Shown: piece by piece, positions 1 through 46,588 of the stretch | Layout: each line of letters begins with the position of its first letter | Position numbering within the stretch: position 1 is the first letter of the stretch | Source of the DNA: Actinomycetota bacterium | GTDB taxonomy: Bacteria > Actinomycetota > Coriobacteriia > Anaerosomatales > JAUXNU01 | DNA: 46,588 nucleotides | NCBI GenBank assembly: GCA_030682655.1 | Contig: JAUXNU010000032.1 | Span: 1-46,588 of the forward strand | Direction: 5' to 3' | The notes under the pieces: generated by a model | What the model was told of the DNA's origin: nothing | Seen by the model: the letters and a program-made list of their open reading frames with translations, nothing else | Database searches by the model: none | Translations under genes and position numbers: made by a program

Positions 1-1898
1 AGCGCGAGAATCGCGATGACGTCGGCGAACGTCTCCGGCTTCATACGCTTGAGGAGCTGCCTCATGCCCGGCGACTCGATCTGGAACACGCCGCTCGTAT
101 CGCCGCGCTGCATCAGCGCGAACAACTCCGGGTCGTCGAGCGGGATCTGCTCGGGGTCGATACGCACGCCGTGGTTCTTCTCGATGTTGCTGATCGCCTT
201 TGCGATGACCGTAAGGGTACGCAGGCCGAGGAAGTCCATCTTGAGCAGGCCGAGATCGGCGATGGTGTTGCCCTCGTACTGCGTGACGACGGCATCGCAC
301 TTGGTGTCGCGCTTGACCGGAGTGTAGTAGAAGAGCGGGTCGCGGCAGATCACGACACCGGCTGCATGCACACCCTCACCTCGGACGATGCCTTCGAGCG
401 CCTTGGCCGCGTCCACGATGCGCGACGTATCGGGATTGGACTTGTAGTCCTCCTTCAGGTCCGGGTTCTGCTTGAGCGACATGTCGATCGTCGCCCCGAG
501 CTCGTCGAGGATCATCTTGGAGATGCGGTCCGGCACACCATACGGATAGCCAAGGACACGGCCCGCGTCGCGCACGGCCGCCCGCGCCTTCATCGTGTTG
601 AACGTGATGATCTGGGCCACGCGGTCCTGGCCGTATTTCTCTCGGACGTACTCGATGACCTCGCCACGGCGCTCGTCATCGAAGTCGATGTCGATGTCGG
701 GCATCTCGGTGCGCTCCGGGTTGAGGAATCGCTCGAACAGCAGCCCGTTGGCGATCGGGTCGAGATTCGTGATGCCCAGCGAGTACGCGATGATCGAACC
801 CGCCGCCGAACCACGCCCCGGACCCACTCCGATGTCGTGCGCCTTCGCCCAGGACACGAAGTCCTGGACGATCAGGAAGTAGGCCGCGAATCCCTTGTCG
901 GCGATGACGGCCAGCTCGTGCTCGAGACGCTCCATAGCCTCCGGCGGCACAGGATCGCCGAAGCGCGCCCTGAGGCCCTCGATGCACTGCTCGCGCAGGT
1001 AGGTGTCGAGAGTGTGCTCGACCGGCACCTCGTACGCGGGCAGGAGAACCTTGCCGAACTCAAGCTCCACGTCGCAACGATCGGCGATCGCGATCGTGTT
1101 CGAGATCGCTTCGGGATAGGCCGAGAACACCTGCTCCATGTCCTCGGCGGTCTTCATGTAGAACTCCTCGCACGAGAACTTCATGCGCTTGGTGTCCTCG
1201 AGCATCGACCCGGTGCCGATGCAAAGCAGCATGTCCTGCGCGATCGCATCCTCGGGATGGATGTAGTGGATGTCGTTCGTGGCCACGAGCGGCAGGCCCA
1301 TCTCCCTGCCGAGGCCTGCAATAGCCTCAATCAGCTGCGCCTGTGTCGTGCCGTTGTCCGACGTGATGCCCTGATTCTGGATCTCGAGGTAGAAGTTGCC
1401 CTCGCCGAAGATGCCCGCGTACGTCTCCGCCCAGTGCCGCGCATCGTCGGCCTGCCCGTTCTCGAACGACTTGCTCACGATGCCCGACATGCACGCGCTC
1501 GTGGCGATGAGTCCGTCGCTGTGCTTCTGCAGCAGTTCGAGGTCCACCTGGGGTTTGTAGTAGAAACCGGCGACTGCGGCGTCGCTCACGAGTGCCATGA
1601 GATTGCGGTAGCCGGTGTTGTTTCTGGCGAGCAGGAGCAAATGGTAGAGACGCGGTTTGCCGTCGCGCTTCATTCTCGAATCAGGTGTGAAGTAGATCTC
1701 ACAGCCGATGACCGGCTTGATTCCCGCCTCCTTGGCGGCCTTATAGAACTCGACGGCGCCGTACATCGCACCGTGGTCGGTGATGGCAAGCGAGCCCATC
1801 TCAAGGGAGCGCGCGCGGTCCACGAGGTCCTTGACGCGAGCCGCGCCGTCAAGGAGCGAGTACTCGGAATGTGTATGCAGGTGGACGAAGCCGGTCAT
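1..1898 (-). CDS. dnaE: DNA polymerase III alpha subunit, 5' part (gene continues past window start)
   Basis: Replicative polymerase catalytic subunit; about 632 N-terminal residues lie in the window and the C-terminal half is cut off by the edge. The ATG at 1898 opens on the PHP-domain motif HLHTHSEYSLLDG. Further in are GPGRGSAAGS and the acidic active-site motif PDIDIDFDDER of family C polymerases. No exonuclease insertion is seen, so this is DnaE rather than PolC. The ATG lies 4 bp after the stop of the TrpR-like gene, so the two are probably co-transcribed. The + strand open frame over this stretch is a GC-rich shadow. Confidence 0.96.
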   Translation of the reverse strand, partial: MTGFVHLHTHSEYSLLDGAARVKDLVDRARSLEMGSLAITDHGAMYGAVEFYKAAKEAGIKPVIGCEIYFTPDSRMKRDGKPRLYHLLLLARNNTGYRNLMALVSDAAVAGFYYKPQVDLELLQKHSDGLIATSACMSGIVSKSFENGQADDARHWAETYAGIFGEGNFYLEIQNQGITSDNGTTQAQLIEAIAGLGREMGLPLVATNDIHYIHPEDAIAQDMLLCIGTGSMLEDTKRMKFSCEEFYMKTAEDMEQVFSAYPEAISNTIAIADRCDVELEFGKVLLPAYEVPVEHTLDTYLREQCIEGLRARFGDPVPPEAMERLEHELAVIADKGFAAYFLIVQDFVSWAKAHDIGVGPGRGSAAGSIIAYSLGITNLDPIANGLLFERFLNPERTEMPDIDIDFDDERRGEVIEYVREKYGQDRVAQIITFNTMKARAAVRDAGRVLGYPYGVPDRISKMILDELGATIDMSLKQNPDLKEDYKSNPDTSRIVDAAKALEGIVRGEGVHAAGVVICRDPLFYYTPVKRDTKCDAVVTQYEGNTIADLGLLKMDFLGLRTLTVIAKAISNIEKNHGVRIDPEQIPLDDPELFALMQRGDTSGVFQIESPGMRQLLKRMKPETFADVIAILA

Positions 1899-1902
1899 CG
1901 TG

Positions 1903-2211
1903 CTACTTCGGCGCCTCCTCATCCTCGCGCAGACGCGCGAGGACAGCGGTATAGCCGTCCGCCCCATAGTTGAGGCACTTGCTGACGCGGGAGATGGTGG
2001 TCGCGGACGCACCCGTGACTTCCTGGATGCTTGCGTAGTGCCCGCCGGCGGCGAGCATCTTTGCGACGTGAAGTCGCTGCGCCATGTCGTGGATCTCGCG
2101 AATCGTGCACAGATCCTGCAGCAGGGCGTACGCCTCATCGGTGTCGCGCAGCGCGAGAATTGCGCGGCACAACTCCTCGACCTCGTCGGTTCTCAGACGG
2201 TCATCGGCCAT
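1903..2211 (-). CDS. YerC/YecD-family TrpR-like DNA-binding regulator
   Basis: A 102-residue helix-turn-helix protein of the Trp-repressor superfamily. The core has LCTIREIHDMAQRLHVAKML followed by a recognition helix region with GASATTISRVSKCL, as in the YerC/YecD family. I chose the ATG at 2211, which gives the family's usual length. An in-frame GTG at 2244 would put translation start inside the 2239-2258 dyad, which looks like promoter or operator DNA. No adjacent tryptophan genes are present, so the ligand and targets are unknown. It sits just upstream of dnaE in the same direction. Confidence 0.85.
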   Translation of the reverse strand: MADDRLRTDEVEELCRAILALRDTDEAYALLQDLCTIREIHDMAQRLHVAKMLAAGGHYASIQEVTGASATTISRVSKCLNYGADGYTAVLARLREDEEAPK

Positions 2212-2238
2212 GACGGGGTGCGTCCCTGATCCTCTCCC

Positions 2239-2258
2239 AGACACAATATGATGTGTCT
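2239..2258 (-). promoter_or_regulatory. 20-bp dyad upstream of the TrpR-like gene, candidate operator
   Basis: Perfect 7-bp arms AGACACA and TGTGTCT are separated by 6 bp. On the minus strand the centre reads CATATT, a possible -10 element, about 30 bp before the chosen ATG. The position fits an autoregulatory operator, but I found no convincing -35, so the promoter is an inference. Confidence 0.5.
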
Positions 2259-2374
2259 AGTCTAGCACGCACCCGCGACATATCGGGCCTGCGGATAGCC
2301 GAACGGCCGGTCACTCCGACAGGCGGCAGACCCTCCGTAGCGGCATCGCCGGAACCCCGCGCAACCCTGGACGT

Positions 2375-3124
2375 CTACTTGACGGTGTTGGTCAGCACGC
2401 CGATGCCCTCGATCTCGATCTCAACGGTGTCGCCCGACAGAATCGGACCGATACCCGACGGGGTGCCGGTGAGAACGATGTCGCCCGGAACGAGCGTCAT
2501 GACGTTGCTGATGAAGGCAACCAGCTCGAACGGGTCCCAGATCATGTCGGACGTCCGCGCGGACTGGCGCACCTCGCCGTTGACCCTGCACTGGACGAGC
2601 AGGTCGCGCGGGTCGATGTCCGTGTCGACCCAGGGACCGAGCGGGCAGAAGCCGTCGAAGCTCTTGGCCCGCGTCCACTGCCCGTCGCGGCGCTGGATGT
2701 CGCGGGCGGTCACGTCGTTCGCGCACGTGTAGCCAAGGATGTTCTGGCGCACCTCCGCAACACTGGCACCATGCGTTCGCCGCCCGATCACAACGGCGAG
2801 CTCGGCCTCGTGGTCGACTCGTCCCGCGTTCTTCGGCAGCTCGATGATTCCACCCGGAGTGTTCAAGGTCGTGGGCGGCTTGAGGAAGATGACGGGCTCG
2901 TCAGGGATGGCGTGCCCCATCTCCTCGGCGTGGCCGCGATAGTTGATTCCGACACACACGATCTTGGTCGGCACGACCGGTGCGAGCAGCTCCGCGGTGC
3001 AAAGGCCTATGTTTCCCTCGGGCTCCCACGCGGCGAAGGGCTCGTCGGTGATGAGCGTCACGCTGGCATCGTCGGCAAGACCGTACCGACAATCACCGTC
3101 GCTGATCACGCGGACGACCCTCAT
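2375..3124 (-). CDS. Fumarylacetoacetate hydrolase family protein
   Basis: A 249-residue protein of the FAH fold, metal-dependent enzymes that cleave or decarboxylate 2-oxo-acid-like substrates. Visible family motifs are VGINYRGHAEEMG, the LKPPTTLNTPGG stretch, metal-ligand region VDHEAELAVVIG and the C-terminal LTGTPSGIGP. The ATG at 3124 is preceded by GGAGG at good spacing. A longer open frame to 3286 runs into cimA and has no family similarity, so it was rejected. It lies 41 bp downstream of cimA and may share its transcript. The substrate cannot be told; acylpyruvase or oxaloacetate decarboxylase-type activity is possible. Confidence 0.9.
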   Translation of the reverse strand: MRVVRVISDGDCRYGLADDASVTLITDEPFAAWEPEGNIGLCTAELLAPVVPTKIVCVGINYRGHAEEMGHAIPDEPVIFLKPPTTLNTPGGIIELPKNAGRVDHEAELAVVIGRRTHGASVAEVRQNILGYTCANDVTARDIQRRDGQWTRAKSFDGFCPLGPWVDTDIDPRDLLVQCRVNGEVRQSARTSDMIWDPFELVAFISNVMTLVPGDIVLTGTPSGIGPILSGDTVEIEIEGIGVLTNTVK

Positions 3125-3165
3125 CGTGCCCCTCCGAACCGCTTCGTTGGAACTCCCCTTGAGAG

Positions 3166-4749
3166 TTAAGTTCCATGAGCGGCGGGGTTCTCCTGCCGAG
3201 GATGGGACAGGCCGTAGTCGACGGAGTCGACGAGTGCCTCCCAGGAGGCCTCGATGATGTTCTCGGAAACGCCGACTGTCCCCCAACCCTTGTCGCGGTC
3301 GGAAGACTCGATGAGAACGCGAGTCACCGCGCCGGTGCCCTTCTTCTCATCGAGCACGCGCACCTTGAAGTCGGTGAGCGCGATGTGTTCGAGGTCCGGG
3401 TAGAACGCGCCGATGGCGATGCGGAGCGCTTTGTCGAGCGCGTTGACGGGACCGTTGCCCTCGGCCGTGGCGATGTATCGGTGCCCGCCGACGTGGATCT
3501 TGATGGTGGCCTCGGTCATGACCTTGCCGTCCTCGCGCTTCTCCATGAGGCAGCGGAACGACTCGAGCCTGAAGAACGACTTGTACGTGCCAAGGCGCTT
3601 CTTGAGCATGATCTCCAGCGACGCGTCTGCGGCTTCGAACGAGTAGCCTGCGTGCTCGAGCTCCTTGATGCTGTCGAGCACCTGGCCGACGGTCTCGGGG
3701 TCGGACGTCAAGTCGATGCCCATCTCCTTGGCCTTGATGGTCAGGCTCGCGCGGCCGGCCATCTCGCTCACCACCACGCGTGCGAGGTTGCCGACAGCTG
3801 TAGGATCGATGTGTTCGTACGCGGTACGCAACCGCGCGGCGGCGCTCACGTGGATGCCGCCCTTGTGCGCGAAGGCACTCGCGCCCACGTATGGCTGGTG
3901 CGGATACGGACTGAGATTCGCCGTCTCCGCAACGAAGTGGCTGACCTCGCTGAGCAGCTTCAGCTGTTCAGCGTCGATGCAGTCGTCACCCATCTTGAGC
4001 ACAAGCGATGCGATGATCGCCACGAGGTCGGCGTTGCCCGCACGCTCACCATAGCCGTTCATCGTGCCCTGGACGTGCTCGCATCCTGCATCGATCGCAA
4101 GCAGGGAGTTCGCGATGGCGCATCCTGCGTCGTTGTGCGCGTGGATACCGAGCGGTGCATCGACCACGAGCTTGACGGCATTCACCGCTCGCAGGATCTC
4201 ATGGGGCATGGTGCCGCCATTGGTGTCGCACAGAACGATCGCGGCGGCCCCCGCCTTGGCAGCAACCTGGCAGACCTCGATCGCGTAGCCTGCGTTGTTC
4301 GCGTAGCCGTCGAAGAAGTGCTCGGCGTCAAAGAACACGGTGCGGCCCTGCGCCTTGAGGTAGGCCACCGTGTCCGCGACCATCGCGAGGTTCTCCTCGA
4401 GCGTAGCGTGCAGCGTTTCGGTCACGTGCAGGTCCCACGCCTTGCCGAAGATGCACAGCGCCTTCGCGCCGGTGTCGAGCAGCGCACCCACCTGAGGGTC
4501 GTCTTCGACTTCGGTGTCCTTGCGACGAGTGGAACCGAACGCCGAAATCACCGCCTGCGCGAGGTTAAGGTCGCGGGCACGCACGAAGAACTCCGTGTCC
4601 TTCGGGTTGGCTCCCGGCCAGCCGCCCTCGATGTAGTGCACGCCCAGGTCGTCGAGCCGAGCACAGATGCGCAGCTTGTCCTCGACCGAGAGCGAGAGCC
4701 CCTCGCGCTGGGTGCCGTCACGCAACGTGGTGTCGTAGAGCGTAACCAT
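3166..4749 (-). CDS. cimA: (R)-citramalate synthase
   Basis: A 527-residue enzyme condensing pyruvate and acetyl-CoA to citramalate, the threonine-independent route to 2-oxobutyrate for isoleucine. The N-terminal catalytic barrel opens with LYDTTLRDGTQREG and has the metal-binding motif GIHAHNDAGCAIANS. A linker and a LeuA-dimer regulatory domain follow over roughly the last 150 residues. IEGGWPGANPKD after the first strand is typical of the long CimA type rather than LeuA. The gene begins 36 bp after ilvE ends. No threonine deaminase is in the window, which fits a citramalate pathway. Confidence 0.93.
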   Translation of the reverse strand: MVTLYDTTLRDGTQREGLSLSVEDKLRICARLDDLGVHYIEGGWPGANPKDTEFFVRARDLNLAQAVISAFGSTRRKDTEVEDDPQVGALLDTGAKALCIFGKAWDLHVTETLHATLEENLAMVADTVAYLKAQGRTVFFDAEHFFDGYANNAGYAIEVCQVAAKAGAAAIVLCDTNGGTMPHEILRAVNAVKLVVDAPLGIHAHNDAGCAIANSLLAIDAGCEHVQGTMNGYGERAGNADLVAIIASLVLKMGDDCIDAEQLKLLSEVSHFVAETANLSPYPHQPYVGASAFAHKGGIHVSAAARLRTAYEHIDPTAVGNLARVVVSEMAGRASLTIKAKEMGIDLTSDPETVGQVLDSIKELEHAGYSFEAADASLEIMLKKRLGTYKSFFRLESFRCLMEKREDGKVMTEATIKIHVGGHRYIATAEGNGPVNALDKALRIAIGAFYPDLEHIALTDFKVRVLDEKKGTGAVTRVLIESSDRDKGWGTVGVSENIIEASWEALVDSVDYGLSHPRQENPAAHGT

Positions 4750-4785
4750 TCGATCCCCCGGGACCTCTCTCCTTGGCAGATATCC

Positions 4786-5700
4786 CTAGACGCGGTCCAG
4801 CCACGCCTCGTAAGCAGGCTCCTTGCCAAGGACGATGCGGAAGAACGTCTCCTGCAGGTCCTTGGTGATCGGGCCCGGATCGCCGATCCGGCGGCCATCG
4901 ACCGAGTTCACCGGCACTACCTCGGCGGCCGAACCGGTCATGAACATCTCGTCGGCGGTGTACAGCTCGGTGCGGACCATCGAACGCTCGACGACCTCGA
5001 TACCCTTGTCGCGCGCGATCCTCATGATGGAGTCGCGGGTGATGCCTTCGAGCACGCCATCGGAGATCGGCGGAGTCGCCAGCACACCGTCGCGGATGAT
5101 GAAGAGGTTCTCGCCGGTGCCCTCGCAGACCTTGCCGTCTTCGTTGAGCAAGACCGCTTCGGCGTATCCATGCTTGTTCGCCTCGATGCGGGCGAGCGAG
5201 GAGTTCAGGTAGTTCGCGGTCGCCTTGATCGCGGGAGGACTGGCGTTGATCGAGCGCTGGCGCCACGACGACACGCCGACGGCGACCCCGTGCAGAACCG
5301 CGTCCTCACCGAGGTAGGTGTCCCATGGCCACGCCGCGACCGTCACGTTCACCGGTGCAGGAAGCGGATCGAGTCCCATGACTCCGTAGCCGCGAAACGC
5401 CAGCGGACGGATGTAGCAGGACCGCAGGCCGTTCACGCGGATCGTGTCCTTCACGACCTCGACCATCTCCTCGGGAGAGTAGTCGAGATCCATGAGCAGC
5501 ATGCGCGCCGACCGGTCGAATCGCTTCATGTGGTCGAGGAGCCGGAAGACCGCAGGACCGTCGGCGGTCTCGTAGCACCGGATGCCCTCGAAGATGCCGC
5601 TGCCGTAGTGCAGCGCGTGGGTAAGAACATGGACCTGGGCGGCATCCCAGTCCACAAGCGTGCCGTCCATCCAGATCTTGTCCACCTTGGGCAAAGACAT
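4786..5700 (-). CDS. ilvE: Branched-chain amino acid aminotransferase
   Basis: A 304-residue fold-type IV PLP aminotransferase that makes valine, leucine and isoleucine from their 2-oxoacids with glutamate. Motifs are ALHYGSGIFEGIRCYET near residue 30, the PLP lysine in IKATANYLNSS, and EGTGENLFI. The ATG at 5700 follows AAAGGGGACGAGAG. It is the first gene of the ilvE-cimA-FAH run. The 107 bp before it hold a possible -10 (TACACT) but no clear -35. Confidence 0.93.
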   Translation of the reverse strand: MSLPKVDKIWMDGTLVDWDAAQVHVLTHALHYGSGIFEGIRCYETADGPAVFRLLDHMKRFDRSARMLLMDLDYSPEEMVEVVKDTIRVNGLRSCYIRPLAFRGYGVMGLDPLPAPVNVTVAAWPWDTYLGEDAVLHGVAVGVSSWRQRSINASPPAIKATANYLNSSLARIEANKHGYAEAVLLNEDGKVCEGTGENLFIIRDGVLATPPISDGVLEGITRDSIMRIARDKGIEVVERSMVRTELYTADEMFMTGSAAEVVPVNSVDGRRIGDPGPITKDLQETFFRIVLGKEPAYEAWLDRV

Positions 5701-5807
5701 CTCTCGTCCCCTTTCGTGCTCTCACGCTGTGAGGAACCAGTGTAGCGGAGGCTAGCACGATGCCCTAGTCACGACCACTCCCGGGGAGCGCGCGGGGTGA
5801 TCTCGAG

Positions 5808-8414
5808 CTACTTCGAACACTCCCGCGGAAGCGTCAGCGTGAATTTCGAGCCGACCCCCTCCTCGCTGATGAGCGTGACTTCACCCCCGAGCATGCGCGC
5901 ATACTCCCTCGAAAGGGCGAGCCCCAGACCGGTTCCCTTGAACTTGGCCCGATCCGGGAAGTCCACCTGCGTGAAGGGCTCGAACACCCGCTCCTGCATC
6001 TCGGCCGGTATGCCGGGGCCGGTATCCGAGACAGAGAACGCCACTGTGCCGGTGGGAAGCACGGCCACCTCCAGACACACCTCACCGACCTCGGTGAACT
6101 TCACGGCGTTACCCGCGAGGTTAAGCAGGATCTGCCGGAGCTTGCCGCCGTCCGAGAGAATCATGTGCTCGCCCACAAGGGAGTGGAAACGAACGTCGAC
6201 ACCTTTGTCCTGCGCTTCCGGCCTGACCGCCTCGGCAACCTCACTCGCGATAGCCACCGTGTCGATGCGCTCCCGCTTCAGCACAACCTTGCCGGCCTCC
6301 ACCTTCGACAGGTCCAGTATGTCGTCGATGAGGCACAGGAGGTGCTTGCCTGAGCCGTTGATCATGCCGATCTGCTGTCGCTGCTCATCGGAAAGCGGTC
6401 CGGCAAGCCCCTGCAGTAGAACGCCCGAGAACCCGATCACCGAATTCAGGGGAGTCCGCAGTTCGTGGCTCATGTTCGCGAGGAAGGTACTCTTGGCCGC
6501 ACTCGCCTGCTCGAGCTGTTCGTTGGTGCCGTGCAGCAGCTCGTTCAAGGACTGCAGTTCCTCGTTGACCGCGTCGAGCTCTTCGTTGGCGGCGGCAAGC
6601 TCTGCCGTGCGCAAGACGACAATGGATTCGAGTTCGTCTCGATACACGCCGAGCTCCATCTCGTCGCGGACGCGTTCGCTGATGTCAAAGATGACGCCCT
6701 CCAGCCGCGTCTCGTCCTCCGGACCACTGATGGCCTCTCCGAACTCCTCGACCCATCGGATAGTGCCGTCCTCGTGGCGGATCCTGTACTTCAGGTGGAA
6801 GGGCTTTCCCAGGTCCACCGAACTGGCGATCTCGACGCGGATTCTCTCGATATCGTCGGCACTGCAGATCTCAGAGTATGAGACCGTCCCGTCGAGGAAC
6901 TCCTCACGTCTCACGCCGGTGAGTGTTTGGATCTCCTCGTTCAGGTAGTGCATCGTCCACTCAGGATCGTTCGCACACACGTACACCACACCGGGCATGT
7001 TCTCGGCGATGAGCCGGAACCGCATCTCGCTCTCCCGAAGAGATCTCTCGGCGCTCCTTCGCTCGGTGACGTCACTCCCGATGGCGAGGAACATGGGCCT
7101 GTCACCGGCCCGGCTCAACTGCAGCATGACCTCGGCAGGATAGGTGGTCCCGTCCTTTCGGCAACAGGTGATCTCGGCGACAACGGACTCGTTACCGCTC
7201 TCCTTCAGGACCGAAAGCGTCTCGCGGAAGACGTCCGGCGTGGGTTCGACGATCACATCCAGGGGAGTCATTTCGCAGAGATCACCGGTGTCGTAACCGA
7301 GGTTCAGAAGCGCCCCCTTGTTGGCGAAGAGGAACCGAAGCGTCTCGGCATCGAAAGTACAGATCTCGTTCGCGCTCTGTTCGATAACATCACGAAGCCA
7401 CGCCGTCTCGCGCTCCGACTCGTACAGATCCCGGTAGAACCGCACGCGCCGGTGGCGCCAGATGAGAGCGGCGTCCACCGCGACGATCGTCGCGGTGGAC
7501 GCGAACAAGGCCAGGAACAGAGAGAGTCGGCTACTGAGTCCCGCGTATGCCTCATCGCGATCGACACTCGCGACGAGAGACCACGGCGAGTCGGGCACCT
7601 GCTGCATGACGGCCACGACAGAGTCCCCGCTGTGACCGACGGCCTCCGCGAATCCCTCTTCCCCAAGGACGGCCCGGGCCACCGGCACATCCTCGTCGAT
7701 AGGGATACGGTCCTCCAGGGCAGCGAGCCCCGTCCGAGTGCAGTCATTCAGGACAAGCGCGTAATCGCCCTCACGGCGAGCGATGATTGTCTGGTTGGTG
7801 GAACTCGGAAGCGGCCAAGACTCTAGGAAGGGATAGAGAAACACCTGGGGGTCTATGATCGCCACGACAGTGCCGACCACCTTGTCTTCCGAATCCGGAC
7901 CGTTGACCGGCACGATCAGGGCCATGTGAGGCTTGCCCCCGGCATCCTTGTGGATGTCCACGAACGTCACGCGGTCGGAGGGGAACTCGTCCACGGTCCC
8001 CTCCACGTGCCCGGAGGATACCTCCCAGGTCTCGCCCTCAGACCTCCTCAGCCCGCCGTCCGAATCCGTCACGTAGAAGCGCACGTAGTTCGGATTTCGC
8101 CCGAGCGCCCCAAGCCACGCATCGAGTTCGGCCTGCGCGACCGCGTCCCGCTCATCCTCGAGCGCCGCCGCCAGGACCGAAGCGAACGCCGGGTTGTCGT
8201 GCAAGACCTCGAACTCGGCTACTCTGTTGGCCCTCCACTCCCTGAGACGGGAGACCTTGAGATCAGCGATGCTCGTCAGCTGCGCCTCGGCCTCTTCATA
8301 CAGCTTGCGCTCCTCACTCCGGTAGACTGTGGTGCCCACGAGGGCAAGCGCGACGAGTCCGGCGACGATCAGGGATGGCAGTACGAGACCTTCGCCTTGC
8401 CTCCGCTCAGCCAT
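5808..8414 (-). CDS. Membrane sensor histidine kinase with extracytoplasmic sensor and two PAS domains
   Basis: An 868-residue orphan kinase. A first membrane helix near residues 13-30 is followed by a large extracytoplasmic region of Cache-like length. A second helix lies near 300-320. Two PAS domains span about 340-455 and 460-590 (second closing on GVIFDISERV), then a coiled coil. The HisKA box FLANMSHELRTPLNSVIGF has its phospho-histidine near residue 650. The ATPase boxes RQILLNLAGNAVKF, DTGPGIP and GTGLGLAL are intact. There is no receiver domain and no adjacent response regulator. The second ATG (8414) sits 6 nt after GGGAG; the first ATG (8420) would be too close. Confidence 0.92.
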   Translation of the reverse strand: MAERRQGEGLVLPSLIVAGLVALALVGTTVYRSEERKLYEEAEAQLTSIADLKVSRLREWRANRVAEFEVLHDNPAFASVLAAALEDERDAVAQAELDAWLGALGRNPNYVRFYVTDSDGGLRRSEGETWEVSSGHVEGTVDEFPSDRVTFVDIHKDAGGKPHMALIVPVNGPDSEDKVVGTVVAIIDPQVFLYPFLESWPLPSSTNQTIIARREGDYALVLNDCTRTGLAALEDRIPIDEDVPVARAVLGEEGFAEAVGHSGDSVVAVMQQVPDSPWSLVASVDRDEAYAGLSSRLSLFLALFASTATIVAVDAALIWRHRRVRFYRDLYESERETAWLRDVIEQSANEICTFDAETLRFLFANKGALLNLGYDTGDLCEMTPLDVIVEPTPDVFRETLSVLKESGNESVVAEITCCRKDGTTYPAEVMLQLSRAGDRPMFLAIGSDVTERRSAERSLRESEMRFRLIAENMPGVVYVCANDPEWTMHYLNEEIQTLTGVRREEFLDGTVSYSEICSADDIERIRVEIASSVDLGKPFHLKYRIRHEDGTIRWVEEFGEAISGPEDETRLEGVIFDISERVRDEMELGVYRDELESIVVLRTAELAAANEELDAVNEELQSLNELLHGTNEQLEQASAAKSTFLANMSHELRTPLNSVIGFSGVLLQGLAGPLSDEQRQQIGMINGSGKHLLCLIDDILDLSKVEAGKVVLKRERIDTVAIASEVAEAVRPEAQDKGVDVRFHSLVGEHMILSDGGKLRQILLNLAGNAVKFTEVGEVCLEVAVLPTGTVAFSVSDTGPGIPAEMQERVFEPFTQVDFPDRAKFKGTGLGLALSREYARMLGGEVTLISEEGVGSKFTLTLPRECSK

Positions 8415-8522
8415 TGCCATCTCCCAGTCGTCTTGCTCTTGGCTTCCGCTGCGGTGCGCGTGGCTCGGGATACGCGAAACCCGGGTGCCGCACCAAAGGT
8501 GCTGTCACACCTCTAGACTACA

Positions 8523-9635
8523 CTACGCCAGCCGCTCCAAGACGGCATCTCCCATGGCCGATGTGCCGAGCACCCTGTCCGGCGGAATGTCCTGGCCCGC
8601 GATGTCACGCGTGCGCCACCCGTCGTCGAGCACTCTCTCGATTGCGGCAGCCAGCCCGTCGGCAGCATCGTCCATGAAGAAGCTGTAGCGCAGCATGAGC
8701 TCGACGGACAGCAGCATCGCGAGCGGGTTCGCGACCCCTTGCCCTGCGATATCCGGCGCCGAGCCGTGACTCGGTTCGTAGAGTGCCGTGCTGTCGCCGA
8801 GCGACGCACTCGCGAGCATGCCGAGCGAGCCCGCGAGCATGCTGGCCTCATCGGACAGGATGTCGCCGAACATGTTCTCGGTGACCATGACGTCGTACTG
8901 CGCGGGATTGCGAATGAGCTGCATCGCGCTATTGTCCACGAGCTGGTCGACAAGCTCCACGTCCGCGAAATCGGTTTCGTGCAGCCGATGAACGACCTCG
9001 CGCCACAGCCTGGAACTCTCGAGCACGTTGGCCTTGTCGACCGAGTGGACGCGGTTCCCGCGACCCCGTGCGGCCTCAAAGGCCACACGTGCGATGCGCT
9101 CGATCTCGAACTCGCGATACTCCATCGTGTCGTACGCCCGCATGCCCGGGCCGCCACCGACGGCTGCTCCCGGCACGTCACGCTCGCGAGCGCGGTCGCC
9201 AAAGTACAGCCCGCCGGTCAACTCGCGCACGATGAGCATGTCGACGCCCTCGAGGAACTCGGGCTTGAGGCTGCTCGCGTCGCGCAGAGCCGGGAATATC
9301 CTCACAGGCCGTAGGTTCGCGTACAGCTCGAGTGACTTGCGCATGCCAAGGAGCCCCTGCTCCGGACGAGGTTTGTCCGGGTCGGTCGTGTCCCACTTCG
9401 GCCCTCCGATAGCCGCAAGCAGCACGGCATCGGCGCGTTTGGCCACGCGAAGTGTCTCCTCAGGCAGCGGTGAGCCAGTCTCGTCTATAGCCACTCCGCC
9501 AAGGAGCGCGCGCTCGTACTCGAACGCAACACCGTGACGTGCGCCGAGAACGTCGAGCACCTTGACCGCCTCGGCCGTGATCTCGGGACCGATGCCGTCA
9601 CCGGGTATGAGACATATGCGCAAGGGGCCCGTCAC
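8523..9635 (-). CDS. leuB: 3-isopropylmalate dehydrogenase
   Basis: A 370-residue NAD-dependent oxidative decarboxylase of leucine synthesis. [13 protein letters not shown]-type N-terminus, the substrate motif [10 protein letters not shown], and the NAD signature HGSAPDIAG with Asp-Ile at the cofactor-selecting positions are all present. It lacks the S-x-N motif seen in the paralogue at 36.1 kb, so the two are functionally distinct. The GTG start overlaps the leuD stop as GTGA, so the two genes are translationally coupled. Confidence 0.95.
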
Positions 9636-10126
9636 GTGCCCACCTTCTCCTTCACGGACTCGATGAGCCCGCCTTTCTCGATGATGTCCTTGATGAACGG
9701 CGGGAAGGGCTGTGCCCGGAAGGTCTCGCCGGTGGTCTCGTTCACGATCACGCCCTGGTCGGCGTCGACCGTGACGGTGTCACCGTCGCCGATGCCGTCG
9801 ACCGCTTCGGGCGCCTCCATGATCGGCAACCCGGTGTTGATGGCGTTGCGGTAGAAGATGCGCGCGAAGCTCTTGGCGATGATGACGCTTACGCCGACCG
9901 CCTTGATCGCAATGGGTGCGTGCTCGCGGCTCGACCCGCAGCCGAAGTTCTCCTCGGCCACCAGGATGTCACCGAACTCGACTTTGGAAACGAATCCGGC
10001 GTCGAGATCCTCCATGCAGTGCTTGGCCAGCTCCTCGGGCACGCTGGTATTCAGGTAGCGGGCCGGAATAATGACGTCCGTATCGACATCGCGGCCGTAC
10101 TTGTGGGCCGTACCCTGGAACTTCAT
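9632..10126 (-). CDS. leuD: 3-isopropylmalate dehydratase small subunit
   Basis: A 164-residue swivel-domain subunit that pairs with LeuC to isomerise 2- to 3-isopropylmalate, and probably citramalate to methylmalate for isoleucine. Motifs are [32 protein letters not shown] and [14 protein letters not shown]. The substrate-loop residues after the arginine (YLNT) differ from the second small subunit at 38.6 kb (YKFK). leuD opens a two-gene leuDB unit about 9 kb downstream of leuC, with the cytochrome island in between. Confidence 0.94.
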
Positions 10127-10290
10127 GGTCGCGCTCCCTTCGGCGGTGCAACGCGGGAGTCGGCGAAGCCTCCGTCCCGCGAAGGTTGAGGAATGATTTT
10201 ACTACAAGGAGCAGCAGAAATGGGGTAGGCCGCAGCGCGTTCTTCCGGCCGAGGACCGAAGAACGGGACTGCGTGTCGGGCGCCGAAAGA

Positions 10291-10316
10291 CGTACGACGC
10301 CTTGCGGCGCCGTACG
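10291..10316 (-). terminator. Rho-independent terminator after the cytochrome island
   Basis: On the minus strand an 11-bp stem with one G-U pair closes on a GCAA tetraloop and is followed by TCTTTC. It lies 5 bp after the GerMN gene's stop and so ends the cytochrome-island transcript. A second strong hairpin at about 10229-10257 follows before leuD. Confidence 0.8.
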
Positions 10317-10320
10317 GAGT

Positions 10321-10914
10321 CTAATCGGAGCCGGCAGTGCCGGTCTCTGTACTCGATTCCCCAACGGGCTCCGGTGGGCGCAGAGCGTCCCACGGCTGGT
10401 CCATGAGGCTGACATCCACCCAGAAAACCTGGATGTCGCGGCCATCGATGACACCAGTGTCCTTGCCCTCGACCGTGAACCGCACCATTTCGACTTCGGG
10501 GAACTGTCCTAGGGTCATAAGAATGGCTGCGTAGGCCAGTCTCTTCTCGGCCGGTTCAGCGTCGAATGCGAGAACGTCGCCTGCCCAGTCGAGAGTCACC
10601 ACGCCCGTGGATTCGTCCATCGAGAACGACAGAAGTTCTGCGGTCGTCTGCACGATCGCGATGTCACGATTGACCGTAGGAGCGGACTTGAGCATCTCTC
10701 TCACGGTCTCCTCGATGGCATTCGTCGCATCCACGCGCACCGGCTCAGAGACGAGCGAGCGTCCGGTGGAGAAGAACACGGCCGTGCTCGTGGTCTCCGT
10801 CGGCAGGTCCTTCGGATCGGGAATGCCCGGCGAACCGGAGTTGCACCCTGCAGACAGCAGCAACAGGGCAGCGCTCACGAGGGCCGCCAGGCCGATCGCG
10901 AAGCGCCTAGACAT
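10321..10914 (-). CDS. GerMN-domain lipoprotein
   Basis: A 197-residue protein with a lipoprotein signal (hydrophobic run ending LLLLSAGC, Cys near residue 24) and a GerMN-like domain over about residues 45-175. GerMN domains occur in spore germination proteins and in many actinobacterial lipoproteins of unknown role, so no sporulation role is implied. The ATG at 10914 overlaps the end of the NHL gene by 8 bp. It is the last gene of the cytochrome island and is expected on the outer face of the membrane. Confidence 0.82.
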   Translation of the reverse strand: MSRRFAIGLAALVSAALLLLSAGCNSGSPGIPDPKDLPTETTSTAVFFSTGRSLVSEPVRVDATNAIEETVREMLKSAPTVNRDIAIVQTTAELLSFSMDESTGVVTLDWAGDVLAFDAEPAEKRLAYAAILMTLGQFPEVEMVRFTVEGKDTGVIDGRDIQVFWVDVSLMDQPWDALRPPEPVGESSTETGTAGSD

Positions 10915-12418
10915 CCGAATCACCAGACCCGTCGTCGAAACCCGAGTCGTCGGCTGTCGGGGTCTCACTGGCAGCCTTGTCGTCCTCGCGAAGGCTTTCG
11001 ATCATCTCGTCGTAGGACAACGTCACAAGACCAAGCTCGCGGCCGGCGGCCATTAGCGCCTCGTCATTGGCGAGAAGCACGCGCTTGCCGCGAGTGTCCG
11101 TCGCAAGGACCAGCGCTTCCGCCTCTGGCACAGCCAGGCCGAAGCGCTCGGCAACCGTCGCCGTCCGGTCCTCGGCCACCTTCTTGGGTTTCAGTTCGAG
11201 CCCACGATTCTCAGAATCCTTCGCAAGGCCGACGACGAAAGGCTCCGCGGCAAGAGCCGCGCCGATTGCCTTGGCAAGCGTTGTGCCATCGGCCTCATCG
11301 GCAGACAGACGGGTGAAGAACGCCGGGGACAGGATGTAGCGCGGCTTGCGGCGCAGGAGGAAGAGGAAGGGCAGCGGCACGAGGAGCAGCAGCCCGAGCC
11401 ACGGCACCAGCGGGGCCCACGCGTTGCCGCCAAGCGACGTCGGTACAGAGAAGACCTCGACGCGGTCGTTGTACTTGTCGGCGATAACGAGCCTGCCGTC
11501 GCCGTAGTCGATGCCGTCGGGATAGTAGAACTTGCCATCGTCGTGACCGACATCGCCGATCTTCTCGATACGCTCGCCGGTCTCCGCCTCCAGGATGACG
11601 AGCTCACTGTTCAGCCCGTCAACGACGTACAGATAGCCGTTCTCGTCGATCGTTATGCTCGCAGGCAGGCCGAATATCTGGCCACTGTCCTGGGTCATGT
11701 TCTGAGTCGCACCTTCTGGAAGGGGCTGGCCGTACTGCCAGATGGGCTGGCCATCGGTACCGATAGCCTGAATGCGGTAGTTCAGCGAATCGGCAACGTA
11801 GAGGGTACCGTCCTCGCCTACAGCGACCGCCCCCGGGCGATCGAACTCGCCCGGCTGCTTGCCGCGCTTGATGTAGCCGGTCTCGAGATTGCCGTCCAGA
11901 TCAGCGATGAGCACGCCGGACTCGGTGGTCACGAACAGCTGGTCGTTCGCGACGCGTGCCGACAAGGGGTACTCCTCGAGCGTTACCGCTTTGATCGGCT
12001 GGTTCTGGGCGTCGAACAACACGATCTTCTTCTTGGACTTCTCGACGACGTACGAACGCCCGTCAGGCGCTACAGCGACACCCAGGGGCTCCCAGATGTC
12101 GGTCTCACCTTCGCCGACGTTTCCGTATGTGGTGACAAAGTTGCCCTCGGCGTCAAAGACCACGATGCGCTTCTTGCCGGTGTCGGCAACGTAGATGTTG
12201 CCGTTGGGCGCAACGGCCACAGAGCTCGGCCTGCGAAGAAGATCGCCCTCGAAACCGTAGATCGAGAAGAGGAAGTTGCGGTCTTGCTCGCCCTCACCGC
12301 GCACCTGTGCCGGCTTCGACAACGTGTAGTAGAACGCCGCCACTGCGCCGAAGAGGAGGAGCAGAACGAGCGTGACAATCACGCTCTTGACCATGGAACC
12401 CGTTGAAGTGCGTGCCAC
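10907..12418 (-). CDS. NHL-repeat beta-propeller membrane protein
   Basis: A 503-residue protein. A membrane helix at about residues 9-30 is followed by repeated NHL-type blades (for example PSSVAVAPNGNIYVADTGKK and GAVAVGEDGTLYVADSLNYR) to about residue 335. A second hydrophobic segment (LVPWLGLLLLVPLPFLFLL) follows, then a cytoplasmic tail of about 130 residues. The GTG start at 12418 follows GAGGAGG by 8 nt, 18 bp after the TPR gene. The propeller would face outward and may be a docking or scaffold surface for the cytochromes; that role is inferred from context. Confidence 0.82.
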   Translation of the reverse strand: MARTSTGSMVKSVIVTLVLLLLFGAVAAFYYTLSKPAQVRGEGEQDRNFLFSIYGFEGDLLRRPSSVAVAPNGNIYVADTGKKRIVVFDAEGNFVTTYGNVGEGETDIWEPLGVAVAPDGRSYVVEKSKKKIVLFDAQNQPIKAVTLEEYPLSARVANDQLFVTTESGVLIADLDGNLETGYIKRGKQPGEFDRPGAVAVGEDGTLYVADSLNYRIQAIGTDGQPIWQYGQPLPEGATQNMTQDSGQIFGLPASITIDENGYLYVVDGLNSELVILEAETGERIEKIGDVGHDDGKFYYPDGIDYGDGRLVIADKYNDRVEVFSVPTSLGGNAWAPLVPWLGLLLLVPLPFLFLLRRKPRYILSPAFFTRLSADEADGTTLAKAIGAALAAEPFVVGLAKDSENRGLELKPKKVAEDRTATVAERFGLAVPEAEALVLATDTRGKRVLLANDEALMAAGRELGLVTLSYDEMIESLREDDKAASETPTADDSGFDDGSGDSDV

Positions 12419-12435
12419 TGACGTAACCTCCTCGG

Positions 12436-13152
12436 CTACTTGTCGCCAGGAGCGGGCGTCGAGGTGTCCTCGATGCCATAGAGCTCCTGGAGCTTCTTGA
12501 ATACGTCGGGATGATCCTTCTTCAGACGGTTGAAGGACGCGAGTGCCGGTTCGTAGTTCGGCACGTACTCGAGCGCGGAAGCGTAGTCGTCCATCGCGTT
12601 CTGCCAATCCTCCATGCGTTCGTAGAGCTGGCCGCGCTCGTTGAGGAGCACGACGTTCTCGGGTCCGTTGTTCACCGCCTTGGTCATCGAGAAGAGAGCC
12701 TTCTCGTCGTTGCCGTCCTTCTCATGTGCCCGTGACAGCGCTAACCAGGCATCCTGGTAGAACCCGGCGAGCTGGCCTTCGGTCTCAACGGCCTTCGACA
12801 GGGACTTGATCGCGTCGGATGTACGTCCGAGATCTGCTTCGGCCAGACCCTTCATGTAGTAGCCGGTGGGGTCTTCGGGGTCGAGCCGCACGGCGATGTC
12901 CGCCTGCTCGAAAGCACCGGTGAGATTGCCTCTTTCGAGGTACGCAGCCGCAAGCTTGATGCGCGCGGTCGGGTCCTCAGGATTGGCTTTCACGGCCTCC
13001 TCGGCGGTGAGCAGCGCACGCTCGAGCTCGGTCGTGGGCGTTGAGGGATCGGTGGTTAGAACCCGGTACGCCACCCCGCCCAGCCCAAGGACGATGCCAA
13101 CGATCAGCACGATGTTGACGATACGAAGGACCTTTGAGGTTGATATCGACAT
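12436..13152 (-). CDS. Membrane-anchored TPR protein
   Basis: A 238-residue protein with one N-terminal membrane helix (about residues 9-31) and tetratricopeptide repeats covering about 40-215, e.g. PTARIKLAAAYLERGNLTGA and PTGYYMKGLAEADLGRTSDA. The arrangement resembles TPR subunits of c-type cytochrome assembly machines (CcmI/NrfG type), but the similarity is architectural only. The ATG at 13152 follows AAAGGTGATAG. It lies between two small anchored proteins and the NHL propeller in the cytochrome island. Confidence 0.8.
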   Translation of the reverse strand: MSISTSKVLRIVNIVLIVGIVLGLGGVAYRVLTTDPSTPTTELERALLTAEEAVKANPEDPTARIKLAAAYLERGNLTGAFEQADIAVRLDPEDPTGYYMKGLAEADLGRTSDAIKSLSKAVETEGQLAGFYQDAWLALSRAHEKDGNDEKALFSMTKAVNNGPENVVLLNERGQLYERMEDWQNAMDDYASALEYVPNYEPALASFNRLKKDHPDVFKKLQELYGIEDTSTPAPGDK

Positions 13153-13204
13153 CAACTATCACCTTTCACGAACGTCGTGCGCCCCCCGAAGGGGTCGCCG
13201 TCAC

Positions 13205-13747
13205 CTACTGCAGCACGTCGCTGCCGGCAATGATGCGGACGAGGAGCCATTTCCCTTCGAACTCCACCGCGCCGATCGTCATCTCTGTGTCCTTACCCGT
13301 GGGCTCGGAGAGTCTGGAGCCGTCGGCCGCCTGGAAGTACGAGCGGTCGATGAACCGGTACTTGATGCTTACCTCGCGCCCGTCAGGAGTCATCTCCATG
13401 ACGTCCATACTCGCGTCCTCGTGTGCGCGCACCCGCTTCTTGCCGTCGGTGCGATACGAGTCGTCTTGCTTCTTGAAGTAGTCGTACTGGTCGTCGGCGA
13501 AATACTCGCGCATGCCGTCGATGTCGTCTCTCAGCCAGACATCGATACCGGCCTGCGTAGCGCGCAGTGCATCGCGCCGGATCTCACCGCGCTCGATCGG
13601 AGTGATCGTCGATGTGTCTTCGGTCGAGGGGGTCTGCTCGAGCACGGTGGTCTGTCGCGAGTCGCTGCGACATGCAGTCGTCGACAGAGCGACTCCCGCA
13701 AGGAGGCCGACAAGGACAAGCGCTGCTATCGATGGACGGTTCCTCAT
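13205..13747 (-). CDS. Exported hypothetical protein (possible lipoprotein)
   Basis: A 180-residue protein with a signal segment ending STTAC (weak lipobox) and a soluble domain rich in Asp, Glu and Arg. The domain has alternating strands near the C-terminus (EVSIKYRFIDRSYF, IGAVEFEGKWLLVRII), a pattern like a small NTF2/SnoaL-like or DUF fold; I do not recognise the family. The ATG at 13747 lies just after the upstream stop (TAG at 13753-13755), so the two genes are coupled. Confidence 0.7.
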   Translation of the reverse strand: MRNRPSIAALVLVGLLAGVALSTTACRSDSRQTTVLEQTPSTEDTSTITPIERGEIRRDALRATQAGIDVWLRDDIDGMREYFADDQYDYFKKQDDSYRTDGKKRVRAHEDASMDVMEMTPDGREVSIKYRFIDRSYFQAADGSRLSEPTGKDTEMTIGAVEFEGKWLLVRIIAGSDVLQ

Positions 13748-13752
13748 CACGG

Positions 13753-14160
13753 CTACTTATACACCTCAAGTCCCACGATCTTGACGGTTGCGGTACGCGC
13801 ATCGCCAAGAGTGCCCGCATTGGCATCGAAGCTCTTGCGCGTGCCCCCGGGGACGCCGCGAACCTCGTACTTCACGAGTTCGCGCTTGTCCTCTTTCTCG
13901 TACAGCTGGATCTCGAGCGAAACAGAGGCGATGTCTTGGGCACCAAGGTTGTCAACATAGCCGGGGATGCGGGCCACACCGTAGTCGTCCTTGTAGGGGT
14001 TGCGGACGAACACGCGGGCGGTATCGTTCATCAGCTTCTCGTCGGTGATCGCCGTGGTTCCGCGAAGCTCCTTGACGGCCTCCGGCCTCACCACGAGGTA
14101 GGCGGCGCCTGCTCCGAACACGACCATCAGGGCAACGAGCACAATGTAGATTCTTCGCAT
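13753..14160 (-). CDS. Small membrane-anchored protein with FxLYD-like domain
   Basis: A 135-residue protein with an N-terminal membrane helix (about residues 4-24). The beta-rich domain reads VARIPGYVDNLGAQDIASV and then SLEIQLYEKEDK, which matches the pattern of extracytoplasmic FxLYD-type domains. It is the first gene after a 113-bp gap that contains an 18-bp palindrome, so it may head a sub-operon running to the GerMN gene. Function unknown. Confidence 0.7.
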   Translation of the reverse strand: MRRIYIVLVALMVVFGAGAAYLVVRPEAVKELRGTTAITDEKLMNDTARVFVRNPYKDDYGVARIPGYVDNLGAQDIASVSLEIQLYEKEDKRELVKYEVRGVPGGTRKSFDANAGTLGDARTATVKIVGLEVYK

Positions 14161-14190
14161 GTGGCCTTTTCCTCCGTCTTGAGCGGTCTG

Positions 14191-14217
14191 CTGGTCTACC
14201 AGCGGATTAATCCGCTG
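14191..14217. promoter_or_regulatory. Overlapping palindromes in the gap of the cytochrome island
   Basis: Positions 14200-14217 are a perfect 18-bp palindrome (CAGCGGATTAATCCGCTG). It shares bases with a second inverted repeat at 14191-14202 (CTGGTCTACCAG). On the minus strand TTGACT lies just upstream of the palindrome. No T-run follows on either strand, so an operator is more likely than a terminator. Confidence 0.45.
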
Positions 14218-14273
14218 TTAAGTCAAGCGACCACAGGTCTAACAACAAATCTCGTACCAAGAGGCCCGCATCC

Positions 14274-15500
14274 CTAATAGTCGAGGAGCGGGTCTGCGGG
14301 CGCCTCGTACCCGGGGGTTGCGGGCGCCAGTGGATTCGGGGCATAGCGCTCCCGGTACGACGGCGGATGACAGGAGTCGCAAAGCGTCTGCGTGTGACAC
14401 GAGAAGCATGCCGCGTTGACACCGCTGCGCTGGCCCGATGCCTCGAGCCCGTGCTCCCGGACCCACACTTCTCCACCGTGCACCGTACCGAAGAGCCCGT
14501 GGCACGAGCACGCCTCATCGGCCGGCTGGAAGGGCTTGCCCTCGGCGAAGTGGCAACGCCAGCAGACATCGCGCTTCACGAACCCATCGCGAGCATGGCC
14601 GAGACCGCCGCCTCCGGGCTCGTCCGGAGACCACCCGGGGGGATGAGGCATGCGGACACCGTGGCAGCTCAGACAGGGCTTCTCGTTGTGGCAGCGATAG
14701 CACACGTCCCAGGCGCTCGAGACTTTGAGCTTGCTGTAGCCCCTGCCGGTGTCCGGGCGCAGCGCGCTGTCCTTGATGTGGCAGGTCTCGCAATCCGAGG
14801 GCGCCCGTGAGCCGTCATGGCACGTCACGCAGTAGTCCATCGATGGCTTGGACGGCTCGATCGCGACACCGGGATGGGACACGGAGTTGTGGCAGTCTCG
14901 ACAGGCCGCGCCGGTCTCAAGGACATCGCTGTGGCGCATGCGAATGCCCCGCGACTCGATAACCCCGGAGCGCACCTGTCCGTGGCAGCGCAAGCAGGCA
15001 CCGGAGTCAACGCTGCCCGGATCAGGCTCGGGCTCGCTCTTGGTGATCCCGTAGGTTGCGAGCCATCGCACGTAGGTGACGTTCTGCCGCACCGTTCCGA
15101 GAGCCCCTGCCGGAGTGTGGCATCGCATGCACGCGACTGCCGCATGCGCCGTCTCGCCCAGCGAGTCGCTGTATACACTCCCGCCATGACACTGGGCGCA
15201 GGTGGCCGGACGCGCCATGTAGACGTTCGCCGCGAAGACCGCAGCCAAGAGGATCAGCGGCACGGATATCCTGGCCACCCAGACCGTCGCGTCATCGCCC
15301 GTCACGACCGCGGTCTGAGCGCGATCCTGGAGAAGCGACCTCAGCTTGCCGCTTGGTGTGTTCCGCTGCGCGAGCCACAGGACCACACCGACCGTTGCCA
15401 GCACGACCGCGACGATGACCAGCAGTAGCATAAGCTGACCGGATCCGCCGCCGGCGATCAGGCCGTCTCTCAAACGCGCGATGACCTCGGACAGGCGCAT
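14274..15500 (-). CDS. Membrane-anchored multiheme c-type cytochrome (11 CXXCH plus one CXCH)
   Basis: A 408-residue protein with two N-terminal membrane helices (about residues 21-45 and 74-95). Eleven CXXCH sites follow: CAQCH, CMRCH, CLRCH, CRDCH, CVTCH, CETCH, CYRCH, CLSCH, CWRCH, CFSCH and CDSCH. A further site reads A-C-S-C-H, a contracted CXCH. The first heme site lies right after a helix, as in NapC/NirT-type quinol oxidases. The ATG at 15500 directly follows the stop of the 12-heme cytochrome. It shares a CHGxxMPHP module with that neighbour. Likely role: electron transfer from the membrane outward. Confidence 0.92.
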   Translation of the reverse strand: MRLSEVIARLRDGLIAGGGSGQLMLLLVIVAVVLATVGVVLWLAQRNTPSGKLRSLLQDRAQTAVVTGDDATVWVARISVPLILLAAVFAANVYMARPATCAQCHGGSVYSDSLGETAHAAVACMRCHTPAGALGTVRQNVTYVRWLATYGITKSEPEPDPGSVDSGACLRCHGQVRSGVIESRGIRMRHSDVLETGAACRDCHNSVSHPGVAIEPSKPSMDYCVTCHDGSRAPSDCETCHIKDSALRPDTGRGYSKLKVSSAWDVCYRCHNEKPCLSCHGVRMPHPPGWSPDEPGGGGLGHARDGFVKRDVCWRCHFAEGKPFQPADEACSCHGLFGTVHGGEVWVREHGLEASGQRSGVNAACFSCHTQTLCDSCHPPSYRERYAPNPLAPATPGYEAPADPLLDY

Positions 15501-16520
15501 CTAGCTCACCGGCCTGTCGCGTAGTTGCTCGATGTAGTCGGGCTTCAGGCCAGGGTGCGCGTGCCGCGTGTGACACTCATCGCATGAGCTCGTGGCATGA
15601 CACCTGTCGCACACCTCGGAGCCATCCTCGGTCACGCTCTTGGAGTGGGCCTGGAGGAAGCCGTCCGGGTGAGGCATAGGCAGCCCGTGACAGTCGTCGC
15701 AAACACGGCCCTTGTGGCAGACCTGGCAAGACGTGCGAAGGGCCTCATCGCCTGCCACGAACTTGCCATGCGTCTTCTTGAACGTCGGCGCATGAGGAAT
15801 CGCCATCTGGTGGCAGCGTACACAGTAGTCCGGACGGTGACATGCCTTGCACGTGTCAAGATCTCCCATGCCGTGCGCGCTTTCCCAGTTGGCTCCATGT
15901 GTCACGCGCCAGGGTGTGATCGCCCGATCCTCGCCCTGTCCGGGAGCTCCCGCCACATGACACGTCGCGCAACCCTCGGTCTGACCGGGGTTCGAGTTGT
16001 GACACTGGAGGCAGTCTCCCATCGTGTAGGAACCGAGAGGTGCTACGTCCTCGCGACCGTGCGCCGTGCCGGCATGACACCGGGTGCACGACCACTTTGC
16101 CTCCTCCACCTCGGCATGACTCATGCGGATTCCGGCCGTCGCCGAAACCGTGGTCAGAACGTCCACGTGGCACTCAAGGCAGACATCATTGGAGACGTAG
16201 GTTGCGATCTGGCCGCGTCCGGGAGTGACCGCGGCCGGAAGCATCGAAACGACGGAGAGCCGGCTCTCGATGAGCCCATAGACGCCCGGCTCTACATGGC
16301 ATCTGTCGCAGGCCAGCGACGTGTGTTCGCTCTCCGACAGTGCGGATCGCGCCGACCCGTGGCATAGTCCGCAGTATGTCGGGCTAACCGCGGCTGCGCT
16401 CACGAGCAGTGAGACGGCGACAATCGCGAGGACGACGCCAACCACCATGTACCAGACACGGCTGGCCCGCGCGGCGCGCAACTCGGGGCCGCTCAACCCA
16501 TTGGCCTCACTTGTTATCAA
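15501..16520 (-). CDS. Membrane-anchored dodecaheme c-type cytochrome
   Basis: A 339-residue protein with one N-terminal membrane helix (about residues 22-45) and twelve CXXCH sites: CGLCH, CDRCH, CLECH, CTRCH, CLQCH, CATCH, CKACH, CVRCH, CQVCH, CDDCH, CDRCH and CDECH. The first CXXCH follows the helix closely, as in NapC/NrfH-type quinol dehydrogenases. The start is the TTG at 16520, 11 bp after the upstream stop, with AAAGG about 10 nt before it. No ATG or GTG lies between the upstream stop and the helix in frame. Heme attachment implies an extracytoplasmic location. Confidence 0.9.
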   Translation of the reverse strand: MITSEANGLSGPELRAARASRVWYMVVGVVLAIVAVSLLVSAAAVSPTYCGLCHGSARSALSESEHTSLACDRCHVEPGVYGLIESRLSVVSMLPAAVTPGRGQIATYVSNDVCLECHVDVLTTVSATAGIRMSHAEVEEAKWSCTRCHAGTAHGREDVAPLGSYTMGDCLQCHNSNPGQTEGCATCHVAGAPGQGEDRAITPWRVTHGANWESAHGMGDLDTCKACHRPDYCVRCHQMAIPHAPTFKKTHGKFVAGDEALRTSCQVCHKGRVCDDCHGLPMPHPDGFLQAHSKSVTEDGSEVCDRCHATSSCDECHTRHAHPGLKPDYIEQLRDRPVS

Positions 16521-16534
16521 GATCGTCGGACCTT

Positions 16535-17236
16535 TCAGAACGACAGCCCTTGTTCTCCCGTGCGCTGGAACTTCTCGATGCCCTCGACTGCAGGCAGTCC
16601 CAGGTTGTGAAGGAAGTCCCGCTTGGTGGCCGGGATCTTGTCCTTGAATGCGGAGCGCACGAACACGTAGCTGGATCCCGTCGTCCACCCGGCCGCCCAT
16701 GCGCCTTCGTCAGCCCTGAATCCGGCTTCGACGGTCTTCACCCCCACAAGGAGTGTCTCGGGACGGACCGTGAACTCTGCCATGCGCTCGTCGAGCTTGC
16801 TCTGGGCCTCCGCCGAGGACGGATACGTCTCAACGCGGGCGTACACCGATATCGGGACCTGGATCTCGATGTCCATGTTCAGCGTTACGTAGATAGCCTC
16901 CGCGGCCTGATTGCCCCGTCCGGGAACGGGCTGCCGGGTAATGGTCTCGTAGGAGATGATGCTCGACGGCAGCAGATCAACGGCGGCCGCGTCAACGTCG
17001 AAGTTCAGAGCCAGACCGTCCGAAACGGCTACCTGCCGGGTCGGGTTCGCAGCGAACTGCCCTGGGCGATCGCGAAGCGCGTACCAGTTCACGAGAACGG
17101 CCACCGCCAACGCAAGCAGCACCGCGACACCGAGCCATCTCAGCACTCGCCGGTCGGTGCGCAGCGGATCACGGGGGGACTCAGGTGTGGCGGCCGTGGA
17201 TCGCGCCGGTTCTGGCTGTACTGTCTCGTCCTGCAT
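16535..17236 (-). CDS. Membrane-anchored hypothetical protein of the cytochrome island
   Basis: A 233-residue protein with a Pro/Glu/Arg-rich cytoplasmic N-terminus, one membrane helix at about 37-57 (LGVAVLLALAVAVLVNWYAL), and a beta-rich outer domain of about 165 residues without CXXCH. I do not recognise the family. The ATG at 17236 follows GGAGA by 7 nt; an in-frame GTG at 17257 has no comparable site. Translation start falls after a 17-bp inverted repeat (about 17319-17335, CATAAC arms). It is followed by the two membrane cytochromes. Confidence 0.72.
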   Translation of the reverse strand: MQDETVQPEPARSTAATPESPRDPLRTDRRVLRWLGVAVLLALAVAVLVNWYALRDRPGQFAANPTRQVAVSDGLALNFDVDAAAVDLLPSSIISYETITRQPVPGRGNQAAEAIYVTLNMDIEIQVPISVYARVETYPSSAEAQSKLDERMAEFTVRPETLLVGVKTVEAGFRADEGAWAAGWTTGSSYVFVRSAFKDKIPATKRDFLHNLGLPAVEGIEKFQRTGEQGLSF

Positions 17237-17349
17237 CTGAAGGTCTCCGAAGATCACTGTCCATCTCGCTCATCTTATAGCAAGGGACGTTCCACCTCGC
17301 CAGGGCACACAAACCCCACATAACCTGCTGTTATGGACCCGAAGAAGAT

Positions 17350-17383
17350 GAGGCAGAGCCCCTCCGGAGAGGGACCCTGCCTC
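17350..17383 (-). terminator. Rho-independent terminator after the heptaheme cytochrome
   Basis: A 7-bp outer stem (GAGGCAG/CTGCCTC) with an inner CCCTC/GAGGG stem is followed on the minus strand by ATCTTCTTC. It lies 29 bp after the heptaheme gene's stop. The abundant secreted cytochrome may therefore be expressed separately from the membrane components downstream. Confidence 0.75.
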
Positions 17384-17412
17384 GTTTGAGCCAGAAGCTC
17401 ACTCGATCAAGA

Positions 17413-18993
17413 CTAGTGGTTGACGCCGATGCCGGGGTGGCAGCGGAGGCAGACCTGGTCGAGGGTCGTGGGGGTGATGGTCGCCGCGTTGTACCGCGGG
17501 GTCCAGCCACCGGTCGCGCTAGTGTTGCTGACGTTGTACGAACCCAGCAGCTTGATGTCGGTAGCGGCACCAGAGTGCGGGAAGTCGAGCTTCTCGGCGT
17601 ATGTCGAGGTGCGCTCCTGGTAGTAGTCCGACGTGCCGTAGTGGCACTGCGTGCAGGACTCACGACCAACGTACATGGCGGCGCGACGTGCAACGCCACC
17701 GATGGTCGAGGAGGTCGGGTCGCTTGCTGCAGCGAGGCCCATCTGCGGTGCAAGGTTGTTGCGGTGGCAGCTGTAGCACTGGCCCGGACCGGTGTAGGCA
17801 CCATAGAACGGAGCCGGGTGGGTGCGCTCGGTGTGAGCCTTGAAGCCGAGTTCGGGATCCGTGAGCGGCTCCCATCCACCGATGTTGAGGTTGTGGCAGT
17901 CGGCGCACCACCAGGACACGGCCATGGTGTTGACCTTGTTCGGGTAGCGGTAGATGCCGGTGTCCGCGCCAGAACCCTCGGCGTGGATGTCCTGAGCGAT
18001 CCATACCGGCTGAGAGCGGGTAACGCCGTTCTCCACATAGGTCTTCTCGCCGGACTCCTCCTGGCTGAAGTTCACGCCCGAAGTGGCACTGTCTTCGATG
18101 GCCTTCACGACCTGGTTGGCGCCCCAGTACTCGGTGGGATCGCTAGCGCTCGTGAAGTACGGGTTGCCGATGACCGTCGCGGAAGGCGAACGGCGGAGCA
18201 GCTTGTAGCCGTCCGGATCGAACGCGCCATCGACGGCCGTGGCGTAGGTAGCACTCGTGAACGTGCCGAAGACGCGCGGACGCCATACTTCGTTGACGGC
18301 GTTGTGCGGCTGGTGGCAGCTCATGCAGCGAAGGGCCAGCGGACCGATCCGCTGGTAGCCATTACGAGAGGAAGAGTTGACCCCACCTGCGAAGCCGGCA
18401 GGAGCGTTGAAGGACACCGCGGCCTGGCCGTGGTGACGGGCGAAGCGGAACATCTCGTTCTTCTCGGAGTCGTAACCACGAACGTGGATCGTCTCGGTGA
18501 CGGGGTCGCCGTTAGCGTCCGTCGTCGAGAGCACTACCGCCTGAGCCTCCTGAAGGATTGTCGAATCCGGGATCTGCGCCTGGGCGCCGATCGTGTGACC
18601 GTTCATGGTGTAGATGCCATCAACGTTCAGGTCGTAGACAATCTTCGTTGAGTGAGCGGAGCCGATGTGGCAGTACGAGCATGCGTCGTCCTGGCTATCG
18701 GCGCGGAGCAGATAGTACGCACCCTCTGCCCGGTGAACGGCGTGACACACCTTGCACTTGTTGGTCGTGGTGTTGTATCCGCCGTGCGGGTTGACCGAGT
18801 ACGTGGTCTCGCCAGAGTTGTCGAACGCGGCATAACCGCCTTCATACTTGGCGCCAGCGTCATGCAGGTCCTGGTAGCTCCAGGCAGAAGCACCAGTGGC
18901 CGGGTCGATGACGCTCGGTGCGACTGCGAAAGCCGTCGCGGCGAACGCAAAGACAAACGTAGCGACAAGGCCGATCAAGAGAGCCTTCTTCAC
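17413..18993 (-). CDS. Secreted heptaheme c-type cytochrome
   Basis: A 526-residue protein with a classical signal peptide (about residues 1-23, KK followed by a hydrophobic core ending AATAFA) and seven CXXCH sites: CKVCH, CSYCH, CMSCH, CADCH, CYSCH, CTQCH and CLRCH. Heme density is low for the length, and no C-terminal anchor is seen. The CMSCHQPHN site is of the CXXCHxPH type. The GTG at 18993 follows AAAGGAGG by 7 nt. An in-frame ATG at 19038 also has a perfect AAGGAGG. Likely an extracellular electron carrier, possibly a filament subunit; the latter is speculation from size and heme number. Confidence 0.9.
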   Translation of the reverse strand: MKKALLIGLVATFVFAFAATAFAVAPSVIDPATGASAWSYQDLHDAGAKYEGGYAAFDNSGETTYSVNPHGGYNTTTNKCKVCHAVHRAEGAYYLLRADSQDDACSYCHIGSAHSTKIVYDLNVDGIYTMNGHTIGAQAQIPDSTILQEAQAVVLSTTDANGDPVTETIHVRGYDSEKNEMFRFARHHGQAAVSFNAPAGFAGGVNSSSRNGYQRIGPLALRCMSCHQPHNAVNEVWRPRVFGTFTSATYATAVDGAFDPDGYKLLRRSPSATVIGNPYFTSASDPTEYWGANQVVKAIEDSATSGVNFSQEESGEKTYVENGVTRSQPVWIAQDIHAEGSGADTGIYRYPNKVNTMAVSWWCADCHNLNIGGWEPLTDPELGFKAHTERTHPAPFYGAYTGPGQCYSCHRNNLAPQMGLAAASDPTSSTIGGVARRAAMYVGRESCTQCHYGTSDYYQERTSTYAEKLDFPHSGAATDIKLLGSYNVSNTSATGGWTPRYNAATITPTTLDQVCLRCHPGIGVNH

Positions 18994-19063
18994 GTCTCTA
19001 CCTCCTTTGTGAGTTCTGTTTGCGATTATGAGTGACATGTCTGTGCACCTCCTTCCTTGTCAC

Positions 19064-19120
19064 GGAGACCTGCGACTACTTGCGTTTCGTCCCCGGTGGG
19101 TCGCTCTTCGCAGAATCTCC
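19064..19120 (-). promoter_or_regulatory. Long hairpin in the 5' leader of the heptaheme cytochrome
   Basis: On the minus strand GGAGA-TT-CTGCGA (19120-19108) pairs with TCGCAG-G-TCTCC (19075-19064). This closes a loop of about 32 nt a few bases before the AAGGAGG at the cytochrome start. It does not match the GEMM/c-di-GMP riboswitch consensus by eye. It could control translation of the abundant cytochrome. Confidence 0.4.
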
Positions 19121-19210
19121 ACAACCCTTTAAGCAAGATTCAGGCCCAACGTGCGGCGATGTGAAAGAAATCTCAATCTTCTTTGGGTTTCTTAACACCG
19201 GCGCACAAGA

Positions 19211-19242
19211 AAGACCGGGGCGCCGTGCTCCGGTCCGGTCTT
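19211..19242 (-). terminator. Rho-independent terminator after leuC
   Basis: The 8-bp stem AAGACCGG/CCGGTCTT is followed on the minus strand by TCTTGT, 46 bp after the leuC stop. It separates the ilv-leu transcript from the cytochrome island. Confidence 0.75.
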
Positions 19243-19287
19243 CTCGCGTCGATTCTTGCAGCGTATTAACCTGCGCGAAGTGTTCCC

Positions 19288-20556
19288 CTACGGCAGATCG
19301 GATGGAAGCGCGATGTGCCCCGCCACCGCCGTTGCAGCGGCCACAGCGGGTGATGCGAGATAGACCTCGCTCGTGGGATCGCCCATGCGGCCGACGAAGT
19401 TGCGATTGGTCGTAGCGACCGCGCGTTCGCCCGCCGCGAGGATGCCCATGTGCCCGCCGAGGCATGGACCGCAGGTGGGCGTGGAGATCGCCGCGCCCGC
19501 GTCAAGGAAGATGTCAAACAGCCCCTCGTGCATCGCCTCGCGATAGATGCTCTGGGTCGCGGGGATCACGATCAGGCGCACGCCCTCGTGGACGCGGCGA
19601 CCCTTGAGAACCTCCGCAGCCACACGCAGGTCCTCCAACCGGCCGTTCGTGCAAGATCCGATGACGACCTGGTCGACGGTGATGTCGCGGGCGTCTTCGG
19701 CAGGTCTGGTGTTCGACGGCAGATGCGGGAAGGCCACGGTGGGCTTGATGCTGGCAGCGTCGATCTCGAAGACCTGCGCATAGACCGCGTCGGGATCGGA
19801 CTGGTGGACCTCCCACTGGCGCTGCGCTCGCACCCCGACGTAGTCGGCGGTCACGCCATCGAAGGCGATGATGCCGCTCTTGCCGCCGGCCTCTATGGCC
19901 ATGTTGCAGATGGTCATGCGGCCGTCCATGTCGAGCGCGCGGATCGTGTCGCCCGTGAACTCCATGGCCTGGTACAGCGCTCCGTCCACACCGATCATGC
20001 CGATGATGTGCAGGATGATGTCCTTGGCGGAGACCCAGGGCCCGAGCTCGCCGTTGATCTCGAACTTGAGAGACGCGGGCACCTTGAACCAGGCTTCGCC
20101 GGTCGCCATGCCGGCGGCGGCATCGGTCGAGCCCACACCCGTACCGAACGCGCCGAGTGCGCCGTAGGTGCACGTGTGCGAGTCCGCGCCGATGATGACG
20201 TCACCGGAGACGACGACACCCTGCTCGGGCAGCAGCGCATGCTCCACACCCATGCAGCCGACCTCCCAGTAGTGCGTGATGTCCTGCTCGCGGGCGAAGT
20301 CGCGCATCATCTTGGCCTGTTCGGCGCTCTTGATGTCCTTGTTCGGCGTGTAGTGATCTGGCACGAGCGCGACACGCGATGCGTCCCAGACCTTGTCGAC
20401 GCCGATCTTGCGGAACTCCTTGATGGCGATAGGCGCGGTGACGTCATTTGCGAGCACGATATCGAGCCGGCAGTTGATGAGCTGGCCGGGCTCGACCTCG
20501 TCCAGCCCGGCGTGCGCGGCCAGGATCTTCTCGGTGATCGTCATAGGTCGAGGCAT
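19288..20556 (-). CDS. leuC: 3-isopropylmalate dehydratase large subunit
   Basis: A 422-residue [4Fe-4S] subunit of isopropylmalate isomerase. The N-terminus has [13 protein letters not shown], then the aconitase motif [20 protein letters not shown]. Iron-sulfur cysteines lie in [11 protein letters not shown] and [11 protein letters not shown]. The ATG at 20556 follows AAGGAG by 9 nt, 63 bp after leuA. Its partner leuD is separated from it by the cytochrome island. It may also handle citramalate made by CimA. Confidence 0.94.
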
Positions 20557-20619
20557 CTGCGCGACTCCTTATGTGCTGACCGCCCATGCGTTGTCGCAAG
20601 GCCGGGACGCGAACCTGAC

Positions 20620-22164
20620 TTACAGCTCTTCGGCAACGGTCTTCGTCTGGCTGACGAGCAGCCGGTTCAGTGCGTTGGTGTAGGCCTTCGCCGAGGCGAC
20701 GATGATGTCCGAGTGCGCGCCCCGACCGGTGAACACGCGGTCATCGCCGCTCCGCACCCGAATGGTGACTTCGCCGAGGGCATCGATGCCACGGGTGACG
20801 GCCTTGACCGAGAACTCCGTGAGATCGTTGTCCACATCGATCATTCGGTTGATGGCCTTGTAGACCGCGTCGACGGGACCGGTGCCGTGACTCGAGTCGA
20901 CGAGGTGGTTGCCGTCGCGGTCCACGAGCTCGACGGTCGCGGTCGGAATGCCCGGCTCACCGCACATCACGTGCACCGTCTCGAGGTGATAGATCTCGCG
21001 CAACGTGCGCTCCTGCTCGCCCACGAGCGCCTCGAGGTCCTCGTCGTAGACCTCCTTCTTCTTGTCGGCCAGCTCCAGAAATGCCTCGTAGACCGGCTCG
21101 AACTCGGCGTCGGCCAGCACGAAACCGAGCTCCTCCAGCCGGTGACGCAGCGCATGGCGACCGCTACGTGCAGAGAGCACGATGCTCGAGCCCCCGACCC
21201 CTACGTCGGCCGGGTCGATGATCTCGTAGGTCGAACGCTCCTTGAGCACGCCGTCCTGATGGATTCCCGAGGAGTGAGCGAACGCGTTCGCGCCCACGAT
21301 CGCCTTGTTCGGCTGGACGTTGATGCCGGTGATGCTGGATACGAGCCGCGAGGTCCGCATGATCTCGCGAGTGTTGACACCTACGTCGACCCCGAAGATG
21401 TCGCGGCGCTGGTGCAGCGCCATGACGACTTCTTCCATGGCCGTGTTGCCCGCGCGCTCGCCGAGCCCGTTGACGGTGCACTCGATCTGCCGCGCACCTG
21501 CAAGTACACCCGCGAGCGCGTTCGCTGTCGCCATCCCGAGGTCGTTGTGGCAGTGCACCGAGACGGTCACGTTCTCGATTCCGTCCACATGCTCTACGAG
21601 TCCGGAGATCAGCGCGCCGAAGCGCTCCGGATACGCGTAGCCGGTCGTGTCCGGAATGTTCACCACCGTCGCACCGGCGGCGATGACCGCCTGGATCATG
21701 CGGTGCAGGAACTCCGGCTCTGCGCGCCCAGCGTCCTCGGCATAGAACTCGACGTCCTCGACGAACGTACGCGCGAGGCGAACCGCGGCGACTCCGCGCT
21801 CTAGCGCCTCGTCGCCACTGATGCGCAACTTGTCGCGCAGGTGCGACTCGGACACGCCGATGCCCGTGTGGATGCGCGGGCGAGCGGCGGTCTTGAGCGC
21901 GCTGGCTGCGCTTTCGATGTCGGCGGGAATCGCTCGCGAGAGAGCGCATACCACGCACGCGTCGCCGACCTCGGTGCCGATGCGAGAAACGCTCTCGAAG
22001 TCGCCAGGGCTCGATATCGGGAAGCCCGCTTCGATCACGTCAACGCCCAGGCGCACGAGCTGCCGCGCGATCTCGAGCTTCTCATCGGTGTTCATCGAGG
22101 CGCCCGGCGACTGCTCGCCGTCTCGCAACGTCGTATCGAATATGTAGACCCTGTCAGTGCTCAC
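20620..22164 (-). CDS. leuA: 2-isopropylmalate synthase
   Basis: A 514-residue enzyme committing 2-oxoisovalerate to leucine. The catalytic barrel has IFDTTLRDGEQSPGASMN, the metal motif VHCHNDLGMATANAL and GLGERAGN. A C-terminal LeuA-dimer regulatory domain (about residues 375-514) gives leucine feedback inhibition in this family. The GTG start at 22164 follows GAGGAG. A CCCGC/GCGGG hairpin sits in the 76-bp gap after serA. Confidence 0.95.
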   Translation of the reverse strand: MSTDRVYIFDTTLRDGEQSPGASMNTDEKLEIARQLVRLGVDVIEAGFPISSPGDFESVSRIGTEVGDACVVCALSRAIPADIESAASALKTAARPRIHTGIGVSESHLRDKLRISGDEALERGVAAVRLARTFVEDVEFYAEDAGRAEPEFLHRMIQAVIAAGATVVNIPDTTGYAYPERFGALISGLVEHVDGIENVTVSVHCHNDLGMATANALAGVLAGARQIECTVNGLGERAGNTAMEEVVMALHQRRDIFGVDVGVNTREIMRTSRLVSSITGINVQPNKAIVGANAFAHSSGIHQDGVLKERSTYEIIDPADVGVGGSSIVLSARSGRHALRHRLEELGFVLADAEFEPVYEAFLELADKKKEVYDEDLEALVGEQERTLREIYHLETVHVMCGEPGIPTATVELVDRDGNHLVDSSHGTGPVDAVYKAINRMIDVDNDLTEFSVKAVTRGIDALGEVTIRVRSGDDRVFTGRGAHSDIIVASAKAYTNALNRLLVSQTKTVAEEL

Positions 22165-22240
22165 CGTCGTGTCTCCTCACCCGAAGTCGCCTCGTGGCCT
22201 CCCGCTAGTGCGGGACCACGCCATCGCGAGAACGAGGGAC

Positions 22241-23821
22241 CTATAGCTCGACACTCCACGCGTCGTTGATGCCCGCTTCGCCTACGATCTGCTCGAGCAA
22301 CTCCGCAGGGACAGGCGTGTCGATGTTGATGCCCATGAGCGCCTCGCCTCCGACCGTCGTGCGGCCGACCTGCATCGACGCGATGTTGATTTCGTGTGCG
22401 CCAAGGAGCGTGCCGACCTTGCCGATCATGCCGGGACGGTCATCGTAGATGAAGAACGCCATGAACTGGCTCGGCGTCATGTCGATGTCGTGTTGGTAGA
22501 GCGAGACAAGCCGTGGCTCGTCACGCTTGCCCACGAGCGTGGCCCCGGCGGCTACGGGACCGGTGGGAGTCGCGGACTTCACGGTGATGAGTGAGACGTA
22601 GTCGTGCGTCTCCGCCCGCTTGGTCTCGCTGACCTGGATACCGCGCTGCTCGGCGTAGTAGTCGGCGTTGACGAAGTTTATCGACTCGGCGCTGGCGACC
22701 GTGAGAAGCCCTTTCAGGACCGCCGTCTTCAGAATCCGCGTGTCCACCTCAGCGAGCCCGCCGATGAAGCTGATGTTGAGCGACTCGATCCCGCCGCGAG
22801 CCGTCTGTGCCATCAGTTTGCCCAGGTTCTCGGCGAGCTGGATGTAGGGCCCGACCTTCTCGTACACGTCGGGAGCGACCGGGGCGATGTTGACCGCCGT
22901 GGGCACCATCTCGCCTCGCAACCCTGCCGCGACGAAGTCGGCGATCTGCTCACCGGCCCGATCCTGCGCCTCTTCGGTTGACGCTCCGAGGTGCGGTGTC
23001 AGCACGACGTTGGGAAACTCGATGAGCGGCGAATCCGTGCATGGCTCGACCTCGAAGACGTCGATGCCCGCCGAGGCGACCTTCCCGCTACGCAACGCGT
23101 CGGCGAGTGCTTCCATCTGGTATATGCCGCCACGGGCAGTGTTGATGAGGCGAACGCCGTCCTTCATCTTGGCGAACTGCTCCGCGCCGAACATCCCGAT
23201 GGTCTCCTTGGTCTTGGGAAGATGCACCGTGATGAAGTCGGCGAGCGGCAGGAGGTCATCAACGCTGCCGTACAGCTCAACGCCCATAGCAGCCGCCCTG
23301 TCGGGCGTGATGTAGGGGTCGAAGCCGACGATCTTCATGCCGAGTCCTCGTGCACGCTCCACGACAAGCGACCCGATGCGCCCCAGACCGAACACGGCGA
23401 GCGTCTTCTCGTAGACCTCGGTGCCGGTGAACTTGGAACGCTCCCACTTGCCCTCCTTCATGGAGGCATTCGCCTGCGGGATGCTGCGCGCCTGCGCCAG
23501 CATGAGAGCGATCGTCTGCTCCGCGGCCGACACGATGTTCGACGTCGGCGCGTTGCAGACGATGATGCCGCGCTCGGTGGCAGCCTGGACGTCGACGTTG
23601 TCGACACCAACGCCCGCGCGGCCGATGATCTTGAGGTTCACGCCAGCCTCGATGACCTCGCGAGTGGCCTTGGTGGCCGACCGCACGATCAACGCGTCGT
23701 AGACCCCAATCTCCGCGACCAGCTGCTCGGGAGTGAGGTCCGTCTTGACGTCGACCTCGAACTCCCCTTTGAGCATCTCGATACCGGATGCGGCGATCTT
23801 CTCTGCAACCAGGACCTTCAT
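22241..23821 (-). CDS. serA: D-3-phosphoglycerate dehydrogenase, long form
   Basis: A 526-residue first enzyme of serine synthesis. Substrate-binding GRAGVGVDNVDV, the NAD motif FGLGRIGSLV, the catalytic Arg in INTARGGI and His in LTPHLGASTEEAQ are present. An intervening domain and a C-terminal ACT domain (IASMQVGRTTVGGEALMGIN) complete the long form. The gene starts 3 bp after the class V aminotransferase stop, so the two are coupled. Its presence inside the branched-chain operon suggests common control by the T-box leader. Confidence 0.95.
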   Translation of the reverse strand: MKVLVAEKIAASGIEMLKGEFEVDVKTDLTPEQLVAEIGVYDALIVRSATKATREVIEAGVNLKIIGRAGVGVDNVDVQAATERGIIVCNAPTSNIVSAAEQTIALMLAQARSIPQANASMKEGKWERSKFTGTEVYEKTLAVFGLGRIGSLVVERARGLGMKIVGFDPYITPDRAAAMGVELYGSVDDLLPLADFITVHLPKTKETIGMFGAEQFAKMKDGVRLINTARGGIYQMEALADALRSGKVASAGIDVFEVEPCTDSPLIEFPNVVLTPHLGASTEEAQDRAGEQIADFVAAGLRGEMVPTAVNIAPVAPDVYEKVGPYIQLAENLGKLMAQTARGGIESLNISFIGGLAEVDTRILKTAVLKGLLTVASAESINFVNADYYAEQRGIQVSETKRAETHDYVSLITVKSATPTGPVAAGATLVGKRDEPRLVSLYQHDIDMTPSQFMAFFIYDDRPGMIGKVGTLLGAHEINIASMQVGRTTVGGEALMGINIDTPVPAELLEQIVGEAGINDAWSVEL

Positions 23822-23824
23822 GTG

Positions 23825-24976
23825 CTACCCCCTCGTTCTCATGAAGACGGACTCGGCAGCCTTGATGCCGGCAGCCGGCTCGAAACCATATCCCAGCTCA
23901 GCCAGGGTCATCTCGAGCGCCGCGAGCGTTGTGATGATGTCGAACGGGCCGAAGTAGCCCAGGTGACCGATGCGGAAGATGCGTCCGGCGTAATCGTCCT
24001 GCCCGCCCGCGATCGTCACCCCATGCTTGTCCTTCATGATCTTCACGATGGCCTTGCCGTCGACACCCTCGGGCACCCACACCGGCGTCACCGCGCTGCC
24101 GCGACCCTCCGGCGGGGCGAAGAGCGTCAGCCCGAGCGCTTCGCAGCCCTTGCGAGTCGCCTCGGCCAGCATGCTGTGGCGTGCGATAGTGTTCTCGATG
24201 CCTTCCTCGCGGATCATCTTCAGCGACTCGTTCAGGCCGATGATGAGCGAGACTGCGGGCGTGAACGGCGTAGTGTCCTTGGCCAAGGACTTCTTGTAGC
24301 GACCCCAATCGAAGTAGAACTTCGGCAGCGTGGAACGGTTGTACGCTTCCCACGCCTTCTGCGAGACAGTGACGGCGGCCAGACCCGGCGGAAGCATGAG
24401 CCCCTTCTGGGAACCGGTCATCACCACGTCGAGCCCCCACTCATCGGTCTTGCAGTCAACCGCGCCGATGCCGGTGATCGAGTCGATGATGAGAACGCAC
24501 TCGGGATAGGCGCGCACGATCTGGCCTATGGCCTTCACGTCGCTCAGGACTCCTGAAGAAGTCTCCGACTGCGTCACGATCACGCCGCGTACGCCGGGGT
24601 TCGCTTCGAGCTGAGCCTTCACGTCAGCGGGGTTCACGACCTGGGTCCACTCGTACTGCAGGTCGATGACATTGAGCCCGTAGGCGTCCGAAAGCTGCTT
24701 CATGCGGTCGCCGAACTTGCCGTTGCGCGTCACGATGACCGTGTCACCGGCGCAGAAGCAGTTCGCGATCGCTGACTCCATGACACCGGTACCCGAGCAT
24801 GCCATGACGAGCACGTCGCCGGCTGTTTGGAACACGTACTGCAGACCCGCGACCGCTTCCATGAGCGTGGCGGAGAAGTCCGGTGTCCTGTGGTGGATCA
24901 TTGGCCGTGCCTGCGCAAGCAGGACCTCGGCGGGGACCGGCGTCGGCCCCGGTGTCATAAGGTACTTCTTCTGCAT
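23825..24976 (-). CDS. Class V aminotransferase (serine-pyruvate / alanine-glyoxylate type)
   Basis: A 383-residue PLP enzyme. The N-terminus MTPGPTPVP, the substrate region HHRTPDFS and the PLP lysine in TGSQKGLMLPPGL are typical of the SPT/AGT family. Next to serA it most likely provides the transamination step from 3-phosphohydroxypyruvate, as such homologues do in organisms lacking classical SerC, or forms a serine-glyoxylate shunt. The ATG at 24976 follows GGGAGAGAGC. A GCCGCCG/CGGCGGC hairpin lies in the 74-bp gap after ilvC. Confidence 0.88.
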   Translation of the reverse strand: MQKKYLMTPGPTPVPAEVLLAQARPMIHHRTPDFSATLMEAVAGLQYVFQTAGDVLVMACSGTGVMESAIANCFCAGDTVIVTRNGKFGDRMKQLSDAYGLNVIDLQYEWTQVVNPADVKAQLEANPGVRGVIVTQSETSSGVLSDVKAIGQIVRAYPECVLIIDSITGIGAVDCKTDEWGLDVVMTGSQKGLMLPPGLAAVTVSQKAWEAYNRSTLPKFYFDWGRYKKSLAKDTTPFTPAVSLIIGLNESLKMIREEGIENTIARHSMLAEATRKGCEALGLTLFAPPEGRGSAVTPVWVPEGVDGKAIVKIMKDKHGVTIAGGQDDYAGRIFRIGHLGYFGPFDIITTLAALEMTLAELGYGFEPAAGIKAAESVFMRTRG

Positions 24977-25050
24977 CGTGCTCTCTCCCTGTTCACGATT
25001 CCTGCGCCGCCGTCCGGCTCCGGCGGCTCATGTCCTCACTCGCCGGGTCG

Positions 25051-26540
<1,490 letters not shown>

Positions 26541-28295
26541 TTACTCCCACACCTCCTCAAGCAGCTCGTCGTCGAGCATCTCGGATACCGATCCGCCTGG
26601 GATGCCGCCCAGCATCTCGTCGATCGAGCCACCGGGAGCGACCATCGGGTAGACGCACTCCTCCTCGGCCACGCGGCAGTCCACGATGGCCGGGCCATCG
26701 AACTCGAAGGCGGCTTTGAGCACGTCGTCGAGCTCGGCGGGATCCTTCACCCGCGCGCCGAAGCACCCGTAGGCCTCGGCGAGCTTCACGAAGTCCGGCA
26801 CGTCCCGGTCGAGCACGGAGCTCGCGTACCGGCGCTCGTAGAACAGCTCCTGCCACTGGCGGACCATGCCGAGGTAGCCGTTGTTCAGGATGACGTTCTT
26901 GACGTGAAGTCCATTCAGTTTGGCCGTGGCCAGCTCCTGGATGTTCATCTGGATCGAACCGTCGCCGGCCACGTTGACCACGAGCGCGTCGGGGCGGCCG
27001 AGCTGGGCGCCGAGGGCTGCGGGGAAGCCGAAGCCCATCGTGCCGAGACCTCCCGAGGAGACCCATGTGCGCGGCTTGCGCAGCGTGTAGAACTGGCACG
27101 CCCACATCTGGTTCTGGCCGACCTCGGTGGTGAGCACGGTGTCGCGGTCCTTCGTGAGCTCGCTGATCCGCTGCACGACGTATTGCGGCATCAGATCGCC
27201 GCTCTCCGTCGAATAGTGCAGCGGGAAGCGTTTGCGCCAGTCGTCGATCGCCCGCATCCACGCATCGGTGCGCGGCTCCGAGCCCATCTTGCGCAGCTCG
27301 GCGACAATCGCCGCAACGATGTGCTTCGCATCGCCCACGATCGGCACGTCCGCGAGCTTGTTCTTGCCGATCTCGGCCGGGTCGATATCGACGTGGAAGA
27401 CCTTGGCCTTGCTCGCGAATGTCGAGAGCTTGCCGGTCACACGGTCGTCGAAGCGCACGCCAACGGCGATGAGCAGGTCGGTCTCGGTGATCGAGTATTT
27501 CGTGTACTTGGCGCCGTGCATGCCGGGCATGCCGATCCAGAGGTGATGGTCCTCGGGGAAGCAGCCCTTGCCCATCATCGTCGTGGTGACGGGGAGCTGC
27601 ATGAGCTCGGCGAGCTCCTTGATGTCGGCCGAGGCGCCCGCCGCGATCACGCCGCCACCGACGTAGAGCAGCGGCTTGCGGGCCTTGGCGATCATGTTCG
27701 CGGCCTGCTTGATCTGCTTGGCATGGCCCTTGAAGGTCGGCTTGTAGCCAGGCAGGTTCACGGAATCCGGGTAAACGAAGTCGAGCTCGCCCTTCGTGAT
27801 ATCGACGGGCAAGTCGATGAGCACCGGGCCGGGCCGGCCCGTGCCTGCGATGTGGAACGCTTCCTTGATGACCTCGGGGATGTCCGCCGGGTCCTTCACA
27901 AGGTAGTTGTGCTTCGTGATGGGCAGTGTGATCCCGGTGATGTCGGACTCCTGGAACGCATCCGTGCCAATGACGTGGGTCGCGACCTGGGCGGTCATCA
28001 CGACGAGCGGGATCGAGTCCATGTAGGCGTTCGCGATGCCCGTGACGGTGTTGGTGGCACCCGGGCCGCTCGTGGTGAGCGCGACGCCCACCTTGCCGGT
28101 GACGCGAGCGTAGCCGTCCGCGGCGTGCACGGCGGCTTGCTCATGTCGGGGAAGCACCGTGTGGATCTGCTTGGAGTCGTACAGTGCGTCGAAGATCGGC
28201 AGCGCGACTCCGCCGGGATAGCCCATGACGACTTCGACGCCCTCTGCCTCCAACGAGCGCACAAGCGCTTCGGCTCCGGTCATTCTCTCACTCAT
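26541..28295 (-). CDS. ilvB: Acetolactate synthase large catalytic subunit
   Basis: A 584-residue TPP enzyme condensing pyruvate with pyruvate or 2-oxobutyrate. The catalytic Glu is in [17 protein letters not shown]; the TPP-Mg motif runs from [12 protein letters not shown] to ILNN. The ATG at 28295 overlaps the ilvD stop as ATGA. A longer frame upstream has no family similarity and was discarded. Confidence 0.96.
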
Positions 28296-29953
28296 GAAAC
28301 CACCGCCCCTTTGTCCGCGCTCGAGACGAACCGTGCGTAGCGCGCCATGTAGCCGGTTGTGATGCGCGGTTCGTGAGCCGTCCACGCCTCACGGCGTGCG
28401 GCGAGTTCCGCGTCCGAGACTTCAAGCTGGATAGTCCCGGCGTCGATGTCGATCGATACACGGTCGCCTTCGTGCACGAGCGCGATCGGCCCGCCGCTCG
28501 CGGCCTCCGGGCTGATGTGTCCGATCGAGGCGCCGCTCGTGGCGCCGCTGAAGCGCCCGTCGGTGATGAGCGCGACCGCATTGCCAAGGCCGATGCCCTT
28601 GATGGCGCTCGTCGGCGTGAGCATCTCCGGCATACCGGGGCCGCCCTTCGGGCCTTCGTAGCGGATCACGACGACGTCGCCCGCTTCGATCTTCCCGCCA
28701 AGGATTGCCGTCACCGCATCGTCCTCGCAGTCGAACACCCGCGCTGGTCCGCCGTGCTGGCGCATCTCTGCCGACACCGCGGAGCGCTTCACGACCGCGC
28801 CATCGGGCGCCAGGTTGCCGCGCAGCACGGCGAGACCGCCGATGGCCGCATAGGCATCGGCCACAGGACGCACCATTGCAGTGTCGGTGTTTCGCGCACC
28901 GTCAGCGATCTCGCCCATGGTGCGGCCATCGACGGTCAGCGCTTCGCGCTTGACCAGCCCGGCCGCGTCGAGCTCGTGCATGATCGCGGGGATACCGCCC
29001 GCGGCGTAGAGGTCCTGCATGTGGTAGTCGGATGACGGCGAGACACGCACCAGATTGGGTGTAACATCGCTTATCGCGGCCCAATCATCGAGGGTGATGT
29101 CCGCGCCAGCCTCGTGGGCGATGGCGATCAGGTGCAGCACCGTGTTTGTGGAGCCGCCGAAGGCCATGTCGAGCGTCATCGCGTTGCGGATGGCGTCGGG
29201 CGTCATGATCTGCCGCGCGGTCACCCCGGCCTCCAGCAACTCCATGATGGCAGCGCCCGCGCGCTTCGCAAGCCGAATGCGCTCCGAGTAGACCGCGGGG
29301 ATCGTCCCGTTGCCGGGAAGTCCCAGGCCGATCGCCTCGGTCAAACAGTTCATCGAGTTGGCTGTGAAGAGTCCCGCGCAGCTGCCGCAGGTCGGGCAGG
29401 CGGCGTCCTCCAGCTCGCGGAGATCGGCCTCGTCCATCTTCCCGGCGCTGACCTCGCCGACCGCTTTGAACACGGTGTCGAGGTCGACGTCCTTGCCGTG
29501 GAAGCGGCCGGCGAGCATCGGGCCGCCGGACACGACGACGGTCGGGATGTCGAGCCGGGCGGCTGCCATGAGCATGCCGGGGATGATCTTGTCGCAGTTG
29601 GGGATCATGACCATCGCGTCGAAGGCGTGCGCCTGGATGGCGAGTTCGACGCTATCTGCGATGACCTCGCGCGACGCGAGCGAGTAGCGCATGCCCGCGT
29701 GGTTCATGGCGATGCCGTCGCAGATGCCGATGGTCGCGAATTCGAGGGGGGTCCCGCCAGCCATGTAGATGCCGGCTTTGACCGCGTCGGCGATCTTGTC
29801 GAGCATCAGGTGGCCGGGAATGATGTCGTTGACCGAGTTGACGACGGCGACTATGGGCCGCGAGATCTCCTCGTCGGTGAGCCCGTTGGCCTTGAGCAGG
29901 CTGCGGTGGGGCGCCTTGGACACCCCTGCCTTCATGTGCTCGCTTCTCAGCAT
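28292..29953 (-). CDS. ilvD: Dihydroxy-acid dehydratase
   Basis: A 553-residue Fe-S dehydratase of valine and isoleucine synthesis. Cluster-ligand motifs are [12 protein letters not shown] and [28 protein letters not shown] and [15 protein letters not shown] are also present. Two adjacent ATGs (29956 and 29953) lie after GAGGGAAGGTGG, and either could be used. It is the first gene behind the T-box leader and promoter at 30.0-30.4 kb. Confidence 0.96.
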
Positions 29954-30046
29954 CATCCACCTTCCCTCATAGGTGGCCCCCGATGGTGCCGCACGAGCCG
30001 CGCTTCCCGACCGGTCAACCGGCCGAGGGTGGTGCGAGGTTGGACG

Positions 30047-30106
30047 AAAAAGAACCGCGGACACGTGCGTCGTCCCTCGCCGGGACGAGAGCACTGCTCC
30101 CGCGGT
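30047..30106 (-). terminator. T-box terminator
   Basis: ACCGCGG, the 3' half of the T-box element, pairs with CCGCGGT. An inner CGTCCC/GGGACG stem sits inside, and TTCTTTTT follows on the minus strand. It is mutually exclusive with the antiterminator. Confidence 0.9.
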
Positions 30107-30383
30107 ACCACCCCGCTTGACCTGCGTTTCCTTGGAATCCATCTGCCCCAAGAACCGCAGATCCACTCGTACGGCAGGTAACGGATGCCACCGACCCGGC
30201 CTACTTGCCGTGACTCCCTGCGAAGGTCATCCGCGTGAGTGAAGTCGTCACTGCGTTCTTCCGGGTGGCTCGGGGGACAGTTTCGAGACGTCCTGCGTCG
30301 GGTTTCCACCTTCTCCCGACTCTCTGAAGCGAGGATTGGCCTCTACTTCTCCCCTTCAACGCCATTCGCGTTCTCAGTTGTAG
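30047..30383 (-). promoter_or_regulatory. T-box riboswitch controlling the ilv-leu operon
   Basis: On the minus strand, Stem I has a GCGTT/AACGC base, a GGGGA/TCCCC helix and a specifier loop with AGTA on the 5' side and GAAACTG (30284-30278) on the 3' side. Distal AGAGAG and GGTGG motifs follow. A Stem III (ATCTGC/GCAGAT) leads to the T-box element GGGGTGGTACCGCGGG (about 30099-30114). The canonical register of the specifier reads ACT; shifted by one base it reads CTG. Uncharged tRNA would favour the antiterminator over the terminator at 30054-30106. Confidence 0.93.
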
Positions 30384-30389
30384 GACGGG

Positions 30390-30418
30390 AGTATACGCCA
30401 CCCGACCTCGGGCAACAA
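30390..30418 (-). promoter_or_regulatory. Promoter of the ilv-leu operon
   Basis: On the minus strand a -35 TTGTTG (30418-30413) and a -10 TATACT (30395-30390) are spaced 17 bp. Transcription would begin near 30383, at the 5' end of the T-box leader. Confidence 0.8.
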
Positions 30419-30523
30419 CAGCAGAAACTGAACGGAGCGCGTCGGGCCACGGCAACTGTCGGCCGCCGACCGCCACTCTGCTACGACAGGATCTCCAAAC
30501 CAGCGACCACACCTGTGCGCCGC

Positions 30524-30637
30524 TCAATCATCATCCCGAGTCAGCCGCTTCGGCTCGCTACCGCCGCAGGTCAAGGTGAACATGGACGGGCTGTCGTTCT
30601 CGTCGGGCGCGACATACGACAGTGACGGTCGCGCGAC
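30524..30637 (-). pseudogene. Possible remnant of a TolB/PD40-type propeller gene
   Basis: A short open stretch with no good start or ribosome site ends in FTLTCGGSEPKRLTRDDD. This resembles the blade motif of TolB/PD40 propellers. It is the only coding-like signal I see between the T-box promoter (30418) and the putative immunity gene ending at 30688; the rest of that stretch shows nothing recognisable. Confidence 0.3.
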
Positions 30638-30687
30638 TCATCCGACCATCGTGTCACCACAGAACCAATTGGTTGGGAAGGACGATC

Positions 30688-31125
30688 TCATGCAGTCCCC
30701 TGGCCGTGGGATCCATCACGGTCAGTCCAATGTTTGCGTCGGTGGCTGTGTACTCGGCGATCCCATGCGCGCAGTGTTCGAGCTGCACGCCTCATCACCA
30801 GGGGTGACCAAGAGCAACCCTCGGATTCGAATACTGACTTGAGCACAGTCTCACAATCTCGGTAGCTCGAGGCACGCTTCGCCGAGACGGCTTTGATTGC
30901 CTGTCGGGCGATTCGCGGATAGAGGACAGCGGCCCGCCGCTCGTCGAGCAGACACGGATTGAGGCGCATCAAATCGGCCTCAAGACTGACTCCGAGTTCA
31001 GGTTCACCGCTTCTCAGCGACCAAGGCGCCGACAGATAGTCGACAACGACATATCGCAGTATCCCGGCGGCGCACATGACCACAAGTCCGAGCAGGCACC
31101 AGATGGCGTCGAGAAGACGGGTCAT
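30688..31125 (-). CDS. Putative immunity protein of the orphan RHS tip
   Basis: A 145-residue protein with one N-terminal membrane helix (about residues 4-27, AIWCLLGLVVMCAAGIL) and a basic, helical C-terminal part. No family recognised. Its ATG at 31125 overlaps the RHS tip's stop as ATGA, the same coupling seen at 45378/45381. Position directly behind an RHS C-terminal domain is the classical place for an immunity gene, so the role is inferred from context only. Confidence 0.55.
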   Translation of the reverse strand: MTRLLDAIWCLLGLVVMCAAGILRYVVVDYLSAPWSLRSGEPELGVSLEADLMRLNPCLLDERRAAVLYPRIARQAIKAVSAKRASSYRDCETVLKSVFESEGCSWSPLVMRRAARTLRAWDRRVHSHRRKHWTDRDGSHGQGTA

Positions 31126-31859
31126 CGGCAGGTCCGTACATACGTGTAGGTCTTCACGGCACTGACGACTTGCTTGTCTGTCGCAATGCGCCGGGTGAAC
31201 TGAAAGGTGCAGCGGTATCCAGAGTTGGTGAACAGCTTGCGCGTCTCCCAACCCGAAACCTTAAGATACGTTGCCTTCATCGTCGTCTCACGGTAGAGCA
31301 TCAGCCCAACGTGAGCCTTTCGTGCCTTCCATCCGGTTAGGTGCTTGCAGTACGCGTCCGAGACTCTGGCGAATGTACGGTCGACAACGCCAACCCACGA
31401 CAGGGCCGTGCCCACCTTGTTGATGAGTCCTCTCGCCGCCCTTGTCACGGCAGTCGCTTGAACACGAGTGGCGCAGTATCCCCAGAGACGGCTACTTGCC
31501 GCCGAAGCCGCGTACTGAGTGGCCATTGCATATAGCACCTGCCTCAGCACCCAGGAATGGATCTTGTAGGAAGGAATCCACCTCGCCCACAATGCCTGGG
31601 TGTACTCCCCGCTCGGATCCACCTTCCCCACCGGCTCGCCCGCGCAGTACTGGTACGCGCTCTCCTCGCGATCGGCCCGTGCCGGGTCCTTGGAGATGAA
31701 CTGCATGGTAGCAGGGTCGTAGTAGCGCTGCGAGAGGTAGTAGAGCCCCGAGTGCTCGTCGAAGGCGTAGCTCGCGTAGCGCAGCGGCTGGCGCGAGATC
31801 GCGGTCGCCTCCGGACCGTTGGAACCCCTCTCCCCTTGCCGGGCACGCGTGCCCGGCAC
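31122..31859 (-). CDS. Orphan RHS C-terminal tip (core fragment plus variable toxin-like domain)
   Basis: The frame carries the end of an RHS core, QPLRYASYAFDEHSGLYYLS then YYDPATMQFISKDPA and the hallmark VDPSG. A unique C-terminal region of about 150 residues follows that I do not recognise. No YD repeats or signal lie upstream; RHS homology stops near 31832. A GTG at 31859 is the only plausible start near the boundary and may not be used, so the tip could be a silent cassette. A long frame up to 32105 overlaps the next gene and lacks similarity. The region matches the paralogous core at about 46.0-46.1 kb. Confidence 0.6.
   Translation of the reverse strand: MPGTRARQGERGSNGPEATAISRQPLRYASYAFDEHSGLYYLSQRYYDPATMQFISKDPARADREESAYQYCAGEPVGKVDPSGEYTQALWARWIPSYKIHSWVLRQVLYAMATQYAASAASSRLWGYCATRVQATAVTRAARGLINKVGTALSWVGVVDRTFARVSDAYCKHLTGWKARKAHVGLMLYRETTMKATYLKVSGWETRKLFTNSGYRCTFQFTRRIATDKQVVSAVKTYTYVRTCR
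31837..31858. repeat. 22-bp perfect palindrome at the edge of the orphan RHS cassette
   Basis: Two 11-bp halves, TGCCGGGCACG and CGTGCCCGGCA, abut without a spacer. The repeat lies just where similarity to the other RHS core ends, and before the pRiA4b-like gene's stop. It could be a recombination scar, a REP-like element or a transcription barrier. Confidence 0.6.
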
Positions 31860-32037
31860 TTCGCACGAAGCTCCGATGGCCCCCGGCCCCCAGGACGGGA
31901 ACGCCGCCGGAACGGTCTCCGAGGTCGAGTCTCGCAGCGGACCCCCCGGAGGCAAGCGCAGGTTTCTTGATCCTTGGTGGTCTGACCTGCATGAGGGCGC
32001 GAAATGGGCGTGCGCACCATGCGTCCGAGTGAGCAAG

Positions 32038-33915
32038 CTAGCGATCGTAGCCCCCGGCCCGCCACTCCTCGAGTCGTCGCCGCGCGTTGAGGTCCGCCCG
32101 CCCAAGGTCGAACGCCGTCGGGTCGAACGGCCCGCCGTACCAGTGCCGGAACCCCTCCGGGTCCTTGGCGCGTGGATTCTTCATCGCGGCGAGAAACCCC
32201 GCATACCCCGACGTGCCCCCCACGTCTTCCGGCGGGCAGGCGTTGGCGCCTGCAATGCAGCGGGGATAGTCGGTCTCGTCGGCAGGTTCGCCGATGTTCT
32301 CGACTATCACGTCGTGCCGCCAGCCATCCCCGAAGTCGTATTCGTACTTGAACCGCTTCACACCTTGATCGAGGATCTCGTAGAGCATGACGGACTCCTC
32401 GTCCTCGTCCTCCTCACCGGGGAATCCGAAGTCGTCGGGATACCCGATCGATCTCTCGCCGACGGTGAATCGATGCAGGTGGCACTCCTCCCACCCCATG
32501 ACCGCATTGATGACGGAATGTAGCTCGCCCATAGTCACGTCATCCCAGACTTCGACTCGACGCCAGACTGCAGGTCGCACGTCTCGCAACGTGATCTTGA
32601 GCCGGACGATCATCTCGTCGCCGATGTACCCAACGTTGGCCTTCAGTTCCGGCGCGAGTTCGGTGACGAGCGCGTCGGTGCGCTGCAGGCACTCGACAAC
32701 GTCGACGTGTGACACCAACCCTGTCGCGCCGCACCAAAGCGCGAATTCCGAGATAAGTGACGCCGCGAGCACGACTACCACCTCTTCACCGGGGCGTGCA
32801 CCAGATCGCACGGCCTCGATGAAGGGATCCGCCGCCCGCATTGCCCCGTCAGGACCGAAGTACTGGGAGAACGACAACCCATCATCGCGGGTCGCCTTGT
32901 CGAACACGGCGCCGTCCCACTCATCCAATGTCTCCGGACCACTCCGGTCGAGGAACGCGATCCAGCCGTCCACGAGCATGCGCTCGATGTCGGCAGCCTC
33001 GGCATCAGGAGCGGGGCGGTGTTCCCAGAAGCGCTCGATCGCGTCTCGAGCGCTAACGCTCTCAGATGGGACGAAGCCCGGACCGTCAGTGTCACTGTCC
33101 GGCTCTTCCGGACCCAGATCGAACCCGATGAGCTCATCAAACAGAGGCGTTACCGACCACGGCACCGAGATCAAAGCAGCTACCGAGAGCGGCGCTAGAT
33201 CCTCGGCCGGGGCAATAAGGCCGAAATCCCGCAGCGGTGCCATGACGTAGGCATAGAGCGCCCACGCGCGCATGAGTTCGTATGGGAAGAAGTCGTCGCG
33301 ATCGCCGACCCACACATCGTCGTCGGTAGGCACTCGCTCGGCGAGCTCAGTGGCGGTGAACGGCCCTTCCCACTGGCGCATCGCCCACAACGTGGTCGCG
33401 ATGCCTTGCTGCATGACCGCATCCTCCGGGAGCAAGGCAGACAAGTATCCGAGGTTCAGTTTACCGAAGAATGCTCGAAACACGACGCCGAACAGATCGC
33501 CGATGCGCTCGGGGATTGCAAGTGCCGCCCCGGCCTTCGTCAGATGGAACCGGCCCTTGCGCTTCCGCACCAGTCCAGCGAGTTCAAGGGTCACGCGCAG
33601 GTGGTGCAAACGCGGGACGTCCTGCTCGTCGAGAACCTTGCGGCCTGCGACTATCTGGGCTCTCTCCGAGGAACGCACATCCATGGCCTCGAATACCCGG
33701 CCCACGAACGCCCGCTCGAGATTGCCGAGTGTCGCGGTCGCTCGCGGCGGGGCATCCGCGATGGCGGAAAGAAAGGTCTGCGCGTTGACGACCATCATGC
33801 AGGGCGAATACGCGTCTTGACCCAGGTCCGTACGAAGTCGCAGAACGCCGTTCTCGTTCGTGATCTCGGACTCGACGAGTCGCACGAACTGGGCGGGTGA
33901 GATGTGGCTGGCCAA
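32038..33915 (-). CDS. Large protein with C-terminal pRiA4b ORF-3-like domain
   Basis: A 625-residue protein. The last 180 residues form a plasmid pRiA4b ORF-3-like domain: VRLKITLRDVRPAVWRRVEV, EECHLHRFTVGE, YEYDFGDGWRHDV and the C-terminal GGPFDPTAFDLGRAD. The N-terminal 400 residues contain a winged-helix-like segment (LRVTLELAGLVRKRKGRFHL) but no family I can name. The TTG at 33915 follows AGGAG by 7 nt; an ATG at 33966 lacks such a site. The acidic linker GFPGEEDEDEES is notable. Such proteins are common in mobile or plasmid contexts; the function is unknown. Confidence 0.8.
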   Translation of the reverse strand: MASHISPAQFVRLVESEITNENGVLRLRTDLGQDAYSPCMMVVNAQTFLSAIADAPPRATATLGNLERAFVGRVFEAMDVRSSERAQIVAGRKVLDEQDVPRLHHLRVTLELAGLVRKRKGRFHLTKAGAALAIPERIGDLFGVVFRAFFGKLNLGYLSALLPEDAVMQQGIATTLWAMRQWEGPFTATELAERVPTDDDVWVGDRDDFFPYELMRAWALYAYVMAPLRDFGLIAPAEDLAPLSVAALISVPWSVTPLFDELIGFDLGPEEPDSDTDGPGFVPSESVSARDAIERFWEHRPAPDAEAADIERMLVDGWIAFLDRSGPETLDEWDGAVFDKATRDDGLSFSQYFGPDGAMRAADPFIEAVRSGARPGEEVVVVLAASLISEFALWCGATGLVSHVDVVECLQRTDALVTELAPELKANVGYIGDEMIVRLKITLRDVRPAVWRRVEVWDDVTMGELHSVINAVMGWEECHLHRFTVGERSIGYPDDFGFPGEEDEDEESVMLYEILDQGVKRFKYEYDFGDGWRHDVIVENIGEPADETDYPRCIAGANACPPEDVGGTSGYAGFLAAMKNPRAKDPEGFRHWYGGPFDPTAFDLGRADLNARRRLEEWRAGGYDR

Positions 33916-34032
33916 GCTGCTTCTCCTACTCTGGGCGATCGACACCGAACCACGCAAGCGTAGCATGTGCAAGGACGGTCCGGCGCTAGTCGGCTTTCGA
34001 AAGACCGCTCGACTGTGTCGGACCCCCGATGT

Positions 34033-34045
34033 ACACTCAGAGTGT
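34033..34045 (+). promoter_or_regulatory. Operator-like palindrome before vapBC
   Basis: ACACTC-A-GAGTGT is a perfect 13-bp odd palindrome 31 bp before the antitoxin ATG. This fits the autoregulatory operator usual for VapBC operons. It also lies upstream of the divergent gene starting at 33915. Confidence 0.5.
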
Positions 34046-34075
34046 GTATCTGCCGTGTGTATTGGAGCGTGCATC

Positions 34076-34372
34076 ATGGCCCGAGTCAACATCACCATCC
34101 CGGACGGCCTGCTCGACGACATCGACCGGACGGCGAGAGCCATCGGCCAGACGCGCAGTGGCTTCTTGCAGGAGGCTGGCGCACGCTACATCACCGCCAC
34201 CGCCGAGGAGCACGAGCGTGTCGAGCGCGCACAGCGCGTCGAGCGCGCCCGGCAACGTGCGCGCAAGATCGGTGATCGCCTGGCCCCCGGACCCGACGGA
34301 GCGACCCTGATACGAGAGCTTCGAGACGCTCCCCCACGGTTGACGCGCGAGGAGAACGCCGGCGATGTCTGA
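34076..34372 (+). CDS. Ribbon-helix-helix antitoxin (VapB-type)
   Basis: A 98-residue protein. The N-terminus ARVNITIPDGLLDDIDRTAR, followed by GQTRSGFLQEAG, is a ribbon-helix-helix DNA-binding domain. The charged helical tail (ERVERAQRVERARQRARK) would bind the toxin. The ATG at 34076 follows TTGGAG. It overlaps the PIN-domain toxin by 8 bp, the usual antitoxin-first arrangement. Confidence 0.85.
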   Translation: MARVNITIPDGLLDDIDRTARAIGQTRSGFLQEAGARYITATAEEHERVERAQRVERARQRARKIGDRLAPGPDGATLIRELRDAPPRLTREENAGDV

Positions 34373-34793
34373 CGACCTCCTAACCTGGACCCCAACCCCG
34401 CTGGTCGTCGATGCGTCTGTGGGCTTCAAGTGGTTCGCCACCCACGAGCCGGGTGCCGATGCCGCCGCTCGTGTTCTGGCCGAACATGGCGATGGACACG
34501 TTGCGCTCATGGTGCCGGAACACATGCTGATCGAGATCACCCACGCGCTCGGCCGGCGGCAGGCAGGCGATGAGCTTGCGACCGCCATCGACGCGCTCTT
34601 TGACTTCGAATTGTTTGTGATTCCCCTTGACCGCGACCTCCTCCGGGAAGCCGCCCGCATATCGACCGAAGAGCGCATCGCACTCTACGACGCCGTGTAC
34701 GTGGCGCTCGCTGCGCGGTTCGACGCCGAGCTGGTCACCGCCGACGCCCGCCAAGCCGCCACCCGGTCCTGTCGCGTGAAGCTGATCACGTAG
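34365..34793 (+). CDS. vapC: PIN-domain ribonuclease toxin (VapC-type)
   Basis: A 142-residue PIN protein. The four conserved acidic residues appear intact: Asp16 in VVDASVGFKW, Glu57 in MLIEITHALGRR, Asp109 in LYDAVYVALA and Asp127 in LVTADAR. This predicts Mg-dependent RNA cleavage, classically of tRNA or rRNA, neutralised by the upstream antitoxin. It overlaps the antitoxin gene by 8 bp and converges on the propeller gene ending at 34854. Confidence 0.88.
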   Translation: MSDDLLTWTPTPLVVDASVGFKWFATHEPGADAAARVLAEHGDGHVALMVPEHMLIEITHALGRRQAGDELATAIDALFDFELFVIPLDRDLLREAARISTEERIALYDAVYVALAARFDAELVTADARQAATRSCRVKLIT

Positions 34794-34808
34794 AGGCGGA
34801 GTGCCTCA

Positions 34809-34830
34809 GGTCGGCCGACTATCGCCGACC
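34809..34830. terminator. Hairpin between convergent vapC and propeller genes
   Basis: A 7-bp stem GGTCGGC/GCCGACC with an 8-nt loop lies in the 60-bp gap between convergent genes. No strong T-run follows, so it may be a weak bidirectional terminator. Confidence 0.4.
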
Positions 34831-34853
34831 GAGCGCGGCCGCTCTTCGCCGCC

Positions 34854-36059
34854 CTACAGCCCGCCGCCCGGCACGATCTCAGCGCGGCCAAGCCCATCGG
34901 GAGTGGCCCGGAGCACGGCGACCGGTTCTCCTTGGAAGGCGTTGCCCTCGACAAAGAGGATGTAGCGGCCGTCGGCGCTCCAACCGAGCGGGTACGTGTC
35001 GCGACGAACGGTGAGTGCGATCGGCGAGTTCGAACCGAGCTGGAGCGTGTAGGTGCGCGAGAATCCGTCGTCGCCCGAGGCCGAGTACGCGAGCAACCGC
35101 CCGTCGCCGGACACGTGAAGTGAGCCGTACATCACCGGCCTGGGCTGCTTCGACGCTCCCACCAGCAGGCGCATTCCGCTGCCATCGCGCGCAGACGTTC
35201 GCAGTTCACATGCGGTGCCGCTTCCGGGAACCGCGTAGATGAGCCCGTCCGCGCCCCATGCCACCTCGGTCGCGCCGACCCCCTTCACGGTCACGGTGGG
35301 GCCGCCGAGTTCGGCAATCGCAACGTCGCCGGCCTGCAGCAGTCCCGCGTTCGTCACGTAGGCGACCGACTTGCCATCGGGGGAATGCATCGGGGAATGA
35401 CCAACACCGAGAGTCGCCGGACCGGTCCCATCGCGAGCGACGCGACGTACCTCCGCGCGCTCCGGGGTCTCCACGGTGAACGCGAGCCACGACGAGTCCG
35501 GCGCCCAGGAGATCCGGGCGCTGTCGGCCGGGCCGGCGGTCCTGTCTTTGGCAGAGGCGACGTCCGTCAGATGCAGCTGGTGCTTGGATTCATTCACCCA
35601 GGCCAGCGTCTTGCCGTCCGGCGACAGCGAGAAGGTGCCGTCGGCAGCCTTCTCCACGACGCGGACCGGCTTGGTGCCGTCCTCCTTGGCCACCCACAGA
35701 CCGCCCTCGAAGCGGTACGCGAGGAGTGCGGCTCGCTTCACGGGCTTCGCGGGCCAGTCGACCGACCCCGCGGGACCATCGTTGGCCGTGTCGGGCGTGG
35801 ACGGCTCGCTGCCGGGATCGGCCGTGGTGGTGGTCGAGCTGGCCTCGGCAGAGGCGCTCGATGTCCCCTCGGCAGTCACCGGATCCTCGATCTTGTTGCC
35901 GGTCGGCCCGTCGGCCTCGCTCCCCATGCGCGGGACGTAGTAGTTGAGTAGCAGCGAGATCGCAAGGACGGCCACGGCGATGCCGATGCCGATCGCAGGG
36001 TGCTTCCGGATGCGCTCGAGAAACGACTCGGGCACGTCCCGGACCTCCGGCTGTTCCAT
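34854..36059 (-). CDS. Membrane-anchored TolB/PD40-like beta-propeller protein
   Basis: A 401-residue protein with a short cytoplasmic N-terminus and one membrane helix (about 23-42, AIGIGIAVAVLAISLLLNYY). A Ser/Thr-rich linker (SSASAEASSTTTTADPGS) leads to a propeller with repeated WxxD and SPDGK/SADGRYILF blades. The ATG at 36059 follows GGAGGAGGCGAC, 38 bp after the isocitrate dehydrogenase stop, so it is probably co-transcribed. The domain would face outward; no substrate can be inferred. Confidence 0.82.
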   Translation of the reverse strand: MEQPEVRDVPESFLERIRKHPAIGIGIAVAVLAISLLLNYYVPRMGSEADGPTGNKIEDPVTAEGTSSASAEASSTTTTADPGSEPSTPDTANDGPAGSVDWPAKPVKRAALLAYRFEGGLWVAKEDGTKPVRVVEKAADGTFSLSPDGKTLAWVNESKHQLHLTDVASAKDRTAGPADSARISWAPDSSWLAFTVETPERAEVRRVARDGTGPATLGVGHSPMHSPDGKSVAYVTNAGLLQAGDVAIAELGGPTVTVKGVGATEVAWGADGLIYAVPGSGTACELRTSARDGSGMRLLVGASKQPRPVMYGSLHVSGDGRLLAYSASGDDGFSRTYTLQLGSNSPIALTVRRDTYPLGWSADGRYILFVEGNAFQGEPVAVLRATPDGLGRAEIVPGGGL

Positions 36060-36097
36060 GTCGCCTCCTCCCGCAGATCGCGTCGCGCGTCGCGGCG

Positions 36098-37189
36098 CTA
36101 CAGCCGGTCGATGAGCGCGTCGGCATAGGCCTGCGTGCCGACACAGCCATCGGTGCTGCCGGTGTTCGTGCGCTTGATGTCGTAGGTGACGTGCGTGCCC
36201 TCGGCAAGCACGGTCTTGACCGCGTGCAGGATCCGATCGGCCGCATCGCGCTCGCCGAGGTGATTGAGCATGAGCACCGAGGAAAGGATGAGTGCGGTCG
36301 GGTTCGCCATGTCCTTGCCGGTGTACTTGGGCGCCGAGCCGTGGACCGGCTCGAATACCGCGCACTCGGCACCGATGTTGGCGCCCGGCGCCATGCCGAG
36401 ACCGCCGATGAGACCAGCCGCCAGGTCGGAGAGGATGTCGCCGTAGAGGTTCGGGAGCACGAGCACGTCCCACCACTCGGGGTGCAGAACGAGCTGCATG
36501 CATGTGGCGTCCACGATGTAGTCCTCGAACTCGATGCCGGAGTCCTTGTACTCCTCGGCCACCTCGCGGGCGACCTTCAGGAACAGCCCGTCGGAGTGCT
36601 TGAGGATGTTGGCCTTGTGCACGGCCGTGACCTTCTTGCGGCCGTTGGCGATGGCGTAGTCGAACGCGAACTTGACGATGCGGCGCGTGCACGTGATAGA
36701 GATCGGCTTGAGCGAGATCCCGGAGTCGGGACGGATCGTGCCCGCGCCCTCGGCGGCCGCGAACTCAATGAGCCGCTTGGCGCTCTCGGAGCCTTCCTCG
36801 AACTCGATGCCGGCGTAGAGGTCCTCGGTGTTCTCGCGCACGATGACGAGATCGACGTTGTCGTAGCGCGCACCCGTGCCTTCGATCGAGAACGACGGCC
36901 GAAGACATGCGTAGAGGTCGAGCTCCCTGCGCAACGCGACGTTCACGCTGCGGAACCCGGTGCCGACCGGCGTGGTTATCGGGCCCTTGATGGCGACCTT
37001 GTTCTTCCGGATGGAGTCGAGCACGTGCCCCGGCAGCGGCGTTCCGTACTTCTCCAAGACGTCAGCGCCAGCTTCGACGGACTCCCACTCGATGTCTACA
37101 CCGGTCGCCTCGACGACGCGCGTCATCGCGCGCGTGATCTCGGGACCAATGCCGTCGCCAGGGATGAGTGTCACGGTGTGCTTTGCCAA
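36098..37189 (-). CDS. Isocitrate dehydrogenase, predicted NADP-dependent
   Basis: A 363-residue member of the isocitrate/isopropylmalate dehydrogenase family. Ser81, Asn83, Arg87 and Arg97 in the stretch from GFRSVNVALR to ACLRP match the isocitrate-binding residues of E. coli Icd (S113, N115, R119, R129). HGSAPKYTG carries Lys288-Tyr289, and VTYDIKR carries Tyr336 and Arg340, the residues that select NADP in E. coli Icd. Metal aspartates (D227, D251, D255) are present. The TTG start follows GAGGAG by 6 nt. A TACAAT at 37283-37288 may be part of its own promoter. Confidence 0.88.
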   Translation of the reverse strand: MAKHTVTLIPGDGIGPEITRAMTRVVEATGVDIEWESVEAGADVLEKYGTPLPGHVLDSIRKNKVAIKGPITTPVGTGFRSVNVALRRELDLYACLRPSFSIEGTGARYDNVDLVIVRENTEDLYAGIEFEEGSESAKRLIEFAAAEGAGTIRPDSGISLKPISITCTRRIVKFAFDYAIANGRKKVTAVHKANILKHSDGLFLKVAREVAEEYKDSGIEFEDYIVDATCMQLVLHPEWWDVLVLPNLYGDILSDLAAGLIGGLGMAPGANIGAECAVFEPVHGSAPKYTGKDMANPTALILSSVLMLNHLGERDAADRILHAVKTVLAEGTHVTYDIKRTNTGSTDGCVGTQAYADALIDRL

Positions 37190-37309
37190 GGTTGGCTCCT
37201 CTAGATTGAACGGGGACGGCTCACAGCGGCTCGCCCTCGGATGTATGACGCGCCCCGCGCTTCCGCGGTTTGCGCGAATGCGATTGTACGCGAGAAGGGT
37301 CCGGTCGCA

Positions 37310-37948
37310 CTACGTCGTCTTGCGCCGCCTTCTCGGTGCGCAACCGACGATGCGCTTCGCGCGCCGGCCAAGGAGTCCCTTCGCGTTCTCGGCGTCGAAG
37401 TCCATCCGCTCCGCGGCGGCGATCTTGACCTTGTCAGACGCGGCGCCCATCACGAGCCGGTAGACGCCGGTAAGCATCGCCGGGAACTCGGGATCGCCGT
37501 GGTAGACGCGAATCGCCTCGTCGATGAGCGGCCAGACCTTCTCTGAGCGCTTCGCGGTCGTGGCGCCGTAGGCCGAAAGCAGCCGGAAAGCCGCCAGCCG
37601 CACGACGCCGGACTCCTCGTCGTGCAGAGCCGTCGTCGCCGGTCCGATCGCCTTGTCCACCACGCGCGCGTCACAGGCGACCATCTTCTCGAGCGCACCG
37701 AGCGTCTCCCACCTGGTCTGCGCTTCGGGCTTCTCGAGCGCGTCGGCCAGCGCCTGGCCGTGCGAACGCAGAGTGTCCGGCGAATGCACCGCGAGCTCGT
37801 GAACGGCACGCGCCGCCTGCACCCTCTGCGTACGGTTCTCGCCGTTGAGCACCTCGAGCACCTTGCCAAGGAACTTCTCGTTCCCGGCCGCCCGCGTCGC
37901 TATCTGGCTCTTGTCGTCGCCGAGTTCGAGTGTCTTCTGTGTCGCCAT
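37310..37948 (-). CDS. HEAT-repeat-like protein
   Basis: A 212-residue, fully helical, soluble-looking protein with repeats such as RVQAARAVHELAVHSPD, TRWETLGALEKMVACD and GVVRLAAFRLLSAYGAT, typical of HEAT or armadillo scaffolds. The C-terminus is strongly basic (GRRAKRIVGCAPRRRRKTT). No catalytic motif seen. It lies upstream of isocitrate dehydrogenase on the same strand with a 120-bp gap. A TAATAT and an imperfect inverted repeat around 38004-38022 lie in its promoter region. Confidence 0.72.
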   Translation of the reverse strand: MATQKTLELGDDKSQIATRAAGNEKFLGKVLEVLNGENRTQRVQAARAVHELAVHSPDTLRSHGQALADALEKPEAQTRWETLGALEKMVACDARVVDKAIGPATTALHDEESGVVRLAAFRLLSAYGATTAKRSEKVWPLIDEAIRVYHGDPEFPAMLTGVYRLVMGAASDKVKIAAAERMDFDAENAKGLLGRRAKRIVGCAPRRRRKTT

Positions 37949-38222
37949 ACCGACTCGCTCCTAGCCTGTGTTGACCCGGTCTCGAGGCGCTCCGCCCCGT
38001 ATGTGTCCCAAGACATATTACCCGCACGGGCGACAACTCCTGGCCGAAACCGGATATTCACCCCAACTTCTTCACATCGAGGGGACGGTTTGCGCGGGCA
38101 TGCGGCGGCAGGCAGGCGTCCTTCGCGCACGTCGACCGCGTTTCGCGAGCCGTTGACTCGGCAACATACGGGACAGATGGGCCACGATGGGACGGCCAAG
38201 GCCGGGAGAAAGGGGACGAACC

Positions 38223-38633
38223 GTGAATCTCCTCGTCAAGACCTGCAACTACGAGCGCATGAACGTACAGCGAATAGTCGCTCGAGGCGTGGTGCTGCTC
38301 GGGGTACTCGTATGCGGAGTCGCCGTGCTCGGAGCGTTTGCGGAGATGGGCTACACCGCCCGGACACCGATAGCGTACGCGAGAACCGCAGCGGTTCCGC
38401 TCGTTATCGCAGTGGTCATCTTCCGTGTAGGCCTGTACTTCGAGGTGCTTGCGGCGGCGCTCCTGGTAGTCGGGGCGGTTGGCGTCGCCATCTGGGGCGT
38501 CGTCGCAGGATGGGAGTCCGGTTCGTGGGTGGCCATGGCGATTCTGGTCATGGGCCCGATGCTTCTGTCCGGCGTGCTCTACTGGCTGGCGGCGCAGACT
38601 CAGATGGTCTGCTCGCTCGACGAAGCCAAGTAG
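38223..38633 (+). CDS. Small integral membrane protein, four helices
   Basis: A 136-residue protein with about four membrane helices (e.g. GVVLLGVLVCGVAVLGAF, PLVIAVVIFRVGLYFEVLAA, MAILVMGPMLLSGVLYWL). No family recognised. The GTG at 38223 follows AAAGGGG by about 8 nt. It is the only plus-strand gene inside the citrate-aconitate-isocitrate cluster and converges on the small hydro-lyase subunit, leaving 13 bp. The 274-bp gap before it is shared with the divergent HEAT-like gene. Confidence 0.68.
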   Translation: MNLLVKTCNYERMNVQRIVARGVVLLGVLVCGVAVLGAFAEMGYTARTPIAYARTAAVPLVIAVVIFRVGLYFEVLAAALLVVGAVGVAIWGVVAGWESGSWVAMAILVMGPMLLSGVLYWLAAQTQMVCSLDEAK

Positions 38634-38646
38634 TAGGCGCCCCTCG

Positions 38647-39147
38647 CTACAGCGCGAATCCGCCGTGCTTCTTGAAGTGCTCGACCAGTCCACCGTCGGC
38701 AAGCAACTGCGCCATGACCGGCGGCAGCGGCGCGAAGGGAATCTCTATGCCCTTTGTCACGTTGCGCACGACGCCCGCTTCTAGATCGACGGTCAGCTCG
38801 TCGCCGTCGTCGATCAAATCGGTGTCGCACTCAACGACCGGCAGCCCGGTGTTGATCGCGTTGCGGTAGAAGATGCGCGCGAACCCCTTCGCGAGCACCG
38901 CTTTCGTGTTGCTGTGGATGAGCACGAGCGGTGCCTGCTCCCGGCTTGAACCCATTCCGAAGTTCTTGCCCGCGACCAGGAATCCGCCGTTCGGCTTCAC
39001 CTTTGCGTGGTAGTCCGGATCCAGTTCCTCCATGGCGTGCACCGCCATGGCTTCCATGTCGGCGGACTTGAACTTGTACTTGCCGGCGATGATGTAGTCG
39101 GTGTTGATGTCGTCACCGTACTTGAAGGCCTTGGCCGTAAGCTCCAT
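38647..39147 (-). CDS. Aconitase/homoaconitase-type hydro-lyase, small subunit
   Basis: A 166-residue LeuD-like swivel subunit. Motifs are GDDINTDYIIAGKYKFK, FGMGSSREQAPLVLI and [14 protein letters not shown]. The specificity loop (KYKFK) differs from the YLNT of the leuD paralogue at 9.6 kb, so a different side chain is recognised. With the large subunit at 40-41 kb and the neighbouring citrate-type synthase and isocitrate dehydrogenase, the likely reaction is citrate to isocitrate. Homoaconitase is the alternative. The ATG at 39147 follows GGGAG. Confidence 0.85.
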   Translation of the reverse strand: MELTAKAFKYGDDINTDYIIAGKYKFKSADMEAMAVHAMEELDPDYHAKVKPNGGFLVAGKNFGMGSSREQAPLVLIHSNTKAVLAKGFARIFYRNAINTGLPVVECDTDLIDDGDELTVDLEAGVVRNVTKGIEIPFAPLPPVMAQLLADGGLVEHFKKHGGFAL

Positions 39148-39175
39148 CGCGTCACATCTCCCATCGGTCTGGATT

Positions 39176-39940
39176 CTATTCCTTGACAGGCGTTGGCAGA
39201 TGAGCCTCACCGCTCAGCTGCACGGCACGTGCTACCTCGACAAGCTCCTCGACGTCGCGCTCCGTGCTGGAGACAGTGATGGTACATTGCCCGACGGCCC
39301 AGCTGATCACGGCAGAACTCCAGCCGGCCGCCGAGTAGGACGGGGTGCCCGGATACCGAATCCGTTGCGCCGGCATCCAGACCCGAGGCGTTGCCATGGC
39401 CTTGTGCCCGTCCACCTTGATCTCGAAGCTCTCTGCCTCGTCTCCGTACGGCCCTCCGCCCGACCGTGCCCCTCTCTCCGCCTCGCCTTCGCTTGGCGCA
39501 ATCCACACTTGGATCTCAACGAGGCTGGTGTCGTAGAGCGCCCATGCGAAACCGCCGTCAACATCCGGTACCTGCATCCACAGCCCGGCGAGCTTCCCGC
39601 CTGCGGCTTCCTCCGGAAGCATTACGTCTATCCCGTACGTCTTGCGCACCGGCACGGTGTCTTCCACGCGAACGTACATCTCATCGTACTGCGCCATGCG
39701 CTCCGCAAGGCGCCGGTTCACGGACATTTGCCTCGGTAGCGCGTCTTCACGTGGCGCAACACCTCGGGGCATTCCCTGCGGCAACAGAACGACGGTCGCT
39801 TCCTGAGACTCGCGAGACGAGTCCACTCTTTCGGGACCGGGGGTCGTCTTGCCGCACCCACAGAGAGCGAGGGCGGCAATCACGAGCATGCCCGTGGATA
39901 CGGCGAGAGCAGCGCGACTGAAACCCAGCCGTATGTCCAC
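39176..39940 (-). CDS. Lipoprotein of unknown function
   Basis: A 254-residue protein with a signal peptide and lipobox near residue 29 (ALALCGC), followed by a low-complexity stretch and a beta-rich domain (for example KAMATPRVWMPAQRIRYPG and GWSSAVISWAVGQCTITVSS). No family recognised. It sits between the two subunits of the aconitase-like enzyme, with 24-28 bp gaps, so it is almost certainly on the same transcript. An exported lipoprotein has no obvious link with a cytoplasmic hydro-lyase. Confidence 0.75.
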   Translation of the reverse strand: MDIRLGFSRAALAVSTGMLVIAALALCGCGKTTPGPERVDSSRESQEATVVLLPQGMPRGVAPREDALPRQMSVNRRLAERMAQYDEMYVRVEDTVPVRKTYGIDVMLPEEAAGGKLAGLWMQVPDVDGGFAWALYDTSLVEIQVWIAPSEGEAERGARSGGGPYGDEAESFEIKVDGHKAMATPRVWMPAQRIRYPGTPSYSAAGWSSAVISWAVGQCTITVSSTERDVEELVEVARAVQLSGEAHLPTPVKE

Positions 39941-39964
39941 GCGGTAGCCCTCCTCTCGTCCGCG

Positions 39965-41224
39965 CTACCCGAAGTACTTCCGCGGATCGGTGATCTTGCC
40001 CTCGATCACGGACGCGGCCACAGTGGCCGGGCTGCCGAGGAAGATGAATGCGTTGCTGTTGCCCATGCGGCCCTTGAAGTTGCGATTGGCCGTCGAGATG
40101 ACGTTCTCACCGTCCGACGGCACACCGTTGTGGGTACCGACGCACGGCCCGCAGCCGGGCGTCACGAGCGCGGCACCGGCCGCCACGAGCGTCTGGATGT
40201 AGCCGGCCTCGATCGCGTCCAGCAGTATCTGGCGCGAGGCGGGTGCCACGATGAAGCGCACGTCAGGATGGACGCGACGACCCTCCAGGATGCGCGCCGC
40301 GATTGCGAAATCCTCGAGACGCCCGTTCGTGCACGTGCCAAGGACACCCTCGGCGATCGGCGTGCCCTCGACCTCCTCGATCGGACAGACGTTGTCGACC
40401 GCGTGCGGCTTGGCGATCTGTGGACCGATCGCGGAGGCGTCGAGGGTCAGCTCGCGCAGGTACGTGGCATCCGCGTCGGGGTCAACCGGTGCCGGTCGCT
40501 TGTCTCCTCGGCCAGCGAACCAGGCGAGCGTCTTGGCGTCGGCCTTCATGAGCCCGGCCTTGGCGCCGACCTCGATGGCCATGTTGGAGATCGTCATGCG
40601 CGCCTCGACCGAGAGTTCGTCGATCACGGGACCGTGGAACTCGATCACCTCGTAGGTGGCGCCGTCTACGCCGATCTCGCCGGCGAGGTAGAGGATGAGG
40701 TCCTTGGAGAACACGCCGGGCGCGAGCTTGCCGGTGTAGATGACCTTCATGGTGTCGGGCACCTTGAACCACAGCTTGCCCGACGCCATCGCTGCCGCGC
40801 CGTCGGTGGAGCCGACGCCGGTGGAGAACACGTTGAGTGCGCCGTAGGTGCAGGTGTGCGAGTCGCAACCGACCATGAGGTCGCCGGGAACGACGTGACC
40901 CTTCTCGGGGATGAGCTGGTGGCACACGCCCTCGCCCACGTCGTAGACGGTCGCGCCGGTCTTGGCGCCGAACTCGCGCATCATGGTGTGAAGCGCGGAG
41001 ACGCCCTCGATCGGGCTCGGCGAGCTGTGGTCCATGACGAGAGCGACCTTCGCGGGGTCGAACACCTCGTCGACACCCATGTTCTCGAGTGCGCGGATGG
41101 CGAGCGGCGACGTGCCGTCCTGTCCCATCACGAAGTCGACATCGGCGACGACGATGTCGCCCGCATGCGCTTCGGTGCCGGAATGGGCCGAGAAGATCTT
41201 CTCGGCGATCGTCTGTCCGGAAAT
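39965..41224 (-). CDS. Aconitase/homoaconitase-type hydro-lyase, large subunit (ATT start)
   Basis: A 419-residue LeuC-like subunit. The motif [20 protein letters not shown] and cluster cysteines in [11 protein letters not shown] and GCGPCVGTHNG are intact. The family N-terminus GQTIAEKIFSAHSG is encoded, but no ATG, GTG or TTG lies between the in-frame TGA just upstream and that motif. The only candidate is ATT at 41224, 9 nt after AGAGGG in AGAGGGTGATC. Starting at the GTG at 41131 would remove about 31 conserved residues. The gene begins 14 bp after the citrate synthase-like stop. Confidence 0.86.
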   Translation of the reverse strand: MSGQTIAEKIFSAHSGTEAHAGDIVVADVDFVMGQDGTSPLAIRALENMGVDEVFDPAKVALVMDHSSPSPIEGVSALHTMMREFGAKTGATVYDVGEGVCHQLIPEKGHVVPGDLMVGCDSHTCTYGALNVFSTGVGSTDGAAAMASGKLWFKVPDTMKVIYTGKLAPGVFSKDLILYLAGEIGVDGATYEVIEFHGPVIDELSVEARMTISNMAIEVGAKAGLMKADAKTLAWFAGRGDKRPAPVDPDADATYLRELTLDASAIGPQIAKPHAVDNVCPIEEVEGTPIAEGVLGTCTNGRLEDFAIAARILEGRRVHPDVRFIVAPASRQILLDAIEAGYIQTLVAAGAALVTPGCGPCVGTHNGVPSDGENVISTANRNFKGRMGNSNAFIFLGSPATVAASVIEGKITDPRKYFG

Positions 41225-41238
41225 GGTGGATCACCCTC

Positions 41239-42429
41239 TCATACAGCGTCGTGCTTGGCCTTGTTCGCTAGGTAGTCGTTGTAGATGTAGAGCAGCTCCT
41301 TGTCGAAGAGGCTGCGCTTGAGCTCGATGGCCATCGAGCGCACCAGCGGAAGCATCTCAGAAGCCTGCTCCCGCGGAAGCTCGATCCCGTATTCGGCAAA
41401 CTTCATCTCGATCGATTTGGAGCCCGAGTGCTTGCCGATGACGATCTGGCGCTCCAGCCCGACCTCGGCCGGCGAGAAGACCTCGTAGGTCTTGGGGTTC
41501 TTGATCACACCGTCGGCGTGGATGCCGCTCTCGTGCGCGAACATGTTCGATCCGATGACCGACTTCCAGATCGGGATCTTGCGGCCGGCCGCCTTCATGA
41601 CGTATTCCGCTATCTCACGGAAGCGGCTCGTGTCCATCTCGACCTCGAGCTCTTCGACGTACTTGAGCGCCATGACGACCTCTTCGAGCGCCGCGTTGCC
41701 CGCCCGCTCGCCGAGACCGGCGACTGTGACGTTGACCCAGTTGGCGCCGCCGCGGATGCCGGCGATGGCGTTGGCGACCGCCATGCCGAAGTCGTTGTGG
41801 GTGTGCATCTCGATGTCGATGTCGACGTTCTCTTTCAGCGTCCGGATCGCCGTGAACGTGCGAAACGGCTCCATGATGCCGATCGTGTCGCAGAAGCGGA
41901 TGCGGTCGGCGCCCTCGGCCCTGGCAGCCTCGGCATACTCGATCAGGAACGCCATCTCGGTGCGTGACGCGTCCTCGGCATTGACGGACACGTAGACGCC
42001 GTGGCTCTTGGCGAACGCAACGGCCTCCTGCATCGACTTGATGACCCAGGCGCGGTCCTTCATGAGCTTGGTCTCGATGTGGATGTCCGAAGTCGCGAGC
42101 GAGATCGCGACCGCGTCGACTCCGCAGTCGATCGAGGTCTTGATGTCGTCGATGTTCGCCCTGTTCCAGCCAAGGACGGACGCCTTCAGTCCAAGGTGCG
42201 CGATTTCCTCGATCGTGTCGCGCTCATCGCCACCCATCGCCGGGATGCCGGCTTCGATCTGGTGCACGCCGATCTCGTCGAGGAGCTTGGCGATGCGGAT
42301 CTTCTCCTGGTTCGCGAAGACGACACCCGCTGTCTGCTCGCCGTCACGCAGCGTCGTATCGTCGAGCTTGACCTCTGTGGTGCCCAGCAGGCTCTCGAAG
42401 GGCATCTGGTATGCCTTGATGTTATCCAA
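41239..42429 (-). CDS. Re-citrate synthase / homocitrate synthase family enzyme
   Basis: A 396-residue HMGL-like synthase. Motifs are LDDTTLRDGEQTAGVVFANQ, IEAGIPAMGGDERDTI, the metal motif MHTHNDFGMAVANAI and GLGERAGN. There is no LeuA-dimer domain, as in NifV and Re-citrate synthases. No nif genes are nearby, and the operon continues with an aconitase-like enzyme and an isocitrate-specific dehydrogenase. I therefore prefer Re-citrate synthase (oxaloacetate plus acetyl-CoA), as in Clostridium kluyveri, over homocitrate synthase. The TTG at 42429 follows GGGAGG by 5 nt; an ATG at 42405 with AAGG is the alternative. Confidence 0.8.
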   Translation of the reverse strand: MDNIKAYQMPFESLLGTTEVKLDDTTLRDGEQTAGVVFANQEKIRIAKLLDEIGVHQIEAGIPAMGGDERDTIEEIAHLGLKASVLGWNRANIDDIKTSIDCGVDAVAISLATSDIHIETKLMKDRAWVIKSMQEAVAFAKSHGVYVSVNAEDASRTEMAFLIEYAEAARAEGADRIRFCDTIGIMEPFRTFTAIRTLKENVDIDIEMHTHNDFGMAVANAIAGIRGGANWVNVTVAGLGERAGNAALEEVVMALKYVEELEVEMDTSRFREIAEYVMKAAGRKIPIWKSVIGSNMFAHESGIHADGVIKNPKTYEVFSPAEVGLERQIVIGKHSGSKSIEMKFAEYGIELPREQASEMLPLVRSMAIELKRSLFDKELLYIYNDYLANKAKHDAV

Positions 42430-42538
42430 AGCTTCCTCCCGTAGCGTGCAAAGACCCCTTCTCGGGTCTGGTACGAACTCGGATCGGACCGGCCGGGAAT
42501 TCGGGTGCGCCGCGGTGCCGGCCGTGACGTAGAGCCGT

Positions 42539-42568
42539 ATTGTACGACAGGCCCCGCGCGGGTACCAA
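42539..42568 (-). promoter_or_regulatory. Promoter of the citrate-aconitate operon
   Basis: On the minus strand TTGGTA (42568-42563) and TACAAT (42544-42539) are spaced 18 bp. Transcription would start about 100 nt before the synthase gene. Confidence 0.6.
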
Positions 42569-42652
42569 GCCTGGCGTGGCTGGCGCGTGGTTGACGCACT
42601 CCACGCTTGCGAACGAAGGCGCGCGCCGCTGCTGCCCCGAATCACCCGCCGG

Positions 42653-42712
42653 CTAGCGAGCCTCGGAGAAGCCGTCAGTCTCTGCGTCCGGTCTGACGAT
42701 CAGCTCGCGCAT
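42653..42712 (-). pseudogene. Truncated RelE/ParE-type toxin
   Basis: An ATG overlapping the antitoxin stop (TGATG) starts MRELIVRPDAETD, the typical beginning of RelE/ParE toxins paired with this antitoxin family. It hits TAG after 19 codons. No continuation is recognisable downstream, so the toxin is lost and only its first strand remains. Confidence 0.5.
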
Positions 42713-42942
42713 CAGGTGCAGAGCCGGAGCCGCTCTTCGATGCGAGCAAGGACCTCTTCCCAAGGCACGCCCGCATCGGGATCACGGCCCATGTCAGCAA
42801 GCCGACGGTCAAGCTCCTCGATCTCGGCTGTCGTCAGCGGGATGTCAGCGCTGCTGATGGCGATGCTGTCCCACAGGTCTTCAACGAGCTGGATGCGCTC
42901 GGAGACCGAAAGCCTGTCGAAACTGTGGGCTGCATTGCTCAT
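42712..42942 (-). CDS. Addiction-module antitoxin (PF09720-like), apparently orphaned
   Basis: A 76-residue acidic, helical protein with LSVSERIQLVEDLWDSIA near the N-terminus and PLTTAEIEELDRRL in the middle, the pattern of the 'putative addiction module component' family (TIGR02574/PF09720). These normally precede a RelE/ParE toxin; here only a 19-codon toxin stub follows. It is divergent from mntA, with a 126-bp gap that holds no clear promoter pair. Confidence 0.8.
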   Translation of the reverse strand: MSNAAHSFDRLSVSERIQLVEDLWDSIAISSADIPLTTAEIEELDRRLADMGRDPDAGVPWEEVLARIEERLRLCT

Positions 42943-43068
42943 GGCTGGAGTGTGCCCGCTTCGGGACGGTTTCGCAACGATGACTGCAGTACTCGTCGGA
43001 CCGCGACGTAGCTCGTCGGCGTGGCAGCTCATCCGCCCAGGGGTTAGGATAGGCGGTGGAGGTAGAGC

Positions 43069-43377
43069 ATGGTTTCCATCGTTGAGGACAAGCGCGAATC
43101 TATCGCCAACGTGTGCCGCAAGTACGGGGTGAAGAGCCTCTACGTCTTCGGCTCGGCGTTGCGCGACGACTTCCGCCTGGGCGAGAGTGATGTCGACCTC
43201 CTCGTGGAATTCGGCCCCATGGACGGACACTCGAAAGCGCATGCGTACTTCGACATGCTCGACGAACTGCGAGAGTTGCTCGGCACAGAAGTCGATCTCG
43301 TCATGGCGGGAGCGGTGAAGAACCGCTACATTGCCCGCGACATCGAGCGTACGAAGCAGATGCTGTATGCCGCGTAG
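43069..43377 (+). CDS. mntA: MntA-type nucleotidyltransferase antitoxin
   Basis: A 102-residue minimal nucleotidyltransferase. Gly28-Ser29 and the Asp41-x-Asp43 pair lie in VFGSALRDDF...ESDVDLLVEF. In characterised MntA-HepT pairs this enzyme AMPylates a tyrosine of the HEPN toxin. The ATG follows GGAGG by 6 nt. It overlaps the HEPN gene by 11 bp. Confidence 0.88.
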   Translation: MVSIVEDKRESIANVCRKYGVKSLYVFGSALRDDFRLGESDVDLLVEFGPMDGHSKAHAYFDMLDELRELLGTEVDLVMAGAVKNRYIARDIERTKQMLYAA

Positions 43378-43720
43378 CGCTGCAGTCTACCTCTCAGACA
43401 TCGTTGAGGCGTGCGAGGCGATTGACGACGTCTTGTCGGGGGTTGACCTTTCCGCATACCAGAACGCTCGCGCCATCCGCTCCGCTGTCGAACGCGAGTT
43501 CATCATCATCGGGGAGGCTGTGGGCGCCTTGGGCCGCCTGGCGCCTGCGATGTTCGCGGAGATATCGCATGCTCGCCTGATCATCGGCTTCCGCAACGTT
43601 CTCACACATGACTACGCGGCGGTTGACGATGAGACCGTCTTCGGACTGGCACGGTCGGACGTGCCCAATCTCAGGCAGGAATGCATGGAGTTGCTCGAGG
43701 GCCTGGGAGAAGTAGACTGA
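43367..43720 (+). CDS. hepT: HepT-type HEPN RNase toxin
   Basis: A 117-residue HEPN protein (DUF86 type). The catalytic R-x4-H-x-Y motif is intact as Arg76, His81 and Tyr83 in FRNVLTHDYA; Tyr83 is the residue AMPylated in known HepT toxins. The ATG at 43367 lies inside the end of mntA, so translation is coupled. A terminator follows at 43921-43946 after a decayed RHS fragment. Confidence 0.88.
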   Translation: MPRSAAVYLSDIVEACEAIDDVLSGVDLSAYQNARAIRSAVEREFIIIGEAVGALGRLAPAMFAEISHARLIIGFRNVLTHDYAAVDDETVFGLARSDVPNLRQECMELLEGLGEVD

Positions 43721-43748
43721 CCCGGAGATCGAGCGGACTCGCTTCATT

Positions 43749-43823
43749 CGTCGTCTTGGTCGACCCCGGCCGCGCGACGACCTTACCCGCCAAGGACGCG
43801 AGAGCCGTACGGCGTCCGAGCGA
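43749..43823 (-). pseudogene. Decayed RHS core fragment with internal deletion
   Basis: In one minus-strand frame it reads SLGRRTALASLAG joined directly to KVVARPGSTKTTN. The intact RHS gene has the two parts as LGRRTSAASLAG (about 46.52-46.55 kb) and KVVVRPGSTKTTD (about 46.37-46.41 kb), about 35 residues apart. The fragment is therefore an in-frame-deleted relic of the same core. Confidence 0.65.
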
Positions 43824-43920
43824 CGCTGGTCAGTCCGCAGCTCTCAGCTCGTTGACGAGTCCGCTGCACTCGCTCCGCAGAATGGGCGCGTCGTGATCCG
43901 CAATCGCCCAGAAGATGCGA

Positions 43921-43946
43921 GAAGGCCCCCCGGGCAGAGGGCCTTC
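43921..43946. terminator. Bidirectional terminator between hepT and the MazE-like gene
   Basis: An 8-bp stem GAAGGCCC/GGGCCTTC closes a 10-nt loop, followed by GTTTCG on the plus strand and TCGCATCTTCT on the minus strand. It lies between convergent genes. Confidence 0.7.
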
Positions 43947-43971
43947 GTTTCGCGCCAATGCAGCGGTCCGA

Positions 43972-44226
43972 TCAGTCCCATTCGGGAAGCGTCTCGGACG
44001 CAATCCCAACAGACTCCTCAGCCATCTGCGAGTTGAGATCAGCAAGCTCGCGATAGCCTTCGGCCATCAGGGCTGCCGTCTCCTTCTCGCGCAAACACTC
44101 CAACGCTTCGACGACAACGTCGGTCTTCGTAGTGCCGGCCTGACGCGACTGCTCCTCAAGGAACGTGCGAGCCCAAGCCGGCAACCTGAACTGAACTGGT
44201 TTGGTTCCAACGGCGCCCATGGACAT
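43972..44226 (-). CDS. MazE-like antitoxin, divergent from mazF
   Basis: An 84-residue protein. The N-terminal half (KPVQFRLPAWARTFLEEQSR then GTTKTDVVVEALECL) is a ribbon-helix-helix DNA-binding domain. The C-terminal half (ALMAEGYRELADLN) resembles the MazF-binding tail of MazE/EndoAI antitoxins. The ATG at 44226 follows AAGGAGG by 7 nt. On the minus strand TTGTTT and TATATT spaced 18 bp give a plausible promoter (about 44257-44286). Pairing with the MazF gene on the opposite strand is inferred from family and proximity. Confidence 0.75.
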   Translation of the reverse strand: MSMGAVGTKPVQFRLPAWARTFLEEQSRQAGTTKTDVVVEALECLREKETAALMAEGYRELADLNSQMAEESVGIASETLPEWD

Positions 44227-44365
44227 CCTGCCGCCTCCTTCTCAGGTCGCCTGTATGTGCAATATAACCGGTATTGGTCGACCGAAACAAGTATCGGCAT
44301 ACAAGGCACTGTGCAATAGTGAACAGCGAATAGCGCGCCAACAGTAGTGCAGTCCGTATACCGCC

Positions 44366-44394
44366 TTGACATGCATGGTGTAAGTACATACTAT
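44366..44394 (+). promoter_or_regulatory. Consensus promoter for mazF
   Basis: TTGACA (44366-44371) and TACTAT (44389-44394) are spaced exactly 17 bp, the best sigma-70-type promoter in the window. Transcription would begin near 44401, about 115 nt before the mazF ATG. Confidence 0.8.
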
Positions 44395-44514
44395 CTGTTG
44401 TGGTTCGCCAGAAGGAGTTATCCAACAGATTGTGCGTCGGACATCTCCTCGTGGGGGCTAGCGAGGCGAGGACGACTTGTTCGTCGCGCTCAAGGGCTGG
44501 CGTTTGGAGAGAGC

Positions 44515-44853
44515 ATGGCTGCGAGAGGCGAGATCTACTGGGTCGACTGGAATCCATCCAGGGGCTCAGAGCAGAGCGGGAACCGTCCTGCGCTGGTAGT
44601 GCAGAACGACACCGGAAACGAGCTGTCGCCAACGACCATCGTCGTATCGCTCACGACCAGAGAGATGAGGAAGCGGTATCCGTTTCATGTGCCCGTACCC
44701 GAGGGCGTGTTGCCCAAGCATGGCACCATCATGTGCGAGCAAATCATGACCATTGACCAGTCACGGTTGATTGGAAGACGGATTGCATTGCTCGATGATT
44801 CCGTCATGCGAGAAGTCGACGAAGCCTTGAAGCGGTCGCTGGGTCTACGGTGA
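44515..44853 (+). CDS. mazF: MazF/PemK-family mRNA interferase toxin
   Basis: A 112-residue toxin. RGEIYWVDWNPSRGSEQSG, NRPALVVQND and HGTIMCEQIMTIDQSRL are the conserved MazF segments forming the RNA-cleaving dimer. The ATG at 44515 follows TTTGGAG by 5 nt. There is no antitoxin gene immediately upstream on the same strand; the MazE-like gene is divergent, 288 bp away. The gene ends 36 bp before a decayed RHS fragment. Confidence 0.9.
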   Translation: MAARGEIYWVDWNPSRGSEQSGNRPALVVQNDTGNELSPTTIVVSLTTREMRKRYPFHVPVPEGVLPKHGTIMCEQIMTIDQSRLIGRRIALLDDSVMREVDEALKRSLGLR

Positions 44854-44889
44854 GCAAGAGCTGCGTCGGCGAGGTATGCGAGCAGGCAA

Positions 44890-45068
44890 CGCGGTAGCTC
44901 GTCGAGGTGGTCCCGCTCGTCACGACGAGCTCCAGCGGCATCCCGCCCGGTCCGTAGACGTAGGGTGTAGACACGCCCGTCCGAGTCCTTCTCGCTCACA
45001 AGCTGGCTGCCGATCCAGAACGAGTCGGTCGTCTCTTGTCGACCCTGGCCGCGCGACGACCTTGCGCT
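44890..45068 (-). pseudogene. Frameshifted RHS core fragment
   Basis: On the minus strand it reads TTDSFWIGSQLVSEKDSDGR, VYT, then after a frameshift YVYGPGGMPLELVVTSGTTS. This is nearly identical to the core of the RHS gene at 46.2-46.4 kb. The frameshift is one extra C (ACCCTAC against ACCTAC). RHS homology resumes directly after the immunity gene's stop (45067) and is cut off before mazF. Confidence 0.8.
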
Positions 45069-45381
45069 ACCATGTCGAGGAATCCGCTTTCTTGTCCCCA
45101 GTGCTCTCCTGCGTTTGCCTCCTTCTCATGACAACTGCAACGGAGGCTCCGGTCACTGGCGGCAGGCACACAGCAGCGGCAAGAGCAGCCAACCCGATTC
45201 TCGCGTCCTCCTCAAGGAGGAGTATCACGATCAGAAGCGTCGCTAGGCCCTCGGCTGTGAACAGTCCTAGCAGAGATGCCTCCAGCAGTGATCCGGGGCG
45301 CTCACGTCTCACACGCACCGCAACATAGACACCCAGCGCAAGACACGTTGCGGACAGGAACACCAGGTATATCTCAATCAT
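45067..45381 (-). CDS. Putative membrane immunity protein of the RHS toxin
   Basis: A 104-residue protein with about three membrane helices (e.g. IYLVFLSATCLALGVYVAV, GLATLLIVILLLEE, IGLAALAAAVCLPPVTGASV). No family recognised. Its ATG overlaps the RHS stop as ATGA. A membrane-embedded partner fits the hydrophobic RHS tip, so immunity against a membrane-active toxin is a reasonable inference but not shown by the sequence. Confidence 0.55.
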   Translation of the reverse strand: MIEIYLVFLSATCLALGVYVAVRVRRERPGSLLEASLLGLFTAEGLATLLIVILLLEEDARIGLAALAAAVCLPPVTGASVAVVMRRRQTQESTGDKKADSSTW

Positions 45382-46588
45382 CGGAACCGCTCCTTCGCTG
45401 CGTCCAGCCGGTTGGGCATGATCATCTCTGCCATCTTGTGTACGCTCCACAGGCAGGCAAAACTGCCAACGATGAAGACGCCCGCGAGAAGCACCGCACC
45501 CGATACCGAAATGGCACATGCACCAACGACGATCGACCCCACGAGATATCCGCTCGCGGTCAGCAGCGTCCCAGCTCCGCCGACTCCCGCAGCCATCACG
45601 ATACCAACTCCGGCCTTGCCCTTCGAATCGAGGGAGTCCCACCTATCCGGGCCGGCAGACGCCGAGTTGCCGGCGATGGCATCAGGCGATCGGAAGCTGA
45701 CGCGTGCAAGTCGCGCCTCGGCGGCCTGCCTCTCCCTCTGTCCGGAACTCGACGGCGCATGGCTGCTTCTCGTACCCGCGCTGCCCGTGCGCCCCGGGCT
45801 CGGTGCGAAGCCCTTCCCGCCGGGCGCCGCATCGTGCTGCACGATGTCCGGTTCGTACATGTCCTTGTCCCCCGGATAGTAGTTCCCGAGCAGGATGTCC
45901 CGCCCGTCGGGGTCGAGGAACATGATCGGGCTGTCTCCCGCGTAGACGTATGCGTTGAGCGAGACCGGGCTGCCGGCCTTCGGCGGTGCAGGATCCACCG
46001 AGATGAAGCGCGCCACGGCCGGGTCGTAGTATCGGGCGGGCAGGTAGTACATGCCGGTCTCGGAGTCGTGGTAGTAGCCCCGGTAGCGCAGCGGCTGGCG
46101 GGCGGCGAGGCCGCTGGAGTTCCAGTCCCCCTCCTCGACCACGCGCCCCCACGGGTCGTAGCGATAGGTCGCGACCCACCGCCCGGAAGCATCGGCGAGT
46201 CCGACGACCGATCCGAGGGCGTCGGTGACGTACGCGTAGCTCACAGACGTGGCCCCGCTCGTCACGACGAGCTCCAGCGGGGTGCCACCCGGCCCGTAGA
46301 CGTAGGTGTAGACACGGCCGTCGGAGTCCTTTTCGGAGACGAGCTGCTCGCCGATCCAGAACGAGTCGGTCGTCTTGGTCGACCCCGGCCGCACGACGAC
46401 CTTGCGCTCCCTCATGCCCGAAGCGCCGTAGGAATACGTCGCGGTCACTCCCGTGCTCCCGACGTTCGCGAGCTGCCCCAGCGCGTTCCAGTCGTACGTG
46501 GTGGTACCTGCCAAGGACGCTGCCGAGGTGCGACGTCCGAGCTCGTCGTTTGATGACACCGGACGGATCCGCACCCTCGGGCGGATTC
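45378..46588 (-). CDS. RHS repeat protein, C-terminal part with hydrophobic tip (runs off window end)
   Basis: About 403 residues are visible; the frame is open to the edge. YD repeats (TTTYDWNALGQLANVG, ATYRYDPWGRVVEEG) lead to the RHS core ending GMYYLPARYYDPAVARFISV and DPDG. A variable tip of about 170 residues follows. It has a Gly/Ser/Pro linker, then two long hydrophobic stretches (GVGIVMAAGVGGAGTLLTAS, VGSIVVGACAISVSGAVLLA) and a short basic end. No nuclease motif is seen; the hydrophobic hairpin suggests membrane insertion. RHS tips are released toxins in known systems. Confidence 0.85.
   Translation of the reverse strand, partial: IRPRVRIRPVSSNDELGRRTSAASLAGTTTYDWNALGQLANVGSTGVTATYSYGASGMRERKVVVRPGSTKTTDSFWIGEQLVSEKDSDGRVYTYVYGPGGTPLELVVTSGATSVSYAYVTDALGSVVGLADASGRWVATYRYDPWGRVVEEGDWNSSGLAARQPLRYRGYYHDSETGMYYLPARYYDPAVARFISVDPAPPKAGSPVSLNAYVYAGDSPIMFLDPDGRDILLGNYYPGDKDMYEPDIVQHDAAPGGKGFAPSPGRTGSAGTRSSHAPSSSGQRERQAAEARLARVSFRSPDAIAGNSASAGPDRWDSLDSKGKAGVGIVMAAGVGGAGTLLTASGYLVGSIVVGACAISVSGAVLLAGVFIVGSFACLWSVHKMAEMIMPNRLDAAKERFR

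Follow-up and report, generated by a model that had tools for sequence, protein, structure and literature searches.

Multiheme cytochromes encoded beside repeat-protein genes have been described in bacteria of different cell architecture. In Dethiobacter alkaliphilus, NHL- and TPR-repeat proteins lie beside multiheme cytochromes, and these clusters hold most of the cytochromes raised under ferrihydrite or thiosulfate (PMC10376724). In the diderm Desulfovibrio ferrophilus, NHL propellers occur beside multihemes and are linked to corrosion (PMC8322314, PMC9769857); deletion of NHL-associated multihemes gave no Fe(III) phenotype, and the mutants still reduced Fe(III) (PMC9769857). Within the order of the present host, Parvivirga hydrogeniphila is an obligate Fe(III) reducer that grows on ferrihydrite and shows pili-like appendages with ferrihydrite only; Anaerosoma has 18 multihemes although its acceptors include sulfur and thiosulfate but not Fe(III) (PMC9686372). 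Here, we consider it probable that nine clustered genes of a single-membrane bacterium encode a conduit for extracellular electron transfer, in which a secreted heptaheme cytochrome would most likely form an OmcS-like polymer.

The host genome comprises 2.94 Mb in 221 contigs, and the window, the whole stretch of DNA that was analyzed, is 46.6 kb long with 64% GC. Nine minus-strand ORFs at 10321-18993 are flanked by leuC (19288-20556) and leuD (9632-10126) (Table 1). ORF and motif counts bore out the gene set, the coordinates and the heme content given in the original prediction: g1, g3 and g4 together carry 30 CXXCH sites (7+12+11) plus a single CXCH, and all three cytochromes gave c7/c3/NrfH-type matches in Pfam/NCBIfam. 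Hydropathy indicated an N-terminal signal or anchor in all nine proteins and two membrane segments in the 11-heme and propeller proteins. The 240-, 181- and 135-residue proteins lacked a confident family in Pfam/NCBIfam, the last two having weak SnoaL-like and FxLYD matches, respectively. The start of g1 is GTG, with an ATG at 19038 as a possible alternative, and the longest-ORF starts were too long for g3 (16700; better at about 16520) and g8 (12607; better at about 12394). A scan for a sigma-70-like promoter found none.

Table 1. Features of the nine-gene module and its post-stop hairpin (window coordinates)
Feature	Position	Strand	Description	Basis
g1	17413..18993	-	Secreted heptaheme cytochrome, 526 aa; candidate wire subunit	7 CXXCH and signal segment
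Hairpin	17350..17383	-	15-bp hairpin about 30 nt past the g1 stop, before g2	Terminator scan
g2	16535..17236	-	Single-anchor exported protein without family	
g3	15501..16520	-	12-heme cytochrome anchored to the membrane at its N-terminus; exact start uncertain	12 CXXCH, kept across the family
g4	14274..15500	-	Cytochrome with 11 hemes + CXCH; N-terminus NrfH-like, with two membrane segments	
CXCH motif	14499..14510	-	CSCH inside g4	
g5	13753..14160	-	Small anchored FxLYD-like protein	NF038353 E=9.5e-4 (below cut-off); N-terminal anchor
g6	13205..13750	-	Probable lipoprotein, weakly SnoaL-like	SnoaL_2 E=0.005 (below cut-off); VALSTTAC near N-terminus
g7	12436..13152	-	Anchored TPR protein	TPR_2 E=2.3e-18
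g8	10907..12394	-	NHL beta-propeller between two membrane segments; C-terminal domain (about 120 aa) cytoplasmic and conserved	NHL E=7.7e-25
g9	10321..10914	-	GerMN lipoprotein	PF10646 E=1.8e-11; lipobox-like LSAGC

The original prediction had proposed a search for the same gene set in other genomes. Using profiles built from seed members, and with most of the genomes being draft MAGs, we recovered all nine families in 11 genomes, this one included (one of the 11 being split over two contigs), and seven or eight families in eight further loci, several of which end at contig ends. At least six of the nine families recur jointly in 20 further loci, which goes beyond chance. Among the carriers, all within the Actinomycetota, are records that bear the names Coriobacteriia, Thermoleophilia and Candidatus Aquicultor. 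Gene order shifts by blocks and strand is partly rearranged: g2-g3-g4 stay together, the g7-g8-g9 block is mostly kept, and the g5-g6 block frequently lies on the opposite strand. Pairwise divergence was correlated among the seven families tested (r 0.60-0.91), and none of 999 permutations reached values as high, as joint inheritance predicts; nothing in this pattern points to shuffling. Clear members of the g2 family occur in 12 of 248 genomes of the class, and almost all of these 12 also have the heptaheme. Judged from these sequences, the nine genes are a real, co-inherited unit. Several of the Coriobacteriia modules are adjoined by PadR regulators, mostly with DUF4388, and the Aquicultor-type modules have a recurrent Wzy_C+TPR protein resembling O-antigen ligases and protein O-glycosyltransferases.

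A smaller core, consisting of a secreted 4-, 6- or 7-heme cytochrome, two anchored cytochromes (one with 12 hemes, the other with 10-12), a TPR protein and an NHL protein, was found at other places in the host genome (C137, L058), and further genomes of the order carry it too. The nine-gene set was not found in one genome of the order that has the smaller core (G005).

The heptaheme resembles Geobacter OmcS (PDB 6ef8), likewise a secreted multiheme, in the layout of its motifs: CxxCHxxH at hemes 1 and 3, GH between hemes 2 and 3, WCxxCH at heme 4 and a C-terminal last heme. All five layout features, which were picked after inspecting OmcS (reference sequence checked against 6ef8) and the heptaheme, were shared by almost every full-length heptaheme and by most related hexahemes, and unrelated 5-10-heme ORFs had zero to two of them. 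In contrast to OmcS, g1 has seven hemes instead of six, although some of its relatives have six, and its gene neighbors differ; we found no NHL link in the literature on OmcS gene neighbors. Its host also differs in having, in all likelihood, a single membrane and no porin-cytochrome step. Among 27 distinct g1 relatives, six histidines outside the heme motifs were conserved in every sequence, one in 24 and one in 23, so that there are enough distal ligands for bis-His ligation of seven hemes. A search of the PDB with the g1 profile gave no significant homology to OmcS or OmcE (best OmcE, E=0.046; OmcS absent). A local hhalign of g1 with OmcS reached 95%, which we rejected as proof of homology because a paired-CXXCH control reached 95.6%. 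The heptaheme plausibly works like OmcS, of whose family it is at most a putative member.

The hairpin following g1 has a predicted energy of -32.9 kcal/mol in 45 nt. Heptaheme genes that head modules have a near-perfect 12-18-bp stem shortly past the stop, with sequences unrelated between genomes. The median z value was -3.6 at heptaheme 3' ends and about 0 at other module junctions, except for the GerMN end (-1.8), and the hairpin is mostly absent from heptaheme copies outside modules. This comparison shows a conserved predicted transcript boundary, of a kind that GC-rich operon terminators could resemble. We infer that the heptaheme is made in excess of the other subunits, for which such a hairpin would be expected; in our proposal, it would cause the majority of transcripts, or of mRNA fragments, to stop after the g1 stop codon.

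Together, the OmcS-like layout and the conserved hairpin indirectly support a wire-like role for the heptaheme. A conduit without a polymer has to be weighed against this, in which the heptaheme would be a monomeric terminal reductase of the wall or surface, or a diffusible cytochrome like OcwA and OmhA. The Gram-positive systems described so far follow this pattern (PMC7829351): in Carboxydothermus ferrireducens, OmhA is loosely surface-bound, and SmhC, a secreted heptaheme, is plentiful when the acceptor is ferric. The AlphaFold2 model of the present heptaheme, of very low confidence (pLDDT 29), lends no support to polymerization. We nevertheless regard the monomer as rather unlikely, since the motif layout is OmcS-like, the hairpin suggests a subunit made in excess, and many dedicated anchored accessory proteins accompany the gene. 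A polymerizing heptaheme is the reading that we carry forward.

The anchored cytochromes g3 and g4 are homologous to each other (hhalign 100% over 304 columns). Residues 75-209 of g4 matched the NrfH model TIGR03153 with E=2.2e-8; the score of 34.2 bits is far below the curated cut-off, 134.2. As in the NrfH/NapC quinol dehydrogenases, an N-terminal anchor precedes the c-heme motifs; in contrast to those proteins, g3 and g4 have 11-12 hemes rather than four and are without a partner reductase. In the aligned column of the g4 CXCH motif, 10 of 21 distinct homologs (duplicates removed) have CXCH and 11 have CXXCH; the alignment of this column is less sure for the most distant homologs, and a close relative (L033) has CKPCH. 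That both cysteines and the histidine are kept suggests that g4 contains a functional CX1CH heme site. A text search of the literature for "CXCH" found no description of a heme motif of this type, a weak indication that none has been described.

Among the accessory proteins, the AF2 model of g2 had a pLDDT of 73, and its PDB matches were weak, the best being the PknH ectodomain (E=7.4e-3). The second membrane segment of g8 and, behind it, a cytoplasmic domain some 120 residues long, both absent from the earlier description of the propeller protein, are kept in relatives. A PIN-like assignment of this domain was rejected, as the matches were scattered and sub-threshold (PIN E=0.048, PIN_4 E=0.13) and no PDB match was obtained.

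No Omp85 was detectable in the genome, and the module has no barrel candidate. NrfA (PF02335) was not found genome-wide; ResB and a futalosine menaquinone gene (MqnA/D-type) were. This combination fits a one-membrane cell with System II maturation and menaquinone. The single-membrane cell of the original prediction is thus likely, given the absence of Omp85, and the system differs from the porin-cytochrome conduits (Mtr/Pcc) in probably having neither an outer membrane nor a barrel protein, and from the dissimilatory nitrite reductase (Nrf) pathway in lacking a detectable NrfA. The prediction had also stated that no reductase for a soluble acceptor accompanies the genes, and this held: none was recognizable beside about 20 modules. 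However, NrfA was the sole reductase searched for genome-wide, which leaves room for an exported relay feeding an unrecognized or distant soluble reductase for sulfur compounds, arsenate or nitrogen oxides. The physiology of Anaerosoma would also agree with such a relay (PMC9686372). A dedicated secreted heptaheme suits a soluble target less well and the module surroundings offer no recognizable enzyme of this kind, and we consider this explanation very improbable, marginally the least credible of those weighed here.

In the conduit that we favor, the NrfH-like g4, perhaps with g3, would take electrons from menaquinol, and the two proteins together would make up a relay of 23-24 hemes at the membrane's outer surface. 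From there, the heptaheme would conduct electrons through the wall, most likely polymerized in the manner of OmcS, and the propeller, TPR and GerMN proteins together with g2, g5 and g6 may constitute an anchored dock that keeps the relay and the wire's base in place. Electrons probably end on an insoluble acceptor: Fe(III) or Mn(IV) oxide, humics or partner cells. The same conduit could run inward or between cells, with Fe(II), Fe(0) or a syntrophic partner as the source of electrons for uptake. Its anatomy is neutral with respect to direction, and the corrosion-linked NHL and multiheme clusters of D. ferrophilus (PMC8322314) are in keeping with uptake. In contrast, the NrfH-like anchor and the Fe(III)-reducing members of the order (PMC9686372) weakly favor outward flow, and we regard uptake as very unlikely.

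Building on the outward conduit, we tentatively put forward a more elaborate possibility, a nanowire machine, for which we claim less than an even chance. An OmcS-like heptaheme polymer would be extruded through the wall from the 23-24-heme relay; the GerMN/propeller/TPR dock, the cytoplasmic domain of the propeller and the CX1CH site would belong to the machine, and the same base would serve 4-, 6- or 7-heme wires depending on the lineage.

The module bears on how cytochromes pass electrons across the Gram-positive wall and on nanowires in single-membrane bacteria. It provides a defined, recurrent set comprising a candidate wire subunit, a candidate quinol-side relay and candidate assembly proteins. 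Its carriers belong to a widespread subsurface lineage with some relatives in culture, and g2 and the heptaheme can serve as markers for finding it in metagenomes.

Comparison with described systems both narrows and defines what is new. Like the module, C. ferrireducens OmhA and SmhC and Thermincola OcwA are secreted multihemes of single-membrane iron reducers; with 11, 7 and 9 hemes, respectively, they are described as surface reductases, not wires, and no such module has been reported for them. The DFE_0448-0465 island of D. ferrophilus, in the portion of its description available, likewise combines multihemes, six-bladed NHL propellers and lipoproteins, but its host is diderm and that portion does not list g2, g5, g6 or GerMN counterparts. 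The iron clusters of Dethiobacter, compared by description and from part of the report (PMC10376724), are closest: secreted and quinol-oxidase-type multihemes are clustered with NHL and TPR proteins in a Gram-positive host. They have flavoproteins instead, and the same part of the report does not mention GerMN, FxLYD-like, SnoaL-like or g2 proteins. Because NHL/TPR and multiheme clusters already occur in Dethiobacter, the original view that the scaffold proteins are foreign to described Gram-positive systems is not supported, and to this extent the claim to novelty does not hold. What sets the present module apart is GerMN, g2, g5, g6, the cytoplasmic domain of the propeller, the OmcS-like layout and the hairpin. 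At the level of sequence, what is new is the OmcS-like arrangement of motifs in the heptaheme, the hairpin past its stop codon and the conserved CXCH column of g4.

The CXCH motif of g4, the anchored 11-heme cytochrome, is conserved, and roughly half of the homologs have CXXCH in the same column. Judged from the sequence, this column is possibly a CX1CH heme site. Beyond the propeller's second membrane segment, g8 ends in a cytoplasmic domain that is conserved and some 120 aa long; by eye it looks PIN-like, a resemblance that Pfam did not confirm.

Leucine biosynthesis genes enclose or adjoin the module or its heptaheme in several genomes (the window and loci L048, L050, L057, L108, L115 and L120), including Aquicultor-type genomes with a solitary heptaheme upstream of leuA-C-D-B. 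PadR regulators of about 500 aa, most carrying DUF4388, also lie next to modules.

The genome of the window (G000) contains a second module, L058, which is simpler than the nine-gene one. Heptaheme paralogs at L046 (G000:C160) and L047 (G000:C173) both have aberrant C-termini: one carries extra heme motifs past the usual end, followed by apparent frameshift sequence, while the other lacks the last heme through an apparent frameshift. Giant multihemes with 14 and 31 CXXCH are encoded close to the ResB gene at L056 (G000:C123).

Wzy_C + TPR proteins recur inside or next to Aquicultor-type modules, and may possibly glycosylate the putative wire, the proposed OmcS-like polymer.

Coordinates of module features and neighboring genes
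Feature	Locus	Position
g4 CXCH	window	14499-14510
g8 C-terminal domain	window	10907-11140
Module with the leu genes on either side	window	9632-20556
Second module (14-heme, 11-heme, TPR, NHL, hexaheme, 12-heme, 12-heme cytochromes)	L058	G000:C137:1-20000
PadR regulator	L033	7884-9368
PadR regulator	L057	6463-7974
PadR regulator	L051	14167-15744
PadR regulator	L122	8334-9812
Wzy_C + TPR protein	L105	11607-13544
Wzy_C + TPR protein	L118	1342-3099
Wzy_C + TPR protein	L119	5083-7080
Wzy_C + TPR protein	L113	2349-4337
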